Shown here: one piece after another, positions 1 to 64,000 of the stretch
Layout of the letters: every line of letters starts with the position of its first letter
Position numbering within the stretch: position 1 is the stretch's first letter
Assembly (NCBI RefSeq): GCF_000426705.1
Contig: NZ_KE384554.1
Location: 124,001 to 188,000, forward strand
Origin: Spirochaeta cellobiosiphila DSM 17781
Lineage (GTDB): Bacteria > Spirochaetota > Spirochaetia > DSM-17781
Length of the DNA: 64,000 nt
Reading direction: 5' to 3'
Position numbers and translations under genes: made by a program
Notes under the pieces: model-generated
Told to the model about the DNA's origin: nothing
The model's database searches: none
What the model saw: the letters and a program-made list of their open reading frames with translations, nothing else

Positions 1-41
1 TTTTATGTCATAAGTCTAATTTTCATTTGAGTTTATAAGTG

Positions 42-57
42 TATAATGCCGTATAAT
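42..57 (+). promoter_or_regulatory. Two tandem TATAAT -10-like boxes
   Basis: Perfect TATAAT hexamers lie at 42-47 and 52-57. A TTGAGT at 27-32 could act as -35 for the second, but the 19-base spacing is long. If the second box is used, transcription would begin near 64, at or just before the in-frame ATGs at 64 and 70. The surrounding DNA is AT-rich, so chance matches are possible. Confidence 0.35.
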
Positions 58-1176
58 AGAAATATGAGGATGATTTGCGGACTACTACTTTTTTTATATC
101 TCTTTGTCAACACATTTGCAGCAGATATTGAAATAGATCAATTAGAGATGATTACTAAAGGCGATATTGAGAATGGTAATTTTGTATTAGATAGTCGAAT
201 AGATACAAATATATTGATTCAAGGTGGCTATAAATACGGAGGAGAATTAGGACTGAGCTTCGAAAATAACGACATCGAAAACATCTATGCAGATGACAAT
301 GATACTAGTGATCAAGCCATGCTTTTTAATCATGCAAATGTTGAAGTTAGAGATATATTTGGGTTTCCTTTAGAACTTAGTTATTTCATAGGAGAACAAA
401 AACCCTTTTTAACTGGTAATGAATTTACAGATATTTTTGCATCTGATGACATAACAACATACTATAAGGGATACTTTTATTTTTCTGATGGAGTCTTATA
501 TAACGGGTATTATCAACCCAAGGGAACAGGAGTTTCTTTTTCTACCACAAGAGCCCTCTCAAATCATTTTATTGGATCCACTTATCTATATCAAGATGGA
601 TTTTTAGGTGATGGTTATTACAGCCTAGATACCCGTGGCCTCTTAAATTATCAAGAGGTTAAAATAGAATTAACAGTTGGTACTAGTGTTCCTAAATCTA
701 AGTATAATGTTTATCGTGGTGGTATTTTCTTTTGGGCTAATGCAGGTGAGAATGGCTCATTCTTAGCTCAAGTTGGAATTCCTTATTGGGATCCTTATAT
801 TGATAAAAACTTTAGTACAGATATGTTTTATTTACTCTTTGAACCACGCTTAAAGTTTGGAATATTATCAATTATTACAACATTGTTTCATCATCCTAAA
901 TACTATTTACAGAAAGCTACAAATGAAGAAGGTACTATGGATATTAATTTTAACTTTCTTTTAGGCACACCACAAAAAAATCCAGTAACAGGAGGGCTAG
1001 AGACTAATCTTCGTGCAATTACAGTAGATGACCCCGAACTAAAGGTAGTGGTATCCCCTTATCTTAAACTGTTAGGTTCTGGTACATTTTGGGATATAAA
1101 GTTTAATTTCAAGGCAGTACCTTTTGATCAGAAAGATTTTTTTGAAGTTTTCTTAGGTGTCAGAGCGGAGTTCTAA
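46..1176 (+). CDS. Secreted protein, probable outer-membrane beta-barrel
   Basis: Function unknown. The 376-residue product opens with a hydrophobic signal-peptide-like stretch (residues 9-25, ending NTFA). The rest is rich in Gly, Tyr, Phe and Asp with short alternating hydrophobic segments, and the last residue is Phe, as is common in outer-membrane barrels. An in-frame stop at 28-30 rules out a longer form. No Shine-Dalgarno precedes ATG 46. Internal ATGs at 64 and 70 keep the signal peptide, and two TATAAT boxes (42-47, 52-57) suggest the true start may be one of these. The next gene begins 1 base after the stop and is probably co-transcribed. Confidence 0.65.
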   Translation: MPYNRNMRMICGLLLFLYLFVNTFAADIEIDQLEMITKGDIENGNFVLDSRIDTNILIQGGYKYGGELGLSFENNDIENIYADDNDTSDQAMLFNHANVEVRDIFGFPLELSYFIGEQKPFLTGNEFTDIFASDDITTYYKGYFYFSDGVLYNGYYQPKGTGVSFSTTRALSNHFIGSTYLYQDGFLGDGYYSLDTRGLLNYQEVKIELTVGTSVPKSKYNVYRGGIFFWANAGENGSFLAQVGIPYWDPYIDKNFSTDMFYLLFEPRLKFGILSIITTLFHHPKYYLQKATNEEGTMDINFNFLLGTPQKNPVTGGLETNLRAITVDDPELKVVVSPYLKLLGSGTFWDIKFNFKAVPFDQKDFFEVFLGVRAEF

Positions 1177-1177
1177 A

Positions 1178-2038
1178 ATGAAAATATTTTTTGCATTTTT
1201 TACATTTATAATGGTCGTATCAGCAAACATATACAGTTATGAACTAGGTTTTATAAGTCAAATAGGAAACCTTACACTTGGTAATCAGTCAACTACTTCA
1301 AATACGCAATTTGATGGATCTAAGTTATTCTATGGCGGTAGTGCCTATGCTATTCTCCCAGTTTATGATGATGTAACTTTTACTGGTGGTCTATTTTATG
1401 ATCCTATACTACGTTATGCAGTCAAGACTATTTTTGAATACCAAAAGAATTTCCTTAAATTTTCCTTTGGTCCCTATATGGGAAGTTTTAATAGTTTAAA
1501 TTACCCCTTAAAGCCTGGCTTACATACAGGTTTCAGAGTTGATCTACCAGGTTATGTTTTTGCCAGTTTGTCCTCAGACACTTCTATTGGATCAAATTTT
1601 GTTGATGAAGGTGATTATTCTCAATCTCTAAGTGACTTGCGTCTTGGTTTCTATGTAAAAAATGCTATATGTTCATTTCAACTGGAAACAAAAGAGTATT
1701 TATCAGAAGCAAGTAAAGGTATGATCAAAAACAGTAGAACAAGGTATGCGTTTTTAACTGATATTTATAAAAAAAATGTGCCTTATAGAATACTAATAAC
1801 AATGGCTTATCAAGATTTGACCACTATTTATCAATATTCTGACCAAGTAGAAATAAAAATTGGCTCCATAATATTAGGAAGCCGTCTTGAGTTTCAAGTT
1901 AATAATAAACTCAATATAATTGGAAGTGTTGATACAAGTGTATATAACTTCCCTCTTAATGGAACATCTACAACCAAGATAGATACAAATAAATTTATTT
2001 ATGATGCCTTACTTGGTATTAAGATAAAAATGGAGTAA
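1178..2038 (+). CDS. Secreted protein, barrel-like, unknown function
   Basis: A 286-residue product with a clear signal peptide (residues 1-20, MKIFF...NIYS) followed by a Gly/Tyr/Phe-rich region of short beta-like segments, resembling an outer-membrane or periplasmic barrel. The family is not recognised. I place the start at ATG 1178 because GGAG (1167-1170) lies 7 bases upstream; a GTG at 1157 would add 7 polar residues before the signal peptide. It follows the preceding barrel-like gene by 1 base, so the two are probably one transcript and functionally paired. Its stop abuts the stop of the convergent batE gene with no room for a terminator. Confidence 0.65.
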   Translation: MKIFFAFFTFIMVVSANIYSYELGFISQIGNLTLGNQSTTSNTQFDGSKLFYGGSAYAILPVYDDVTFTGGLFYDPILRYAVKTIFEYQKNFLKFSFGPYMGSFNSLNYPLKPGLHTGFRVDLPGYVFASLSSDTSIGSNFVDEGDYSQSLSDLRLGFYVKNAICSFQLETKEYLSEASKGMIKNSRTRYAFLTDIYKKNVPYRILITMAYQDLTTIYQYSDQVEIKIGSIILGSRLEFQVNNKLNIIGSVDTSVYNFPLNGTSTTKIDTNKFIYDALLGIKIKME

Positions 2039-2725
2039 TCAAAGTTTTGTAAATGCTGATTGGGGAGGAATCCAAAGTCTATTATTATTCTCAGTCATTA
2101 TTCTTATCCAGCCTCCATCAATCTTCAATATAACAAAAGAATTACCCTTATTTAATAGAGGACCTTTCTCAAACACCGTACTGTCCCCCCAATAAGTTAT
2201 AATATCTTTGGTTGCTAAACCTATGCTCGGAGTATGAAAAATGCTTATATTCATGATACAAAATATAATACAAATAGATACAATGATAAAACCTATCTTC
2301 CATTTTATGGATTGCTTATAAAATAAAATAAACATACCACAAATTATCATTAACCATAAAAGAACTCGAATAATAAAATTACTGTAAAAACCAAAAACAA
2401 TAGGTATGTTTAAGGGTGGGGTAATTGGTCCTATAAACCTTTCTCCCTCTTTCAACAATAAACTCGAAGGAAACAACTTTCTTCCCCTGTTAATAACAAG
2501 TTTAGCCGAATTCTTGTTATTCTTCAGATAGAATATCTGAGCTAAATTATAGTAATCTCTGGCCGAAGAGAATGGACTCTTTATTATTTTATCTTTTAAC
2601 TCTGTTAGTTTGTTTTCTGATATAAAATTTGTGTTCTCCATAATTTTTGGTCTCATACTTTCCCAATCAATAGCATTAGAAAATTGAGGTTGTAACAACA
2701 ATAATATGTAAAAAAAATGCTTCAT
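2039..2725 (-). CDS. batE: BatE-like TPR/SH3 membrane protein
   Basis: Last gene of the Bat operon. The 228 residues show a signal peptide (1-18), a TPR-like helical pair (about 55-95, SARDYYNLAQIFYLKNNKNS), two membrane segments (about 110-165) and a C-terminal SH3-like beta region whose GGWIRI strand is typical of bacterial SH3 domains. This TPR-membrane-SH3 order is that of BatE proteins. The function is inferred from family and context: an envelope complex built around the BatA/BatB vWA proteins. GAGG lies 8 bases before the ATG. The gene starts 5 bases after batD ends. Confidence 0.75.
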   Translation of the reverse strand: MKHFFYILLLLQPQFSNAIDWESMRPKIMENTNFISENKLTELKDKIIKSPFSSARDYYNLAQIFYLKNNKNSAKLVINRGRKLFPSSLLLKEGERFIGPITPPLNIPIVFGFYSNFIIRVLLWLMIICGMFILFYKQSIKWKIGFIIVSICIIFCIMNISIFHTPSIGLATKDIITYWGDSTVFEKGPLLNKGNSFVILKIDGGWIRIMTENNNRLWIPPQSAFTKL

Positions 2726-2730
2726 TTTAT

Positions 2731-4389
2731 CTACCTCAATATCGATCTAATTATTTTTCTAGCAGGAATATACTTTATCTCGATCTTTGTTGGTGAATAT
2801 AGAATCATTTCCCAATCATTTATGAACTTTAAAATCTCTTTGTCCTCCATACTTTTCTTCTTAAGTTGCTCTAAATTAGTATAGTTACTATTGTGAACAA
2901 ATAAGCATACCTCATCCCACAATTGCAACCATTTTTGTATATCACAATCTTTTTCTATTTTTGACGCTTTCTTAATCAAATGATACTTATATAAATATCT
3001 GAAAATATAGATTAATCTATAATCATGTATATATATTGAGAAAATTACTAAAATAACAGTGATTATAAACAAGGGAAATACAAAAACATTTATAAACATA
3101 AATAGATAATCAAGTACACTATTATTTCTTATGCTTTGAAATCCTGGTGTTACAACAATTTCCTTTGATCTATCATTAGGACTTAAAGATAAATCAAAAC
3201 CAACATTCTCTACATTGGATACCTTCACTTTTATTGGGGGTATTTTAAAAACTTCATATTTAGATACTTCAGGATCAAAATACGGAATTTCAATAGGAGG
3301 TATTTCATCGATACTACTATCTTTGGGCCGAATTCTGTATTCCACTCTTAATGTATCTGGTGAAATTAGATGTGAAGATAATTTTTCAACTTTAAAATCA
3401 GACCAGTTCAGGTTTGACTCGAATTGCGGAATATTCTTATTCATAGACAAAGATACACCACTTATTTCTATTGACATTTTGACAGGATCACCAACTTTGA
3501 AATTCGTATTTATTACATCATTGTGAGCTTTTATGGTGCCAATTAAACCATTGTATAATGGAGGTCGGTTTTTCTTAGGAAGATCATCTATAATAAATGA
3601 TAAATCCTGAGATTGTAGGGATATATCGCTATAAACAGGTTCTCGATGGGATCTGCCCCAGATATCTTTTGTTACTCTTTCAGAAGTTACCCCTTTTAAG
3701 TTAAGACTTATATGTGAAGTTGATGATAGATCATGAGAACCGTTATATAGAAAGGAAAAACTTAATGAAGAAAATTGTTTGCCGTTTAGAATTTCAGCAC
3801 TATGCTTAGCTAATATCTTTTTTCCATGATACAGTATTACATAAGTATCATCATTAGAGGAATCTGGTTCATCATAGGGAATATATTTCTGTTCGGAATC
3901 TAATAGAGGAATATCAAATTCTAATTCTCTCGCTTCTTTTCTAAATAAAAACTTAACCATAATTGGGATAAGCTCTCCAACATAATATTTTTCTTTCTCA
4001 GTCTTATACTGAAGTTTGTAGTCGGAATAAACAATTAATTTATGAACACATACAGAAATTGGCTTAGTATAATATTCTCTGCCATTCAGAGTTATAGAAT
4101 AAGGGGGAATAATATAATTACCAGTCTCATCAAAACTTAGGATCCAGTTTTGACTAAATATATTGGATGAAATATATGTCCCCCCAATATATTTACTCAA
4201 AATACCCGGAGGAAAAATAATGTTGGGTTTATCCCACTTGGAAACTCCTTTAATCTGAATTGAAAAAGTAACATTCTCTCCAATAGTTATTGTGTCGTTA
4301 TCAATAAACGCATCAATTCCAATTTGATCATCAGCCCATAGAGTAAAAAAAACATTAAAAATAAAAAATAAAAACAGCTTTTTTACCAA
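2731..4389 (-). CDS. batD: BatD oxygen-tolerance protein
   Basis: A 552-residue membrane-anchored periplasmic protein. It has a signal peptide (1-19), then repeated Ig-like beta domains; the first (DNDTITIGENVTFSIQIKG) matches the usual BatD opening. One transmembrane helix near 430-452 is followed by a charged cytoplasmic tail of about 100 residues. BatD is known from Bacteroides, Leptospira and Francisella as part of the aerotolerance locus, where mutants show envelope or stress phenotypes; its biochemical role is unsettled. It overlaps the end of batC by 7 bases, indicating translational coupling. Confidence 0.85.
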   Translation of the reverse strand: MVKKLFLFFIFNVFFTLWADDQIGIDAFIDNDTITIGENVTFSIQIKGVSKWDKPNIIFPPGILSKYIGGTYISSNIFSQNWILSFDETGNYIIPPYSITLNGREYYTKPISVCVHKLIVYSDYKLQYKTEKEKYYVGELIPIMVKFLFRKEARELEFDIPLLDSEQKYIPYDEPDSSNDDTYVILYHGKKILAKHSAEILNGKQFSSLSFSFLYNGSHDLSSTSHISLNLKGVTSERVTKDIWGRSHREPVYSDISLQSQDLSFIIDDLPKKNRPPLYNGLIGTIKAHNDVINTNFKVGDPVKMSIEISGVSLSMNKNIPQFESNLNWSDFKVEKLSSHLISPDTLRVEYRIRPKDSSIDEIPPIEIPYFDPEVSKYEVFKIPPIKVKVSNVENVGFDLSLSPNDRSKEIVVTPGFQSIRNNSVLDYLFMFINVFVFPLFIITVILVIFSIYIHDYRLIYIFRYLYKYHLIKKASKIEKDCDIQKWLQLWDEVCLFVHNSNYTNLEQLKKKSMEDKEILKFINDWEMILYSPTKIEIKYIPARKIIRSILR

Positions 4390-5111
4390 TTTTTGTCAAC
4401 TTCCTCCCACGTCTCACTTTTGTTAAATCCATGTTCTAGTTGTTTTATATACTTTTGTGTTGTATCTGTATTATTTTTGAATGTATCCTCTTCATTTAGT
4501 TGATTCGCACGTTTGAGATAATCAATAGCATTTTGTTGATTTATTTTTGCCTTATCCAAATTTCCTTTTTCTAACTCACTAATAGCATCTTTCATTTGGT
4601 TAACGGCAATATTAAGAGCTCCGTTTTTACCATCATTTATCATTTCTAATTTTTTTAACAGATCATGTTGACTAGACGAGACATTGTTCTGGCTAAACAT
4701 TAGTTCTTTTTGTTGTTTGTATAAATCCTTTATTTGATCTGACAAATTATTATGATCAGCAGTGCCTTGAGAATTATGATTATTTGATTGCTTTTCAAGT
4801 ATTTTACTTTTAACAATTTCCAAATTACGAAGTGCATCATCATTAATATGATATGCTAGGCTTCGCAATAAAGCACTTTTACTTTTGTTATAGTACTGTT
4901 CTGCCATATAGGAGTCATTTGAGGTTTTATCACCTAATATAGCATATAGAGTACCTAAATTATAATATAAGATTGCTTTATCAGATTTATTATTTTCCAG
5001 AATAATATCTTCTCTGGTATTCTTTATTTGATCTAATATTTGTTTGGTATCATTACCAAAAGAGTTTATAATGACTATGCAAATAAAAATAAAACAGTAT
5101 ACAGCTTTCAT
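4383..5111 (-). CDS. batC: BatC-like TPR protein
   Basis: A 242-residue secreted protein with a hydrophobic leader (1-18) and a TPR-like region (about 45-100, with ILYYNLGTLYAILGD) followed by a polar Lys/Asn/Gln-rich helical stretch. Position between batB and batD, and a TPR fold with little else, identify it as BatC. It probably scaffolds the periplasmic side of the Bat complex (inference). It overlaps batB by 4 bases and batD by 7. The sequence is divergent enough that context carries much of the call. Confidence 0.75.
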   Translation of the reverse strand: MKAVYCFIFICIVIINSFGNDTKQILDQIKNTREDIILENNKSDKAILYYNLGTLYAILGDKTSNDSYMAEQYYNKSKSALLRSLAYHINDDALRNLEIVKSKILEKQSNNHNSQGTADHNNLSDQIKDLYKQQKELMFSQNNVSSSQHDLLKKLEMINDGKNGALNIAVNQMKDAISELEKGNLDKAKINQQNAIDYLKRANQLNEEDTFKNNTDTTQKYIKQLEHGFNKSETWEEVDKNW

Positions 5112-6019
5112 TTTCGTACTAGTCTATATATACCAAATGCAAACAAGAAAAACACCGTTATCCCTAGGTTTAGTTGATAAATAACTTCATTATTCTGTTT
5201 GTTTCTGGTACTTATGTCTAAACCATTCGTTTTTAAGTTATTAAACAATTTAATAAAATCTAAATTATTTGTGCCCATAGGAATATATGTATTCAAAGAA
5301 CTACTTTCTCCTATTGATTTGAGTGTCGCTTCTTCCAATCTACTAACAACAGGTTGACCCAAATATTGTAGAGGTTCACCTTCCCCATTTAGTACAAGAG
5401 AATAAGAATCAGCATTACCTACACCTATTGTTATAATAGGAATTTCTTTTTGGTTAATCTCTTTTACAATTTCCATAAGATAACTATCCTGATCACCACC
5501 ATCGGATATTAAAATAATTATTACATCCTGATCACTAGAAACCATATAGTTATCAATAAAACGAAAAGCATCACCAATTAAACTGCCACCACGGGACACA
5601 CTTTTGGTTGAAAGTTGATTAATAGCCTCTTTAACAAATGTTAAATCAGATGTAACTGGAGACTTTAGAACTGAGGACCCTGCAAAAGCGACAACCCCCA
5701 TTTTTACACCTTTTATACTATCTAAAGAATCTGATATATCATTCTTAATTTTTTCAAGACGATTAGGGTATACATCCTGAGTTAGCATAGATTGACTTAC
5801 ATCTACAGCCAGTATTATGGAAAAATTTGAACTAGTACGATGAGATACAGTTTTCTTTGTAAAAGGATAAAACGATAATGTCATCATAAAAATTGTTAAT
5901 AATAGTAAAATACTGGATACAATAGAATAAGAAAGGTTTAAAGCTCTATAAACTTTTTTCTTGTTATATTCTCTATGTAATAACATAAAAAAAAATACAG
6001 GAAAGAGTAAAAAAATCAT
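5108..6019 (-). CDS. batB: BatB vWA-domain membrane protein
   Basis: 303 residues. Two N-terminal membrane helices (about 1-15 and 31-52), a von Willebrand A domain from about 66 with intact MIDAS motif DVSQS (Asp73, Ser75, Ser77), and a C-terminal helix near 282-300. This layout is typical of BatA/BatB and suggests a divalent-metal-dependent protein-binding surface next to the membrane. It overlaps batA by 4 bases and batC by 4 bases. BatA and BatB are paralogues and the labels follow gene order. Confidence 0.88.
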   Translation of the reverse strand: MIFLLFPVFFFMLLHREYNKKKVYRALNLSYSIVSSILLLLTIFMMTLSFYPFTKKTVSHRTSSNFSIILAVDVSQSMLTQDVYPNRLEKIKNDISDSLDSIKGVKMGVVAFAGSSVLKSPVTSDLTFVKEAINQLSTKSVSRGGSLIGDAFRFIDNYMVSSDQDVIIILISDGGDQDSYLMEIVKEINQKEIPIITIGVGNADSYSLVLNGEGEPLQYLGQPVVSRLEEATLKSIGESSSLNTYIPMGTNNLDFIKLFNNLKTNGLDISTRNKQNNEVIYQLNLGITVFFLFAFGIYRLVRK

Positions 6020-6990
6020 AAATCCAACCTTTTTACTATAAAGGTGTCAATAAATACAAAAACCAGTAACAAAATATAACTCAAATAAAGAAATAGTCTG
6101 TAATGATTTTTCTTAAAATCTTCTTGATTATATTTCATCTCATCTAATTCTAGATTATTAATAGCTTCGATTGCGTTTTTTAATTCTTTGTTGTTTCCCG
6201 CTAGAATAAATTGCCCCCCTGTAGAAGAAGCAATTGACTTTAATATTTTTTGATCTACCGATGATTGAACAGGGATTGTTTGTTGTCCAAACAATGTATT
6301 TTGAATTACATATCCTTCCATATTAAAACCGATAGTGTAAACCTTAATTCCCCAATTTTCTATTAAGTTTAAAGCTTCATTAGTGGTATATTGACCAGAA
6401 TTACTATTACCATCTGTTAACAAAACAATAATTTTACTTTTAATATCCAATTCTTTTAGACGAGAAGCCCCTAGTAATAAAGCATCACCTAAACTTGTTC
6501 CATCTTCTTCCTTTGTCTTAACAATATCTATATTATCTGTAAAATCCTTCAATACCTCATGTGACATGGTTAAGGGACATAAGGTTTCTACATATTTTGA
6601 GAAGCTAATTAAGCCAATTAAATCATTTGGACGTTTATCTATAAAATCAATATAAGAAGATTTAGCTAAATCAATACGTCGAACACCTGAATACGGATCA
6701 GTAAAAACTCCCATACTTCCTGATCTATCCAATATCATCTCTATTGCTATTCCTTTATTATCAGGATACTTTTTCTTAATCCCCCAAAGAGGTCCAGCTA
6801 ATGAAACTACAAGAAGAATATATACGATAGATATTAATATTTGACTTAGTTTACTCAATAAAAAAGGGGTACTTCTTTCTATTGTATGGGATTTAAAAGA
6901 TGGGACTTTTATATTTTTCTTTGAGGGTAATAAAAAAATGAACGATGGTATAATCAAAATCAAAAATATTGGATCAGCAAAAGTGATCAT
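6016..6990 (-). CDS. batA: BatA vWA-domain membrane protein
   Basis: 324 residues. Membrane helices lie near 5-22 and 48-68, then a vWA domain whose MIDAS reads DRSGS (Asp88, Ser90, Ser92), with later conserved Thr and Asp positions (EEDGTSLGDAL; LLTDG), and a C-terminal membrane helix near 298-318. This is the canonical BatA architecture. BatA and BatB are thought to form an inner-membrane complex with BatC, BatD and BatE that acts together with the MoxR ATPase. Four-base overlaps with both neighbours indicate a tightly coupled operon. Confidence 0.9.
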   Translation of the reverse strand: MITFADPIFLILIIPSFIFLLPSKKNIKVPSFKSHTIERSTPFLLSKLSQILISIVYILLVVSLAGPLWGIKKKYPDNKGIAIEMILDRSGSMGVFTDPYSGVRRIDLAKSSYIDFIDKRPNDLIGLISFSKYVETLCPLTMSHEVLKDFTDNIDIVKTKEEDGTSLGDALLLGASRLKELDIKSKIIVLLTDGNSNSGQYTTNEALNLIENWGIKVYTIGFNMEGYVIQNTLFGQQTIPVQSSVDQKILKSIASSTGGQFILAGNNKELKNAIEAINNLELDEMKYNQEDFKKNHYRLFLYLSYILLLVFVFIDTFIVKRLDL

Positions 6991-7712
6991 GTTTCCCGTT
7001 CCTTATACCTAATAATTAAGCTCCAGTCTTTTTGTAATTGCTTATCCTCAAAAGAAGTACCTTTAAATATATAAATCGAGGATCTTCTTTCGAAATCTCT
7101 AATATCTGGAATATTTTTAATTTCTTTAGAGAGTCCATGATAGCACTGACGAAGATATCTGTACTTATCCAATCCATTATCAAACGCTATTGAAAGTCTT
7201 TCATCTTTATTTATTAAAGTCTTTTTTTTAATTGAACAATATACTTTATAGCTTAACCACAGAACCAAAGTTAACAAAAAAACAATAATTAAAACAAACC
7301 AGCTTTTATCTTTTCTAACAGTTCTTATAGGAGAATACTCATTAGTACTACCAATAATATTTGATTTTCTCACATTTATTTTTTTCATGCTTTTACCAAA
7401 TGGTACTGGTATTTCATATACACCTTTTTGTTCGGGAATAACTCTTAATATCACTGAATTATTTGTTTGCTCGTCAATAGATACAATATTCCAATTTTCC
7501 AGATTAGCAAACTGGATATTAGATTTATTGTTGAATAACCAAGTGACTGTCAAAACATCAGAAGTACTTAGCGTATCTGGATGCCATTTAACAATAACTT
7601 CATTATCATCTTTTATAACAGTAAAGGAAGACGTAAGAACCTTTTTATGCTGAAAACATCCCATAAAAAGGAACAAAAATATTATAGAAAAAAGTATGAA
7701 GGTCTTATCCAT
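6987..7712 (-). CDS. Putative lipoprotein or bitopic protein of the Bat operon
   Basis: 241 residues, family not recognised with certainty; it occupies the place where DUF4381-like proteins sit in other bat/moxR operons. The N-terminus ends in a lipobox-like LFMGC (Cys19). A beta-rich region of about 110 residues with a strand reading EQKGVYEIPVPFG follows, then a strong membrane helix (138-158) and a basic C-terminal segment. The likely layout is a small outside domain and a cytosolic tail (inference). It overlaps the DUF58 gene by 8 bases and batA by 4. If Cys19 is not lipidated, residues 5-19 are a plain signal or anchor. Confidence 0.6.
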   Translation of the reverse strand: MDKTFILFSIIFLFLFMGCFQHKKVLTSSFTVIKDDNEVIVKWHPDTLSTSDVLTVTWLFNNKSNIQFANLENWNIVSIDEQTNNSVILRVIPEQKGVYEIPVPFGKSMKKINVRKSNIIGSTNEYSPIRTVRKDKSWFVLIIVFLLTLVLWLSYKVYCSIKKKTLINKDERLSIAFDNGLDKYRYLRQCYHGLSKEIKNIPDIRDFERRSSIYIFKGTSFEDKQLQKDWSLIIRYKERET

Positions 7713-8541
7713 AGTTTATCTTGTTTCTCTGATTAAAAAAAACATATAAAGAATCAAAGTAATCGTCATATTCATTTATAATAATCTCATTAATATCCTT
7801 GTAACCATTCGATATATTCTCTTTAGTTTCAGTTGTGTATATTTCTCTATATTTACCAGTCTCACTCTCAACAAGAGGTAATATAAATCCAGACGGTAAT
7901 TGTTTTTCTATAGGTGATATTAATCTTATGGCTATCAGATCATTATTACTACCTAATTTCTTCAAAGAGTTCTCATATTTACTATCATAGAAATCACTTA
8001 ATACAAAAATTATATCACCCCTGTTAATGAATTTACTCAATGTATCAAGAGCCATTTTTATATCTGTCATTAAAGACATTGGTGATACCCCCAGAATCTC
8101 TTTTAATATCTTTTGACAATGAGTTCTACCTTTTTTTGGGGGAATATAATTTTCTATTCTATCAGAAAACAGTAATAATCCAACACGATCATTATTTAAC
8201 TGAGCAACTATAGTAATAAGAGAAGCTAACTCAGCCATCGTTTCTATTTTGGGTTTACCATTAAATTCTACATAACAGCTCTCAGATACGTCAATCACTA
8301 TATGGATTTGTAATTCTCTTTCTTCTTTAAAAGTCTTTATATAAGGAATACCTGCTCTTGCTGTTACATTCCAATCAATATGTCTTACATCATCGCCTGG
8401 AGTGTACTCTCTTACCTCCATAAATTCCAAACCATGCCCATGAAAAGCACTATCATAACTACCAAGAAGAAGAGTACTAACCCTTTTTTTTATGAGCATT
8501 TCTAATTTTTTAGCTTTTTGGAATAATTCTTTTTCATTCAT
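7705..8541 (-). CDS. DUF58-family protein
   Basis: A 278-residue soluble protein with the DUF58 signature REYTPGDDVRHIDWNVTAR (residues 44-62) followed by a vWA-like domain with DVSES (84-88). DUF58 proteins nearly always sit directly after a MoxR AAA+ ATPase and before vWA membrane proteins, as here. They are thought to be adaptors in MoxR chaperone systems. It overlaps moxR by 4 bases (ATGA) and the next gene by 8. The length is usual for the family. Confidence 0.88.
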   Translation of the reverse strand: MNEKELFQKAKKLEMLIKKRVSTLLLGSYDSAFHGHGLEFMEVREYTPGDDVRHIDWNVTARAGIPYIKTFKEERELQIHIVIDVSESCYVEFNGKPKIETMAELASLITIVAQLNNDRVGLLLFSDRIENYIPPKKGRTHCQKILKEILGVSPMSLMTDIKMALDTLSKFINRGDIIFVLSDFYDSKYENSLKKLGSNNDLIAIRLISPIEKQLPSGFILPLVESETGKYREIYTTETKENISNGYKDINEIIINEYDDYFDSLYVFFNQRNKINYG

Positions 8542-9521
8542 GGTATTGGTATAATCTTAATAATACTATCAATTATCTCATCACTATTTATTTCTTTGGC
8601 AAGTGCTTCATAAGACAAGACTAATCTATGTCTTAATATTGGTTTAGATACTTCAATAACATCATTGGGAATAACATAGGTTCGTCCACTCATTAATGCA
8701 TTAGCTTTTGATGCAAGAACTAAATTAATAGTTGCTCGGGGAGAAACTCCATAATCTATGTAGTCTTTCATTTTTGAATCATAAAAATCAGAGTGTCGTG
8801 TACATTGAACGATATCAACTATATATTCTTCTAAACTCACATCTATATATATCTCATCAATGAGTTTTGATATTTGTAGAATATCATCAAAGCTAGCAAC
8901 AGGCTTAATAGAATCATCAATATTCTTCTTACCCCGCCTTCTTAATATTTGAAGTTCATGATCTTTTTGGGGATAGTTTACTATTAATTTCATCATAAAT
9001 CTATCTACTTGAGCTTCTGGTAAAGGATAGGTTCCATCCTGATCTATTGGATTCTGTGTAGCCATAACCATAAATGGTAAATCAAGATCAAAGGTATCTT
9101 CTCCAATTGTTACTTGTCTTTCTTCCATTGCTTCCAACAAAGCTGATTGAACTTTTGCAGGAGATCGGTTGATCTCATCTGCTAAAATTATATTTGTAAA
9201 GATAGGACCTTTTTTAGGAAAGAAATCTTCATGTTGAGGACTATAAATCTGTGTCCCAATAATATCAGCTGGCAATAAATCAGGAGTAAATTGAATACGG
9301 CCATATCCACCACCAACAAGACTCGATAAAGTCTTTACAGTTAATGTTTTTGCTACACCAGGAACGCCCTCTATTAATACATGCTGACCACAGATAAGTA
9401 CGATCATTAAATTCTTTATTAATTTTTCCTGACCAATTATTCTATCAGACATTTCTCGAATAATATTATCTAAAATCTCAACAGACCTTTCAACTTTTAC
9501 TTCGAGTTCCTCTTGTAACAA
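8538..9521 (-). CDS. moxR: MoxR-family AAA+ ATPase (TTG start)
   Basis: AAA+ ATPase of the MoxR family, first gene of the bat operon, presumed to remodel or load metal or partner proteins on the vWA proteins encoded downstream. Numbered from the proposed start, Walker A GVPGVAKT is at 52-59, Walker B IILADEIN at 111-118 and sensor-1 ATQNP at 144-148. The longest open frame begins at 9617, but its first 32 residues are unlike MoxR. TTG 9521 has AGAGGAG 8-13 bases upstream and gives 327 residues, the usual family length, so I prefer it. It overlaps the DUF58 gene by 4 bases. Confidence 0.88.
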   Translation of the reverse strand: MLQEELEVKVERSVEILDNIIREMSDRIIGQEKLIKNLMIVLICGQHVLIEGVPGVAKTLTVKTLSSLVGGGYGRIQFTPDLLPADIIGTQIYSPQHEDFFPKKGPIFTNIILADEINRSPAKVQSALLEAMEERQVTIGEDTFDLDLPFMVMATQNPIDQDGTYPLPEAQVDRFMMKLIVNYPQKDHELQILRRRGKKNIDDSIKPVASFDDILQISKLIDEIYIDVSLEEYIVDIVQCTRHSDFYDSKMKDYIDYGVSPRATINLVLASKANALMSGRTYVIPNDVIEVSKPILRHRLVLSYEALAKEINSDEIIDSIIKIIPIP

Positions 9522-9766
9522 TGCAAAGCTCCTCTGGTATAGAATGTAGTAGTCAGATACTATACTAAACACTTTATGATATACAGAGCAAGACAATTTG
9601 TGAGGGAAAAGATTCAAGTATCACCTACTAAAAAGAGAATATGAAACAGATACTTAGAAAAGAAAGAACGATTATTGCTACAACGTGCAACTCTTCTACA
9701 AAGGTTAATTCCACTATCTTCATCCAAAGGTTGGCAGACCACCAAAGCATAGTATAAAATAGGTTT
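9522..9766. other. Divergent intergenic region between moxR and the ZIP gene
   Basis: About 245 bases without a convincing gene; it should hold the promoters of the bat operon (leftward) and the ZIP gene (rightward). A minus-strand frame (9628-9849) runs through it but overlaps the start of the ZIP gene and looks non-coding. For the ZIP gene, TTGGCA (9731-9736) and TATAAA (9753-9758) are spaced 16 bases. I saw no convincing -35/-10 pair for moxR and no riboswitch-like structure. Confidence 0.5.
9731..9758 (+). promoter_or_regulatory. Candidate sigma-70 promoter of the ZIP gene
   Basis: TTGGCA (9731-9736), a 16-base spacer and TATAAA (9753-9758). Transcription would begin near 9765, only about 2 bases before ATG 9767, and there is no proper Shine-Dalgarno, so a leaderless mRNA is possible. 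Confidence 0.4.
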
Positions 9767-10474
9767 ATGACATCAATATCATCTATTATTCTCTTCGCTT
9801 CAGCTGGAGGTTTTCCTATCTTTATTGGGGGGCTTCTTTCTGCGTTCATTCAACATAGAAAGATTCCAATAAAAAATGAGCTAAATCATTGGTTGGTCGC
9901 TCTCGGTGGAGGGGCCCTGTTGTCAGCTATATCTTTTGCGCTTATACCAAGGGCACTTGAATCCTTAAAATTAATAGAGATGACTTCTTTTTTTCTACTG
10001 GGAACAATAAGTTTTATGATTATTGACCAGTTATTAAGCAATAGTGGCAAATCCTATTCACAAGTATTATCTATGATGATGGATTCTATACCAGAAGCCA
10101 TAGCCTTAGGAGCTTCCTTTGCTCATGATCATACACTTGGAATATTATTAGCCCTTTTTATTGGATTACAAAACTTTCCAGAAGGTTTCAATTCCTATAA
10201 CGAATTGAATAAACAATTAAGTAAATCAAAAACGCTATTTGTATTGTTCACAATGACTTTTATGGATATTAGTGCTGCTTTATTGGGGAATGCGTTTCTG
10301 GTAAACAAAGCGAAAATCATTGCTTCAATAATGTCTGTCGCAGCTGGAGGAATTTTATATTTGATTTTTCAAGATATTGCTCCCCAATCCAAGCAGAAAA
10401 GAAAAGGATTTCCGGCAACAGGTGCGAGTTTAGGGTTCCTACTAGGTTTACTTGGAGAACAACTTATCAAATGA
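9767..10474 (+). CDS. ZIP-family metal transporter (GufA-like)
   Basis: 235 residues with about eight hydrophobic helices. The paired ZIP metal-binding motifs are visible: QNFPEG (135-140), as in GufA-type ZIPs, and DSIPEA (106-111) where the usual form is HNxPEG. Asp106 thus replaces the common His and Ser107 the Asn, while Glu110 is kept, so the metal preference may differ. Predicted function is import of Zn2+, Fe2+ or Mn2+ across the inner membrane. It stands alone between two minus-strand operons, and its stop directly abuts that of udk. The ATG lacks a Shine-Dalgarno. Confidence 0.8.
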   Translation: MTSISSIILFASAGGFPIFIGGLLSAFIQHRKIPIKNELNHWLVALGGGALLSAISFALIPRALESLKLIEMTSFFLLGTISFMIIDQLLSNSGKSYSQVLSMMMDSIPEAIALGASFAHDHTLGILLALFIGLQNFPEGFNSYNELNKQLSKSKTLFVLFTMTFMDISAALLGNAFLVNKAKIIASIMSVAAGGILYLIFQDIAPQSKQKRKGFPATGASLGFLLGLLGEQLIK

Positions 10475-11080
10475 TTAAACGTATCTTTGTAAAAAGGATG
10501 TCAGCACTTCAATGGCAATCTCATTAAAACCACCTTCTGGTATAATGAGGTCTGCATACATCCTTGTCGGTTCAATAAACTCATAATATCCAGGCCGAAC
10601 CACACTCTGATACTGAGATATAACCGAATCAACAGTACGACCACGTTCCTTCATATCTCTTTGAAGTCGTCTAATGAAACGAATATCATCAGGAGTATCA
10701 ACATAGAGCTTTAAATCTATAAGGTCTCTAACTTTTTTATCAAAAAAAATCATTATCCCTTCAAATATAATAACTGTTGATGGTTTAATTGTTATGGTTT
10801 CTTCTTTTCTAGCATGCTTAACAAAATCATATTGAGGCATTTCAATGGACTCTCCCCTCTTGAGGGCACTAAGATGCTCTTCCAATAGATCAGAGTCAAA
10901 AGCATTGGGATGATCAAAGTTAAAATCAGTAATATTTTCATTACTAATGTGTTTAGCCGTTTTATAGTAATTATCCTGAGGGAGGACAACGAAATCAGGT
11001 AATACTTCTGATATCCTTCTGACAATAGTTGTTTTACCAGATCCTGATCCTCCACATATACCTACAATCTTAGTTTCCAT
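10475..11080 (-). CDS. udk: Uridine kinase
   Basis: 201 residues. P-loop GGSGSGKT (10-17), PQDNYYK substrate motif, the NFDHPNAFD loop and the IIFEGIMIF strand are all typical of uridine/cytidine kinase (ATP/GTP + uridine to UMP, pyrimidine salvage). Length is normal. It overlaps the 3' end of the HExxH gene by 11 bases and so appears to be the last gene of the chemotaxis transcript, although it has no evident link to motility. Confidence 0.93.
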   Translation of the reverse strand: METKIVGICGGSGSGKTTIVRRISEVLPDFVVLPQDNYYKTAKHISNENITDFNFDHPNAFDSDLLEEHLSALKRGESIEMPQYDFVKHARKEETITIKPSTVIIFEGIMIFFDKKVRDLIDLKLYVDTPDDIRFIRRLQRDMKERGRTVDSVISQYQSVVRPGYYEFIEPTRMYADLIIPEGGFNEIAIEVLTSFLQRYV

Positions 11081-11879
11081 GTAATTGCTCTTCCTTCAAA
11101 CGTTCGATCTCCATTTCTACATTCACAAGTTCCATTTTTAAAGCTTGTATTTTTTTTAGTAATCTTTTTTTGTTTTTTTCATTTTCTTCCAATGGATCCA
11201 TAGCAGTCTTTTCTGTTTTTAAATCAGAAGTTATCATTACAGCAGTTTTGCCCTGTTTCATTTGGTTTTGAGCTAACTGTCGTTGTTCAGGGTTACGGAT
11301 ACCAGCTAAAGTTTTCATATTATCAAATCCAATTTTTGGATCTAAATTTAAAGTTGAAATCTTCATAATACTTTTTGCATTAGTTTTTTGAATGCCTAAT
11401 TGTCTATCAAGATAATCTTCAAAACTCAAGTGATATTCCTGACAAATATTAAATGCATTTAACAATTTCTTTCCCATCTCTACCATTAATTGACCATTTT
11501 GAGAGATATAGCTTTGTTTAAGTTCTTTAGTTAATTCAACAAGTTCAGGGATTTTATCATACTCTCTGTCATATAGATTCAGGTCTTCAGCTTTATATAA
11601 TAGGTTATGAAATATACTCCAAAACTCACCTGTATGAGATTTTGCACTTTTAGGAGCTTTATCTGAACAAAAATGTACATGGTGAGCAAATTCATGAATA
11701 GCTGTATATTTTATAGCATTATCAGTCTTATGATTTTTGTTATGTATTAGTATTTCACGACTTTCTGTTTTATACAGCCCATCAACTTTTTTACTTTCCT
11801 TCCCTGTGAACGTAACTGTAAAGTCAGGTACATCACTTTTAAGCTTCAATAAGAGGTTTTTGATTGTCTGTTGATTCAT
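11070..11879 (-). CDS. HExxH putative zinc metallopeptidase with C-terminal coiled coil
   Basis: A 269-residue cytosolic protein with no signal peptide. It carries HEFAH (62-66) inside the hydrophobic YTAIHEFAHHVHF helix, the zinc-binding motif of zincin peptidases, with a SprT- or ImmA-like feel. The last 45 residues are strongly charged and heptad-like (KKRLLKKIQALKMELVNVE), predicting a coiled coil. The substrate is unknown. It lies 2 bases downstream of a response-regulator gene in the che operon and overlaps udk. A role in chemoreceptor or flagellar protein processing is only a guess from context. Confidence 0.6.
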   Translation of the reverse strand: MNQQTIKNLLLKLKSDVPDFTVTFTGKESKKVDGLYKTESREILIHNKNHKTDNAIKYTAIHEFAHHVHFCSDKAPKSAKSHTGEFWSIFHNLLYKAEDLNLYDREYDKIPELVELTKELKQSYISQNGQLMVEMGKKLLNAFNICQEYHLSFEDYLDRQLGIQKTNAKSIMKISTLNLDPKIGFDNMKTLAGIRNPEQRQLAQNQMKQGKTAVMITSDLKTEKTAMDPLEENEKNKKRLLKKIQALKMELVNVEMEIERLKEEQLHGN

Positions 11880-11881
11880 TC

Positions 11882-12283
11882 TTATATTTTTAATTCAATT
11901 CCTAATTTGTGAATAGCCTTAATTAGCTTTTCTTTGCTAATTGGTTTAGGAAGATAACCTTCACATTGTGATCTAAAGGCTTCAATAATATTTTGAGAGT
12001 CATCCAGAGCAGTCATCATTAATATGCTACAGCGTTCTAGACCTTTAATTCCTGCAGTGGATTCCATATCCCTTATGTCTTTAAGAACAGTCTGTCCATC
12101 CTTATTAGGTAACATAATATCTAATAAGATTAAGTCGTAAGGAGTTTTGTCTTTTATAGAAGTAGAAAAGAAATGAAGAGCTTCTTCTCCATCAACTGCT
12201 GTATCACATTCTGCAGCATCCTTTAAAAGACGATATACCATGGTTCTACTAGTAAAATCATCTTCTACTATCAATATTTTCAC
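11882..12283 (-). CDS. Response regulator, receiver domain only
   Basis: 133 residues, a single CheY-like receiver domain: acidic pair Asp8-Asp9, phospho-acceptor Asp55 (LILLDIMLP), Thr91 and Lys113 in the KPIS motif. There is no output domain. It is the second stand-alone receiver in this operon, overlapping cheX by 4 bases, so CheX is encoded between two CheY-type proteins. It may be a phosphate sink or carry a distinct signal (inference). The symbol is left blank because the gene at 12727-13092 is the better candidate for the motor CheY. Confidence 0.88.
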   Translation of the reverse strand: MKILIVEDDFTSRTMVYRLLKDAAECDTAVDGEEALHFFSTSIKDKTPYDLILLDIMLPNKDGQTVLKDIRDMESTAGIKGLERCSILMMTALDDSQNIIEAFRSQCEGYLPKPISKEKLIKAIHKLGIELKI

Positions 12284-12723
12284 GGTTCTACTTCCTTTAA
12301 TTTCACAGCAACTTGTATATTTTGACCTTCACAATCATATGTTCTTGTAAAACAATCTTTTAATAATTCTCGTTCTTCAAACAAAATAGAGGGCACTGAC
12401 ATCTTGTATTTTTGACTATGTTTTAAAAGAACGGACATAAAGTTACCTGCTAGTATATTTAATATCTCCAGTAGGCAGTCGTCAATTTTTTGATCTTCTA
12501 AAGAATCCCAATCATCTCCAAAAATATTTTCAACCAGTTGTCTTTTAGATGCAACGCTAAGAAGAAAAAACATACTTCCATTATAGGGAGCTAAGAAGTC
12601 AATAGCAAATATATTGGTATATTCAATGCTATCTTGAGTACTAGGCATAACATCAAGAAATGCCATATCTGCCATTGTTTGTATTGTAGCCTGATCTAAA
12701 GCCAAGTCTATTTCATTTCTCAT
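12280..12723 (-). CDS. cheX: CheX-like CheY-P phosphatase
   Basis: 147 residues of the CheC/CheX/FliY fold. The catalytic ExxN motif is seen at Glu86-Ile-Leu-Asn89 (LLEILNILAGNF), followed by the typical Gly-Asn (93-94). One such motif and this length fit CheX, the phosphatase that dephosphorylates CheY-P in spirochaetes such as Borrelia and Treponema. It lies 3 bases after cheY and overlaps the second receiver gene by 4 bases. The residues outside the motif are divergent. Confidence 0.8.
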   Translation of the reverse strand: MRNEIDLALDQATIQTMADMAFLDVMPSTQDSIEYTNIFAIDFLAPYNGSMFFLLSVASKRQLVENIFGDDWDSLEDQKIDDCLLEILNILAGNFMSVLLKHSQKYKMSVPSILFEERELLKDCFTRTYDCEGQNIQVAVKLKEVEP

Positions 12724-12726
12724 ATA

Positions 12727-13092
12727 CTATCCTAATATACTTTGAATTTTATTTGGTGATATTGGTTTTTTGATAATTCCTGTTACATTATATGAAGTTA
12801 ATTTATCTGAAGTTTCATCATTATAAATACTTGATATAACAATAATAGGCAGTTTGTTATATTTTTCTTTTAATCTAACTTTTTGAATAAAGGTGATACC
12901 ATCCATCTTAGGCATATTCAAATCAGATACTATCAAATCAATATCTTCTTTCACCAAGCGATCAAGAGCGTCTAATCCATCTTCCGCTTCGATATATGTT
13001 GATTCCGAATATCCAGCGATATATAAGCATCGTTTGATTATCATCCTTGAAGTGCTTGAATCATCCACAATTAAGATTTTATTATAGCTCAT
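12727..13092 (-). CDS. cheY: Chemotaxis response regulator CheY
   Basis: 121 residues, a single receiver domain: Asp10-Asp11, phospho-acceptor Asp57 (VSDLNMPKMDG), Ser87 (VISS) and the Lys109-Pro110 pair (IIKKPIS). Phosphorylated by CheA, it should bind the flagellar switch. It sits between cheD and cheX, 3 bases from cheX. The DLNMPKMDG signature is typical of CheY proteins. Confidence 0.9.
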   Translation of the reverse strand: MSYNKILIVDDSSTSRMIIKRCLYIAGYSESTYIEAEDGLDALDRLVKEDIDLIVSDLNMPKMDGITFIQKVRLKEKYNKLPIIVISSIYNDETSDKLTSYNVTGIIKKPISPNKIQSILG

Positions 13093-13110
13093 ACCCTATA
13101 TAACCCCCCA

Positions 13111-13590
13111 TCAAATTCTCCAGGTTTTTCGTGCATTGGATATAGTTAATTCACCATCATCTGTTGTAATGGCAACTGTTCGGCTAATAGAACCACCTAC
13201 ATCTTCAGCGATGGCTCCTAAGCCATATTTCCATAATATCTTTTTGGCAGCTAAATAATTCCGCTTTCCTATATCAAAAGTACCTTTATCATCCAGTACA
13301 CTTGCGCCGCCTATAAGTTTAATAATAAGTTTATTTTTAAGTGCACCACTCTTTGACATCATATCCAGAAGAAGAGGAACACCTGTATCTACAAAATAGC
13401 CTGGTTTTGATTCTGACTTTGCTTTGTTGATGCCTGAATCTGGAAGAGCAACATGCACCATACCAGCAATACGATGTATTGGTTCATAAATAACAATAGC
13501 AACACAGGAACCTAAGGCATATGTTTTTAATACAGTGTCAGAATCTTTGGATATGTTTAAATCTCCAATGCCAATATCTATTCTTTTCAT
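13111..13590 (-). CDS. cheD: Chemoreceptor glutamine deamidase CheD
   Basis: 159 residues. The catalytic Cys29 (LGSCVAI) and His46 (MVHVALPDS) of CheD are present, along with the KLIGGASVL segment. CheD deamidates Gln residues of chemoreceptors and, in the Bacillus/Thermotoga type of system, binds CheC-family phosphatases. A CheX gene close by fits such a system. It overlaps cheB by 4 bases (ATGA). Length is normal. Confidence 0.93.
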   Translation of the reverse strand: MKRIDIGIGDLNISKDSDTVLKTYALGSCVAIVIYEPIHRIAGMVHVALPDSGINKAKSESKPGYFVDTGVPLLLDMMSKSGALKNKLIIKLIGGASVLDDKGTFDIGKRNYLAAKKILWKYGLGAIAEDVGGSISRTVAITTDDGELTISNARKTWRI

Positions 13591-14636
13591 AGGCTACCAT
13601 TTAATCTTAATGTTAATTCCCGTAGAATATTGCCTAAAGGTACAACTTTTTTTACAGCCCCTAATTCAAAAGCAGCTTTTGGCATACCATAAACAACTGA
13701 AGTAGCTTCATCTTGGGCTATATTATAAGCACCTTCTACTGCCATAGCCTTCATTCCATTTGCACCATCAGACCCCATTCCGGTAAGGATAATACCATAA
13801 CCATTAGGTCCGACAACCTTGGCCATAGATGAAAATAGAACATCAACACTGGGACAATGCCCACTAACTTTTTCACTGTCATAGATATGGACACGGTATT
13901 GTCCACCAGAACGAATAACTTCCATTTGTTTACCACCAGGGGCAATCAAAGCTATCCCCCTTCTTATACGATCACCGTCTTCAGCTTCTTTAACTTCTAC
14001 CTTTGCCGTCAAATTTAATTTATCACTAAAAATACGAGTAAACCCAGGAGGCATATGCTGTACAACAACAGTTCCAGGAAAGTCAGGAGGAAAATCATTT
14101 ATTAGATGCTTTAAAGCTACTGTACCTCCTGTGGAAGCTCCAATTGCTATCACTTTATCCGTTGTTTGTGATAAATATTCCACTTTTTTTATTGGTTGCT
14201 GTATACCTTTCTTTTGTGCCCAATGAGATACATCTGCAGTACAGGCAGCCTTAACCTTTTCAATTAGATCTAACATAATCTCATTCAAAGAAACCCCTCT
14301 ATGCTTGGAAGGTTTTAAAACAACATCAATTGCCCCATACTCTAACGCATCGTATGTAAGCTGTGAGTTCTTCTGTGTTAAAGAACTGAGGATTATTACT
14401 GGTAAAGGATACTGAGGCATCAATTTTTTTAAAAATGTGATTCCATCCATTTTAGGCATTTCTATATCCAAAGTTACGACATCAGGCTTTAAGTATACAA
14501 TTTTATCTCTTCCTTCATAAACATTTGAAGCAGTACCCACAACCTCAATTGAAGAATCCTTTTCTAATCCTGAACTTACAAGTTGTCGTACAAGAGCACT
14601 ATCATCAATAATAAGGACTTTTATCGGCGATCTCAT
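13587..14636 (-). CDS. cheB: Chemotaxis methylesterase/deamidase CheB
   Basis: 349 residues. N-terminal receiver domain (Asp11-Asp12, phospho-acceptor Asp57) joined by a linker to a methylesterase domain from about 160. The catalytic triad is visible: Ser168 (GASTGG), His194 (VVQHMPPGFT) and Asp in GMGSDGANG near 290. It removes methyl groups from receptors under CheA control. The gene abuts cheR with no spacing and overlaps cheD by 4 bases. Confidence 0.95.
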   Translation of the reverse strand: MRSPIKVLIIDDSALVRQLVSSGLEKDSSIEVVGTASNVYEGRDKIVYLKPDVVTLDIEMPKMDGITFLKKLMPQYPLPVIILSSLTQKNSQLTYDALEYGAIDVVLKPSKHRGVSLNEIMLDLIEKVKAACTADVSHWAQKKGIQQPIKKVEYLSQTTDKVIAIGASTGGTVALKHLINDFPPDFPGTVVVQHMPPGFTRIFSDKLNLTAKVEVKEAEDGDRIRRGIALIAPGGKQMEVIRSGGQYRVHIYDSEKVSGHCPSVDVLFSSMAKVVGPNGYGIILTGMGSDGANGMKAMAVEGAYNIAQDEATSVVYGMPKAAFELGAVKKVVPLGNILRELTLRLNGSL

Positions 14637-15488
14637 CTATACCTCATTCTTTTGGTATAAAGCAGGTCGTACATAAGAAAACTCATTATTGTCTCTACCA
14701 AGAGTTTCTGAATGACCTATAAAAAAGCGTCCTCCAGGTCTTAGATATTGACCAAATTTACGAATAAGATCTTCTTTAGTAGGTTTATCAAAGTAAATCA
14801 TCACATTACGACAAAATATAGTATGAAATTTGTTCTTGAAGGGAAAATCAGATCTCATAAAATTGAGCTTTTTAAATAATATCATATTCCGTAATTTGTC
14901 AGATACTTGCCAATTTTCATTTTCCACTTTCTTAAAGTATTTATTCTTAAACTCTATAGGAATTCCTTCCATCCTCTCTGTAGGATAGAGGCCATTGGCA
15001 GCTTTTTCCAATGCGGTTATTGAGATATCTGTTGCTAAAATTCTTGGTCGCCAGGAAACTTTATTTTTATTACAATAGTCATCTATTAACATAGCTATAG
15101 TATAGGCCTCTTCTCCTGAAGCACATCCTGCACACCAAAGCCTATATTCATTAATATGATTATCTTTTAGATAATTATTAATAGTAGGCATTTCATTTTT
15201 GGTAAAGAAATCAAAATGATCATTTTCTCGAAAGAAATAGGTGTGGTTTGTAGAAATTTTATCCACCAATTGGGTTAACTCTTTGCCCGTGTTATCTTCC
15301 AGAATATGTTTATAATATACAGAGAAACTATCAAAACCTTTTTCTTTGATAACTTTATTAAGTCGGCCGCGAACCAGAGCTTTTTTCTTATCTGTTAGAT
15401 TAATACCGAATTGGGAGTATACTAACTGTGATATTTTTTTGAATTCATCATCAGTAATATCAATTATCCCATTATTTATATCACTCAT
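14637..15488 (-). CDS. cheR: Chemotaxis methyltransferase CheR
   Basis: 283 residues with the all-alpha N-terminal domain and an SAM-dependent methyltransferase domain. NHTYFFREN (81-89), the SAM loop GCASGEEAYT (121-130) and FCRNVMIYFD are typical. It methylates receptor glutamates. Its start codon shares one base with the cheA stop (TAATG), so translation is coupled. Length is normal. Confidence 0.95.
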   Translation of the reverse strand: MSDINNGIIDITDDEFKKISQLVYSQFGINLTDKKKALVRGRLNKVIKEKGFDSFSVYYKHILEDNTGKELTQLVDKISTNHTYFFRENDHFDFFTKNEMPTINNYLKDNHINEYRLWCAGCASGEEAYTIAMLIDDYCNKNKVSWRPRILATDISITALEKAANGLYPTERMEGIPIEFKNKYFKKVENENWQVSDKLRNMILFKKLNFMRSDFPFKNKFHTIFCRNVMIYFDKPTKEDLIRKFGQYLRPGGRFFIGHSETLGRDNNEFSYVRPALYQKNEV

Positions 15489-17902
15489 TAGTTCAATACC
15501 TCTTTGTATAACGTTCCCACATCAAGAATAAGACTCACATCCCCATTACCCATTATTGAGCACCCACTTAATCCAATAATATCTCCCATATACTCAGGCA
15601 AAGCTTTAAGAACAATTTGCTTATATCCTAAAACATGATCAGATAAAATTGCGGCTTTCTTGCCATTACTTGTAACCACAATAATGACTCCATCTTCTAT
15701 GGAATGCACGGCATCACTGATTCGATAGAAATCATACAATCGAATAATAGGAATCAGCTCACTTCTTAAATTTAAGACTTCACCATGAATATCAGTTTCA
15801 GTAATTTGTGACTTATGCACACTTTGGAATTCTAAAACATCAGTTACAGGAATGCTAAATAAACGTTTGCCTACTTGAAGATTAACACCATCTATAATGG
15901 CTAAAGTAAGGGGTATTTTTAATATAAAAGAAGTTCCTCTTCCAAGCATGGATTCAATAGATATTTGTCCACGAAGCTTTTCAATATTTTTTTTAACAAC
16001 ATCCATACCCACACCTCGTCCAGAAATTTCAGAGACTTTATCAGCTGTTGAAAAACCCGGTTCAAAAATCAGATCCCATACTTCTTTGTCCTCCAATATT
16101 TTGTCATCATTTATAATACCTTTTTCTTTAGCTTTTATTAAAATTTTATCCCTATCCAATCCTTTTCCGTCATCTGAAAGAGTGATCCAAATTTCATTGC
16201 CTTCATACTTTGCATCAAGGGTCACACAGCCTTGTTTCGCTTTACCTTGTCCTAATCTGACATCTTGGTCTTCAATTCCATGATCAATAGCATTCCTAAT
16301 GAGATGCACCATAGGGTCAGAAATTTCTTCAATAATATTTCTATCCATTTCTGTATCTTGTCCACTTATCTTAAAATCAATATCTTTTTTGAACTTATGA
16401 GACAAATCCCGAACTAGTCGTTTCATTCTATTAAACATTCCTTCCAAAGGAATCATTCTAATAGACATTGTGACTTCTTGAAGTTCTCTAGTGATTTTAG
16501 CTATATATGTGGCGGCTTTATTAAAAGAATCGGATCCAAATCTTTTTACTTCTTCATTATCTAGAACCATAGCTTCCGCTGTTATTAATTCTCCAATTAG
16601 ATCAAATAATTTATCCAATTTATCAGTATCCACTCTGATATCTTTGCGTTTAATATTATGAGACACAATATCTGATGCCTTATTTATACTCTGCTGGGAT
16701 AAAGCCGCGTCTATATCTTCTTTTTTTACTGAGCCTGAATCAACTAATATGTCACCTAGTCTTCTATTTTGTTTATCAAGTGCATTTTGGAGATCTTCTG
16801 AAGAAGCAGCACCCATTTCTACTAGAATTTCTCCTAATGGTTTATAGACATCTAAATTATTAAGTTCACCACTACCTGATTGTATACTAGATAAGTTCTT
16901 CCTAATTCCATCAATACCTGATAAAAGTACATTAATGACATTCTTATCTACATGTCTTTTTTCTTTTCTTATTCCATCAAGAATCTCTTCTATATCCATG
17001 GACAATTTTTCTATAATTTCATAGCCAAAAAAACCAGCATTCCCTTTTACAGTGTGAACAGAACGAAAAGCATCTGCTACTAGTTCAATAGGATCAGAGC
17101 TATCTTCCAATTCAAGTAAAGTTCTTTCAACGAGATCTATCATGTCAGCGGTTTCTTCTGCAAACTTTGTCTTCATTTCCGTAGTAATTAAACTTTCCAT
17201 ATCAAAAGAATCATCACTATTTGCTAATTCTTTTTTAAGATGACCACTAGTAATAATATTCTGTATTTGTTCTAATAACTCATCAGGCATCGTATTATTA
17301 ATATCCAAATGAAAGTGCCCTTCCATTGGTGCTTCTTTTGCAGCATAACTAATTTGACTAATAAGATTATTCATTAAATCTGTTCCTGCCAGTAGAATAT
17401 CAATAACATGAGAATCCACTTCCACCATTTGTGCTCTAATCTTATCAAGTAGATTCTCCAAATTATGCCCTAAATTCTGTATAGCATCTAAGCCTAGAAA
17501 AGAAGCGACACCTTTAATCGTATGCATAGATCTGAATAAACTATCAACTTGGTCTTCATCAAAACCTTTTTCAAGTTTTATAATTCTACTTTCTATGTTA
17601 TCTAAATGATCGATAGCTTCTGTAATAAAAGAATGTAAGACCTCCATATCTTCTATGTAAATTCCTGATTTTTTTTTTAGATTAGGGATGACTTGCTTTA
17701 TTTGTACCAGGAGTTCATCCTTCCTATCTATATTTTCTGTATGGGGCATTTCCTTGAGGTATTTTAAAACAAGTCCCAAACTATCTGCACTATTTAAAGT
17801 TTCACCTGATTCTTCAATTTCCTCTATAAGATTAGCAATATCCAATAAATCATCAGGATCTAATGTATTCAGGTGATCTATGAGATTAGAATAATTCAAC
17901 AT
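15488..17902 (-). CDS. cheA: Chemotaxis histidine kinase CheA, two Hpt domains, MshEN-like repeat
   Basis: 804 residues from the proposed start. Two Hpt domains carry phospho-acceptor His127 (HTIKGVASF) and His283 (HTVKGNAGF). A repeated LGxILVxxG element (354-404) follows, then the dimerisation helices, an ATPase domain with HLIRNAIDHGIE and GRGVGMDVV, and a C-terminal CheW-like domain. No normal P2 (CheY-binding) domain is seen; the repeat sits in that space. The open frame extends to 17950, but ATG 17902 has AAGGAG 10 bases upstream, inside the end of the MCP gene, and starts with MLNYSN. It overlaps the MCP gene by 17 bases. Confidence 0.93.
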   Translation of the reverse strand: MLNYSNLIDHLNTLDPDDLLDIANLIEEIEESGETLNSADSLGLVLKYLKEMPHTENIDRKDELLVQIKQVIPNLKKKSGIYIEDMEVLHSFITEAIDHLDNIESRIIKLEKGFDEDQVDSLFRSMHTIKGVASFLGLDAIQNLGHNLENLLDKIRAQMVEVDSHVIDILLAGTDLMNNLISQISYAAKEAPMEGHFHLDINNTMPDELLEQIQNIITSGHLKKELANSDDSFDMESLITTEMKTKFAEETADMIDLVERTLLELEDSSDPIELVADAFRSVHTVKGNAGFFGYEIIEKLSMDIEEILDGIRKEKRHVDKNVINVLLSGIDGIRKNLSSIQSGSGELNNLDVYKPLGEILVEMGAASSEDLQNALDKQNRRLGDILVDSGSVKKEDIDAALSQQSINKASDIVSHNIKRKDIRVDTDKLDKLFDLIGELITAEAMVLDNEEVKRFGSDSFNKAATYIAKITRELQEVTMSIRMIPLEGMFNRMKRLVRDLSHKFKKDIDFKISGQDTEMDRNIIEEISDPMVHLIRNAIDHGIEDQDVRLGQGKAKQGCVTLDAKYEGNEIWITLSDDGKGLDRDKILIKAKEKGIINDDKILEDKEVWDLIFEPGFSTADKVSEISGRGVGMDVVKKNIEKLRGQISIESMLGRGTSFILKIPLTLAIIDGVNLQVGKRLFSIPVTDVLEFQSVHKSQITETDIHGEVLNLRSELIPIIRLYDFYRISDAVHSIEDGVIIVVTSNGKKAAILSDHVLGYKQIVLKALPEYMGDIIGLSGCSIMGNGDVSLILDVGTLYKEVLN

Positions 17903-19118
17903 TTCCAGCAAACTCCTTGTTGCCTGAACTTGTTTTAATAGGCTTATCACCTATTGAGGCAACAGCATTCCATTCTTCTTCAATAGTAAAATGCTGGGTT
18001 GCCATCTCCATTATTATCTTATCAACTTCTCTCTGAATATCTTTCTGTTGTTCGAAACTTTTGTCTATGTTGACACATTCTCTTTGAAAGTCTTTATGTA
18101 TGGAGATCACATGTTCTAGTATTTGTCTAATACTATCCTGAAACTGTAAATCGACAGTAATAGTTGATATGTCTTGTGAGATGCTAGACATGATGACTTC
18201 ATTATGACCATAAGATGTTTTAAGATTGTTAATTTGAGGCACCAAATCGCCCACAATATGATTGATGTCATTCTTAAATTCACCCAGCAATAATGAAGTA
18301 TCTTTTACTTTTTTATGCAAAGATTCAAAGCTCTCATCAATAGTATTGTTTACAGTATCAATAATTACGACAATTTTTTCCGCAATATCCTTTGATTTTT
18401 TGGATAAAGTCTGAACATTAGTAGCTATAACAGCAAAACCTTTCCCAAGACTACCAACACGTGCTGCTTCAATAGACGCATTGATGGCCAAAAGATTAGT
18501 CTGATCAGCTAAATCCGTAATATCCAAACTGAATTGATTTATACCTTGTACAGCTTCATTTATTAGTCTTTTATCTACTTCTAAATTGGAGGAAATATCA
18601 TTAATAGTTTGATAAATATGATCAATATCATCGATTTTATGATTAAGAACTTCTACATCTTTATTGATATCACCTTCTACATTAATCAAAGGTTCTAATG
18701 TTTTCCTTATACCTGCAATATTTTCCTTGCTATTCTTTGTTAAATCAAAAATATGATTAGTTACCGATAATATAGCGTTGTTTGTTTTATTTATAACTAT
18801 ATTAATTAATATCTCAGAGACTTCATTTATTTTGTTTATTAAATCTGTATTTTTAGTGATAATTCTATTGTATTCTGTAATCTGTTCTTCCCATTGGGTA
18901 TTGTCTTTTTGAGTATCAGAAATTGGTAAGTTATTTACTTCCTGATTATCCTCATCTTCAAATTCTAATGATTCTTCAAGGTTGTTCTTTCTATAATAAT
19001 CTGATAGGAGAAGAAAACATCCAAACAGGAAATAAAAAGGAACACTTAAATAATGGGGTACAAATACAGATATAACAGTAATAAATACTAATATAATTAG
19101 CTTAATAATAAGAATCAT
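17886..19118 (-). CDS. MCP-like chemotaxis signalling protein without sensor domain
   Basis: 410 residues. Two closely spaced hydrophobic helices (about 1-38) form a membrane hairpin with almost no periplasmic loop. A linker and coiled coil follow, then the receptor hairpin tip (about 203-245) with DLADQTNLLAINASIEAAR and KGFAVIA. There is no HAMP, PAS or periplasmic ligand domain, so it may sense a membrane or cytoplasmic signal, or work as a structural receptor. First gene of the che operon. The C-terminus (GNVELF) lacks a CheR-docking pentapeptide. Confidence 0.85.
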   Translation of the reverse strand: MILIIKLIILVFITVISVFVPHYLSVPFYFLFGCFLLLSDYYRKNNLEESLEFEDEDNQEVNNLPISDTQKDNTQWEEQITEYNRIITKNTDLINKINEVSEILINIVINKTNNAILSVTNHIFDLTKNSKENIAGIRKTLEPLINVEGDINKDVEVLNHKIDDIDHIYQTINDISSNLEVDKRLINEAVQGINQFSLDITDLADQTNLLAINASIEAARVGSLGKGFAVIATNVQTLSKKSKDIAEKIVVIIDTVNNTIDESFESLHKKVKDTSLLLGEFKNDINHIVGDLVPQINNLKTSYGHNEVIMSSISQDISTITVDLQFQDSIRQILEHVISIHKDFQRECVNIDKSFEQQKDIQREVDKIIMEMATQHFTIEEEWNAVASIGDKPIKTSSGNKEFAGNVELF

Positions 19119-19184
19119 AATCTAATTATTATTTAGAACCAGTTGGTCTTCAACTTTTTTCTTTCCGGGATAATTTATTTCTGT

Positions 19185-19200
19185 TATACTTAAAGAAGGA
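19185..19200 (+). promoter_or_regulatory. Putative -10 box and Shine-Dalgarno of the CoA-binding protein gene
   Basis: TATACT (19185-19190) followed by AAGGAG (about 19196-19201), the latter 6 bases before ATG 19208. The predicted transcription start falls at or inside the Shine-Dalgarno, so the leader would be very short. No good -35 was found at normal spacing. Confidence 0.35.
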
Positions 19201-19207
19201 GAACGGA

Positions 19208-19576
19208 ATGAATGTAGCTGTATTAGGAGCAAGTCCAAAGACAGAAAGATATAGTAATAAAGCTATCAAATTATTAGTGGATAAAGGTCATACTGTATTC
19301 CCCATCAACCCTATACATGAGAGTATTGAGAATTTAAAGACAGTAAAAAAACCAAGTGATTTAAAGAAAATGGGCATACATACTCTGACAGTTTATGTTG
19401 GTCCTAACAACATTTCTCCTCTTATAGATGATATTATAGACCTGAATCCACACAGAATTATTTTAAATCCAGGAACAGAATCAGAAGAATTGAAACAAGC
19501 ACTGAATAAGGCTAATATAAATTACTTGGAAGCATGTACATTAGTAATGCTTAAAACAAATCAATTTGAGGACTAG
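19208..19576 (+). CDS. CoA-binding-domain protein (YccU-like)
   Basis: 122 residues, one Rossmann-like CoA-binding domain of the YccU type: N-terminal VAVLGASPKTERYSNKA loop, then HTVFPINP and HRIILNPGTES strands. Such stand-alone proteins bind CoA or nucleotides and their exact role is unknown. A strong Shine-Dalgarno precedes the ATG by 6 bases. Gene order with the glutaredoxin (3-base gap) and the FTR-like gene suggests a shared thiol or redox theme. Confidence 0.82.
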   Translation: MNVAVLGASPKTERYSNKAIKLLVDKGHTVFPINPIHESIENLKTVKKPSDLKKMGIHTLTVYVGPNNISPLIDDIIDLNPHRIILNPGTESEELKQALNKANINYLEACTLVMLKTNQFED

Positions 19577-19579
19577 CAA

Positions 19580-19900
19580 TTGTTCAGCTATTTACCCTTT
19601 AATGAAGAAAATGGGGATTACAATGGACATGAACTCAAGCTCCTAGCCCTATCTACATGTGGTTTTTGTAAAAAAGCAATTCAATACTTAAATGATAAAA
19701 ACTTCCAGTTCAAATATATTTTTGTAGACAGGGTTGATCCAAAAATAAAGCAACAAGTAAAAGACGAGTTTATGAAACATTTTCATAAAAGATTATCGTT
19801 CCCAACTCTTGTTATTGATGATGAAGATTATTTAACAGGCTTTATTAGAGCCTCATGGGATAACAAATTTATAGCAAATGACAAAAGAACAACTTCATAA
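19580..19900 (+). CDS. Glutaredoxin-like protein (CGFC, TTG start)
   Basis: 106 residues with a thioredoxin/glutaredoxin fold and a dithiol active site Cys27-Gly-Phe-Cys30 (STCGFCKKA), a cis-Pro region (LSFPTLVIDD) and a C-terminal helix. Start chosen at TTG 19580 because GAGGA lies 7 bases upstream and no ATG precedes the active site. The 3' end overlaps the FTR-like gene by 23 bases. It is probably the electron acceptor or partner of that FTR catalytic protein (inference from overlap). Confidence 0.82.
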   Translation: MFSYLPFNEENGDYNGHELKLLALSTCGFCKKAIQYLNDKNFQFKYIFVDRVDPKIKQQVKDEFMKHFHKRLSFPTLVIDDEDYLTGFIRASWDNKFIANDKRTTS

Positions 19901-20207
19901 TTACCTACAAAAACAAGCTAATCTTAACAATTGGATCATTAATTGGAATAGTGAGTTCACAAGTACTATTATAGATGGTTTGTTTGTGAATTATAGCCGT
20001 TACAATTGCTTGTTATGTCCTTGTAGAGAATCTCATGAACAAAAGGGTACGGACCATGATATTTTGTGTCCTTGTCATTATGCAAAAGATGATATAATTG
20101 AATATCAACAATGTTATTGTGGATTATTTCTGCATCCAAATTCAGAAGATTTCTCACAAGAACCACAAAGCATCCCAGACAGGAGAGATGACTCCCTCTA
20201 TCTCTAA
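19878..20207 (+). CDS. Ferredoxin-thioredoxin reductase catalytic-subunit-like protein
   Basis: 109 residues. Cys-rich core with CPC (47-49), CPC (64-66) and CYCGLF (79-84) matches the catalytic (beta) subunit of ferredoxin-thioredoxin reductase, whose 4Fe-4S cluster and adjacent disulfide pass ferredoxin electrons to a thioredoxin-like protein. Tyr replaces the His of plant CHC, and an extra Cys44 is present. No variable (alpha) subunit gene is nearby. It is translationally coupled to the glutaredoxin, and its stop codon overlaps that of the convergent phosphodiesterase. Confidence 0.85.
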   Translation: MTKEQLHNYLQKQANLNNWIINWNSEFTSTIIDGLFVNYSRYNCLLCPCRESHEQKGTDHDILCPCHYAKDDIIEYQQCYCGLFLHPNSEDFSQEPQSIPDRRDDSLYL

Positions 20208-20758
20208 AGCTTTTTAACCATATATTCATGACCATCAAGTTTTTTTATAGTAATTGTATTGTTTTCGTAGATTCCATAAGTATTAGGGTGTCCATCTTTA
20301 GGAAGAGTGATAGATCCAGGGTTGAAATGAACAATCGTATTTTTCATATCGATCATAGGTATGTGAGTATGGCCTTGACAAAAAATAGTCTCCTTTTTGC
20401 ACAAGGGACTAGGTTCATTATTATATAAATGACCATGTGTCAGAAAAAACTCATGGTCATCAAAATCTAAAATATGGTAGTCTCCAAGTATAGGAAAATC
20501 TAAAACCATCTGATCAACTTCTGCTTCACAATTTCCACGTACACTGATTATATCGTTCTTTAATGGATTAATTAGCTCTATTACCTCTTTTGGATTATAC
20601 CCTTCAGGTAAAGGATTCCTAGGACCATGATAAAGAATATCTCCTAAAACAATCAACTTATACGGAATCTCTTTTTTATAGATCTCCAGAGCCTTCTTAA
20701 AATAATATTCCGACCCATGAATATCGGAAATAAACATCAACTTTTTTGTTTGGCTCAT
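20204..20758 (-). CDS. yfcE: YfcE-type metallophosphoesterase
   Basis: 184 residues of the calcineurin-like phosphoesterase family. Metal-binding motifs SDIHG (11-15), GDILYHG, RGNCE, THGHLYN and QGHTHIP are all intact and in the YfcE order. E. coli YfcE is a Mn2+-dependent phosphodiesterase of unknown natural substrate. An ATG five codons upstream exists, but ATG 20758 has GGGAGA 7 bases upstream and overlaps the preceding stop as ATGA, so I chose it. It is in an operon with the ArsC/Spx-like gene. Confidence 0.85.
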   Translation of the reverse strand: MSQTKKLMFISDIHGSEYYFKKALEIYKKEIPYKLIVLGDILYHGPRNPLPEGYNPKEVIELINPLKNDIISVRGNCEAEVDQMVLDFPILGDYHILDFDDHEFFLTHGHLYNNEPSPLCKKETIFCQGHTHIPMIDMKNTIVHFNPGSITLPKDGHPNTYGIYENNTITIKKLDGHEYMVKKL

Positions 20759-21105
20759 AATATTGTCTCCCATTGTTTTTCTTTAAACCCTATTAATATT
20801 TTATTATCAAATATCAACAAGGGCCTTTTTATGAGCATACCATTGGAAGATAAAAGTTTGTAGAGCTCTTCTTCATCCAATTGATCAATACGTCCTTTTA
20901 AATTTAGTTCTCTATAGACCATCCCGGAGGTATTAAAAAAACTTTTCAATGGTTTCCCACTCATAATATGGTATTTTCTTATTTCATTAATAGTTGGGGG
21001 ATTACTGTCAATGTTTATTAATTCAGCATTAAGACCCTTTTCCTTTAACCATTTTAATGCATTTCTGCATGTATTACATTTTGAGTAGACATATACTTTG
21101 TTCAT
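20755..21105 (-). CDS. ArsC/Spx/MgsR-family protein
   Basis: 116 residues with the thioredoxin-like ArsC fold. The N-terminus YSKCNTCRNALKWL gives a CxxC pair (Cys10, Cys13) typical of Spx/MgsR/YffB proteins rather than single-Cys arsenate reductases. RPLLIFDNKILIGFKE near the end is the usual family tail. It could be a redox regulator or a reductase; there are no arsenic-resistance genes nearby. It overlaps the phosphodiesterase gene by 4 bases (ATGA). Confidence 0.82.
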   Translation of the reverse strand: MNKVYVYSKCNTCRNALKWLKEKGLNAELINIDSNPPTINEIRKYHIMSGKPLKSFFNTSGMVYRELNLKGRIDQLDEEELYKLLSSNGMLIKRPLLIFDNKILIGFKEKQWETIL

Positions 21106-21176
21106 TGATAATACTCCTTATGCACCATCAGTACGCATCATATAAATAGAACAAGATTTTAACATAAATTTAATAA

Positions 21177-22442
21177 TTACATTAGCCACTGATACCAGAT
21201 AAACATGACTAAAAATCCAAACAAATAAATTAAACCCAATTGAGCAAGTAGCTTCCCTTTAAAGCCAAGTTTAAGATCACCTTCTAAATTGGTTTGGCTA
21301 ATAAGAATATAATTTAGTAATGCAAATATAGGTGTAGTAACAAATGATAATATCATGGCAAAATTGAGCATACTCATTAACGCAGAGGCAAAAAAAGCAA
21401 GAATGACAATAGCTAAAACACTAACAACAACAATCCAAATATTCAAATGAAGACCATTATCTTCAGTTTTATTCATAATTAATCTTTGTGATTCAGCTAA
21501 AGCCCTAGAATAACCATCAATAACCGTTATGGTACTACCATAAATACAAAAGAAAGCTATAGCTGCTATTAAGTAACGAGACCATTCTCCTATGGTGGAC
21601 GCATACATTCCAACTAGTTGTTTAGAAAAACCAATACTTGTAGAAGCAAACTCCTGACCATTACCATGCAGAACAAGAGCTCCTAAAGCCAAAAAAACTA
21701 CGGCTAAAATAGCAGTTCCGATATAACCAATATTAAAATCAAATAATGCGGATTTAGAAGTTACCTGAGCCTTCTCCCTTTGTGATTTTAACCACATAGA
21801 TGTTAATGAAGAGATCTCAATCGGTGCAGGCATCCATCCCATCATGATGACAATAAACCCAAAAGCGGACAATGACCATATTGTAGGAGTTTCGAAACTC
21901 TTTGGTGCTATAGGACCATTAATCATTGCAATCGATACAGCGACTAATGTTGTGACTACTAGTACTGCCATAATTACTTTAGCCAAACGATCTAAAGCTT
22001 TATAATGTCCTGCGAATAATAAAACCAAACAGGAAGCAAGAACAATTAAATCCAAGACCATAATAGGTAACTGCACAGGAAGAAAGTAACTTAGTAAACT
22101 TGCACTAAAAACTGTAAGTGCTGCCGTATTCACAACAGCGGCTGTAAAGGTAAGTACTGTAAATAACAATAAATAGCCCTTTCCCATTTTACTGTAGCCT
22201 TCAATTAAACTTTCTTTTGTACCTACTGTATATTGTACACCAGCCTTAAAAAAAGGATATTTAAATAAATTAACAAGTATTATTACTAGAGCCAATTGCC
22301 AACCATATATAGCTCCAGCTTTGGTTGACGAAACGAGATGAGAGCCCCCTACTGCTGCTGCTGCAGACATAATACCTGGTCCTAAAAGTTTAATCCTATC
22401 TTTGATAGTCTGATGACTATCATTAACTTTTACTTCACCCAT
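21177..22442 (-). CDS. Nramp-related membrane transporter with altered metal site
   Basis: 421 residues with about 11 membrane helices and Nramp-like helix 1 (LGPGIMSAAAAVGGSH) and helix 6 (GWMPAPIEIS). The DPGN of helix 1, which supplies the Asp and Asn metal ligands in true Nramp proteins, reads VGGSH here. The helix 6 MPH reads MPA, keeping only the Met. The transported substrate is therefore unclear and may not be Mn2+ or Fe2+. It is a single gene after glycogen phosphorylase, with three TGCTTAA repeats upstream. Confidence 0.78.
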   Translation of the reverse strand: MGEVKVNDSHQTIKDRIKLLGPGIMSAAAAVGGSHLVSSTKAGAIYGWQLALVIILVNLFKYPFFKAGVQYTVGTKESLIEGYSKMGKGYLLLFTVLTFTAAVVNTAALTVFSASLLSYFLPVQLPIMVLDLIVLASCLVLLFAGHYKALDRLAKVIMAVLVVTTLVAVSIAMINGPIAPKSFETPTIWSLSAFGFIVIMMGWMPAPIEISSLTSMWLKSQREKAQVTSKSALFDFNIGYIGTAILAVVFLALGALVLHGNGQEFASTSIGFSKQLVGMYASTIGEWSRYLIAAIAFFCIYGSTITVIDGYSRALAESQRLIMNKTEDNGLHLNIWIVVVSVLAIVILAFFASALMSMLNFAMILSFVTTPIFALLNYILISQTNLEGDLKLGFKGKLLAQLGLIYLFGFLVMFIWYQWLM

Positions 22443-22465
22443 AAGATAATCCTCAATAATTTAAT

Positions 22466-22499
22466 TTAAGCATATTAAGCATTACTTAATTATTAAGCA
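22466..22499 (-). repeat. Three direct TGCTTAA repeats upstream of the Nramp-like gene
   Basis: On the minus strand TGCTTAA occurs at 22499-22493, 22481-22475 and 22472-22466, that is at steps of 18 and 9 bases, 24-57 bases before the start codon at 22442. The regular spacing suggests an operator or a short repeat expansion; no known regulator motif was recognised. Confidence 0.5.
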
Positions 22500-22525
22500 A
22501 CAATAAATCATGAGAATATTTGTAT

Positions 22526-24973
22526 TTATTCTACAGAAACAGGCGCTATATCCCATATCTCTTTAGCGTATTCTTTTATTGTTCTGTCTGAACTGAACTT
22601 ACCACATCCAGCAATATTGGCTAATGACATTCGAGCCCATTTCATTTTATCTCTATAACTTTTATCAATTTGTTCTTGGGCTTTAACATATGACTCAAAA
22701 TCTGCTAGAATATAATAAACATCAGGTGCATTACCTTCTATTCCATACATAAGACTATCATATATTTCACGGAATATTTCTCTATGCCCTTCATTATACA
22801 TACCATCAACTAATTGACTAATTACTTTACCTAATGATGTATTCTTCCTACAGAAATCCCAAGGATTATAGTTACCAGCATCCTGAATCTTATGAACTTG
22901 ATCTGCAGTCATACCAAAAATAAATGCATTATCCTTACCAGCCTCTTGAAGAATTTCTATATTTGCTCCATCAAGAGTCCCAATAGTTAGTGCTCCATTG
23001 GCCATAAATTTCATGTTCCCTGTACCTGAAGCTTCCTTTCCTGCTGTTGAAATCTGCTCAGATACATCTGCAGCAGGAAAAAGCTTTTCTGCAATTGATA
23101 CCCTATAATTTTCAATAAAAACTACTTTGATTTTACCCTGTACTCGTTCATCATTATTAATTTTATATGCAACTGTGTTTATAAGCTTAATAATCTGTTT
23201 AGCCCGTCGATAGCCAGATGCAGCTTTTGCCCCAAATATAAATGTACGCGGATACAAGTCAAAATCAGGATTATCTAATATCTTATTATACAAGTACATA
23301 ATGTGTAGGACATTAAGTAACTGTCTTTTATATTCATGCAAACGTTTAATTTGAATGTCAAATATAGAGTTTGGATCAATGTTAATATTATATTTATTTT
23401 TTATATGTTGAGCTAGAATGGCTTTTTTATGGTGTTTAATATCCATTAGCTCATTTAAAACATTTTCATCATCTGCGTATTTGTTAAGAGAACGAATAAC
23501 AGCCAGATCCTTTTTCCAACTTATCCCAACGTATTTATCTAAAAAAGTTGCAAGCTCAGGATTTGCTTTTAATAACCATCGTCTTTGAGTTATACCATTT
23601 GTCTTATTGTTGAACTTTTCAGGGTACATTTCGTACCAATCTTTTAGTTCTTTAGATTTTAGAATTTGTGTATGAAGAGCAGCTACTCCATTTACAGAGT
23701 GAGAACCAACTATGGCCAACCAAGCCATTTTTACCATTCCATCAGCTACAATACTCATTCTATGGTGTTTTCCATAATCTTGGGGATATTTGAAGCGTAG
23801 TTTATCCAAAAAACGTCTATTTATTTCTTCTACAATCTGATAGATACGAGGAAGAAGATTATTAAACATTTCTATTGGCCATTTCTCGAGAGCTTCAGCT
23901 AATATGGTGTGATTAGTGTAGGCGAATGTCTGTGTACAAATTGCCCAGGCATCTTCCCAACCTAATTTTTCCCAATCCATAAGAATTCTCATCAATTCGG
24001 GAATCGCAACTACTGGATGAGTATCGTTTAACTGAATAGCTACATATTTAGGAAACTCTTTAAAATTTTCTTTATGTGATCTTTTAAAAGATCTAACAAT
24101 ATCCTGAAGACTGGCTGAGACAAAAAAGTATTGTTGTTTTAACCTTAAAGCTTTCCCTGAAGGACCAGAGTCATTAGGATAAAGGACACGACTAATGTCT
24201 TCTGCCATGTTGCTCTTTTCAACGGCCCTTGTATATTGCATATCGTTAAACAATTGTAAATCAAAACCATCAACCGCTTCAGCTTCCCATAATCTTAAAG
24301 TATTTACAGTTTTAGTATCATAACCAACAATTGGCATATCATAGGGCACAGCTCGAATGACTTCTGCATCTACTCTTTTAAAATTCTCTCTACCATCTTC
24401 TTCTCGTTCAACTATTACATGGCCACCAAACTTTACTTGGACTTCATCATCCACACGCTTTACAGACCAAGGATCACGTCTATCTAACCATTTATCAGGG
24501 TACTCTACTTGGTAACCCTTTTCTATTTTCTGAGCAAACATCCCATATTTATATCGAATACCATAACCATGTCCTGGAAGATCCAATGTGGCTAAGGAGT
24601 CTAAAAAACAAGCAGCCAATCGTCCAAGACCACCATTTCCCAATCCAGCATCCGGTTCTTTATCTTCAACAGCGTTCAAATCCAAACCCAAGTCATGTAG
24701 CACATCTCGTACCTCATTAACCATAGACATATTAACCAAATTATTACCCATAGCTCGTCCCATCAAGAATTCTGCAGACAAATAATAAGCTTGTTTGATA
24801 GCTTTACGTTCATAAGCTTTACGAGTATCCATCCAATGATCCAGAATGTAATCCATTATCGTTGAAGATACAGCATCATAGATATCATGTTCACTAGCTT
24901 CAGATAATTCTTTACCAAAGTGTCTTTTTAAACGAAAACAGATTTTTTCTTTCATAACATTCTTATCGATCAT
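22526..24973 (-). CDS. glgP: Glycogen (alpha-glucan) phosphorylase
   Basis: 815 residues, normal length for family GT35. The pyridoxal-phosphate lysine is Lys655 in EASGTGNMKFMANGAL. GNGGLGRLAACFLDS near 110, QLNDTHP and KRLHEYKRQLLN are also typical. It releases glucose-1-phosphate from storage glucans. AAGGAG lies 8 bases before the ATG. It is transcribed with its own leader; no other glycogen genes adjoin it, although a GH57-like glucan enzyme is encoded at 54096-56012. Confidence 0.97.
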   Translation of the reverse strand: MIDKNVMKEKICFRLKRHFGKELSEASEHDIYDAVSSTIMDYILDHWMDTRKAYERKAIKQAYYLSAEFLMGRAMGNNLVNMSMVNEVRDVLHDLGLDLNAVEDKEPDAGLGNGGLGRLAACFLDSLATLDLPGHGYGIRYKYGMFAQKIEKGYQVEYPDKWLDRRDPWSVKRVDDEVQVKFGGHVIVEREEDGRENFKRVDAEVIRAVPYDMPIVGYDTKTVNTLRLWEAEAVDGFDLQLFNDMQYTRAVEKSNMAEDISRVLYPNDSGPSGKALRLKQQYFFVSASLQDIVRSFKRSHKENFKEFPKYVAIQLNDTHPVVAIPELMRILMDWEKLGWEDAWAICTQTFAYTNHTILAEALEKWPIEMFNNLLPRIYQIVEEINRRFLDKLRFKYPQDYGKHHRMSIVADGMVKMAWLAIVGSHSVNGVAALHTQILKSKELKDWYEMYPEKFNNKTNGITQRRWLLKANPELATFLDKYVGISWKKDLAVIRSLNKYADDENVLNELMDIKHHKKAILAQHIKNKYNINIDPNSIFDIQIKRLHEYKRQLLNVLHIMYLYNKILDNPDFDLYPRTFIFGAKAASGYRRAKQIIKLINTVAYKINNDERVQGKIKVVFIENYRVSIAEKLFPAADVSEQISTAGKEASGTGNMKFMANGALTIGTLDGANIEILQEAGKDNAFIFGMTADQVHKIQDAGNYNPWDFCRKNTSLGKVISQLVDGMYNEGHREIFREIYDSLMYGIEGNAPDVYYILADFESYVKAQEQIDKSYRDKMKWARMSLANIAGCGKFSSDRTIKEYAKEIWDIAPVSVE

Positions 24974-25039
24974 TGGTATTACTCCTTATTTCAGGGTTAA
25001 TTATAATCATTAATATTCCAATTAACCAAAGTTATATTG

Positions 25040-26248
25040 TTAATTTTCTACTTTTAAATCATACAAAACAGGAATGCGTTTTCCATGGGTAAATAATAAT
25101 AATATGTCTTTTTGAAGTAAGGGGTAAACCGATTCATACTCACCTAGATTTATGAGTATAGTCTTTCGATTTGTATCATCATAAAAAAACTGACCATATT
25201 GATCCCTCTGAATATAGAGTGAAGAGGCAGGGACCCCATTACTCACTGGTATATTAATAAGGGGAATAGAATCTTTTATATTTGAAGGAGGTTTGATAAA
25301 GGTTCTTTTATTCAAATCAAAGAAGAGAATAACACCATCGTTGTATTGAAAGGAACAAATGTTTTTTCCGGTTAAATACTCTACATTTACCAATTTTACT
25401 GTCATTGCGTCCTGTGACTGATTAAGGGGTGACAAACCACTCTGGTCTATACTGTAAAAAATATCATTTTGTTTCACAACTGGAAGCTTAACAGGCAGAA
25501 TATGGTCACTTAGGTAATATCTTTCTAAATCAAAAAGATATAGCTGATTATCTTCACCATAACCATAAACAAAGCTTCCATCATTGCCCAGGCTTAAATG
25601 AGTTTTAGATAGCCATAATGGATATTCTAGATATTGACCGGTTTCATCAAATAAAAAACTAAAGCCTTCTTCATCTTGTGCTATAAAATAGGATTCATAC
25701 TGAAAGGCTCTCTTAAGTATTGATCCAACTTTCAATTGAATCTGATAACTACCTAGAGTATCAATTGTACCAACTGTTATGATATTTCTATTATTAAGGA
25801 CAAGTACTGTGTCATCGTTGTTTAAAGAAGTGAATATAATATTATTAAAAGGTATATAAGATTCTTCTACAAGAATATTATCATTATTTATATATTGATA
25901 TAGACCATCTTGAGTTGAAATCAAAATCGATTCATCAGAAAGAATAGATAGATTATTAATATTATAATCTCGCAAATCCCTCTTGATAATAGTCGAACTA
26001 TCAATTTTCACCTCATAAAGTACATTTTTAGTATCCAAAACAATTATCAAATTATCTTTTACATCAAAGAAGCCTGCTTTTATATCACTTAAGTAAGGCA
26101 GTTTAATAACTCCCTTATTCTGATAAAGCAGAAGACCGGAATCTTCTGCTTTATTTATATATCCAGATAAAGCTTTACTATATTTTGGTTGAGAGTACAA
26201 ATTAAAACTAAGAAGGAATAGAAATATGACTATCCAACTTTTCATCAT
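25040..26248 (-). CDS. Secreted repeat protein, propeller-like, unknown function
   Basis: 402 residues with a signal peptide (2-20, ending NLYS). The mature part is built of short beta repeats with the look of a beta-propeller (for example LSILSDESILISTQDGLYQY and SLGNDGSFVYGYGEDNQLYLF). No enzyme motif is seen. Its start overlaps the parC stop as ATGA, which is odd for a secreted protein and implies co-expression with topoisomerase IV. Family not recognised. Confidence 0.65.
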   Translation of the reverse strand: MMKSWIVIFLFLLSFNLYSQPKYSKALSGYINKAEDSGLLLYQNKGVIKLPYLSDIKAGFFDVKDNLIIVLDTKNVLYEVKIDSSTIIKRDLRDYNINNLSILSDESILISTQDGLYQYINNDNILVEESYIPFNNIIFTSLNNDDTVLVLNNRNIITVGTIDTLGSYQIQLKVGSILKRAFQYESYFIAQDEEGFSFLFDETGQYLEYPLWLSKTHLSLGNDGSFVYGYGEDNQLYLFDLERYYLSDHILPVKLPVVKQNDIFYSIDQSGLSPLNQSQDAMTVKLVNVEYLTGKNICSFQYNDGVILFFDLNKRTFIKPPSNIKDSIPLINIPVSNGVPASSLYIQRDQYGQFFYDDTNRKTILINLGEYESVYPLLQKDILLLFTHGKRIPVLYDLKVEN

Positions 26249-28158
26249 TTTTCTTTTATAAACCGGACTGATTGAATTTCCTTATTGGATATTCTTGTTC
26301 CAGCTGCCTTAACTCCTTTAACCAAAAATTCAGAAATAGATTTATCTTCTTCCGTTACACGAATTAAACGTTTTTGCTTGTAATTTACACGTAAAGCAAC
26401 ATCTTCCTTAGTTGTCATTTTATGAAATTTACCATCTTCAGGTAATAATTCATAATTTTTATCTAAAATAAATTGCTCTATCCTACATCGTTTAATATAA
26501 AAATAATTATTTGAAACGTTCTTATAGATTATACTGAATACAGTCTCTGTTAATATTTCTTTATCAGCGAGACAGCAATGTAAAACACCTTTTCCAATAA
26601 AAAGCTTTTCAGGAACATTAATAACACTATAGGAACAATCTTTTCGTATGACTAAAATACGGTCATAATGGGATACATCAAATAATACATTTCCTGTAGT
26701 TATACTATATCCGATATAACCAGTATTTTCATCATAACGTAGTTTCTGATCCCTAGCAGCTACTTCACGGACATCAACTTTCTCAAAGCTTTTAAGAATA
26801 GTCATCCTTTTTTGATCTTTAGGACCTTTATCGATAAGTCTATCAACTACACTGGTTGCATAATCAATGATATTTTTCAAATGTTCTCTTATTTGTTTTA
26901 ACCGGCCTTTTATCTCACGAATTTCTTTCTGAGCCTTATTGATGTCGTATAAACTTATTCGTCTAATCGGGATTTTCAATAACCGTTCTACATCTTCAAT
27001 AGTGACTTCCCTTTTAATTACATTGGCAAAGGGTTTAAATCCTGAAATGACAGATGCTGTTACTGCTTCAGAGGTTTTCTGATCTTCAATTCTTTTATAA
27101 ATTCGTTCCTCAATAAAGATTTGTTCAAGAGCTCTCATATGAAGACGATCTTTCAATTGCTGTTCTTCTAATTTAAGTTCCTTTGTCAATATTTCAACTA
27201 ATTGTTTAGCATGAAAATTAATGACATCGGTTACAGTAACTATAGTAGGAAGATTGTCTTTAATAACTAACAAATTACAACTTATAGAAACTTCACAATC
27301 AGTAAAAGCATACAGAGCATCTACAAGATCATCAGTATAGACGCCACGCGGTAATTTGATTTCAATCTCAACATTTTCAGTTGTAAAATCACTAATCGAA
27401 GCAATTTTTATTTTATTACGTCTAGCAGCATTTTCTATTGAGCTTATAAGACTTTCTGTTGTTGTGCCAAAAGGGATATCTCTAATAACAATACGTTTTG
27501 GATCAGAAGCATCTATCTTGGCTCGACACAGAACTTTCCCCAAGCCATCTTGATAATCACTCACATCCAAAGTACCACCAGTAGGAAAATCTGGATAAAG
27601 TTGAAAAGACTCTCCCTTTAGAGCTAATTTAAGGGCCTCCATTACTTCTTTAAAGTTATGTGGTAGGATTTTTGTAGCCATACCTACAGCAATCCCCTCA
27701 GCGCCATGAATTAGTAATAAAGGTATTTTAGCTGGAAAGGTTACGGGTTCTTTATTTCGACCATCATATGAATCTTCATATTCAGTAATTTCTGGTTTAT
27801 ATAGAATTTCCTTAGCAAAAGGTAATGCTCTACACTCAATATACCTGGCGGCAGAAGCTACATCTCCTGTAAATATATTTCCGAAATTCCCCTGTTTATC
27901 GATTAATAATTCTTTGTTCGCGATTACCACCAAAGCACTATAGATAGAAGCATCTCCATGAGGATGATATTTCATACAATGCCCCACAACATTGGCTACC
28001 TTGTGAAATTTACCATCATCCATTTCCAATAAACTATGTAGGATTCGACGCTGTACCGGCTTAAGACCATCTTCAATATTGGGAATAGCCCGATCTTTGA
28101 TAACGTAAGAAGCATACTCTAAAAAATTTTTATTAAACAAAGTATTAACATAAGCCAT
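26245..28158 (-). CDS. parC: DNA topoisomerase IV subunit A (short form)
   Basis: 637 residues. Winged-helix and tower region with KPVQRRIL, the PHGD element (VGHCMKYHPHGDAS) and catalytic Tyr106 in ASAARYIECR. It lacks the long beta-pinwheel C-terminal domain of GyrA and most ParC proteins, ending soon after the coiled-coil region with a short divergent tail. Pairing with an adjacent ParE and the missing GyrA box favour ParC over GyrA. Its ATG directly follows the parE stop. Confidence 0.9.
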   Translation of the reverse strand: MAYVNTLFNKNFLEYASYVIKDRAIPNIEDGLKPVQRRILHSLLEMDDGKFHKVANVVGHCMKYHPHGDASIYSALVVIANKELLIDKQGNFGNIFTGDVASAARYIECRALPFAKEILYKPEITEYEDSYDGRNKEPVTFPAKIPLLLIHGAEGIAVGMATKILPHNFKEVMEALKLALKGESFQLYPDFPTGGTLDVSDYQDGLGKVLCRAKIDASDPKRIVIRDIPFGTTTESLISSIENAARRNKIKIASISDFTTENVEIEIKLPRGVYTDDLVDALYAFTDCEVSISCNLLVIKDNLPTIVTVTDVINFHAKQLVEILTKELKLEEQQLKDRLHMRALEQIFIEERIYKRIEDQKTSEAVTASVISGFKPFANVIKREVTIEDVERLLKIPIRRISLYDINKAQKEIREIKGRLKQIREHLKNIIDYATSVVDRLIDKGPKDQKRMTILKSFEKVDVREVAARDQKLRYDENTGYIGYSITTGNVLFDVSHYDRILVIRKDCSYSVINVPEKLFIGKGVLHCCLADKEILTETVFSIIYKNVSNNYFYIKRCRIEQFILDKNYELLPEDGKFHKMTTKEDVALRVNYKQKRLIRVTEEDKSISEFLVKGVKAAGTRISNKEIQSVRFIKEK

Positions 28159-29952
28159 TTAAATAAGGTTCTCCATTATGTATTGACGTCTTGCAGGTGT
28201 ATTTTTTCCCATATAAAAGGATAAAGTTTCTTGAATATTTTTAATGGATTTTATATTTACCTCAACGAGACGCATATTATCACCAATAAATTGACCCATT
28301 TCTTTAGGGGATATTTCTCCAAGACCTTTGAATCGGGTTACCTCATTATTGGATATCTCTTTCATAGCGATATCTCTTTCTTTATTACTATAACAATATC
28401 TGGTAACTTTTTTATTCCTAACCCTGAATAGAGGAGTCTCTAGAATATAAACACGACCAGCCACAATAAGTTCTTCAAAATAATTGAGAAAAAAGGTTAA
28501 TAACAGATTACGAATATGAAAGCCATCATGATCAGCATCTGTAGCAATAATGATACGACCATATCTTAAGTTTTCCATTTCGTTTTCTATTCCAAAAGAC
28601 ATCATCATATTAAAAAGTTCTTCATTTTTATAGATTTCCGCTCTTTTCTTACTAAAAACATTCTGTGGTTTACCACGCAAACTAAAAATAGCTTGTGTAT
28701 AAACATTTCGAGCTGAAACCATTGATCCTGTTGCAGATAACCCTTCTGTTAAGAATATCATTGATTCAAGACCTTTCTCTCCATCCTGGAGATGATATTT
28801 ACAGTCCTTTAAATTAGGAATTTTTAAAGCAATTCTTTTAGAAGCTTCTTTGGCTTCTTTCTTAACAGCATTAAGTTCTTTACGAAGTTTTTCATTGTTT
28901 ATGATCTTGTCATATATTAATTTGTTTTCTTCTTGATGTTTATGAAGATAATCAACAACAGCTTCCTTTGTATCATTAACAATCCAAGTACGTATTTCGG
29001 TGTTTCCCAACTTATTCTTAGTTTGACTTTCAAAGACTGGACTTTGAAGCTTAATACTTATGGCACCACAAATACCTTCTCGAACATCAACACCACCAAA
29101 ATTCTTTTTAAAGAACTCGTTTACACCTTTTAGAATACCTTCTCTAAATGCAGATAAATGAGTCCCTCCATCAGAGGTATATTGTCCATTAACAAAACTA
29201 AAATGTTTTTCACCATAAGAATTAGTGTGAGTGAAAGCAAACTCTATTTTTTCACCTTTATGATAAGCAAAATCATAAAGAGCATCATCACCAATTTCTG
29301 AATTAAGTAGGTCATATAAACCCTTTTTGGATTCATATTTACTTCCATTAAAATAAAGTCTTAATCCTGTATTTAAGTAAGCATAATTCCATATACGTTG
29401 ATCTATAAAATCATTATTGAACTCGTATTCCTTAAATATCTCTTCATCAGGAATAAACTCTATGTAAGTACCATCAGGCTCTTTTGTATTTCCTTTATCT
29501 TCCTTAATTAACTGACCCTTTTGAAAATAGGCCTCTGAAAACTTACCATTACGGTGTGCTCTAACTAGGAAATGACTAGATAAAGCATTTACAGCTTTTG
29601 TACCAACACCATTTAATCCAACGGAAAATTGAAATACATCATCATTATATTTAGCACCTGTATTAATTACAGATACACATTCCACAATTTTACCAAGAGG
29701 TATTCCTCTTCCATAATCACGAATAGAAGCTGTCTTATCTTCTAATTTAACTTCAATCTTATCACCATAGCCCATAATAAATTCATCAATACTATTATCA
29801 ATGACTTCTTTTATTAGAACATAAATACCATCATCCATATTCGAGCCATCACCTAGACGACCAATATACATCCCAGAACGTAACCTAATATGTTCTAGTG
29901 AGCTAAGGGTTTTTATCTTACTTTCATCGTAAACAGGTTCTTTTTTTGGCAT
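28159..29952 (-). CDS. parE: DNA topoisomerase IV subunit B
   Basis: 597 residues. GHKL ATPase domain (EVIDNSIDEF, RDYGRGIPLG, GLNGVGTKAVNALS), transducer domain and TOPRIM domain with DADHDG (IIATDADHDGFHIR). The TOPRIM opening motif, usually EGDSAxGS, reads EGLSATGS, so the Asp after Glu-Gly is Leu while the catalytic Glu and the DxD pair remain. It forms an A2B2 topoisomerase with ParC to decatenate chromosomes. GAGG lies 4 bases before the ATG. Confidence 0.92.
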   Translation of the reverse strand: MPKKEPVYDESKIKTLSSLEHIRLRSGMYIGRLGDGSNMDDGIYVLIKEVIDNSIDEFIMGYGDKIEVKLEDKTASIRDYGRGIPLGKIVECVSVINTGAKYNDDVFQFSVGLNGVGTKAVNALSSHFLVRAHRNGKFSEAYFQKGQLIKEDKGNTKEPDGTYIEFIPDEEIFKEYEFNNDFIDQRIWNYAYLNTGLRLYFNGSKYESKKGLYDLLNSEIGDDALYDFAYHKGEKIEFAFTHTNSYGEKHFSFVNGQYTSDGGTHLSAFREGILKGVNEFFKKNFGGVDVREGICGAISIKLQSPVFESQTKNKLGNTEIRTWIVNDTKEAVVDYLHKHQEENKLIYDKIINNEKLRKELNAVKKEAKEASKRIALKIPNLKDCKYHLQDGEKGLESMIFLTEGLSATGSMVSARNVYTQAIFSLRGKPQNVFSKKRAEIYKNEELFNMMMSFGIENEMENLRYGRIIIATDADHDGFHIRNLLLTFFLNYFEELIVAGRVYILETPLFRVRNKKVTRYCYSNKERDIAMKEISNNEVTRFKGLGEISPKEMGQFIGDNMRLVEVNIKSIKNIQETLSFYMGKNTPARRQYIMENLI

Positions 29953-30026
29953 GAGTCCTCAATTTATAAACATTTATGTGTACTTGGCATTGTAAAAAAG
30001 GTAGAACACCCTGTCAAGAAAGCTTA

Positions 30027-30677
30027 TTATACACCTTTTTGAGAACGTCTTCTAGAATTAACAAATCTATGAAAATCATTGATATTTTTAACTACAATTC
30101 TGTCTTGAAATATCTCAACGCGTCTCTGAGCAGCAAAGCTATTAAGTACGCTATGACATTTAGCAGGACTCATTCCTGCCCAATGAGCAATATCTTCTAC
30201 AGAACTATGGAAAGTTTTTTCTTGTTCATCTTCATCCGTATCAGGTTGAGTTTCATTCAACATGAGAAAGACATCTGCTACTTTAACCGAATCTTCTGGT
30301 AGAGTCAAAATCATAAACCTTCTTTTTTGATCATATATACGCTTAGTGAATAGTTTCAATAACTTGAGAACAATTTGAGGGTTCCCTTTCATTAGGATTT
30401 CAAAATTTTCTTTATTAAACTCCAGTAATTTTGCATCTTCAACGGTAATTGCCGAAGCAGAACGAGGGGCTTCTTCTAAAAGAGCCATTTCACCAAAAAA
30501 CTCTCCTGGTTGGAGAATATCAATAGTCTTTTCTATATCATCCATGATTTTTACAATTCGAACTTTACCGGATTGAATGAGATAAAAAGCGTCACCAGGT
30601 TCATACTCACAAAAAATAATTTCTCCTGCTTTATAGGATTTTGCAAATCTGCCTAAAACAGACATATCTAGAGCCAT
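30027..30677 (-). CDS. Crp/Fnr-family transcription regulator
   Basis: 216 residues. N-terminal cyclic-nucleotide-binding fold (about 12-120) with the GEFFGEMALLEEAPRSASA phosphate-binding cassette, then a dimer helix and a Crp-type winged helix (about 160-205, VEDIAHWAGMSPAKCHSVL). It probably binds cAMP or another nucleotide and regulates transcription. Its ATG shares one base with the stop of the upstream cyclic-nucleotide-binding TPR gene (TAATG). The DNA target is unknown. Confidence 0.85.
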   Translation of the reverse strand: MALDMSVLGRFAKSYKAGEIIFCEYEPGDAFYLIQSGKVRIVKIMDDIEKTIDILQPGEFFGEMALLEEAPRSASAITVEDAKLLEFNKENFEILMKGNPQIVLKLLKLFTKRIYDQKRRFMILTLPEDSVKVADVFLMLNETQPDTDEDEQEKTFHSSVEDIAHWAGMSPAKCHSVLNSFAAQRRVEIFQDRIVVKNINDFHRFVNSRRRSQKGV

Positions 30678-31675
30678 TATTCATCACCCCTTTCCATTTT
30701 TCGTAACACTCTTTTTACCTTTATCGTAACGGGTTCATCTTCTTGTGCCATTTTTAATATTTTAGTATAAAAGTTCTTTGCTTTGAGGGAATCTCCTTTC
30801 ATCTGATAGGATTGTCCTATGTAAAATAAACATTCTTTGAGATCAGGATGCTTAGGATATTTTTGAATTAGTCCACTCATATGACGAACACAATTGTCAT
30901 ACTGCTCCAGCATATAAAAACAACGTCCCATTTCATATTCAGATTTGACTATATGTTCTTGATCTTGATCTTCATCTATAATCTTTTTGAATGCCTTAAG
31001 AGCATCAACAAACTTATTTTGACTAAACAGACTAACAGCATCATAGTATCCCCGTGCTGTCTCTTCTTGTACTGACGTATCGGATACAGAGGAAATATTA
31101 AGCTCATTAACTCCAGCCTTTCCTGAAGTATCTGATACAGTAGGAACATAGGTTTCTAGCTTTTGTAGTATTGATGTGGCATTAACAGCGTGAACTCCCT
31201 CTGGATAATATGTTAAATATCTTTGATAGGTATACATTGCTTCACTAGTCATGTTATTTTTCCGGTAATATTCAGCGATTTCCCATAAACCCTCATCTGG
31301 TTTTTTATCATCGTTGGTACCAATGAGATTTTGAACCTGTTTATGTATTCTTCTTAATTGATTGGAAAATACCTTTAGCATTTTCATTATGATTCTAGTG
31401 TTAGATAACACTAGATTTTCAAACTCTGGTACAGAAAATAGTATTACTTGACTATCAGTCAACACCATCGCTGTTTCATCCCTAGGATACTTACCCATAG
31501 CTGATTTAACACCGAAGAATTCTCCGGTCTGTATTAATTCACGAATTTCTTGTCCTGTTTCTATATCTGCAGAAGTCAAAAGAAGACGGCCGTCTTTAAG
31601 AATATATATCTTATCTGCTACATCGCCTCGAAAATAGATTACAGAATTAGCTTTAAAGCTCAATGCCTTGGGCAT
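30677..31675 (-). CDS. Cyclic-nucleotide-binding domain fused to TPR repeats
   Basis: 332 residues. The N-terminal cNMP-binding domain (1-115, GEFFGVKSAMGKYPRDETAM) has the same fold as the downstream Crp-like protein but is followed by TPR-like helices (about 125-170 and 210-325, with EMGRCFYMLEQYDNC) instead of a DNA-binding domain. It may sense a nucleotide and act by protein binding (inference). AAGGAG precedes the ATG by 5 bases. It is coupled to the Crp-like gene. Confidence 0.82.
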   Translation of the reverse strand: MPKALSFKANSVIYFRGDVADKIYILKDGRLLLTSADIETGQEIRELIQTGEFFGVKSAMGKYPRDETAMVLTDSQVILFSVPEFENLVLSNTRIIMKMLKVFSNQLRRIHKQVQNLIGTNDDKKPDEGLWEIAEYYRKNNMTSEAMYTYQRYLTYYPEGVHAVNATSILQKLETYVPTVSDTSGKAGVNELNISSVSDTSVQEETARGYYDAVSLFSQNKFVDALKAFKKIIDEDQDQEHIVKSEYEMGRCFYMLEQYDNCVRHMSGLIQKYPKHPDLKECLFYIGQSYQMKGDSLKAKNFYTKILKMAQEDEPVTIKVKRVLRKMERGDE

Positions 31676-31777
31676 AAAGTCTCCTTTTAGACATAATTAC
31701 TATACTTATCGGACAATTACGACAAAATCTTATGAACTAGACTTGACTAAAACTCTCCGGTATAGGATTTTTTTTTA

Positions 31778-32608
31778 ATGATTGACCTACATTCTCATTC
31801 TACTGCATCCGATGGCACTTTATCACCACATAGTTTAGTAAAATATGCGAAGGATAAGAATTTATCCATATTAGCCTTAACAGACCATGACACCACAGCA
31901 GGTCTAAATGAAGCTATCCTAGCAGGTAAAGAATATAACATAAAAATTATCCCTGGTATAGAATTGGATATCAACTACACAGGAGGCGAGTTCCATCTAC
32001 TTGGTTTAGGATTAAAACAGTGGGACGGAGAACTTCAAAAAATACTCAAAGACATCCAATTCCGTAGAGAGCATAGGAACTTGAAGATCTTAAAACTACT
32101 CCAGGAAGACAGAATAGATATAACTTGGGATGACCTATTAAAAGAAGCTGGAAACAGGCTAATCGGTCGTCCACATATTGCATCTGTATTAGTAAAAAAA
32201 GGATATGTAAAATCCCTAAAAGAAGCCTTTGATAAATACCTTGGTACCGGGAAGAAGTATTACATTCAAAAAGAAGGTATAGACTTAGTTGATGCTCTCG
32301 ATTGGATTTCAAAGGCGGGAGGACGACCTGTCATTGCCCATCCTTTTAGTCTCTATCTTGGTTGGAATAGTCTAAAAGAACACCTAATAGACTGGAAGGA
32401 GAAAGGTTTATGGGGTTTGGAAGCTTACCATCCGGGAGCTGTTCAGAGGCAATGCAGACGACTTGATAGTCTTGCTCAAGAGCTAGGATTCTACGTAACA
32501 GCGGGAAGTGATTTTCATTCACCAAGTCGAAAGGATAGACAAATAGGAAGAACATCAGGCGGTAAAAGAATTGAAGCGCATTACGCTGAAGCATTTTTAA
32601 ATCATTAA
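31778..32608 (+). CDS. PHP-domain phosphoesterase (RNase AM/YciV-like)
   Basis: 276 residues. Metal-binding PHP motifs are intact: DLHSHSTASDG (3-13), LTDHDT, GIELD, AHPFSL and GSDFHSP. The compact single-domain layout matches YciV/TrpH-type proteins that act on 3',5'-nucleoside bisphosphates or 5' RNA ends. It is a lone plus-strand gene between two minus-strand runs. Only a weak AGGA 10 bases upstream serves as Shine-Dalgarno. A hairpin terminator follows. Confidence 0.87.
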   Translation: MIDLHSHSTASDGTLSPHSLVKYAKDKNLSILALTDHDTTAGLNEAILAGKEYNIKIIPGIELDINYTGGEFHLLGLGLKQWDGELQKILKDIQFRREHRNLKILKLLQEDRIDITWDDLLKEAGNRLIGRPHIASVLVKKGYVKSLKEAFDKYLGTGKKYYIQKEGIDLVDALDWISKAGGRPVIAHPFSLYLGWNSLKEHLIDWKEKGLWGLEAYHPGAVQRQCRRLDSLAQELGFYVTAGSDFHSPSRKDRQIGRTSGGKRIEAHYAEAFLNH

Positions 32609-32634
32609 AAAAGGACCCTCTAAAAGGGTCCCTT
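32605..32634. terminator. Bidirectional intrinsic terminator between the PHP gene and the 30-aa peptide gene
   Basis: A 7-bp stem GGACCCT (32613-32619) / AGGGTCC (32625-32631) with loop CTAAA. On the minus strand it is followed by a run of six Ts, ending the long miaA transcript. On the plus strand the tail is weaker (cctt), so termination of the PHP gene is probably less efficient. Confidence 0.8.
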
Positions 32635-32668
32635 ATCATCTGAGAATTAAATATGCTATATTACGAGC

Positions 32669-32761
32669 TTATTTCTTTTTCTTGTGTCGGTTCTTTCTCA
32701 GCTTTTTCTTTCGCTTATGAGTAGCGATTTTCTTTCTCTTTCGTTTTCTACCGCAGGGCAC
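32669..32761 (-). CDS. 30-residue basic peptide, mS38/bS22-like (COX24/AURKAIP1 motif)
   Basis: A 30-residue peptide starting MPCGRKRKRKKIATHKRKKK and ending in Lys/Arg/His; about two thirds of its residues are basic. The KRKRKKIxTHKRKKKLRKxR pattern is that of the COX24/AURKAIP1 domain, seen in mitochondrial ribosomal protein mS38 and the small bacterial bS22-type protein, so it is probably a small-subunit ribosomal protein. AAGGAG lies 8 bases before GTG 32761. It starts 13 bases after miaA and is the last gene before the terminator. Confidence 0.82.
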   Translation of the reverse strand: MPCGRKRKRKKIATHKRKKKLRKNRHKKKK

Positions 32762-32774
32762 TGAGCTTTCTCCT

Positions 32775-33740
32775 TTATCGATTTTCCACTATGGAGCCAT
32801 CATTATCACTGATCCCCTTAAAAGGGTCAATACCAATTAAATCATTTATCAATAAAGTATTATCAGGATGACACCATTTTACGCCAGTCAAACTTCTAAA
32901 GAAGGTTAACTGTCTTTTGGCATATTGTCTACTATTCTGTTTAATATTATTTTTAATCATCTCAAGACAGATACAACCTTGATCAATGGCATTAAGCACT
33001 TCTTTGTATCCTATGGCTTTAAAAGCAGGAGCATCGTAAGAAATACCTTCCTTAAGGATATTCTTTATCTCCTGTATAAGACCTTTATCAAACATAATGT
33101 CTACGCGTTTATTTATTCGTTGATATAAATCTGCTCTTGGCCTATCAAGTCCAATTATTCTATATTCATAAGGTCTTGGCATTCTTGAGGCCTTATACAA
33201 ACTTTGAGGTATACCAGTTTGGTAATAAATCTCTAAAGCTCTTGTTATACGATATGTATCACCAGAATTGACTTTACTCGTGGGATCTACTTGTTTCAGA
33301 ATACCATACAAGGTATTGCTACCTAGAGTCCCTAATTCTTTCTGTACCCTCTTACGAATATCGTTGTCTATTTCAGGAGTACTAGGAGCACCTTCTATGA
33401 GACTCTTAAAATAGAATGCAGTACCACCTGAAACAACAGGAATCTTATGCCGTCTAAGTATATCCTCAATATATTCAGTAGTAATTTTTATAAATTTACC
33501 TACGGAATAATCTTCACTAGGATCAAGAATATCATAACCCCAATGTTTAATATATTGTTGTTCTTGTATAGTAGGTTTGGCTGTTCCTATAGATAGCTTT
33601 TGATAGGCCTGAAGCGAGTCAGCATTTATTACTTCATACACTTCAGGATTCAATGACAATAGTAGTTCTGTTTTACCGACCCCAGTAGGGCCAAATATAC
33701 AAATAACTACCGGCTTATTAATCTTCGCGTTTGAACTCAA
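32775..33740 (-). CDS. miaA: tRNA dimethylallyltransferase (TTG start)
   Basis: 321 residues. P-loop GPTGVGKT (17-24), INADSLQAYQKLSIGTAKPT with the substrate-binding Asp and Gln, and the SGGTAFYFKSL element identify MiaA, which adds a dimethylallyl group to A37 of tRNAs reading U-initial codons. TTG 33740 is the only suitable start upstream of the P-loop. It overlaps the end of the omega gene by 23 bases, so initiation probably depends on coupling. Confidence 0.95.
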   Translation of the reverse strand: MSSNAKINKPVVICIFGPTGVGKTELLLSLNPEVYEVINADSLQAYQKLSIGTAKPTIQEQQYIKHWGYDILDPSEDYSVGKFIKITTEYIEDILRRHKIPVVSGGTAFYFKSLIEGAPSTPEIDNDIRKRVQKELGTLGSNTLYGILKQVDPTSKVNSGDTYRITRALEIYYQTGIPQSLYKASRMPRPYEYRIIGLDRPRADLYQRINKRVDIMFDKGLIQEIKNILKEGISYDAPAFKAIGYKEVLNAIDQGCICLEMIKNNIKQNSRQYAKRQLTFFRSLTGVKWCHPDNTLLINDLIGIDPFKGISDNDGSIVENR

Positions 33741-33909
33741 CTTTCTTGCTCAAGACCTGACCTATCGATGTTGAAACAACTTTACCATTGTATTTTTCGA
33801 TATCCTCATCACCGGTAAGAGCAACTTGACTAGATCTTTTGATCATTGCATTAGTTAATTCATATAAATTCTGATCATAACTAATGAGTAGATTTAGAGG
33901 TATTCCCAT
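33718..33909 (-). CDS. rpoZ: RNA polymerase omega subunit
   Basis: 63 residues. The core NLYELTNAMIKRSSQV followed by GKVVSTSIGQVLSKKV aligns by eye with the omega pattern (NRFxLVxxAxxRARQ ... ALxEIxxGxI). The short length, and position after yicC and a nucleotide kinase as in many genomes (yicC-gmk-rpoZ), support this. Omega helps assemble and stabilise beta'. The divergent sequence is the main caveat. Confidence 0.75.
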   Translation of the reverse strand: MGIPLNLLISYDQNLYELTNAMIKRSSQVALTGDEDIEKYNGKVVSTSIGQVLSKKVEFKRED

Positions 33910-33954
33910 TAAAGACTCCCTTCACATTTATCTTATTATAGTACAAGAAACTAC

Positions 33955-34518
33955 TTACTTTGTAAACCTGGAAGAACATGCTTCAAGCTTATTAAGTATA
34001 ATATCAACTATATCCTCAGGACTATTGGTTCCTGCATCAATTTCCAAATCAACAAAATCCCAGTTATTTATATCAATTCCATATATCTCATTGTATCTTT
34101 TCCAGTCATTATGATCTCTTAGTTGGGTACGCTCTATGACTTGTTCAAGAGTACCACCTTCTCTCTTATGTATCCTTTTAGCCCTAACTTCTTCACTTGC
34201 ATGGAGATATACTCTGAAGTTGGCCTCCTTAAACAGCCAGATAGCTAGACGGCTCCCAAGAACACAACGACCAGAAGATGCCATCTCGATTTGTTTGTTA
34301 TCAAGATATTTGTCCCAATAATGATCTTTGACAGCAATCTCATAAAATTCATGGAAGTCCATATTTTTTTCTTTTGCTATATCACGAAAAGTGTAGTTAA
34401 TTTGTCTAAGACTTAACTTCTGAGCTAACATTTTTGTTATAGTTGTATTGCCACATCCACTTTTTCCAGATATAGCGATCTTTATATGATCTTTATTCCA
34501 CATTTCGTAACTGTTCAC
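33955..34518 (-). CDS. Cytidylate-kinase-like P-loop kinase (GTG start)
   Basis: 187 residues, related to archaeal-type (d)CMP kinase. N-terminal loop SGKSGCGNTT (17-26) has Asn where the Walker A lysine normally stands. FRDIAKEKNMDFHEF, GSRLAIW and KREGG elements fit the family. Start chosen at GTG 34518 because GGAG lies 7 bases upstream; ATG 34503 has none. It overlaps yicC by 26 bases. It may phosphorylate CMP, or act on another substrate given the altered P-loop. Confidence 0.75.
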   Translation of the reverse strand: MNSYEMWNKDHIKIAISGKSGCGNTTITKMLAQKLSLRQINYTFRDIAKEKNMDFHEFYEIAVKDHYWDKYLDNKQIEMASSGRCVLGSRLAIWLFKEANFRVYLHASEEVRAKRIHKREGGTLEQVIERTQLRDHNDWKRYNEIYGIDINNWDFVDLEIDAGTNSPEDIVDIILNKLEACSSRFTK

Positions 34519-35356
34519 GTATCTTCTCCAAACAATCTTTTATATTAACCACTTCTTTTTGTATTTCAATTTGCCCCATTTTACTACCAATAGTATTTAC
34601 TTCTCGGTTCATTTCCTGACTAAGAAAATCCATCTTCTTACCAACAGGATCTGATGAGATCATCATATCGAACATTCCCTCAATATGACCGTAAAGTCTT
34701 TGTATCTCTTCATTTATATCTAACTTTGCAGCCAGAACGGCGACTTCAGTTAAAACACGTTGCTCCTCAATTTGAGTGGTGACTTCCTGTAGTTTATCAA
34801 TAAGAGATTGTTTCCATGTCTCTTCAGCTATAGGCCTGTGAAGCTCTATATTTGCCACAAAAGACTTAATACTTTCAAGATTGTTCTTAATGTCTTGACT
34901 TGTTAATTCGCCTTCACGGCTTCTCATATACTGTACATCCTGGATTGCTTTAACAAATAAATGCTGTAATTGATTCCAGATAACATCGATATTTCTATTC
35001 TTTTCAGTCTTTATAACACCATCTTGTTTCAGAATATGATTTAAGCTTACTTCTTCTTTTATACCGGTAATATCTAATATCTTATTTAGAGCTTTGTTAT
35101 AGGCCATAACAGCACATTCATCAATAATAACCTCAATATCTTCATTTATCTCTTTATACCTAAGATAAACCTCTATCCTGCCGCGTTTAAAGTTCTGAGC
35201 AATAAGTTCTCTTATTTTAGGTTCGAGAGGATTAAGATAATTGGGAATATTTAATATTAAATCAAGATAACGATTATTATAAGTTTTTATATCCAAAGTT
35301 ATCTGGTATTTATTATCCTCTAATTCAGCAAATCCAAAGCCAGTCATACTGTTCAA
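34493..35356 (-). CDS. yicC: YicC-family endoribonuclease-associated protein
   Basis: 287 residues. The N-terminal MNSMTGFGFAELE and C-terminal DFLSQEMNREVNTIGSKMGQIEIQ are diagnostic of YicC. E. coli YicC is linked to RNA turnover (RyhB) and stationary-phase growth and has been reported as a ribonuclease. It overlaps murC by 4 bases and the kinase gene by 26. Length is standard. Confidence 0.93.
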   Translation of the reverse strand: MNSMTGFGFAELEDNKYQITLDIKTYNNRYLDLILNIPNYLNPLEPKIRELIAQNFKRGRIEVYLRYKEINEDIEVIIDECAVMAYNKALNKILDITGIKEEVSLNHILKQDGVIKTEKNRNIDVIWNQLQHLFVKAIQDVQYMRSREGELTSQDIKNNLESIKSFVANIELHRPIAEETWKQSLIDKLQEVTTQIEEQRVLTEVAVLAAKLDINEEIQRLYGHIEGMFDMMISSDPVGKKMDFLSQEMNREVNTIGSKMGQIEIQKEVVNIKDCLEKIREQLRNVE

Positions 35357-36801
35357 TTTATTGACTCCTTACTTGAGTATAATTTATATAAAGCCTGTCC
35401 TAATTCCCAATTATTACCAGCTCCCATTGTTAGAAAGAGATCGCCCGATTTTAATATGTCCGTCACTAACTTAATGCTTTCTAATGGTTCTTCTTCATAA
35501 TAAACACTATTATGATATTCCTTAGTTTTGTGATACAAATCCTGTCCTCTAATGGTTCCTTGAGTTTCTCTTGCAGAGGCATATATTTTGTGAAGAATGA
35601 CAACATCAGCACTAGAGAATGCTTGTGCAAACTCATCAAAGAGACTAATGGTCCTAGAATAAGTATGAGACATAAAATCAACAACGATTCTGCGATCAGG
35701 ATAGAACTCCCGTACCCCTTCTATAGTGGTTTTAAGAGCTGTAGGATGATGGCCATAATCATCCATAAACAAAATGCCGCAAGCTTCTCCTATCACCTCT
35801 GATCTTCTTTTTGTGCCTTTAAAACTTATCAAGCTGTTATGCCAGGAATCCAAAGTAGAAGATTCTATCTTCAACTCTTTATACTTATAGAGTTCAGTAA
35901 TAACAGCTAAAGCAGCTGTTGCATTGAGAATATTATGTCGACCAGGCACAGCCAAAGTCCATAGTTTATTAAAATTCACTAGTTGAAATGTAAATTGACC
36001 TGATTCAAACTCAGTCGAGGTTATAGTATATAGACTATTGCATGAATAGCCATAAGGAATTAATCGTAAATCTGGCCTCAGAGAAGATAAACTCTCAATA
36101 AAACTAATAACATTTTGACTATCGCCATAGTATATTACAGATCCACCCTTTGGTATTTTCTGACAATAACTTAGAAAGGCATCTTTTATATCATCTAGAT
36201 CTTTAAAATAATCAAGATGATCTTCTTCTAGACTAGTTATTAATACTACATTTGGATCGAAAAATAGAAAATGTCTTCTATATTCACAGGTCTCAGCTAC
36301 AAACAACTCTTCTCCCTGTGTTAAGACAGGTGAATTGTCAAATTGACTTACAATGGAACCAGCTAATACAGAAGCTTGTAATGGAGTATTTTTAATTAAT
36401 GTACCAATTAAGGCTGTGGTGGTTGTCTTTCCATGTATGCCAGCAACACCAACAAAATAAGACTCTTTTGATAATAATCCTAAAGCTTGGGGATAAACAG
36501 CCATAGGGATTTTTAATTCACTAGCTTTTAGTAGTTGGGGATGAGAATCTACATCATAAGCGGCTGAATAAATAACAAAATCATAGGTATCATCAAGAGC
36601 ATCAATAGAAAAATCAACATCAAAATCTATATTGTACTTTGATAAAATTAAATCTGTAAAGAAAGGTTCCCCGACATCAGAACCATAGACAAAATAATCC
36701 TTTGTTTTTAGAAGGGCTGCCAATGCAGCCATTCCAGTACCTTTTATCCCAACAAAAAATATTTTACTTTTATTTTTTGGAAAATAATTAAGTTCTACCA
36801 T
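35353..36801 (-). CDS. murC: UDP-N-acetylmuramate-L-alanine ligase
   Basis: 482 residues. Rossmann UDP-binding start VGIKGTGMAALAALL (about 17-31), ATP-binding GIHGKTTTTALIG (about 119-131), the DHLDYF element and the DDYGHHPTALKTTIEG motif are those of the MurC branch of Mur ligases. It adds L-Ala to UDP-MurNAc in peptidoglycan synthesis. Mpl is an alternative because the families are related, but the length and motifs fit MurC. It lies 27 bases downstream of the large TPR gene. Confidence 0.9.
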   Translation of the reverse strand: MVELNYFPKNKSKIFFVGIKGTGMAALAALLKTKDYFVYGSDVGEPFFTDLILSKYNIDFDVDFSIDALDDTYDFVIYSAAYDVDSHPQLLKASELKIPMAVYPQALGLLSKESYFVGVAGIHGKTTTTALIGTLIKNTPLQASVLAGSIVSQFDNSPVLTQGEELFVAETCEYRRHFLFFDPNVVLITSLEEDHLDYFKDLDDIKDAFLSYCQKIPKGGSVIYYGDSQNVISFIESLSSLRPDLRLIPYGYSCNSLYTITSTEFESGQFTFQLVNFNKLWTLAVPGRHNILNATAALAVITELYKYKELKIESSTLDSWHNSLISFKGTKRRSEVIGEACGILFMDDYGHHPTALKTTIEGVREFYPDRRIVVDFMSHTYSRTISLFDEFAQAFSSADVVILHKIYASARETQGTIRGQDLYHKTKEYHNSVYYEEEPLESIKLVTDILKSGDLFLTMGAGNNWELGQALYKLYSSKESIN

Positions 36802-36828
36802 TAAGGAATAATATTGAAGACATCCATA

Positions 36829-39651
36829 TTATTCAAGTGATTTGGCCTTTTCATACCAGATAGTATCACTAAAATTTTGCTCTAACTGATTATAGAAAAA
36901 TTGACTGGAGGAACTAGAAGTCATACTTGCTTGATAAGCTAACAAATAACCTTCATAAAGAATTCTTCCTTTCTCTTGTTCACTATTTAAATTAACAAAT
37001 GCTTTTTGAACAATCTCAGCAGCTTGTTCAAACCCCTGTTGTGTATATACAATTTGTATTTCCTTAGAGTATGATTCCAACACATCAGGACTGATTCCTG
37101 AATTAATAACCACATCGAATAGTAAATAAGCATTAGTTAGATTATTTTGAGCATAATAATACTCACCCATTAAAAACTGAGCTTCTACTAAATATTTAGA
37201 ACTTTCAGGATTTTTTAATATATTTTTTAGCTGGTCAATAATGAACTCATCATCTGGATATAGTCTACCCAAAGCAACATATAAAGGATCAGTAGGGAAT
37301 TGGATACTGGTATTATTAGTCTTAAGATAATCAAGAACACTTTGATTGAATTCATTTGAATTAGTGGTTCTTATTGTAATAGCGAGTGCATCAGAGGCTC
37401 CCAAGGCATTAGGGTCATTTGGATAATTCTCAAGAAACCTCATAAATAATCTTCTAGCCTCACTATAATTATTCCAAGTAAACGCAGTTTTGGCTCCATT
37501 AAGATAAATCAATTTTTCTAAGTCGGGAGAAGCCTTTTGTAGGGAATTATCGGTAATACTACGAATCTCTTCGTTATTGTTACTACCATACTGATATTCT
37601 AATAATGAAATATACCCATCAATAATAGCTCCTAAATCTTTTCCCTTAGATAGTCCTTCATAATATAATTCGCTTGCCTTGGTATAATTACCAAGCCCTA
37701 AATAGGCATCTACAAGATAAGGTAATAAATCACTGCCTTGTTTGTTACCAATAAAATTAATCGCTTCTTCATACTTTTTGGCACTGATAGCTGCTTGTAT
37801 AACCCTCTTACCTGCATCCTTTTGTTTCAGAGGATCAGTCATTAAAGTATAATATTGTTTGTAGGTTTCAAGTGCGTCTTCTGCTTCATCAGCTAATAAC
37901 TGAGCTTCCCCTAAATTCAATAAAAGTTTTTCCCTCATAGATCCATTTAAAGTAGTATTCGCTGCTAAATACTCTTTTATGGCTTGAGTATAATCAGCAG
38001 TACGTTTGTAGATATTCCCTTTATAATAGTGAGTTTTAGGAGCGAAAGTGGAATCAGGCTTCTCACGAAGTAAACGATTGAATACACCTAATGCTTTGTC
38101 ATTATCATTGATATTCATAAAACAAATACCTCTTGCTAAAAGAGCTTTTTCATAAAGCTCTCCCGTACTCAACAATTCGGTAATTCTATAGTAATACCCT
38201 TCACTTCGCATGTATTCTTTTCGTAAACTATAAATGTAACCCATTCTATATAGGGCTTTGGTTGCCACATCTAAATCCTCTGATTCAGTAAGAACAGATA
38301 AAGATGAGGTATCAATATCCGTATGCCCCTGTTGTAAGGCAATATCTATTCTTTTCAGAACATAGATACTATGATACTCAGAATCAGGATAAAAGCGATC
38401 TAACATATTAAGCCAATCTAATTCATCATCATAAGCTTCATTACGCTCTAGACGTGTTACAACAACTTGGGCAATTCGTTCAGAACCCTCATACTGACTA
38501 TAATTCAGGAGATAAGACTTCAAACGTTCAGCACCAAGTTGCCAATCCCCATGCTCCATTTGAATACGACCCCAATTGTAAGTCGCCAATCTTTTGATTT
38601 CTGAATCAGGCCCGTCTATGCTTGATTCTAACCAAGGTAATGCTTTAAGGGGGTCATCAGTATTAAAATAAGTTTTTCCTAAACCATAATAGTAATTCTG
38701 CTTTTCTTCCGGATCTGTAGCTAAACTAATCAATTTTTTATAATAGTTTTGTCCATCTGTAAATAAGTTATTATCTGTTGCATGATCTGCTAGAAGGATA
38801 AGACTATTCTTATACAAATCACCTGTATTATAATCATTTACAAGCAAATCCAATAAAGAATAGCCTTCATCAGCTTTTCCCAATTGTAATTTTAGCATTG
38901 CCAATCTATATAAAGCATCTTTTCTATATTCAGAAGAAGGAGAAGTCTTTAGGAAGGTGTCCCAACGACTTTCAGCACTTTCATAATCTTTTAATTCAAA
39001 AGCAACTTGCCCTATTAAATACACACTATCTATAGACCATTCAGAACGTGGATAACTAATCAATAGCTGATTGAAATTATTACGGGCATCAATCCAATTT
39101 TCAAGTAACATATTAGTGGTACCCATTCGATACAAGGCTTGAGCTTTAAAATTATCCTTTAAATCACCATCAAAACTTACTTTATATTCGCTAAGAGCTT
39201 TTTTCAGTTTATTGTTCTTCTCATAACTCAGGGCCAAATAAAAATGGCTTTGACTTAATAAGGCAACTTCATTTGTATAATCTACTTGCTTTTTAAAAGC
39301 AATTTCTGATTTACGATAATCCTGTAATCCTAAATAAGAAGCCCCAATCCAATAGTTTATTCGACTAATAAAACGACTTGAGGGATATCTCTTTTCCATT
39401 GAGCTAAATTGATTTGCTGCTCTTTTATAATCATTTTTATAAAAAAAACTAACCCCTTGATAATAATAAGCATCATCAGCACGAGTATCATTAGGATAGG
39501 TTTTAACCAATTGTCCAAAATATAATAGAGCTTCATCAAAATTCTTTTGACCAAAAGCCTGTTGGCCTTTAAAGAACAAAGCATCTGAGCCTTCACCAAA
39601 TAAGGTTAGGCTCAGTAAGAAAAGAGATATAACTATAAGTTGTCGCTTCAT
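36829..39651 (-). CDS. Large secreted TPR protein
   Basis: 940 residues with a signal peptide (1-19) and about 20 TPR-like repeats over nearly the whole length (for example DDAYYYQGVSFFYKNDYKRA and APKTHYYKGNIYKRTADYTQ). The first 200 residues resemble the YbgF/CpoB and BamD style of repeat. It is probably a periplasmic scaffold for envelope assembly (inference). It overlaps the clpC stop by 4 bases and precedes murC. It has no enzyme motif. Confidence 0.82.
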   Translation of the reverse strand: MKRQLIVISLFLLSLTLFGEGSDALFFKGQQAFGQKNFDEALLYFGQLVKTYPNDTRADDAYYYQGVSFFYKNDYKRAANQFSSMEKRYPSSRFISRINYWIGASYLGLQDYRKSEIAFKKQVDYTNEVALLSQSHFYLALSYEKNNKLKKALSEYKVSFDGDLKDNFKAQALYRMGTTNMLLENWIDARNNFNQLLISYPRSEWSIDSVYLIGQVAFELKDYESAESRWDTFLKTSPSSEYRKDALYRLAMLKLQLGKADEGYSLLDLLVNDYNTGDLYKNSLILLADHATDNNLFTDGQNYYKKLISLATDPEEKQNYYYGLGKTYFNTDDPLKALPWLESSIDGPDSEIKRLATYNWGRIQMEHGDWQLGAERLKSYLLNYSQYEGSERIAQVVVTRLERNEAYDDELDWLNMLDRFYPDSEYHSIYVLKRIDIALQQGHTDIDTSSLSVLTESEDLDVATKALYRMGYIYSLRKEYMRSEGYYYRITELLSTGELYEKALLARGICFMNINDNDKALGVFNRLLREKPDSTFAPKTHYYKGNIYKRTADYTQAIKEYLAANTTLNGSMREKLLLNLGEAQLLADEAEDALETYKQYYTLMTDPLKQKDAGKRVIQAAISAKKYEEAINFIGNKQGSDLLPYLVDAYLGLGNYTKASELYYEGLSKGKDLGAIIDGYISLLEYQYGSNNNEEIRSITDNSLQKASPDLEKLIYLNGAKTAFTWNNYSEARRLFMRFLENYPNDPNALGASDALAITIRTTNSNEFNQSVLDYLKTNNTSIQFPTDPLYVALGRLYPDDEFIIDQLKNILKNPESSKYLVEAQFLMGEYYYAQNNLTNAYLLFDVVINSGISPDVLESYSKEIQIVYTQQGFEQAAEIVQKAFVNLNSEQEKGRILYEGYLLAYQASMTSSSSSQFFYNQLEQNFSDTIWYEKAKSLE

Positions 39652-42140
39652 GATTTTACGGTAACAGCTTCCTTGTTCGTATTATTTTTTTTCTTAAAAA
39701 TAAGGCAGTCTTTTCTAAAATCAGCTTGAATTGTGTCTCCAGCTTTGAATTTACCTTTAAGAATTTCCATAGATAAAGGATCCTCTAAATAACGTTGTAT
39801 GGCCCTTCTAAGAGGTCTAGCTCCATATACTTCATCATAACCTTCTTTTATAAGGAATTCCTTACCCTTCTTACCAATGTTAAGAAACAGATTCTGGCTC
39901 AATAAACGTTGTTTAATATCAGCTAGCATGATTTCAAAGATATTAGCAACTTCCTTATTGTTAAGACTATGGAATACTACTATATCATCAATTCTATTTA
40001 TAAACTCAGGACGTAGAAATCTTTTTAACTCATTAAGGGCCGAGTTTTTAATTTCATTGTAAGACATAATACCAGAATCTGTCTGAAAACCGACTCCTGC
40101 ACTTTTACTGATCTGTCGAGCACCAGCATTAGAGGTCATTATAAGTACAGTATTACGGAATGAAACAGTATGACCAAGATTGTCCTGAAGCTCCCCTTCT
40201 TCCAATACCTGCAATAACAGGTTAAATACATCGGGATGGGCTTTTTCTATCTCATCAAGCAATACAACACTATATGGTCGTCTCCTAATCTTTTCAGTAA
40301 GGAGACCACCTTCTTCATATCCAACATATCCTGGAGGTGCTCCCACAAGACGGCTCACATTATGTTTTTCCATAAAGTCTGACATATCCAACCGTATTAA
40401 AGCATCAGGATCACCGAACAAGAATTCGGCTAATGTTTTTGCTAACAAAGATTTACCTACACCAGTTGGTCCTAAGAAAACAAAAGAACCTAAAGGACGT
40501 CTTGGATTACTAATACCTGTTCTTGAACGTCGAATGGCAGAAGCAATTACCTTAATAGCATCATGTTGTCCGATAACTGTCTTATGGAGTTCATCTTCAA
40601 TTCTTAATAATTTATCGCTTTCTTCCTGAGCAATGCGACTTAGAGGAATACCTGTTATCTCACTAATAATAGCCTGAATATCTTCTGCAGATACTAAATT
40701 ACGGGTAGTTTTAAGTTTTGACTGCCAATCTTGTTTTAAAGATTCAATTTGTTCTTTTAATTGACGTACACTATCTCTGAGGCTTGCGGCCTTTTCATAG
40801 TCCTGATTATTAACAAAATTTATCTTCTCAGCCGTTAAGTCCTCTACCTGTTTTTCCAGGGAGCCTAATTCTTTAGGACGGACACCTTTTTCAATACGTT
40901 TTTGTGCTCCTGCTTCATCCAGAAGATCAATGGCCTTATCAGGTAAACTTCGCTCAGTTATATACCTCTGACTTAGACGGGCTGCTTCTTCAATAGCATC
41001 TTCCGTATAGGAAACATTGTGATGTTCCTCGTATTGAGTACTAACTCCTTTTAGAATATCAATTGTTTCTTCAACAGAAGGTTCCGAAACCATAACGGTC
41101 TGAAATCTACGTTCAAGAGCAGGGTCTTTCTCTATATATTTCTTATACTCGTTTAATGTTGTAGCACCAATACATTGGATCTCACCACGAGATAGAGCTG
41201 GTTTGAGCATATTACTTGCATCAATAGCACCTTCAGCTCCACCAGCTCCAATGATAGTATGTAATTCATCTATAAAAAGAATTATGTTACCAATTGTGGT
41301 TATCTCTTTCATTACGCGTTTAAGACGTTCTTCGAATTCCCCACGATATTTTGTTCCAGCGATCAAACTGGCTAAATCCAAAGTAACAACTCTTTTTCCC
41401 AATAATACTTCAGGCGCTGTTCCATCAATGATACGTTGGGCTAAACCTTCCACTATGGCTGTCTTACCAACACCAGGATCACCGATTAAAACAGGATTAT
41501 TCTTACTTCTTCTTGCTAAAATCTGTATCACTCGGGCTATTTCTTTATCTCTGCCAATAACTGGATCTAATTTACTTTCCTTAGCCATAACGGTAAGATC
41601 TCTGCTAAATTCATCCAGTGTTGGTGTGGGGCGGCGATTATTATTAGATGGCTTCCATCGTCCACCAGGCTGATTGCCTGCAGGTTCCTTACGTTTATTG
41701 GAAGAACCAGAGAGTTCTGAAATAATATCCCTAAGTATCTCCACTGTGATTTTATGATCCCCCAGGTAGTGACTTATTACACTACCCTGTTCATTAGCCG
41801 CTGCTAATAAGAGATGTTCTGTTCCAATATATTCATGTCCCAAATTGCGGGCTTCGACAGCAGAATCTTCTAATATTTTCTTTCCTCTTTTAGAAGGAGG
41901 AACATCTCCAAGAATAAATCCGCTTTGTTTTTTAGGAATGGCCTTTTCTAATTCTAATTGTAAATCAGAAGGATCAATATTAATGGATTTGAGAGCCTTA
42001 TATCCCACACCATCCCCATCTTTTAATAAGGCTATTATTATATGTTCTGGAAGCAACTGATCACTATGATACCTCTTTGCTTCCTCCTGTGCAAAAACAG
42101 TTAAGATTCTCTGCGCTCTTTGGGTTAGACCTTTAAACAT
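39648..42140 (-). CDS. clpC: ClpC AAA+ protease ATPase
   Basis: 830 residues. Double ClpN repeat (1-145), AAA1 with Walker A GDPGVGKT (220-227), a middle region holding a UVR-like coiled coil (NNQDYEKAASLRDSVRQLKEQ), and AAA2 with GPTGVGKS and DEIEKAHPDVFN. ClpC unfolds substrates for ClpP; arginine-phosphorylated proteins are targets where McsB is present. AGGAGG lies 4 bases before the ATG. It lies 8 bases downstream of mcsB. Confidence 0.95.
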   Translation of the reverse strand: MFKGLTQRAQRILTVFAQEEAKRYHSDQLLPEHIIIALLKDGDGVGYKALKSINIDPSDLQLELEKAIPKKQSGFILGDVPPSKRGKKILEDSAVEARNLGHEYIGTEHLLLAAANEQGSVISHYLGDHKITVEILRDIISELSGSSNKRKEPAGNQPGGRWKPSNNNRRPTPTLDEFSRDLTVMAKESKLDPVIGRDKEIARVIQILARRSKNNPVLIGDPGVGKTAIVEGLAQRIIDGTAPEVLLGKRVVTLDLASLIAGTKYRGEFEERLKRVMKEITTIGNIILFIDELHTIIGAGGAEGAIDASNMLKPALSRGEIQCIGATTLNEYKKYIEKDPALERRFQTVMVSEPSVEETIDILKGVSTQYEEHHNVSYTEDAIEEAARLSQRYITERSLPDKAIDLLDEAGAQKRIEKGVRPKELGSLEKQVEDLTAEKINFVNNQDYEKAASLRDSVRQLKEQIESLKQDWQSKLKTTRNLVSAEDIQAIISEITGIPLSRIAQEESDKLLRIEDELHKTVIGQHDAIKVIASAIRRSRTGISNPRRPLGSFVFLGPTGVGKSLLAKTLAEFLFGDPDALIRLDMSDFMEKHNVSRLVGAPPGYVGYEEGGLLTEKIRRRPYSVVLLDEIEKAHPDVFNLLLQVLEEGELQDNLGHTVSFRNTVLIMTSNAGARQISKSAGVGFQTDSGIMSYNEIKNSALNELKRFLRPEFINRIDDIVVFHSLNNKEVANIFEIMLADIKQRLLSQNLFLNIGKKGKEFLIKEGYDEVYGARPLRRAIQRYLEDPLSMEILKGKFKAGDTIQADFRKDCLIFKKKNNTNKEAVTVKS

Positions 42141-42148
42141 ACAACCTC

Positions 42149-43192
42149 CTAGAGTGTACGAATTTCTTTTGTAGCCATGCGAAGTAATTCTGCCCTTTTC
42201 GATAGATTCTTTTGAAAATCAACCTCATTTGGCCCTTCTTCTTCATAAGCAAGATGGCTATCTTGTATAAAATATAATATCCTATCGCATTTTTTTAAAT
42301 CACAATCTATAAGTTTAAGTGTACTTCCTAATCTTAAGTTCATTATGTGCCCTTCAGCTTCGTACTTTTCCATAATTCGAGCTTGTTGGCAAATCCCCAA
42401 TGATCTAAATATTCTATCCTCTATAGCAGCCCTATTTCTTTGATACAATTTCTGCCGTTCTATGATCTCCAAGTTTCTAAGGTCTTGAGAAACCCTTTCA
42501 ATTGCTTGAATGGTATCAATCTCGGAAGCCCCCAATGTATAACGATTAGATATTTGAAAAAGTTCTTGTCTACCATCATCTGAATCAGAATAGAAACCTC
42601 TAACTTGAAGTCCTTGATCTTCTAACCGCATTAATAGATGTTCAAAATCTTTACGAACACATAAACCTGGTAGATGTAGTAATGTAGAGACTTTCATATT
42701 TGTACCAGATTGATAGATATTTGGTGACAAATACCCCAACTCTGCGTCAAAGGCCCATTGGTTATCATGATTCCAAAGATCTTGTATATTTTTAAAAGTC
42801 TGTATTAACTCATCCTTAGGCATTCCTGCTCTAAAATACAATAATCGAAAATGATCTACATTATTGATGTGTATAGCACCATCAAAGTCAGGCATGAAAG
42901 AAAAATGCAGATGAGGATTCAAGGCTATCGTTTCATCAATGATTTGCCTTTCTCTTAATAGTCCTTTTTCTACACTAGTTAGGCTATCAATATCCAGGAG
43001 AGGTCCAAAATCTTTATGATCTTTTAACTGATCCTTAAAGTGATTAATTATATCCTTATAATCTTCTTCATTGAGTTGTTTAGTAAAGGAATAGTTTTTT
43101 AGATTTCTCCCCACTCTCATTCTTGTACTAATTATGACATCCCTCTGAGGATTATCTTTATCAAGCCAATTCAAATCCTTATTGATTAACAA
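42149..43192 (-). CDS. mcsB: Protein-arginine kinase McsB
   Basis: 347 residues of the phosphagen-kinase fold. STRMRVGRNL (22-31), LHLPGLCVRK, VRGFYSDSDD, FQISNRYTLGASE and LRLGSTLKLID parallel B. subtilis McsB. It phosphorylates protein arginines, marking them for ClpCP. It overlaps mcsA by 7 bases. The cluster is mcsA-mcsB-clpC without the repressor gene ctsR in the window. Confidence 0.92.
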   Translation of the reverse strand: MLINKDLNWLDKDNPQRDVIISTRMRVGRNLKNYSFTKQLNEEDYKDIINHFKDQLKDHKDFGPLLDIDSLTSVEKGLLRERQIIDETIALNPHLHFSFMPDFDGAIHINNVDHFRLLYFRAGMPKDELIQTFKNIQDLWNHDNQWAFDAELGYLSPNIYQSGTNMKVSTLLHLPGLCVRKDFEHLLMRLEDQGLQVRGFYSDSDDGRQELFQISNRYTLGASEIDTIQAIERVSQDLRNLEIIERQKLYQRNRAAIEDRIFRSLGICQQARIMEKYEAEGHIMNLRLGSTLKLIDCDLKKCDRILYFIQDSHLAYEEEGPNEVDFQKNLSKRAELLRMATKEIRTL

Positions 43193-43647
43193 TGTTTAAG
43201 CTCCTGGATTTTATCACGAATAAGGGCTGCTTCTTCATACATTTCTTTTTCAATCAAATCAGTTAACTTATGTTCCAATTTTGTTATCTCTTCCTGTCGT
43301 ACATCTGGAATACCTTTATACTTGAGAACGAGACCATTATGTTTATGGAGAAGGTCCTTTATCTCATTTCGAAAAAAAAGATAACACAAAGGACAACCTA
43401 CTTCTTTATTCTTTTTAATATCTTCTACAGATTGTTGACAGCCAGGGCATTTGTCCAGGGAATTGTCCTCATGAGGATTCAATGAGTTCATAATTTGACC
43501 TAGGTTGAATTGTACTTTACCATCAACATTTTCAATACCTTTGTCCTTAGCACAGGTAATACATAGATAATGAGTAATTTCTTTGCCTTGTGTTTTCTGT
43601 TGTAACTGAATTTGTGCGACTCTTTTACCGCATATTTCACATTTCAT
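43186..43647 (-). CDS. mcsA: McsA, McsB activator with zinc fingers and UVR domain
   Basis: 153 residues. Four CxxC pairs (Cys3/6, 29/32, 67/70, 85/88) form two zinc-binding sites, and a C-terminal UVR domain (about 115-150, LEHKLTDLIEKEMYEEAALIRDKI) completes the McsA layout. McsA activates McsB and links it to ClpC. Its start shares one base with the stop of the preceding methyltransferase gene (TAATG). Confidence 0.93.
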   Translation of the reverse strand: MKCEICGKRVAQIQLQQKTQGKEITHYLCITCAKDKGIENVDGKVQFNLGQIMNSLNPHEDNSLDKCPGCQQSVEDIKKNKEVGCPLCYLFFRNEIKDLLHKHNGLVLKYKGIPDVRQEEITKLEHKLTDLIEKEMYEEAALIRDKIQELKHC

Positions 43648-44582
43648 TAGTCTTCCTTAGTATTGTGTCGGATCTCAAAAGAATAATGTATCTTCTTATC
43701 CTGGAAGTCATTAGGAATCGTTAAGTGAGTTGTTTCCTTGACAAGATACTGATCAAGAATCTGAGGATCCATGGTAAATTTCCTATAGTTATTAGAAAAT
43801 AACAGAATACCATCTGATTTTAGTCGATCCATACATCTTCGAATTAGAAACAAATGATCCTTACTAACATCGAAGATCTGATTCATTTTTTTACTATTTG
43901 AGAACGTTGGAGGATCCAATACAATAATATCATAATAAGGTTCACCATAAAAAGACAACCATTTTAGGATATCTTCTCGAATGAACTTATGTTTTTTAAT
44001 ATCAAGATTGTTTAATTCAAAGTTTTCCCTAGCCCAGTCCAGATAAGTATTAGATAAATCAACACTATCTACTTGAATAGCCCCACCAGAAGCAGCATAG
44101 ACTGAAAAACTTCCAGTATAACAGAATAAATTCAACACACGTTTACCAGAAGATAGAGAACGAACATTTTGCCTGGATATTCTATGATCAAGAAATAGTC
44201 CCGTATCAAGATACGAATCAAGATCAATATGAAAACTAAGATCCGTCTCCCTTATAACATACTTTTTACCATGATCTTTTTTATTGTATTGTAAAGACCC
44301 ACTTTGTTTTTTCCTCTGACGGAAATGTAGATGATTATCATCTATATCAAAAGTCCGTTTAATGAGGGCAAGAACCTTATCATTACGCTCATTTACTACT
44401 TCTTCAGGTAAATGCTCTTTTTCGTATTCAGTTAGAGATATGTGATTACCATATTCTTCAATAATATACGGGAATCCGGGAACATCATTATCATAAAAGC
44501 GAAAAGCTTCATAATTCTGACGACGTGCCCATTTTTTAAAATGCTTGTAACGTTTACGAATTCTATTCTCAAAAGCTTCCAT
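43647..44582 (-). CDS. rlmK: 23S rRNA methyltransferase, RlmK-like
   Basis: 311 residues. The start (ENRIRKRYKHFKKWARR ... FRFYDNDVPGFPYIIEEYG) is like the C-terminal half of E. coli RlmKL, the enzyme making m7G2069 in 23S rRNA. The SAM motif NLFCYTGSFSVYAASGGA and DPPTFSNSKKM also fit. RlmI, an m5C enzyme, is an alternative, but no PUA domain is present. AGGAG lies 8 bases before the ATG. Confidence 0.82.
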   Translation of the reverse strand: MEAFENRIRKRYKHFKKWARRQNYEAFRFYDNDVPGFPYIIEEYGNHISLTEYEKEHLPEEVVNERNDKVLALIKRTFDIDDNHLHFRQRKKQSGSLQYNKKDHGKKYVIRETDLSFHIDLDSYLDTGLFLDHRISRQNVRSLSSGKRVLNLFCYTGSFSVYAASGGAIQVDSVDLSNTYLDWARENFELNNLDIKKHKFIREDILKWLSFYGEPYYDIIVLDPPTFSNSKKMNQIFDVSKDHLFLIRRCMDRLKSDGILLFSNNYRKFTMDPQILDQYLVKETTHLTIPNDFQDKKIHYSFEIRHNTKED

Positions 44583-44593
44583 ATTATCAGCTC

Positions 44594-45901
44594 CTAATGA
44601 CGATGAAGAATATCAACAGGTTTTAAATTGGCTGCCTTTTGGGCAGGAAAACTAGTACTAATAAACGCTAAAATATTGGCAAAAAAGAATATTCCCAATA
44701 ACTTATATATATGAATAACAGTCGGTATTTTTTCCAAATAATATTCACGTCCCCAATTAACATGAGGTAATATTAGCTGTCCTTGACTTAAGCTTAGCTT
44801 AACAGCAGACACAATATTTATTGATCCTTCTAACAAAGATATAACAAAATTAATGTTAACACCTATCAGTAAACCAAGAGCTAATCCGACTAAACTTCCT
44901 AAGAAACCAATACCACAACCAGTCATTAAGTATTTGTTTTTAACATAAGTAGGGGAAGCGCCCAGGGACCGCAATATGGCTATTTCTTTTGTATCTTCAA
45001 TCACTATCATAATAAGAGAGGAGCTTATGTTAATAGCGGCAACAGCAATAATAACAGCCATAATAAATAAGAGAAGTATTTGTGTAGTCTCAAAATTCTT
45101 GAATTGGCTATAACCTAAATTGTACCAAGAATAGGCACCATAACCAGAGGGGAGCTGTGAATTCACTTCATAAGTTAAGGCCATTAAATCTTGTTGAGGA
45201 TTCCTAACCTTAAGTCCATATAATACTGTACCTTGTTCTTTACCTATAATACTAATAGATTCATCAAATGAAATGAATAACCATAGCTTATCCAATTCAC
45301 GGTAACCAGTTGATACAATACCTGTTACATGAAAACTGGTAATTTTGGGCAAATATCTTTGACTTGAGATCTTCTTTAATGTACTTAATTTTACAGAGTC
45401 ACCAACTTTTAGATTTAATTTACTAGCTAGTTCCTGCCCTAATACAATATCATTATTTTTGCTCAAATCAAAAGATCCTGATTTAATCTGTAAATAATCC
45501 CTTAAACCAGCATCTTTTTCATACCAAAGCGGATCAACTCCACGAATAAAACCAACAGTTTTCCCTAAGTCATTAAATAACATCCCCGTACTCTGATGTT
45601 CAAACCAACCACTTTTAAACCAATCTTCTCCGTCAAAAGCTTGAGAAAGTTCTAATTCCATATCTTCGATAGACTTTGATCTAAAAGACCTTATCTGAAA
45701 ATGATATAATGAGGTTTCGATATACCTTTTTGTGATCCCAAAGATCATACCATCGGATACTAATAAGACAACTACTATAGGTATAACACTTAATACAATA
45801 CCCCAAAATGCCGATTTGAGATTCTTAGACTTTTTTGTACCTTTTAATATATCAGCAATAGGTTTAAACCCCAGTCGTAGATTATTGATAATATTTTTCA
45901 T
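44594..45901 (-). CDS. LolC/LolE-type ABC permease (second copy)
   Basis: 435 residues. Four membrane helices (about 28-50, 280-305, 325-360 and 400-420) with a large extracytoplasmic MacB-like domain between the first two, and the FtsX-type signature ITSILRSLGA-like EIAILRSLGASPTYV. With the other permease and the ATPase it forms a lipoprotein-release (Lol) exporter that extracts lipoproteins from the inner membrane. It overlaps the ATPase gene by 4 bases. Confidence 0.87.
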   Translation of the reverse strand: MKNIINNLRLGFKPIADILKGTKKSKNLKSAFWGIVLSVIPIVVVLLVSDGMIFGITKRYIETSLYHFQIRSFRSKSIEDMELELSQAFDGEDWFKSGWFEHQSTGMLFNDLGKTVGFIRGVDPLWYEKDAGLRDYLQIKSGSFDLSKNNDIVLGQELASKLNLKVGDSVKLSTLKKISSQRYLPKITSFHVTGIVSTGYRELDKLWLFISFDESISIIGKEQGTVLYGLKVRNPQQDLMALTYEVNSQLPSGYGAYSWYNLGYSQFKNFETTQILLLFIMAVIIAVAAINISSSLIMIVIEDTKEIAILRSLGASPTYVKNKYLMTGCGIGFLGSLVGLALGLLIGVNINFVISLLEGSINIVSAVKLSLSQGQLILPHVNWGREYYLEKIPTVIHIYKLLGIFFFANILAFISTSFPAQKAANLKPVDILHRH

Positions 45902-46572
45902 CCTATAAATTGTCTGTCCTTGATTTGTATATGTCTAGTTCCGTATTCAATTAATCTCAAATCGTGGGTAACCAGCATAAGAGTCTTTTGTTGTGATTTA
46001 AGCAAATCAAAAAATATCTCTTCAACCATACGGCTATTTTTTTCATCCAAATTCCCTGTTGGCTCATCAGCTAAAATAACCTGAGGCTCATTGAATAATG
46101 CCCTTGCAATAGCAATACGCTGTTTTTCACCACCTGAGAGCTTGGAAGGATAATGATCTTTTCGATTACTCAAACCTACGAGACTCACCAAATCTTCCGC
46201 TCTTGTCATAGCCTCTGTTTTTGATAGACCTCTTAATATTCCTGGAATAGCCGCATTTTCTAAAGCTGTAAAATCCTTCAATAAATGATGAAATTGAAAA
46301 ACTAACCCTATATTCATTAAACGGAAATCTGATAACTGCTCTTCATTCATTGTATCAATTTGAGTTTCCCCAAAATAAATATGACCATCGTTAGGTTTGT
46401 CCAATCCACTTATTATATTTAAGAAAGTGCTTTTGCCACTCCCACTCTCCCCTGTTAGAATAAGAGATTCTTCTTTATCTACAACCAAATCAATATTTTC
46501 AAATAAAGTAATATCTTCAGTGCTCGTATGAAATTTTTTGGTTAATTTTTCTATAGTTATTTGATCACTCAT
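45898..46572 (-). CDS. lolD: LolD-type ABC ATPase
   Basis: 224 residues. Walker A GESGSGKS, ABC signature LSGGEKQRIAIARAL, Walker B VILADEPTGNLD and the H-loop THD are intact. It is embedded between two LolC/E permease genes with overlaps of 8 and 4 bases, which fixes it as the ATPase of that lipoprotein transporter rather than a MacB-type one. Confidence 0.93.
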   Translation of the reverse strand: MSDQITIEKLTKKFHTSTEDITLFENIDLVVDKEESLILTGESGSGKSTFLNIISGLDKPNDGHIYFGETQIDTMNEEQLSDFRLMNIGLVFQFHHLLKDFTALENAAIPGILRGLSKTEAMTRAEDLVSLVGLSNRKDHYPSKLSGGEKQRIAIARALFNEPQVILADEPTGNLDEKNSRMVEEIFFDLLKSQQKTLMLVTHDLRLIEYGTRHIQIKDRQFIG

Positions 46573-47866
46573 TTCTTAATATCTCCATGGTTTGTAATTC
46601 GGATACTTTTCGGGCAGCACAGTATGAAGCTATCCAGGCAGCACTAACTCCTAAAAGAGTAATGAAGAATACTTCTCCAAAATGAAAATGACAAGGAATA
46701 CCATTTGTATAAAAAATTCCACTAGAGTAAAAATCCAATGGCTCTATAGCTTGTTGCCCCAAACCAATCAGTAATGGGTTTATTAATGCGGTAAAAATTC
46801 CAGACAGATTCTCAGCTAATAAAAAGATCTCATTAATATTTATTCCAATAAATAAGCCGAGACCGGTACCGATCAAAGCACTCATTCCACCAATTAATAA
46901 GCCTTCCCATAAAAAAATCCCTTGAATGGATTTAGGAACAACCCCTATAGCCCTCAATATGGCAATTTCTTCAGATCGCTCAAGAACGGAACGAGTCATA
47001 CTGTGATAGATATTAAATCCAACGACTAAAAAGATGAGACCAACCAATAAAAGCATCATTGTTTTTTCCATGCGTAAAGCACCAAAAAAACTTTTATTAA
47101 AATCCCTCCAAGAACTGATTTGAACCCCATCCCATTGATTATTCCTGATAAAAGTATGATCTAAATTGGAATTAATAAGTTTTACACCAATATAGGTTTG
47201 TTTTGGATTAATAAAATACTGATAACCATCATCAAGAGATATCAAAGCAAGCCCAGCATCATAATCAAGATAGCCTGTTTTAAAAGTTCCCCTGACAGTG
47301 AATTCCTGAGTCTCCTTGCCAAAGCTTAACCTACTACTGGTTTTATAGATAACTAAATTGACAGGATCGCCAACAGTAACCCCTAGATAGTAAGCCAGTC
47401 GCTGACCTAGAAGAATAGAATGACTATCATCCAAAGTCAGAGAACCTTGTACAAGTTCCATGGCATTAGTCATAGAGGTATCAATTTGATCAAACCCCTT
47501 CGGAACAAGCTTAATACTTACACCTTGAGAATCAGAGTAAGGACTACTAATTAAAGTATCAACATCACCACTTTCCATCACTGATGTGACTAACTTAGAT
47601 GAACGAATTTCATTCAATAGTTTATCATCTATTTTCTCAGACCTAATCTGTATATGAAATGATCCGATATCCAAAATATTGTCAATAAAGTTTTGTTGAA
47701 AACCATTCATAACCCCAATAACAGATATTAAGGCCATTATACCAATGGACAAACCCAAAACAGACAATATACTTGAGGCTTGTCCTTTTTCTTTTCTTTT
47801 TGTTTTAAAAAAACGTCCCGCAAAAAAGGAAGTCCAGGCAGGAAAGAACCTATTCATCTTTACCAT
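46565..47866 (-). CDS. LolC/LolE-type ABC permease (first copy)
   Basis: 433 residues with four membrane helices, a large extracytoplasmic domain and the EEIAILRAIGVVPKSI coupling-helix signature. A long loop in the second half (GQQAIEPLDFYSSGIFY) is typical of LolC/E before the last helix. It is paired with lolD and the second permease. It overlaps the preceding secreted-protein gene by 17 bases and lolD by 8. Which permease is LolC and which LolE cannot be settled here. Confidence 0.87.
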   Translation of the reverse strand: MVKMNRFFPAWTSFFAGRFFKTKRKEKGQASSILSVLGLSIGIMALISVIGVMNGFQQNFIDNILDIGSFHIQIRSEKIDDKLLNEIRSSKLVTSVMESGDVDTLISSPYSDSQGVSIKLVPKGFDQIDTSMTNAMELVQGSLTLDDSHSILLGQRLAYYLGVTVGDPVNLVIYKTSSRLSFGKETQEFTVRGTFKTGYLDYDAGLALISLDDGYQYFINPKQTYIGVKLINSNLDHTFIRNNQWDGVQISSWRDFNKSFFGALRMEKTMMLLLVGLIFLVVGFNIYHSMTRSVLERSEEIAILRAIGVVPKSIQGIFLWEGLLIGGMSALIGTGLGLFIGININEIFLLAENLSGIFTALINPLLIGLGQQAIEPLDFYSSGIFYTNGIPCHFHFGEVFFITLLGVSAAWIASYCAARKVSELQTMEILRNE

Positions 47867-48833
47867 ATTTACGCTCCATTATCACCTGTCCATCTTCGTA
47901 CCATACTTGATGTATTGTATCATCATCATATGTCTTAATCCATGTAAGAACCAGATTCTTATAATAGGTTTCCACTTTAAGTTGTTGGGAGTTAGAGTAT
48001 TGATATATCCATTTATCCCGTTGTCCCTTATACGATTCTGACCTCTCAGTCCTAAGACCATTCTTATAGCTATAGGTTATAGTTTTTTTTTCACCATTTT
48101 TATATTCTTCTAATCTTTTAATTAATAAATTTTCATCATAGGAATCACTAATAAAAGTACCCTCTTGGGTTACACTATGCTTTTTTATTATCTGGCCTAA
48201 ATCATTATATAAAAAGACCTCTTCCTTAATAACAACATCCTCATCTGATTCGACTATTTTTTTTATCCCGTTCTTATTAAATGTGAAAATATAATTTCTG
48301 TTAGAGTGCTCCTGATCAGCTAGTAAATTCCCAGTATTGCTGTAAATCATTGAACTGTTTTTCAAGCCAACATCAGATAGACGATTCAAAGCAACTAGAC
48401 GTCCTTTACTATCATACCTATAAGAACGAGTTTCAATTAATTTATTGTCTTTATAATATTTTATCCTTTTAATCCGTTTATAGTGATCATATTCATACTT
48501 TTCCTGAATAACCTGATCATTTTGAATGTACTTATATTCGGTCAAATCATTATTTGAACTAAAAACTTCTTCTTCAATGAGAGTAAGATCATTGTCTCTC
48601 TTTTGAATGATAAGAGGACTATTTGAAATGACATCCTTTATCCATAATAACGATCCGTCTAAATAGAGAGTCTTTTTTTCTTCCTCGACGTTTAAAGTAT
48701 ATTCATAATCATTAAGTCGCCCCTGAGAAATGAGTTCTAATTCCATACCTAAGGAATTAGAACGATACCAATCTCCACTATACACTCCTATGAGTACTGT
48801 CGAAAGAATAAAAAATTGTAAAAAAAGTCTCAC
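47850..48833 (-). CDS. Secreted YD/MORN-like repeat protein, unknown function
   Basis: 327 residues, signal peptide (1-19) and a series of Tyr/Lys/Asp-rich beta repeats (such as YKDNKLIETRSYRYDSKGRLVALNR and YSYKNGLRTERSESY) like toxin-type YD or MORN repeats, but far shorter than Rhs proteins. It may be a periplasmic partner of the Lol exporter (inference from its 17-base overlap). It also overlaps ftsY by 4 bases. No lipobox or enzyme motif. Confidence 0.65.
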   Translation of the reverse strand: MRLFLQFFILSTVLIGVYSGDWYRSNSLGMELELISQGRLNDYEYTLNVEEEKKTLYLDGSLLWIKDVISNSPLIIQKRDNDLTLIEEEVFSSNNDLTEYKYIQNDQVIQEKYEYDHYKRIKRIKYYKDNKLIETRSYRYDSKGRLVALNRLSDVGLKNSSMIYSNTGNLLADQEHSNRNYIFTFNKNGIKKIVESDEDVVIKEEVFLYNDLGQIIKKHSVTQEGTFISDSYDENLLIKRLEEYKNGEKKTITYSYKNGLRTERSESYKGQRDKWIYQYSNSQQLKVETYYKNLVLTWIKTYDDDTIHQVWYEDGQVIMERKYGKDE

Positions 48834-49714
48834 TTATCAAATATACCAGATAGGAACTTATTTTTATCAAAAGGAATAAAATCATCGTATTTTTCGCCTA
48901 AACCCATAAAAACAAAGGGGATCCCCAGCTTTTTTGATATACCGACAGCTGCCCCTCCTTTTGCAGTAGAATCATACTTACTTAAGATGACACCATCTAA
49001 ACCAACGGCCTCATTAAATATTTCAGCCTGCCTGTATCCATTCTGACCTGTTGTGGAATCAATAACTAGGTATTTTTTATACACAGCAGAAGGTGCCTTC
49101 TTTTGAATTATTTTATTGATTTTTTGCAGTTCCTTTACAAGATTTGCCTTATTATGCATTCGGCCTGCTGTGTCAGCGATCACCAATTTAGTGTTTCGAG
49201 CTAAAGCCATATCCAAAGTATCAAAAATAACGGCCCCAGGATCAGCACCATGCTGTTGCGCTACTACTCTAACACCTAATTTCTCACCATGATACTGAAG
49301 TTGCTCAATAGCAGCAGCTCTAAAAGTGTCACCTGCACTAAGAAGTATGCTATCTTTCAATTCTTTCTTATAGTAATGAGCCATCTTGGCTATTGATGTT
49401 GTTTTACCAACTCCATTCACTCCTAATACCAATACTAAGTTAAGCTGACCATCGACAATTTCCAAGGGAGCTACTTTTAGATCCCTTTCGAGAATATTCC
49501 ACATGGCCTCTCTAAACTCATCAAGAGAGCCTATTTTTTTGGATTTCCAGGAATCTTTTATTTCTTTTACGATTTCAACAGCAAGAGCTGCTCCAAAATC
49601 TGCTTCAATTAACAAATCTTCAAAATCTTCAAAGAATTCTTCTCCTTGAACCCCACCACCAAATAATTCTTTTATTTTGTCAAAAAAACTCTTTTTCTTC
49701 TTTTTACCAAACAT
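48830..49714 (-). CDS. ftsY: Signal recognition particle receptor FtsY
   Basis: 294 residues: short N domain (1-85) and SRP-type GTPase domain with G1 GVNGVGKTT (98-106), DTAGRMHNKANLVKEL (G3) and a G4 of SKYDSTAKGG where TKLDGTAKGG is common. The long acidic A domain is absent, as in many non-enteric bacteria. It receives ribosome-SRP complexes at the membrane. AAGGGA lies 5 bases before the ATG. Confidence 0.95.
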   Translation of the reverse strand: MFGKKKKKSFFDKIKELFGGGVQGEEFFEDFEDLLIEADFGAALAVEIVKEIKDSWKSKKIGSLDEFREAMWNILERDLKVAPLEIVDGQLNLVLVLGVNGVGKTTSIAKMAHYYKKELKDSILLSAGDTFRAAAIEQLQYHGEKLGVRVVAQQHGADPGAVIFDTLDMALARNTKLVIADTAGRMHNKANLVKELQKINKIIQKKAPSAVYKKYLVIDSTTGQNGYRQAEIFNEAVGLDGVILSKYDSTAKGGAAVGISKKLGIPFVFMGLGEKYDDFIPFDKNKFLSGIFDK

Positions 49715-49723
49715 TAGGTTCCC

Positions 49724-51097
49724 TTACTCTCCCAGTATTTCTGCTTGTTTTATATATTTAATAAAATCGTATACCATCCAGCTGAAGGAGCTTACACTAA
49801 TTCCAAAAGATATCCAACGTCCATAGGTCATGGCATTCGTCATTTTAATCGCCTCTGCATAATCATCATAACGACCACTATTGTAGTAATTATATGATAG
49901 TTGGTAATAATTCTGTTGAAGCTGGGGAAAAATGAAAGTAGGAAATAAACTAAAACTAAACACAGTTAAGGATCTATAAAACTTACCTCTATAGTAGGAT
50001 AGCTCTTTTCTTTCCTCATTGGGAAGCATCTTAATAACATCCCCTTTCGATTGATTTGCGAGAAAGGACTCAGATTTATATTCAGCTTTATCCAGAAAGA
50101 TTTGGTCTTTATCAAAGACTTTTAATGACAGAGGAGTCTTACCTACATAACGACTATTTAAGTAGACATCTACACCTTCAGGTTCTGTTTGTATGTACAA
50201 GTCTTTCCCTTCAATGGAAGGTAAAGATAATTCAAGAGTGCCCTCTGGCATAGTGTTTATGGACATTGTCACATCACCTTCTGAAGCGTGAGCAGTAATA
50301 GTATAAGGAGGTGTTTGAAAGACAAACTCCCCCTCTCCCTGCCCAACATACTCATCATTAACAAAGATATTCATGTTCCTATTCTCAGTATGTATTTTTA
50401 CAACTTTATCTTCTTGCCCCTGAACAAAAGCTAACAAAGGAGCAAATTCTACTTCCCCATCAACAAAATTTCCATCCTTGTTTTTAAGTATTCCTGATTG
50501 GCTAAATATAATTCCCTGCTTATTTTTTATATACACATTGTAATGAATCATATCCTGTACAAGCGATATCTCTCCATAGATAAAGGCTGTAAGCTTCTTA
50601 TTTTCTATAACTGTACTAATGTTATTTTTCCAGTCTTTGACAGGAATAAGACCGTCCTCTGACCCTTCAGCAAATTCTAAAGGGAGAGTTGGTTCTATTA
50701 TATATTCTTCCTCATCAATCTTCTGTATTTGCTCTTTAATTTCTATAATTTTATCATTCTGGGCACTTAAAGAATTTTCATTATCTTTAAATATAATCTG
50801 ATCTCTTTCATCGATGGCCTTGTTTAATTTATGGATATATTCTGTCTTTTGTTCATTCTTATATTCCCGGATTAGTTGAGATCTCTCTTCTTTATTTAAT
50901 GTATGATATCTCAATCCTGACACTAAAGACTTGATCAACAAAGGAATAGTATAGGAAGGATAAATCTCACTAACATTACCATTACTATCAAACTGGCCAA
51001 TCCCCCAGGACCAATTATCCAATCCAATATTATTTTGACCAAATAACAATTGACTCAAAAATAACAAAACTACTACCAGTCTAGCGTGATAAGACAT
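49724..51097 (-). CDS. PEGA-domain secreted protein
   Basis: 457 residues. Signal peptide (1-20), a charged coiled-coil-like stretch (about 60-120), a beta region with one clear PEGA repeat near 300-325 (LYIQTEPEGVDVYLNSRYVG; the preceding strand MNIFVNDEYVGQGEG is a second, weaker one), and two hydrophobic segments near the C-terminus. PEGA domains are common in spirochaete envelope proteins. It overlaps the response-regulator gene by 17 bases. Function unknown. Confidence 0.78.
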   Translation of the reverse strand: MSYHARLVVVLLFLSQLLFGQNNIGLDNWSWGIGQFDSNGNVSEIYPSYTIPLLIKSLVSGLRYHTLNKEERSQLIREYKNEQKTEYIHKLNKAIDERDQIIFKDNENSLSAQNDKIIEIKEQIQKIDEEEYIIEPTLPLEFAEGSEDGLIPVKDWKNNISTVIENKKLTAFIYGEISLVQDMIHYNVYIKNKQGIIFSQSGILKNKDGNFVDGEVEFAPLLAFVQGQEDKVVKIHTENRNMNIFVNDEYVGQGEGEFVFQTPPYTITAHASEGDVTMSINTMPEGTLELSLPSIEGKDLYIQTEPEGVDVYLNSRYVGKTPLSLKVFDKDQIFLDKAEYKSESFLANQSKGDVIKMLPNEERKELSYYRGKFYRSLTVFSFSLFPTFIFPQLQQNYYQLSYNYYNSGRYDDYAEAIKMTNAMTYGRWISFGISVSSFSWMVYDFIKYIKQAEILGE

Positions 51098-51458
51098 TAT
51101 GAACAGCCCTGATTAATCGTTCATCTGTGAATGGTTTAACAATGAAGTCCATGGCTCCCCATTTTATAGCAGTGAGAATGTATTTTTCTTCACCAAGAGA
51201 GGAGCACATGATGACCTTTTGTGATTTATCTAGTTGCTTTAAGACTTGAAGACCATCCATCTTGGGCATGGTTATATCCAAGAGAACAAGATCAGGTTTC
51301 AACTGTCTAATCATATTCAAACCTTCAAGCCCATCAGAAGCTTCTCCGGCAATATGATAGCCAACCATTCGTAGGACTTCCTTTATCTTTTTACGAACAA
51401 AGGGTAAGTCATCGACTATAAGTATAGATTTGTGATGCTCTAGTTTGCTTGTGCCCAT
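51081..51458 (-). CDS. Response regulator, receiver domain only
   Basis: 125 residues, a CheY-like receiver with the acidic Asp pair (IVDDLPFV), phospho-acceptor Asp in LVLLDITMPKMDG, Ser in CSSLGEE and Lys-Pro in IVKPFTDERL. It is far from the che cluster and sits between prfB and the PEGA protein gene, so the cognate kinase is unknown. It overlaps prfB by 19 bases and lacks a nearby Shine-Dalgarno; coupled translation is likely. Confidence 0.88.
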   Translation of the reverse strand: MGTSKLEHHKSILIVDDLPFVRKKIKEVLRMVGYHIAGEASDGLEGLNMIRQLKPDLVLLDITMPKMDGLQVLKQLDKSQKVIMCSSLGEEKYILTAIKWGAMDFIVKPFTDERLIRAVHNVLSR

Positions 51459-52547
51459 GTAAAACGCAAATATTCCTCAATAAATTGATCAATAGCTCCA
51501 TCCATAACAGCCTGAACATTACCAGTCTCTGCTTTTGTTCGATGATCCTTAACCATATTGTAAGGATGAAAGACATAGCTACGAATTTGGTTCCCCCAGG
51601 ATATATCTTTTTTCTCAGCAGCCTGCTTTTCCTGCTCCGCTTCTTGTATAGCTTTATAGTGCTCGTATAGTCTTGATTTTAACACCTTCATGGCTGTATC
51701 TCTATTTTTATGTTGAGATCGTTCATTCTGACATTGCACTACAATATTAGTAGGAAGGTGAGTAATACGAACCGCTGATTCCGTCTTATTAACATGCTGA
51801 CCGCCTGCGCCTTGAGCACGATAAGTATCAACCCTTAAATCATCAGGATTAATGTCAATTTCGATATCATCATCCACCACAGGTGAAATATGCACAGAGG
51901 CGAAAGAGGTATGACGCCTGGCAGAAGAATCAAAAGGACTAATCCTGACTAAGCGATGGATTCCGCTTTCACATTTTAGATTACCAAAGGCATAATCTCC
52001 CTTTACCTGGATAGTGACGCTCTTTATCCCACCTTCAGCTTCTAACAGATCTAGTATATCAAATTTAAAGTTCTGGTTTTCACACCACCGGGAATACATA
52101 CGGAATAACATGGATACCCAATCACAAGCTTCAGTACCACCAGCACCAGAGTGAATGGTAAGAAAAGCATCTCCATCATCATTAGGTTCTGAGAGTAATT
52201 CAAGTTTCTTTTGCTTATTATAACTTGTAAGTAGATGTTCAAAGTCTTTTTCTACTTCAGCTTGTATTTCAGAATCAGATTCCTCTTTTAACATTTCGAT
52301 AATGTCTGTCAAATTTGACAAATTATCTTTGATATCCTGCCATGGTTCAATTCTATTTTTTAGTTTTCGAATGTCTTGAAGAACTTTTTCGGCTCTTTCC
52401 CTGTTGTCCCAAAAATCAGGAGCACCACTTTCGTCTTCCTTTTGTGCTATATCATGATAAATCGCATCCGGGTCAAAGATGCCTCCATGTATCTTCAATT
52501 TCTACTGTTAATTCATTAATTGACTTTTGTATCTCTTGTAAGTCCAT
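51440..52547 (-). CDS. prfB: Peptide chain release factor 2, programmed +1 frameshift
   Basis: Release factor for UGA and UAA. A 24-codon zero frame runs from ATG 52547 (MDLQEIQKSINELTVEIEDT...WRHL) to TGA at 52475-52473. CTT at 52478-52476 is followed by TGAC, and GGAGG just upstream provides the internal Shine-Dalgarno, the standard RF2 frameshift site. Shifting by +1 gives DPDAIYHD and the rest, 368 residues in all. SPF anticodon-like motif (ISPFDSSARRHTSFASV) and GGQ (GAGGQHVNKTESAV) are intact. It starts 4 bases after the Cas2-like gene. Confidence 0.95.
52473..52487 (-). promoter_or_regulatory. RF2 programmed frameshift site
   Basis: On the minus strand GGAGG-CAT-CTT-TGA-C: a Shine-Dalgarno-like GGAGG, CTT slippery codon and in-frame TGA followed by C. 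Low RF2 makes ribosomes pause on TGA and slip +1, so RF2 controls its own synthesis. The spacing GGAGG-CAT-CTT matches the E. coli arrangement. Confidence 0.93.
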
Positions 52548-52551
52548 CTTT

Positions 52552-52824
52552 CTATACCCTCATAATTTTTCGTTTCCATTTCTTCTGTGCTAGTTCTGTC
52601 ACCACTAGCGTATCATCAATAGGATACTGATAAATACGAACTTGATCATAATAATCGGTACGCTTATCTATATCAAGCTTAAGGTGATTAAGACGTTTTT
52701 CATTCAAAGAACTCGATTCATAAACATCTCTCTGCACCATATCAAAGCCATACATTAATAATAGTTCATGTACATCTTTACGGCTATCATCGTTGCCTAA
52801 ATCTAATATTACAGAAACGAACAT
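52552..52824 (-). CDS. Orphan Cas2-like small protein
   Basis: 90 residues with the Cas2/VapD-type ferredoxin fold pattern: beta strand FVSVILDLG with a Cas2-like Asp8, helix DVHELLLMYGF, strand MVQRDVYESS, helix RLNHLKLDIDK and strand QVRIYQYPI. No Cas1 or CRISPR array lies nearby. AAGGA precedes the ATG by 5 bases. It ends 4 bases before prfB, so the two are co-transcribed. It could be a nuclease, a toxin-like protein or a structural relative; context gives no clear function. Confidence 0.65.
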   Translation of the reverse strand: MFVSVILDLGNDDSRKDVHELLLMYGFDMVQRDVYESSSLNEKRLNHLKLDIDKRTDYYDQVRIYQYPIDDTLVVTELAQKKWKRKIMRV

Positions 52825-52834
52825 AAAATTCCTT

Positions 52835-52864
52835 TTGTCTAATGTAAAGTAAACCGATTATTAT
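52835..52864 (+). promoter_or_regulatory. Candidate promoter of the 412-aa secreted protein gene
   Basis: TTGTCT (52835-52840), 18-base spacer, TATTAT (52859-52864) in the 46-base divergent gap shared with the Cas2-like gene. Transcription would start near 52871, at the ATG itself, and no Shine-Dalgarno is present, so a leaderless mRNA is possible. Confidence 0.35.
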
Positions 52865-52870
52865 TAAGTC

Positions 52871-54109
52871 ATGAAATATAAATTTATTCTAGTAACCTTA
52901 ATACTACTGCCTTTCATTCTCTACAGCCAGGATAATAAAGTATCTGCACCTTTTATAAGTAGACTTCAGATTCATTTGGACAGAGGATCTGCCATTATTA
53001 CATGGAAGGACAGCCGAGACCTAATAGAGGGTAAATATAGGGTTTTACGAGCTGGACAGCCCATTAATAATAATAATTATCCAAGTGCCCAAGTTATGGG
53101 TGATGTAGAATTGGGAAAGGAAAAGTTCATTGATGATACAATTCAAGTAGCAGGAACATATTACTATGCTGTATTGGGAGTGACTACGGACGAGGAGATT
53201 ATTAATACCTTTATACCCTATCGAAACACAACGGTTCTTCCTTTTGAGGTCACTGAAGCTGATTTAATGCGAGCTGCTTTAAGCAATATAACTATGTCAG
53301 CCTCAACTCAAAATGATAGAATAATTTTAAAAGTGAAGAATGTCCCTGACGGAGTAAATATATTATACTTCAGAAGTTCTACAATAATAGCTACAAAAGA
53401 AGATCTTCAGAAAGCTTATCAGATACAACCAAACAAACTAGGTTCACAGCAATATGCTGATGTACCTATACCTGGAATCCAATACTATTATGCCGTTATT
53501 GATGATAACAGCTTTCAAACGGACCAATATGAATTAGAATTAGGGCGTAATAGTACGAGAACTCCAGTTAAACTAGGTATAAAAGAACAAAAGATATCTA
53601 CTAATAATCAGGAGATGCGTTCCTTGCCTTTACCCCAAATAAACTTATATGAAAGTATTGATTCTGATACGAAGTTAAATGACAGTCGATGGAGTCTACC
53701 TGAATGGAAAGACCTTTCTGAAGAATCTAAAGCCAATGTTAGAAGATATATGGCTCTTTATGATGGACTTGAAGAAGACAGATTAGAACTAAAACATCTT
53801 AAGAAATATGGACATAATGTATACGAGGACAATGTTAATCTGATGACCATCATTAATGGTCCTATAAGTAATGGAGATTTCACCCAAAGCAAAGATTTAC
53901 TAAAAGCGTATTTAACTCTCAACTTAAATGATATGGAAAAAGCTTCAGGTCATTATTACTTGGGAATATCTTACTTATTCCTTGGAGATAGTAAAAATGC
54001 CTTATTAAATTTTCTTATAACTAAGGACTATTTTAAAGAAGAATCCACCTACTACATTGAATATATAATGAATAACTGGATTACCGATTCACCTTTTAAC
54101 GACGAGTAA
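52871..54109 (+). CDS. Secreted fibronectin-III-like protein with helical C-terminus
   Basis: 412 residues, signal peptide (1-19, ending ILYS), then two fibronectin-type-III-like beta regions (about 25-125 and 135-220; PFISRLQIHLDRGSAIITWKD, and YYYAVLG/YYYAVID repeats at their ends) and a helical TPR-like C-terminus (about 355-405, ASGHYYLGISYLFLGDSKNA). Probably envelope-associated. It is a lone plus-strand gene whose 3' end overlaps the convergent GH57-like gene by 14 bases. Function unknown. Confidence 0.68.
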   Translation: MKYKFILVTLILLPFILYSQDNKVSAPFISRLQIHLDRGSAIITWKDSRDLIEGKYRVLRAGQPINNNNYPSAQVMGDVELGKEKFIDDTIQVAGTYYYAVLGVTTDEEIINTFIPYRNTTVLPFEVTEADLMRAALSNITMSASTQNDRIILKVKNVPDGVNILYFRSSTIIATKEDLQKAYQIQPNKLGSQQYADVPIPGIQYYYAVIDDNSFQTDQYELELGRNSTRTPVKLGIKEQKISTNNQEMRSLPLPQINLYESIDSDTKLNDSRWSLPEWKDLSEESKANVRRYMALYDGLEEDRLELKHLKKYGHNVYEDNVNLMTIINGPISNGDFTQSKDLLKAYLTLNLNDMEKASGHYYLGISYLFLGDSKNALLNFLITKDYFKEESTYYIEYIMNNWITDSPFNDE

Positions 54110-56012
54110 CTTTAATATCTAAAGAGACATGCCAACTTTTACTTTTTAACAATGACAATGACCAATAAGGAAGATATTGGGAGTTCTGATAAATATTCCT
54201 CTCTCCTAATTCATCTTCTACCGGTAATTCAATTGACTTAACAGCGCTCTTAGGGGGTACAGAGAACTGAATAGATACAACCCCCTTAGACTGTTGGTCT
54301 TGAAAATTTAGTTCTTCGTGTTCTTTTTTAGGTAGCTCGCTTTCATCAATAAAAATCTTCTGACCATCAACTAGAGTAAAAATCTTATATTCACCTGTAA
54401 AATCGAGAAACGCTAAGTTTATCTCAGGGCAGAATTCAAAATGTAAATCCGTTGTGGACACATTTTCAATATAATAATCAACACCGACAGAACGACGTTT
54501 AAAATGATACTCCTTACGCACCTTAAGAGCATGACTCTTCCCTTTATATGTTAAAACGCCTCTTCTGGTTAAGGATATCATGTTTTTTTCTTTATCTAAT
54601 TCAATCAAACGGTAGGCCCCATAAGCAAAATCTCCCATATCAAGCGCATCCCGCCATTCATTAACGGGAAGACCCATAGGATAAAAATGATCATGAAAAG
54701 CCTTACCTTTTATATTCTTTTCAAAAGCACTATAAGCTTGAAAGCTATTAAGAACATTCCAATTTAAAGGAAAATAATCCCATTGAAATAAAGCACCACC
54801 ACTTTGATGAACATAAGCATTATAATCATACCCTTGATAGAGATACTCATCTCGCCCATCCATATCATAGTCCTTTACCAGTAGACTTGGCATAAAAATA
54901 CCTTTCTCACGGGTAGTCTTTTCTGCTTCCAACAGACTGGCATAGACATCCCGTCTTATATGGGCATCAGCTACACCACCTAGTCGGCCCAGACAATAAG
55001 CCTGATGAAGTTGCCCTCGCCATAATAATTCACGGGCTGTCTTCTTACGCTGTTTATCACCTTTGATTTGTAATACCAGAGAATGAACAAAGACCATCTT
55101 TGAATAAATAAGTCGTACATCTTTATAGTAATTGACAAGGTTCTTAAAAGCCCCTTTGGCAATACTTCTATTTTTCATGTTGCCCCAATTATTATATTGG
55201 TCAATTGTTGTTGGAGAAAAATAATGAGTTGAATAAGCAACCTTGTCATTTCGAATCTCATTTTGAGGAGCCACTAGCTCCAATTCCTGACTATGCTCCC
55301 TAAAAAGAGACAATAATCTATCCAACCAAGGGATTCCACCTTGCTCAATAATCTTATTCTGGAGTTCTAAAGGATCGATAGCCAAGGCCATATAACGAGC
55401 GCCATCCTGTTGAAGGGCAATTAAATTACCAATAATTTCTTCAGGACTTAAGGCTGTAATCCCTCTTCCAGTTCTCCATAAAGGAAAAACTTTGATAGCT
55501 CGTCCCTGATCTTCTACATTATGAATCTGATAGGTCGATTTGGGAGAGATTCCAAGCTGTAATAGATCAGTGTCAGGTAAAAAAGTGTAAGTCATACCTG
55601 AACGATTTAGCATACTAGCCAAATTTTCATCCCACACCAATTCTGGGACCCAGAACCCCCTAAATCTTTTTCCAAAAGATTTACGTAGAAAAGTAGACAT
55701 CATTTCAATCTGTCCTAATCTATCAGGACCGGGAATAATCGGAAGAAATGGCTCATGATATGCCCCACAAAGCATATCTATCTGCTTCGTCCTGAGCATC
55801 TCTCCAAGAACACTTCCATATTCAGGATGATGTTTCTCTATCCACTTAAGAGTACTTCCAGCCACATAGTGCACAGCTGGCAAATCGGTGTACCTATATA
55901 AGGTAGCTATAAAGTGTTTCAGTATATGCTGATAATAATGTTCCCAATCTTCACCAGAGTTCGACTTAGGTAGAGATGTATAGGTGACAAATACAATTTT
56001 CAATTTACTCAT
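54096..56012 (-). CDS. GH57-family glucan-active protein, possibly inactive
   Basis: 638 residues, related to GH57 4-alpha-glucanotransferases and alpha-amylases: the motif-2 region (PDRLGQIEMM), the nucleophile-like Glu124 in FWVPELVWDENL, and a C-terminal all-beta domain of the DUF1926 kind. The first GH57 motif (HxHQP) is missing, the strand reading VFVTYTSLPKSNS instead, and motif 4 is hard to place (AIDPLEL). It may be a modified or inactive glucan enzyme. It has no signal peptide. It overlaps the convergent gene at its 3' end. Confidence 0.7.
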   Translation of the reverse strand: MSKLKIVFVTYTSLPKSNSGEDWEHYYQHILKHFIATLYRYTDLPAVHYVAGSTLKWIEKHHPEYGSVLGEMLRTKQIDMLCGAYHEPFLPIIPGPDRLGQIEMMSTFLRKSFGKRFRGFWVPELVWDENLASMLNRSGMTYTFLPDTDLLQLGISPKSTYQIHNVEDQGRAIKVFPLWRTGRGITALSPEEIIGNLIALQQDGARYMALAIDPLELQNKIIEQGGIPWLDRLLSLFREHSQELELVAPQNEIRNDKVAYSTHYFSPTTIDQYNNWGNMKNRSIAKGAFKNLVNYYKDVRLIYSKMVFVHSLVLQIKGDKQRKKTARELLWRGQLHQAYCLGRLGGVADAHIRRDVYASLLEAEKTTREKGIFMPSLLVKDYDMDGRDEYLYQGYDYNAYVHQSGGALFQWDYFPLNWNVLNSFQAYSAFEKNIKGKAFHDHFYPMGLPVNEWRDALDMGDFAYGAYRLIELDKEKNMISLTRRGVLTYKGKSHALKVRKEYHFKRRSVGVDYYIENVSTTDLHFEFCPEINLAFLDFTGEYKIFTLVDGQKIFIDESELPKKEHEELNFQDQQSKGVVSIQFSVPPKSAVKSIELPVEDELGERNIYQNSQYLPYWSLSLLKSKSWHVSLDIKVTRR

Positions 56013-56082
56013 TTGATAACCAGAATTAAGATAGCAAACAAAAAATATTATAGCCTCATATCATAGTGAATGCTATAACATT

Positions 56083-56664
56083 TTATCTTATTGTGGGTAT
56101 TAACCACGAAAAGACCAAAGACAAAGTACTAAATATTACAATTGCCAAAAACAATATTGGTAGTCCTTGTAAGATTGGCACAGGAGGTTCCAGTTCATAT
56201 CTATCACGAATAGCAATGACTAACTTAACAGCCACCCACAATCCTAACATGAACAAAATAGCTCCTACCAAGGCCAGGACCAAAGCTATATCATATTGTG
56301 TCAAAAATAGCAAATACGCCGTAATTAGAGCAGAATCACCCCATTTATACGGTTCTGATGAAAAATATTCCTTAAGGGAAGCATCATAGAACCGAACTCC
56401 ATACATCAAAGCCCATTTGCTAAAACCATATATAATTAAAATCACAGGAAAATCTAACACATCCAGTTCATAAGGAACTAAAACAAAGTGACTGATAGGC
56501 CAATAAACGAGAGTTAAACCAAGTAAGTGAAGAGTATTCCCGGTAATCTTCAAACCAAAATCTCTTCGTCCCTCCAGTATAAGAGGCAAATAATAAGTAC
56601 TTAACCCATAATAAAATAAAGCGTTTCCAGCTAACAACACAAATAATAAATAACTCACAATCAA
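56083..56664 (-). CDS. RnfA/RnfE-like membrane protein lacking cysteines
   Basis: 193 residues, six predicted membrane helices in the RnfA/RnfE (NqrD/NqrE) pattern, with a short loop LVPYELDVLDFPVI. True RnfA and RnfE carry conserved cysteines that hold an intramembrane 2Fe-2S cluster; this product has no Cys at all. It starts at the rnfD stop with a 4-base overlap and is the third gene of the Rnf-like set. The family call rests on context and helix pattern. Confidence 0.55.
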   Translation of the reverse strand: MIVSYLLFVLLAGNALFYYGLSTYYLPLILEGRRDFGLKITGNTLHLLGLTLVYWPISHFVLVPYELDVLDFPVILIIYGFSKWALMYGVRFYDASLKEYFSSEPYKWGDSALITAYLLFLTQYDIALVLALVGAILFMLGLWVAVKLVIAIRDRYELEPPVPILQGLPILFLAIVIFSTLSLVFSWLIPTIR

Positions 56665-57725
56665 AACCTCTTCATTATGTTCTGGTCGATTTTTTCTGGT
56701 ATTTTATTGAGAAGAGGAATAATAGCGCTCACCAACAATAATCCTTCTAAAACACCATCCTGAAAAGGGGAAAATATCCTAAGGAGAGCCACTATAATAC
56801 CAGATAACACAGCATAAATACTTTTTGCTATCTGAGCATTAGGAGCAATAGTTATGTCAGGTAATAGATAGAAACAAGATAACCAGAAAAAACCGGTACT
56901 CATATGGAAGAGTATATCCCCGGAAAAATAACCTGTACTAAAAGGTAGACCACCAAGTAAAAAAACGACAAAAGCATAAGTCACTGCATAGAGAAAAGGA
57001 ATTGTCCAGTCAATAATACCTCTAATAACTAAATAAGCCCCTCCCAATACGATAAAAAAGAGAGTTATCTCACCTAGGAACCCTGGAAATTGGCCCGTCA
57101 ATAGGTCAATATACCCTTCCGGTAGTCTAATGGATAAAGGATCAAGAATGAAATGGTTGATTTGATTCGTAAAAAAACCATCCCATTCACTTTTAGGAAG
57201 ACCTGCCTGATCCAAAATGGCCATAGGATGACCATTAGTTGCCTTTTTAATAGTCATCAAAGGATTAAGTGTGGACTCAATACCATTCATATTACGAGAC
57301 ATATGCCATTTATTGAATAAATCAGGCCAGGAAAATCTTACAAAGACATATCCCCAAACCACAGGATTCATCCAATGTCTTCCCACTCCCCCTAAAATGC
57401 TCTGGGTCAAAAACAACCCAATAAAAGAAGACAAGAAGGGAAAGACAACATTAGTAGAACCTGAAAAGAGAAATCCATTCAGCAAGCTATAAAAAACAAC
57501 AGAGCGTATGTTTATTCTGTTTTTCATAGCAAAATGGCCTAATCCCTCCGCAGCTAATCCTCCTAAGAAGGAAAAGAAATAAATAAATAGGACATAAAAT
57601 CCCTGTAAATACACAGCATAAACAAGAGCGGGAACTAAGCTAAGGGATAATTCGAAATAAAGAGACTTTGTCGTTATATTACTATGCAAGTAAGAACTAG
57701 GAGCAAAACTATGTTGTCGATGCAT
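56661..57725 (-). CDS. rnfD: RnfD-like membrane subunit
   Basis: 354 residues, about nine membrane helices in the RnfD/NqrB pattern, with GEITLFFIVLGGAYLVIRGIIDW. RnfD normally carries covalent FMN on Thr in an SGATPL-type motif; the corresponding stretch here appears to read TNGHPMA, with no Thr at that place. It overlaps the rnfC-like gene by 17 bases. It may have kept a membrane electron-carrier or ion-channel role, or become something else. Confidence 0.78.
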   Translation of the reverse strand: MHRQHSFAPSSYLHSNITTKSLYFELSLSLVPALVYAVYLQGFYVLFIYFFSFLGGLAAEGLGHFAMKNRINIRSVVFYSLLNGFLFSGSTNVVFPFLSSFIGLFLTQSILGGVGRHWMNPVVWGYVFVRFSWPDLFNKWHMSRNMNGIESTLNPLMTIKKATNGHPMAILDQAGLPKSEWDGFFTNQINHFILDPLSIRLPEGYIDLLTGQFPGFLGEITLFFIVLGGAYLVIRGIIDWTIPFLYAVTYAFVVFLLGGLPFSTGYFSGDILFHMSTGFFWLSCFYLLPDITIAPNAQIAKSIYAVLSGIIVALLRIFSPFQDGVLEGLLLVSAIIPLLNKIPEKIDQNIMKRF

Positions 57726-58980
57726 TAATGGTATCCTGGAATTTATTTATTAAAGGAATATGACTAGGGCAGACAAAATCACAAATTCCACAGAAAGAAC
57801 ATAAATCAAGCCCTTCATCAAAGGCAATTTCCGTTTTATCTGCATCTATTAACATAGATAAACGACTTGGATTAAGTCTACTTGGACAAGTACTAATACA
57901 CCATCCACAATGAATACAGGAGTATTCCTCTCCTTTAGTACGATGCTTGTCTTCTAGTATAAACAAATTGTTAATATCTTTTGTGATAGGCATATCAAGA
58001 TCCTTGATTTGAGCACCACGAAAAGGCCCTCCAACTAGAACTTGATCATTATTTTCTATAGAGACTCCACAATCTTCTAATATAGTCGATATTTTTGTTC
58101 CTATCCGCACTTTTAAGCAAACCGGTTCAGCATCAACAGAAGTTATACTAAGGTATTTTTCAACCATTGGCTTATTATTATTTATAATATCAAAAAGACT
58201 ATGTAAAGAAAGAGTATCATAAGTGATAACATCCTCTTTATTAAGTCCGAGAACTTTAATCAAAAGGCTATCATCACCTTGAGGATATTGATTTCTCGTA
58301 GGGACAAAATTGATATCCAGTCCCAATCTCTGACAGCGATTTTTTATTCGGTTAAAATCTTTTTTGTCTTCACTTGTATAAGCCCAGACAAAACGAGCCT
58401 CTCCATAAACATTATGAAGAACATTTACAGTCGAGATGAGATCTTCCCATCGCGTTTGAAGAAGTACTTTTTCATTAAACTGATAGGGTTCTTTAGGAAC
58501 AGAGTTAATAATCACACAGTTAATCTTTTTAGGATCTTCTGCTAATTTTTGACTCAAAGGATAACCTTCTGAATCAAGGGCGCCAAATTCTAGCACTTTA
58601 TCCCGGAGCATTTGAATATTGTATTCCTGCTTTGGTTCTGGAGGAACATCCTTACCAAGACGATGAAATTCCCCACCAAGACTAATTAAAAATGCTTTTG
58701 TCTTAATACCTGACCATGTCTCATAAGGAATAACCCTCTCAATGCGACCTGGAACAGGGGAATGAATAGAGACGGAATTTATACCGTCTCCTTTAATCAA
58801 TATCTGTTCTTCTTGTACAAAATCACCATATTCTACCAAAGCAGTACCTTCGGAGCCTTGATGTTGAACCCAGGGGATAAGAGCCAACTTTGGAAGTTGG
58901 CCATTCTTAACTTCTAATATTTGAACCTTTTTCATGGGGAATAACTCGACTCCCCCGGCGAAACTACGAGGTATGTTCAT
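57709..58980 (-). CDS. rnfC: RnfC-like iron-sulfur protein
   Basis: 423 residues. The start SFAGGVELFPMKK is RnfC-like. The two C-terminal 4Fe-4S motifs are intact (Cys355, 358, 361, 365 and Cys394, 397, 400, 404). But the glycine-rich FMN/NADH loops are degraded: GGAGFP reads DSEGYP and NGAECEPY reads NSVPKEPY. A GGPFRG motif near 310 remains. Possibly it passes electrons without NADH. It precedes the rnfD-like gene and follows a 402-residue membrane-protein gene. Confidence 0.82.
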   Translation of the reverse strand: MNIPRSFAGGVELFPMKKVQILEVKNGQLPKLALIPWVQHQGSEGTALVEYGDFVQEEQILIKGDGINSVSIHSPVPGRIERVIPYETWSGIKTKAFLISLGGEFHRLGKDVPPEPKQEYNIQMLRDKVLEFGALDSEGYPLSQKLAEDPKKINCVIINSVPKEPYQFNEKVLLQTRWEDLISTVNVLHNVYGEARFVWAYTSEDKKDFNRIKNRCQRLGLDINFVPTRNQYPQGDDSLLIKVLGLNKEDVITYDTLSLHSLFDIINNNKPMVEKYLSITSVDAEPVCLKVRIGTKISTILEDCGVSIENNDQVLVGGPFRGAQIKDLDMPITKDINNLFILEDKHRTKGEEYSCIHCGWCISTCPSRLNPSRLSMLIDADKTEIAFDEGLDLCSFCGICDFVCPSHIPLINKFQDTINASTT

Positions 58981-58988
58981 TCAATATC

Positions 58989-60197
58989 CTAAGAAAAAAT
59001 CGTTATCTTTTTATTATTGTATCGATATAGCAGTATAAATGCTGAAATAATCAAAATCATATACCAGTATATCACATAGTACGAAACTTTAAAGGGGGAT
59101 GCTTTAGCAAAACTCATCTGACTAACCTTCTCTAAAAATTGGAATTTACCCAACTTAGCCTTCGATAAATCCTCTTCCCAAGTCTGATCATGCAGGCTAT
59201 GGGTATTAAAACCTTTCAATTTGACGGAATATTTTTTGTATTCTTCCACCAACATCGTTGCAGACATTTTTATTTGATCCACATCCTGATTTGCTAACAC
59301 ACGTTCTTCCACTCGCCCTTGAGAGAAGGAACATAACACAAGGGACACACTAGATAAAGCCATTAAAACAAATAAAGATCGAAAGGAATATTTCGAAGGA
59401 AGGATTTCTACTGGAACAAATATTTCATGCTCCCGTTTAATAAAATCTTTATAAGTCCTCAAAGTCATGATATAAGCAATCAAAGATACTCCTTCTATCA
59501 AGGTCCAAAGAATCACTAAAACTTTCGCCATAAATAAACTAGGAATAAACAAACAGGCGATGACTCCATAGACAACCTTGGACCATTTTTCTTCTTTATA
59601 GAAAACAATAGTCCATACAAGAGCTGATAGTAGAAATATAAAAGGGAAGAAGCCTAAATTAAAAATAAACGCTCCTTGTACAGCAAACCAAGGAACAAGA
59701 TGAGGACGTTTTAACTTATATGAAGTAAAACCCAAAATGAAAATAAATAGAACATAGAATAAAATGAAAACAGCCGGTCCAGTTACAGGACTAAAGGCTT
59801 CAATATCACTCTCCCCAAAGGAAGTAACAAATTCATCATATAAAGTGGGATCAGTAAGTAAGACCAACAAACCATTTGAGGAATGAAAAAAGCTTTTAAG
59901 ATCATCAAAGACGCTATCATAACGAGGATCATCTCTATACATATAATCATCCACATCTTTTAGTTTGACCTCTTTATTCTCCCAAAATGATATAAGAGGT
60001 ATAGTTAAATTGTCCAAACTAATGATATTTTTCTTCAAATGATCTGATAAACCATCATATTGGTCCACAAAGTTATCACCTCTATAGTTGAATAGAAGCA
60101 AATCAGAGGTTATATTCTCGGGCCTATACCTTGCAAAAATTATAAAGGACAATATGGTACAAACCAGTAAAATAAGAGGCCAGAAGTACTTTGTCAT
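58989..60197 (-). CDS. Unknown membrane protein preceding the Rnf-like genes
   Basis: 402 residues, no family recognised. A signal-anchor helix (5-22) is followed by an extracytoplasmic domain of about 115 residues, a cluster of membrane helices (about 140-250), another near 272-292, a second soluble stretch rich in Lys/Glu and a final helix (about 378-396). It lies 8 bases upstream of the rnfC-like gene, in the same transcript, so it is a likely extra subunit. The usual RnfB and RnfG are missing, but this has no CxxC or FMN-binding motif to replace them. Confidence 0.65.
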   Translation of the reverse strand: MTKYFWPLILLVCTILSFIIFARYRPENITSDLLLFNYRGDNFVDQYDGLSDHLKKNIISLDNLTIPLISFWENKEVKLKDVDDYMYRDDPRYDSVFDDLKSFFHSSNGLLVLLTDPTLYDEFVTSFGESDIEAFSPVTGPAVFILFYVLFIFILGFTSYKLKRPHLVPWFAVQGAFIFNLGFFPFIFLLSALVWTIVFYKEEKWSKVVYGVIACLFIPSLFMAKVLVILWTLIEGVSLIAYIMTLRTYKDFIKREHEIFVPVEILPSKYSFRSLFVLMALSSVSLVLCSFSQGRVEERVLANQDVDQIKMSATMLVEEYKKYSVKLKGFNTHSLHDQTWEEDLSKAKLGKFQFLEKVSQMSFAKASPFKVSYYVIYWYMILIISAFILLYRYNNKKITIFS

Positions 60198-60204
60198 GAA
60201 GTTA

Positions 60205-60684
60205 TTAGAGGGAACAGAAAGCTACAGCAATAAAAAAGCCCAGGATTATACCAACAATAACCTCTGTTGCCTTATGCCCTTTTACCTCCTTAACAGGTAG
60301 ATACTCAATATCTAATTGTTCCTGTAAATCTGCCCCTAATTTATTCATTGTTTTTGCTTGAACACCAGTAGCTTTTCTCACGCCTAGAGCATCTCTTATA
60401 GTCAAAATAGCATAAAACAGACTCAACAAAAAGACGGCTGACTCCGTGCCTTGCGTAATCCCAATGGAAGTGGTTAGACTAGTGACAGTGGAACTATGAC
60501 TGGATGGCATCCCGCCTGTTCGCCATACTAATGTTATAAGAAGGTTTCTATCAAGCCGCCCTCTGGCTTTAAAGGCTTCGATGAGAGCTTTAATACCCTG
60601 GGCTATGAACCAACTAAATGTGGCACTTAAGAAAATAGGATGACTGACAACTCTGTACAGTCTGTCGATTGGAAAGTCGGCCAT
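60205..60684 (-). CDS. Divergent PAP2-family membrane protein (DUF212)
   Basis: 159 residues with about four membrane helices and the DUF212 motif GGMPSSHSST (57-66). The PSSHS element corresponds to the PAP2 phosphatase signature, so it may act on lipid phosphates in the inner membrane. It lies 7 bases upstream of the 402-residue membrane-protein gene and may lead the Rnf-like transcript. Confidence 0.88.
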   Translation of the reverse strand: MADFPIDRLYRVVSHPIFLSATFSWFIAQGIKALIEAFKARGRLDRNLLITLVWRTGGMPSSHSSTVTSLTTSIGITQGTESAVFLLSLFYAILTIRDALGVRKATGVQAKTMNKLGADLQEQLDIEYLPVKEVKGHKATEVIVGIILGFFIAVAFCSL

Positions 60685-60780
60685 ATTAATTAAGAATCCT
60701 TCCTTTATATTTTAAATAAAATACAGTATAAGGATTATCAACAGATTTTAACAGATCTGTAAAGAGTTTCAGGAGCTATT

Positions 60781-61731
60781 TTGCGTAGGGATAGATTTAA
60801 AAGCTACAAATTAACGGAAAATGAACAAGGCAAAAGGGTTGACAATATTGTAAAATCTTTACTGCCTCAACTCAAAAAAGGTGACATATACAAAGGGATA
60901 CGTAAAAAAGATATTCTTATCAATGGTAGGAAAACAGAGGCCAACTATAATGTGATGACCGGAGATTCTCTTGATATATACCAAGGATATATTAAAAACC
61001 TCGATGAGATATCTCAAGAAGAAAATCATTTGACCTTCCATCTACCACCTATTGTTTATGAATCAGAAGATATTGTGGTCTATAATAAGATGGATAATCT
61101 AATAACACAAGGACCGGCCAGTCTTGAGAGTGAACACTATCAATATTTTATATCAAAAAAAATCGATAGGGTTAGCTTTAGACCAGGCCCCCTTCATCGA
61201 CTTGATAAAAACACTTCAGGTCTTGTGTCTTACAGTCTTAGCTTAAAAGGAGCCAGAAGTTTTACAGAAGCTATCCAGGAAGGAAGAATTAAAAAGCTAT
61301 ACCTAGCAGTCTTAGAAGGCCATGTAGAGAACAAGATCCATTGCCAAGCACCACTGATACCAAACTCAATGAAAACCCTTGTGTTTGAACAAGCAAATGA
61401 TAAAACAGTAGAGGCCGAAACTATTTACCATCCTCTCGAATATAGAGATGGTAAAACGACAGTAATCATTGAGTTACTAACAGGAAGAACTCACCAAATC
61501 AGAGCCCATGCCCAATACATTGGCTATCCAGTGGTGGGGGATTATAAGTATGGAACTAAGGATGAACATATGTACCTGCATAGTGCAGCCCTCTACCTTC
61601 CTACTCCTATAACCGAAGAAGGACAATGGATATGGGGACAACCACCGAAATACTACAACAAGTACATTTCTCTGGAAAACATAGAAAATCTTATCCTAAA
61701 CTTCATCAAAAAGAATTATATTACACACTAG
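60781..61731 (+). CDS. RluA-family pseudouridine synthase (TTG start)
   Basis: 316 residues. An S4-like N-terminal part (1-70, with RVDNIVKSLLP and KDILINGRK) and a catalytic domain with HRLDKNTSGLV (139-149; Asp142 is the catalytic Asp). LTGRTHQIRAH is also typical. It isomerises uridine in rRNA or tRNA; the exact target is not clear from sequence (RluC, RluD or RluA). AGGAG lies 5 bases before TTG 60781. It leads a three-gene plus-strand cluster. Confidence 0.92.
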   Translation: MRRDRFKSYKLTENEQGKRVDNIVKSLLPQLKKGDIYKGIRKKDILINGRKTEANYNVMTGDSLDIYQGYIKNLDEISQEENHLTFHLPPIVYESEDIVVYNKMDNLITQGPASLESEHYQYFISKKIDRVSFRPGPLHRLDKNTSGLVSYSLSLKGARSFTEAIQEGRIKKLYLAVLEGHVENKIHCQAPLIPNSMKTLVFEQANDKTVEAETIYHPLEYRDGKTTVIIELLTGRTHQIRAHAQYIGYPVVGDYKYGTKDEHMYLHSAALYLPTPITEEGQWIWGQPPKYYNKYISLENIENLILNFIKKNYITH

Positions 61732-61738
61732 AGGACAT

Positions 61739-62623
61739 ATGAAAAAAATAAAGATAATGCACCATTTGTATTGGGTTCTCAAAGGAGTCAAAGTCTATGC
61801 CCTTGTAGGAAAAAGTGGAACAGGCAAGTCCTTTAGAGCCAAACTAGTAGCAGACAAATATCACATCAACTATATAATAGATGATGGTCTTTTTATTAAA
61901 GAGGATCGTATTCTGGCAGGTAAGACGGCCAAACAGGCAGACGGATACCTAACAGCTGTAAAAACAGCAATATTTGAAGATATTGAGCATAGAGAAAACG
62001 TCCTAAAAGCCCTGACAAAGGAAAATTTTAATAAGATATTACTTATAGGGACAAGTCGTAAGATGGTTAACAAGATAGCGGATAGACTCGAATTGCCCCA
62101 TATATTCAAGTACATTCAGATAGAAGACATAGCCTCCAGATCAGAAATCGAACAAGCTCTCCATAGTAGAAATCAGGAACAGAAGCATGTGATTCCCGTT
62201 CCAGCTGTGGAAGTTGGAAAAGACTATTCCAGTATACTTGCAGATTCTGTTAAGATCTTCCTCAAAGGTGGAATCAACTTATTCCGCAAAAAGAAAAGTT
62301 TTAATAAAGCTGTAGTCAGACCTCAGTTCCATCAAAACAAAGGACGGGTGAGTATTAGTGAATCAGCTCTTAGTCAAATGATTCTACACTGTATTGATGA
62401 ATTCAATGACACTCTTAAGGTATCCAAAGTGAGCATTAAAAACCGTAACGAAGGATACATGGTTCATCTCACCATAACGGTTCCCTTTGGCCAATCTCTT
62501 CCCAGTAGCCTACAAAAGCTTCAAAATTATATTATTGACAGCATTAGTCGTTATACTGGTATCCTAGTAGAAGAAGTGCATATAACAGTAGAGACAATCA
62601 AAGGTGGTATTAGAGATGATTAA
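61739..62623 (+). CDS. P-loop domain fused to Asp23/Gls24 domain
   Basis: 294 residues. N-terminal P-loop fold with Walker A GKSGTGKS (24-31) and a strand IIDDGLF, a basic linker (about 155-200), and a C-terminal Asp23/Gls24 domain (about 205-290) with TVPFGQSLPSSLQKLQNYI and VEEVHITVETI. Asp23 domains usually occur alone in Gram-positive envelope-stress proteins; the fusion is unusual. It lies 7 bases downstream of the pseudouridine synthase gene and overlaps the next gene by 8 bases. Biochemical role unknown. Confidence 0.78.
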   Translation: MKKIKIMHHLYWVLKGVKVYALVGKSGTGKSFRAKLVADKYHINYIIDDGLFIKEDRILAGKTAKQADGYLTAVKTAIFEDIEHRENVLKALTKENFNKILLIGTSRKMVNKIADRLELPHIFKYIQIEDIASRSEIEQALHSRNQEQKHVIPVPAVEVGKDYSSILADSVKIFLKGGINLFRKKKSFNKAVVRPQFHQNKGRVSISESALSQMILHCIDEFNDTLKVSKVSIKNRNEGYMVHLTITVPFGQSLPSSLQKLQNYIIDSISRYTGILVEEVHITVETIKGGIRDD

Positions 62624-63770
62624 AAAGCGGAGACTCCTTAGTGTATTGCTATTAGGTTTTATCTGTGTATTCTCCTATGCAGAATTAACAGAGACCACAT
62701 CTGAACATTTTGTAATATATAGCGATAAGACCTTACCGGAAGTACAAATACTGGAAGAAAGCCTGGAAGACTTCTATCAATTAGTAGACGAATATTTAAC
62801 CTTTCCTACAGAATCTAACCTGCTCCCGTATAGAGTTTATGATTTTTCAACAAAAGAAGAATTCCAACAGCACCTCCTGGAATCAAGCCTCCCCACCAAT
62901 TATCAACCACCAATTTATCTTCATTTTGAAACCCCTAAATATAGACGATTATTAGGGGTTGACCTAGTTGAAAACTGGACACAAACAAAACAGCAATTAA
63001 CTATACAACTAATTCGAGGTGCCTTTGGGACTCCCCCGTATTGGTTACAAGAAGGGTATAGCTTATTTTTTAGTGATACAAACTGGAATAATAAAATTAG
63101 CCAACCTCAAGCATCAGCCTGGTTACTGGAAGCAAAAAAAATAATAAAACAGGATAATCCATTCCAATATATAACCAATGAAGATGGATCGAAGGGCGTA
63201 TCACGTGAGGCAAGAATCGCTAGTTGGGCGTGGGTCAACTTTTTAGTTCACTCTCCCAGCAACTTTGATAATAGACGAATATGGAATGCTTGGCATTTAG
63301 TAAACAAATCCTATGACAGGAATAAAAACACAGAAGCAGTAGCTCAACAATTATTCCTCCACAGTCGAAATGAACAAGAGTGGAATATAGCCATTAAAGA
63401 ATTTTACAAAGGACAATTAAGCTTTTCAGAATCTCTAGGGCAGTTAATAGATTATATTAAGAACGATAAAAGCAAAGTTGTTGACAAAATAACTCTCATG
63501 GAAAACACCTATCCGGATATGGATTACCGATTTGATTACTACTGTGGTTTGTACTATTACCAGAACTCAGAATGGGAAAAATCAATAAAGTACTACAGAC
63601 AAAGTATTAAAAAAGAAAGTCCAGCGGGCTTAAGTGAATATGGCTTGATCTTGGCTTTATACAAGAATAATCAAATCCCAGAAGCAAAAAGCCTCTGGGA
63701 ATCAGCACTGATATTTTCTGAAGAAACATATAAAGCAAGCTTGAACAATTTAAACAAGCTATTTGAATAG
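62616..63770 (+). CDS. Secreted DUF1570-like protein with TPR tail, catalytic motif lost
   Basis: 384 residues from ATG 62616, which has AAAGGTGG 8-9 bases upstream; a GTG at 62604 is a longer alternative. Signal peptide (1-22, ending SYA). The middle TTEHFVIY-like strand (ETTSEHFVIYSD) and the PYWLQEGYSLFFS element look like DUF1570-type gluzincin peptidases, but the expected HExxH reads QLIRGAF, so the protein is probably not an active peptidase. A TPR-like C-terminus (about 300-380) follows. A strong terminator lies just downstream. Confidence 0.7.
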   Translation: MIKKRRLLSVLLLGFICVFSYAELTETTSEHFVIYSDKTLPEVQILEESLEDFYQLVDEYLTFPTESNLLPYRVYDFSTKEEFQQHLLESSLPTNYQPPIYLHFETPKYRRLLGVDLVENWTQTKQQLTIQLIRGAFGTPPYWLQEGYSLFFSDTNWNNKISQPQASAWLLEAKKIIKQDNPFQYITNEDGSKGVSREARIASWAWVNFLVHSPSNFDNRRIWNAWHLVNKSYDRNKNTEAVAQQLFLHSRNEQEWNIAIKEFYKGQLSFSESLGQLIDYIKNDKSKVVDKITLMENTYPDMDYRFDYYCGLYYYQNSEWEKSIKYYRQSIKKESPAGLSEYGLILALYKNNQIPEAKSLWESALIFSEETYKASLNNLNKLFE

Positions 63771-63772
63771 CT

Positions 63773-63800
63773 AGCCCCTCTAAAGGGGCTTTTTTCTTTT
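63773..63800. terminator. Strong intrinsic terminator after the DUF1570-like gene
   Basis: AGCCCCT (63773-63779) / AGGGGCT (63784-63790) 7-bp stem, loop CTAA, then TTTTTCTTTT on the plus strand. The minus-strand frame at 63780-63992 ends within it, so it may serve both directions; the minus strand has no long T-run beyond the stem. Confidence 0.9.
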
Positions 63801-63992
63801 AAGAGGACGAGTGGTGGGCCATTTATTCTTACGAAAATAATAACGCATGGCCCCTTCAATATCCTTATTGGCAGCAATAAGAGGACTTAAGCAATTCTTA
63901 GAAAACTTAAGAACATGATTAAATCTTTCCTTGCTGATTACTTGATCAAAATTTTCCTTATCCCACAAAGGTTTAAGTAAATAATAGATCAT
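63780..63992 (-). CDS. Small protein at the window edge, unknown
   Basis: 70 residues beginning MIYYLLKPLWDKENFDQVIS, rich in Lys and Arg, no recognised family and no membrane helix. GGAG lies 4 bases before the ATG (at the last bases of the window), which is close for a Shine-Dalgarno. It could instead be the 3' part of a longer gene starting outside the window. Its stop lies inside the hairpin of the terminator shared with the convergent gene. Confidence 0.45.
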   Translation of the reverse strand: MIYYLLKPLWDKENFDQVISKERFNHVLKFSKNCLSPLIAANKDIEGAMRYYFRKNKWPTTRPLKRKKPL

Positions 63993-64000
63993 TCGACTCC

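Follow-up and report, generated by a model that had tools for sequence, protein, structure and literature searches.

It is fairly probable that the four genes analyzed here are the eroded remains of a spirochaete-wide Rnf cluster, in which the electron carriers have mostly been lost, while the scaffold and an associated membrane protein, M, have been kept by selection. Our best guess is that their products form a repurposed, largely non-redox membrane complex. Judging by the sequences, it is very likely that the canonical path from ferredoxin to NAD+ cannot run through this set, since RnfB and RnfG are gone and the RnfA/RnfE cysteines, the RnfD threonine and the FMN and NADH loops of RnfC are lost.

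Gene content of the locus

As described previously, four coupled genes, encoding an unknown membrane protein and RnfC-, RnfD- and RnfA/E-like proteins, are found in the window (the whole stretch of DNA analyzed, 64,000 nt), tightly packed and all on the minus strand. M (402 aa, 58989..60197) is followed by the RnfC-like protein (423 aa, 57709..58980; TIGR01945, E=3.4e-68, under the profile's own cut-off), the RnfD-like protein (354 aa, 56661..57725; PF03116, E=9e-51) and the RnfA-like protein (193 aa, 56083..56664), with the reading frames of C and D, and of D and A, overlapping. The sole RnfA profile match of the RnfA-like protein is TIGR01943 (E=0.04), and the assignment is backed by profile and pairwise matches in syntenic relatives (25 bits to the family profile before inclusion; pairwise E=1e-8 with a syntenic homologue). 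Immediately 5' of M lies P (159 aa, 60205..60684, minus strand), a DUF212, divergent PAP2-like protein (PF02681, E=1.5e-38), and the RnfA-like gene is followed by H (54096..56012, minus strand), a GH57 glycoside hydrolase / 4-alpha-glucanotransferase-like protein (PF03065 and PF09095).

The set thus has homologues of RnfC, RnfD and RnfA in the rnf order, as in the solved Rnf complexes (RnfABCDGE; 7zc6 from C. tetanomorphum, 8ahx, 9eri), with M as an extra protein. The remaining homologue of the membrane core, RnfE, which is missing from the locus, is encoded by an unlinked gene at C5 of the same genome, where it lacks cysteines and is fused to another domain; loss of RnfE from the genome is thereby ruled out, and RnfE has been moved elsewhere. 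RnfB and RnfG, in turn, were correctly reported as absent from the neighborhood: their profiles have no match anywhere in the window, the only match of the RnfB profile being RnfC itself.

Loss of cofactor-binding sites

In the canonical complex, electrons pass from ferredoxin via RnfB, the RnfA/RnfE cluster, the FMN of RnfG, the FMN of RnfD, riboflavin, the RnfC clusters and the FMN of RnfC to NAD+, and the intramembrane [2Fe-2S] cluster is ligated by cysteines of RnfA and RnfE (PMC9588780, PMC11889175). The four cysteines of this cluster are absent from the window RnfA and from the unlinked RnfE-like domain. The RnfA-like protein has no cysteine at all, as noted before, and hence no intramembrane [2Fe-2S] ligand; the ligand columns (Cys25 and Cys113 of known RnfA) are occupied by Tyr and Ala.

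In the RnfD-like protein, the FMN-acceptor Thr153 of C. tetanomorphum RnfD (7zc6_D) aligns with Asn154 in GIESTLNPL, and not with the segment TNGHPMA, where this site had initially been placed. The same Asn154 is found at the FMN-acceptor site in the family alignment, while one gapped alignment gives Leu instead. Alignment therefore places neither a Thr in RnfD nor a Cys in RnfA at the expected sites, in agreement with the preliminary description. Of the residues that align with riboflavin ligands, the window RnfD retains the Asp and one of two Asn; the Asp is absent from the Treponema and Borrelia-like forms.

The closest solved homologue of the RnfC-like protein is 8ahx_C (E=7.6e-40). All eight Fe-S cysteines, that is, two [4Fe-4S] motifs, are kept, while the FMN/NAD(H) site (GGxGxP, ECEPY) is gone, GGAGFP being replaced by DS--EGYP and NGAECEPY by NSVPKEPYQ; the aligned residues agree with the earlier reading of these loops. 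Apart from these two [4Fe-4S] motifs and some of the RnfD riboflavin pocket, no cofactor site remains in the set.

Protein M

M had been described as an unknown membrane subunit, and a single-sequence search, which found nothing outside this genome, suggested an orphan. The family profile overturned this: M is an old and widespread neighbor of rnf genes, present in 221 of the 395 genomes of the class. The window protein is a shortened orthologue of a protein of approximately 510 aa preceding rnfC in many spirochaetes; it has lost most of the second extracytoplasmic domain and shares with its relatives the motifs DDPRYD and H-x-x-F-x-P-x-x-I (alignment A1). It has no Pfam or PDB match, and a scan of genome contigs with profile P0003 returned no spirochaetes.

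The AlphaFold model of the window M is poor (pLDDT 65, no fold match), and the fold was analyzed on the longer orthologue from L085. Its model (pLDDT 82) has two periplasmic beta-alpha-beta-beta-alpha-beta domains and matches mostly RND-superfamily chains; the best Foldseek match, MmpL5, is weak (E=2.3e-3, TM 0.26), and structural matches with Z of 7-9 are obtained for RND and unrelated chains alike. Similarity to Wzc (Z 9 over about 120 residues) was put down to a common arrangement of helices and a domain. The two modeled periplasmic domains may point to the architecture of RND/SecDF-like proteins, in which TM1, a periplasmic domain and a TM bundle are repeated in an RND fold. M is not necessarily part of the complex, as a few genomes (L159, L161) have it without C and D.

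Probable erosion of the Rnf locus across Spirochaetia

The ancestral locus, as seen in other spirochaetes, is DUF212-M-rnfC-D-G-E-A-B-GH57, and class-wide synteny shows complete C-D-G-E-A-B genes at the same genomic place. In most of the eroded loci, including the Borrelia-like and T. pallidum-like ones, P is situated immediately 5' of either M or rnfC, and H adjoins the Rnf genes in most loci. The distance between A and GH57 shortens from about 700-950 bp to 17-216 bp where RnfB has been lost (86 bp in the window), which confirms this loss. RnfG has been lost less often than first counted: in several families, as in T. pallidum, the interval from D to E still holds a divergent RnfG-like gene, one that lacks the FMN Thr. 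RnfG is truly gone from the window, f81, f77, f6 and the Borrelia-like genomes.

Many lineages have been eroded by differing routes, with residue and gene losses graded across families. The A/E cysteines are lost and RnfG is kept in L083 and f17, whereas f81 has lost RnfG and kept the cysteines, and thus the losses are not nested on one path; the tree of loci has long branches and does not settle the number of independent erosions. All eight RnfC cysteines are found in every eroded locus except the Borrelia-like ones, which have none.

The T. pallidum RNF pump (the tp0151 rnfD region) has been published as a functional flavodoxin-oxidizing ion pump (PMC7512555, PMC11371664). The T. pallidum-like locus (L194; DUF212-C-D-G-like-E-A-GH57) is the same eroded locus and, in our alignment, lacks the A/E ligand cysteines, the FMN Thr of RnfD, and RnfB. 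The Borrelia-like locus, DUF212-M-[C-D fusion]-A-prfB, has the order of the window and an RnfA without the ligand cysteines, but C and D, separate in the window, are fused here (772 aa). Any function of this sole Rnf homologue has to be non-canonical, as it has no Fe-S motif and no ApbE is found in Borrelia-like genomes. Bacteria with the eroded cluster very probably include the agents of syphilis and Lyme disease.

By sequence comparison, the eroded genes, including the Borrelia-like ones, are under purifying selection, dN/dS being well below 1 (mostly 0.05-0.4, with a few values of 0.4-0.65 for E, M and A at near-saturated dS).

A search for a full Rnf elsewhere in the genome, proposed in the preliminary description, yielded a complete canonical rnfB-C-D-G-E-A set (C28), along with an Nqr-like set, both outside the window; the genome also has ApbE. 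As here, an eroded locus is usually accompanied by a second, complete Rnf in the same genome. A second RnfD-type gene is present elsewhere in 31 of 41 genomes with an eroded locus and in 3 of 19 with an intact one (p=2e-5; counted by family, 13/15 and 3/13, p=0.002), this correlation being drawn across related genomes, with RnfD and NqrB separated by profile range. Probably, the locus eroded after a second, complete Rnf had been acquired and had assumed the task of conserving energy.

Possible function and alternative explanations

The complete set and ApbE in the same genome would allow the window C, D, A and M to assemble with RnfB, G, E and A of the C28 Rnf, in an active redox pump with alternative subunits. 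This is quite improbable: the eroded set comes with an A and a corresponding Cys-less E; electrons would get no further than RnfG, as the RnfD has no FMN Thr; and Borrelia-like, T. pallidum-like and G138 genomes have no Rnf besides the eroded set, and no other RnfD as a partner, so that borrowing of intact subunits is unlikely as a general explanation. Even less credible is a decaying pseudo-operon heading for loss once the second Rnf took over. Rapid evolution and the loss of subunits step by step would agree with it, but reading frames and neighbors are maintained across the class, the low dN/dS extends to Borrelia-like pairs, the locus is still present in strongly reduced host-bound genomes, and larval ticks yielded no transposon mutants of bb0071, which is likely M (PMC6516651). 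It is reasonably likely that M-C-D-A-E persists because it is still doing something under selection.

More serious, albeit still unlikely, is a shortened redox complex, in which a cytosolic donor would reduce the RnfC clusters and then the RnfD riboflavin, this half-circuit driving or gating ion transport or feeding a periplasmic acceptor. The eight cysteines kept in all non-Borrelia forms favor some residual electron transfer, and the riboflavin ligands retained in the window RnfD are consistent with it. However, Borrelia-like forms are still selected without any of the eight cysteines and without the Asp, Treponema forms also lack the Asp, and no acceptor is known.

For the largely non-redox complex that we prefer, we tentatively propose a mechanism whose steps, taken jointly, are rather doubtful. 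RnfC would cap RnfD on the cytoplasmic side; the D, A and E folds would move or gate an ion; the RnfC clusters and riboflavin could serve as a redox sensor or a short side-wire, wholly lost in Borrelia-like genomes; and M, given its possible RND/SecDF-like architecture, may couple ion movement or gating to periplasmic work. A precedent for a cofactor-free cap is NqrA, an RnfC homologue without its former redox cofactors (PMC11889175). Na+-NQR (NqrABCDEF) has the membrane core in common with the window set, but retains both the D/E cluster and the flavins of NqrB/C, with NqrF as a later gain, all of which are absent from the window set. The original proposal of a derived complex not used for NADH-ferredoxin ion pumping fits these data and is strengthened by the class comparison, although the picture of a module with a unique subunit and without RnfE is wrong in detail.

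Rnf is usually viewed as a redox machine that is strictly conserved. A whole class with the electron path removed piecewise and the scaffold selected provides natural mutants for the function of the core without electrons. It is possible, if somewhat short of an even chance, that in Spirochaetia a redox ion pump was turned on more than one occasion into a non-redox machine (M-RnfC-RnfD-RnfA/E) serving another purpose in the cell, surviving in the agents of syphilis and Lyme disease, in Borrelia without any known cofactor site. The finding bears on how T. pallidum obtains sufficient energy and on the flavin-based Rnf pump proposed for it, the genes of which lack, in our alignment, the residues and the subunit listed above for L194.

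Cofactor sites of the Rnf-like cluster

The four genes (56083-60197, minus strand) are tightly packed between the genes for a DUF212 (divergent PAP2) protein and a GH57 protein. In profile searches of the window, homology is secure for RnfC (TIGR01945, E=3e-68) and RnfD (PF03116, E=9e-51). The RnfA-like protein is barely detectable with public models (TIGR01943, E=0.04), and was assigned by matches to homologues from syntenic loci (E=1e-8) and a score of 25 bits against a profile made without its own sequence. Divergent from the cluster lie genes for a pseudouridine synthase and a P-loop protein (60781-62623). This pair also flanks locus L158 of the class, and hence the syntenic block exceeds the operon.

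In known Rnf complexes (C. tetanomorphum or A. woodii numbering), the [2Fe-2S] cluster is bound by Cys25/Cys113 of RnfA and Cys25-26/Cys108-109 of RnfE, FMN is attached to Thr153 of RnfD and Thr164 of RnfG, RnfD holds riboflavin, and RnfC carries FMN and two [4Fe-4S] clusters (PMC9588780, PMC11889175). In contrast, the aligned window RnfA has Tyr and Ala in the two ligand columns and, as the preliminary description stated, no cysteine. The FMN-acceptor Thr of RnfD is absent, as was also claimed there, but the site is GIESTLNPL, with Asn154 opposite this Thr, and not TNGHPMA; in the riboflavin-ligand columns the Asp is retained, along with one of the two Asn. The motif table agrees with the earlier reading of RnfC: all eight cluster cysteines are present, and the FMN/NADH loops are gone. 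The canonical electron path is interrupted in the window set at several points.

Other Rnf and Nqr genes of the genome

The full Rnf that the preliminary description proposed to look for elsewhere was found by profile search as a complete canonical rnfB-C-D-G-E-A set on contig C28. Contig C1 carries nqrB-C-D-E-F (L075, 4795-8663), with no nqrA in the 12 kb fetched; NqrB-type matches of this kind turn up in many genomes of the class. The fifth PF02508 match, on contig C5 (L005, 835-2058, overlapping an AI-2E transporter gene), is an RnfE-type domain (75 bits with the E profile vs 21 with the A profile) fused to about 200 residues of unassigned function. It has no cysteine and, unlike the canonical copy, has the long loop of the M-linked RnfE family (M being the membrane protein encoded before rnfC); judging by sequence, it is probably the relocated RnfE of the window module.

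Protein M and the ancestral locus

In many other families the same position is occupied by DUF212, M of about 510 aa, a complete C-D-G-E-A-B set with intact sites, and GH57; the M-linked Rnf locus is ancestral to the class. The 402-aa window protein, described initially as an unknown subunit, indeed has no relative in Pfam or PDB by sequence, but it is an orthologue of M, found in 221 of 395 genomes of the class: it has the motifs DPRxD and H-x-x-F-x-P-x-x-I in aligned positions, and what is deleted relative to the longer proteins is in the second extracytoplasmic domain. The predicted model of the L085 orthologue (pLDDT 82) has two periplasmic beta-alpha-beta-beta-alpha-beta domains, the first between TM1 and a TM bundle and the second between this bundle and the final TM. 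Its top Foldseek matches are mainly of the RND superfamily (MmpL5, NPC1L1, AcrD), all worse than 1e-3, and a resemblance of the modelled fold to these proteins is suggestive only. A few genomes carry M without rnfC/rnfD; this protein may therefore group with DUF212 and GH57 and not be a true Rnf subunit. DUF212-M-GH57 or M-GH57 loci with few or no rnf genes in between (L159, 4789-8907; L204; L205) suggest that M has its own role.

Routes of erosion

The locus has eroded along different routes in different lineages, the tree of the loci having long branches. L084 has kept all genes and cysteines, losing the RnfC FMN motif; in L083 the A/E cysteines are missing, with G and the D threonine still there; f81 is without G and B and has its cysteines intact; in f17, cysteines and the D site are gone and G remains; families f2, f3, f8 and f11 retain an RnfG-like protein in which the FMN Thr is missing, the presence or absence of RnfG in fast-evolving loci depending on profile sensitivity. 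The eight RnfC cysteines are retained in all of them. Loss of RnfB is confirmed by the collapsed A-GH57 gap in loci without it.

In Borrelia-like genomes (identity inferred, among other features, from gene content and prfB as the following gene), RnfC and RnfD are fused (772-773 aa; L154, 5508-7826; L156, 5768-8089) with none of the eight Fe-S cysteines, RnfA lacks any ligand cysteine, and no ApbE or FMN_bind proteins were found. Genome G056 was identified as T. pallidum, since its RnfD gene (173952-174851) covers the published tp0151 position, 174174 (PMC7162541). Here the eroded DUF212-C-D-G-like-E-A-GH57 locus (L194, 5931-12513) is the sole Rnf-like cluster. M and B are absent from it, the A/E ligand cysteines and D FMN Thr are all missing in the alignment, and the RnfG-like frame of 155 aa between rnfD and rnfE likewise has no FMN Thr.

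Selection and function

The eroded genes are not in decay: dN/dS of eroded pairs is mainly 0.05-0.4 (0.07-0.21 in Borrelia-like pairs), some E, M and A pairs reaching 0.4-0.65 with dS close to saturation. Larval ticks yielded no transposon mutants of bb0071, described in that study as a putative lipoprotein (PMC6516651). A lipobox is present in the M protein of Borrelia, and bb0071 is probably M.

An additional RnfD-type gene is present in 31 of 41 eroded-locus genomes vs 3 of 19 intact-locus ones (p=2e-5, inflated by kinship), or, by family, in 13/15 vs 3/13 (p=0.002). From this distribution, a second Rnf could have taken over, freeing the old locus to erode, and would later have been lost from Borrelia-like and T. 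pallidum-like genomes. We infer that the C-D-A-E scaffold and M are retained for a non-canonical task, perhaps as a gated ion path tied to periplasmic work.
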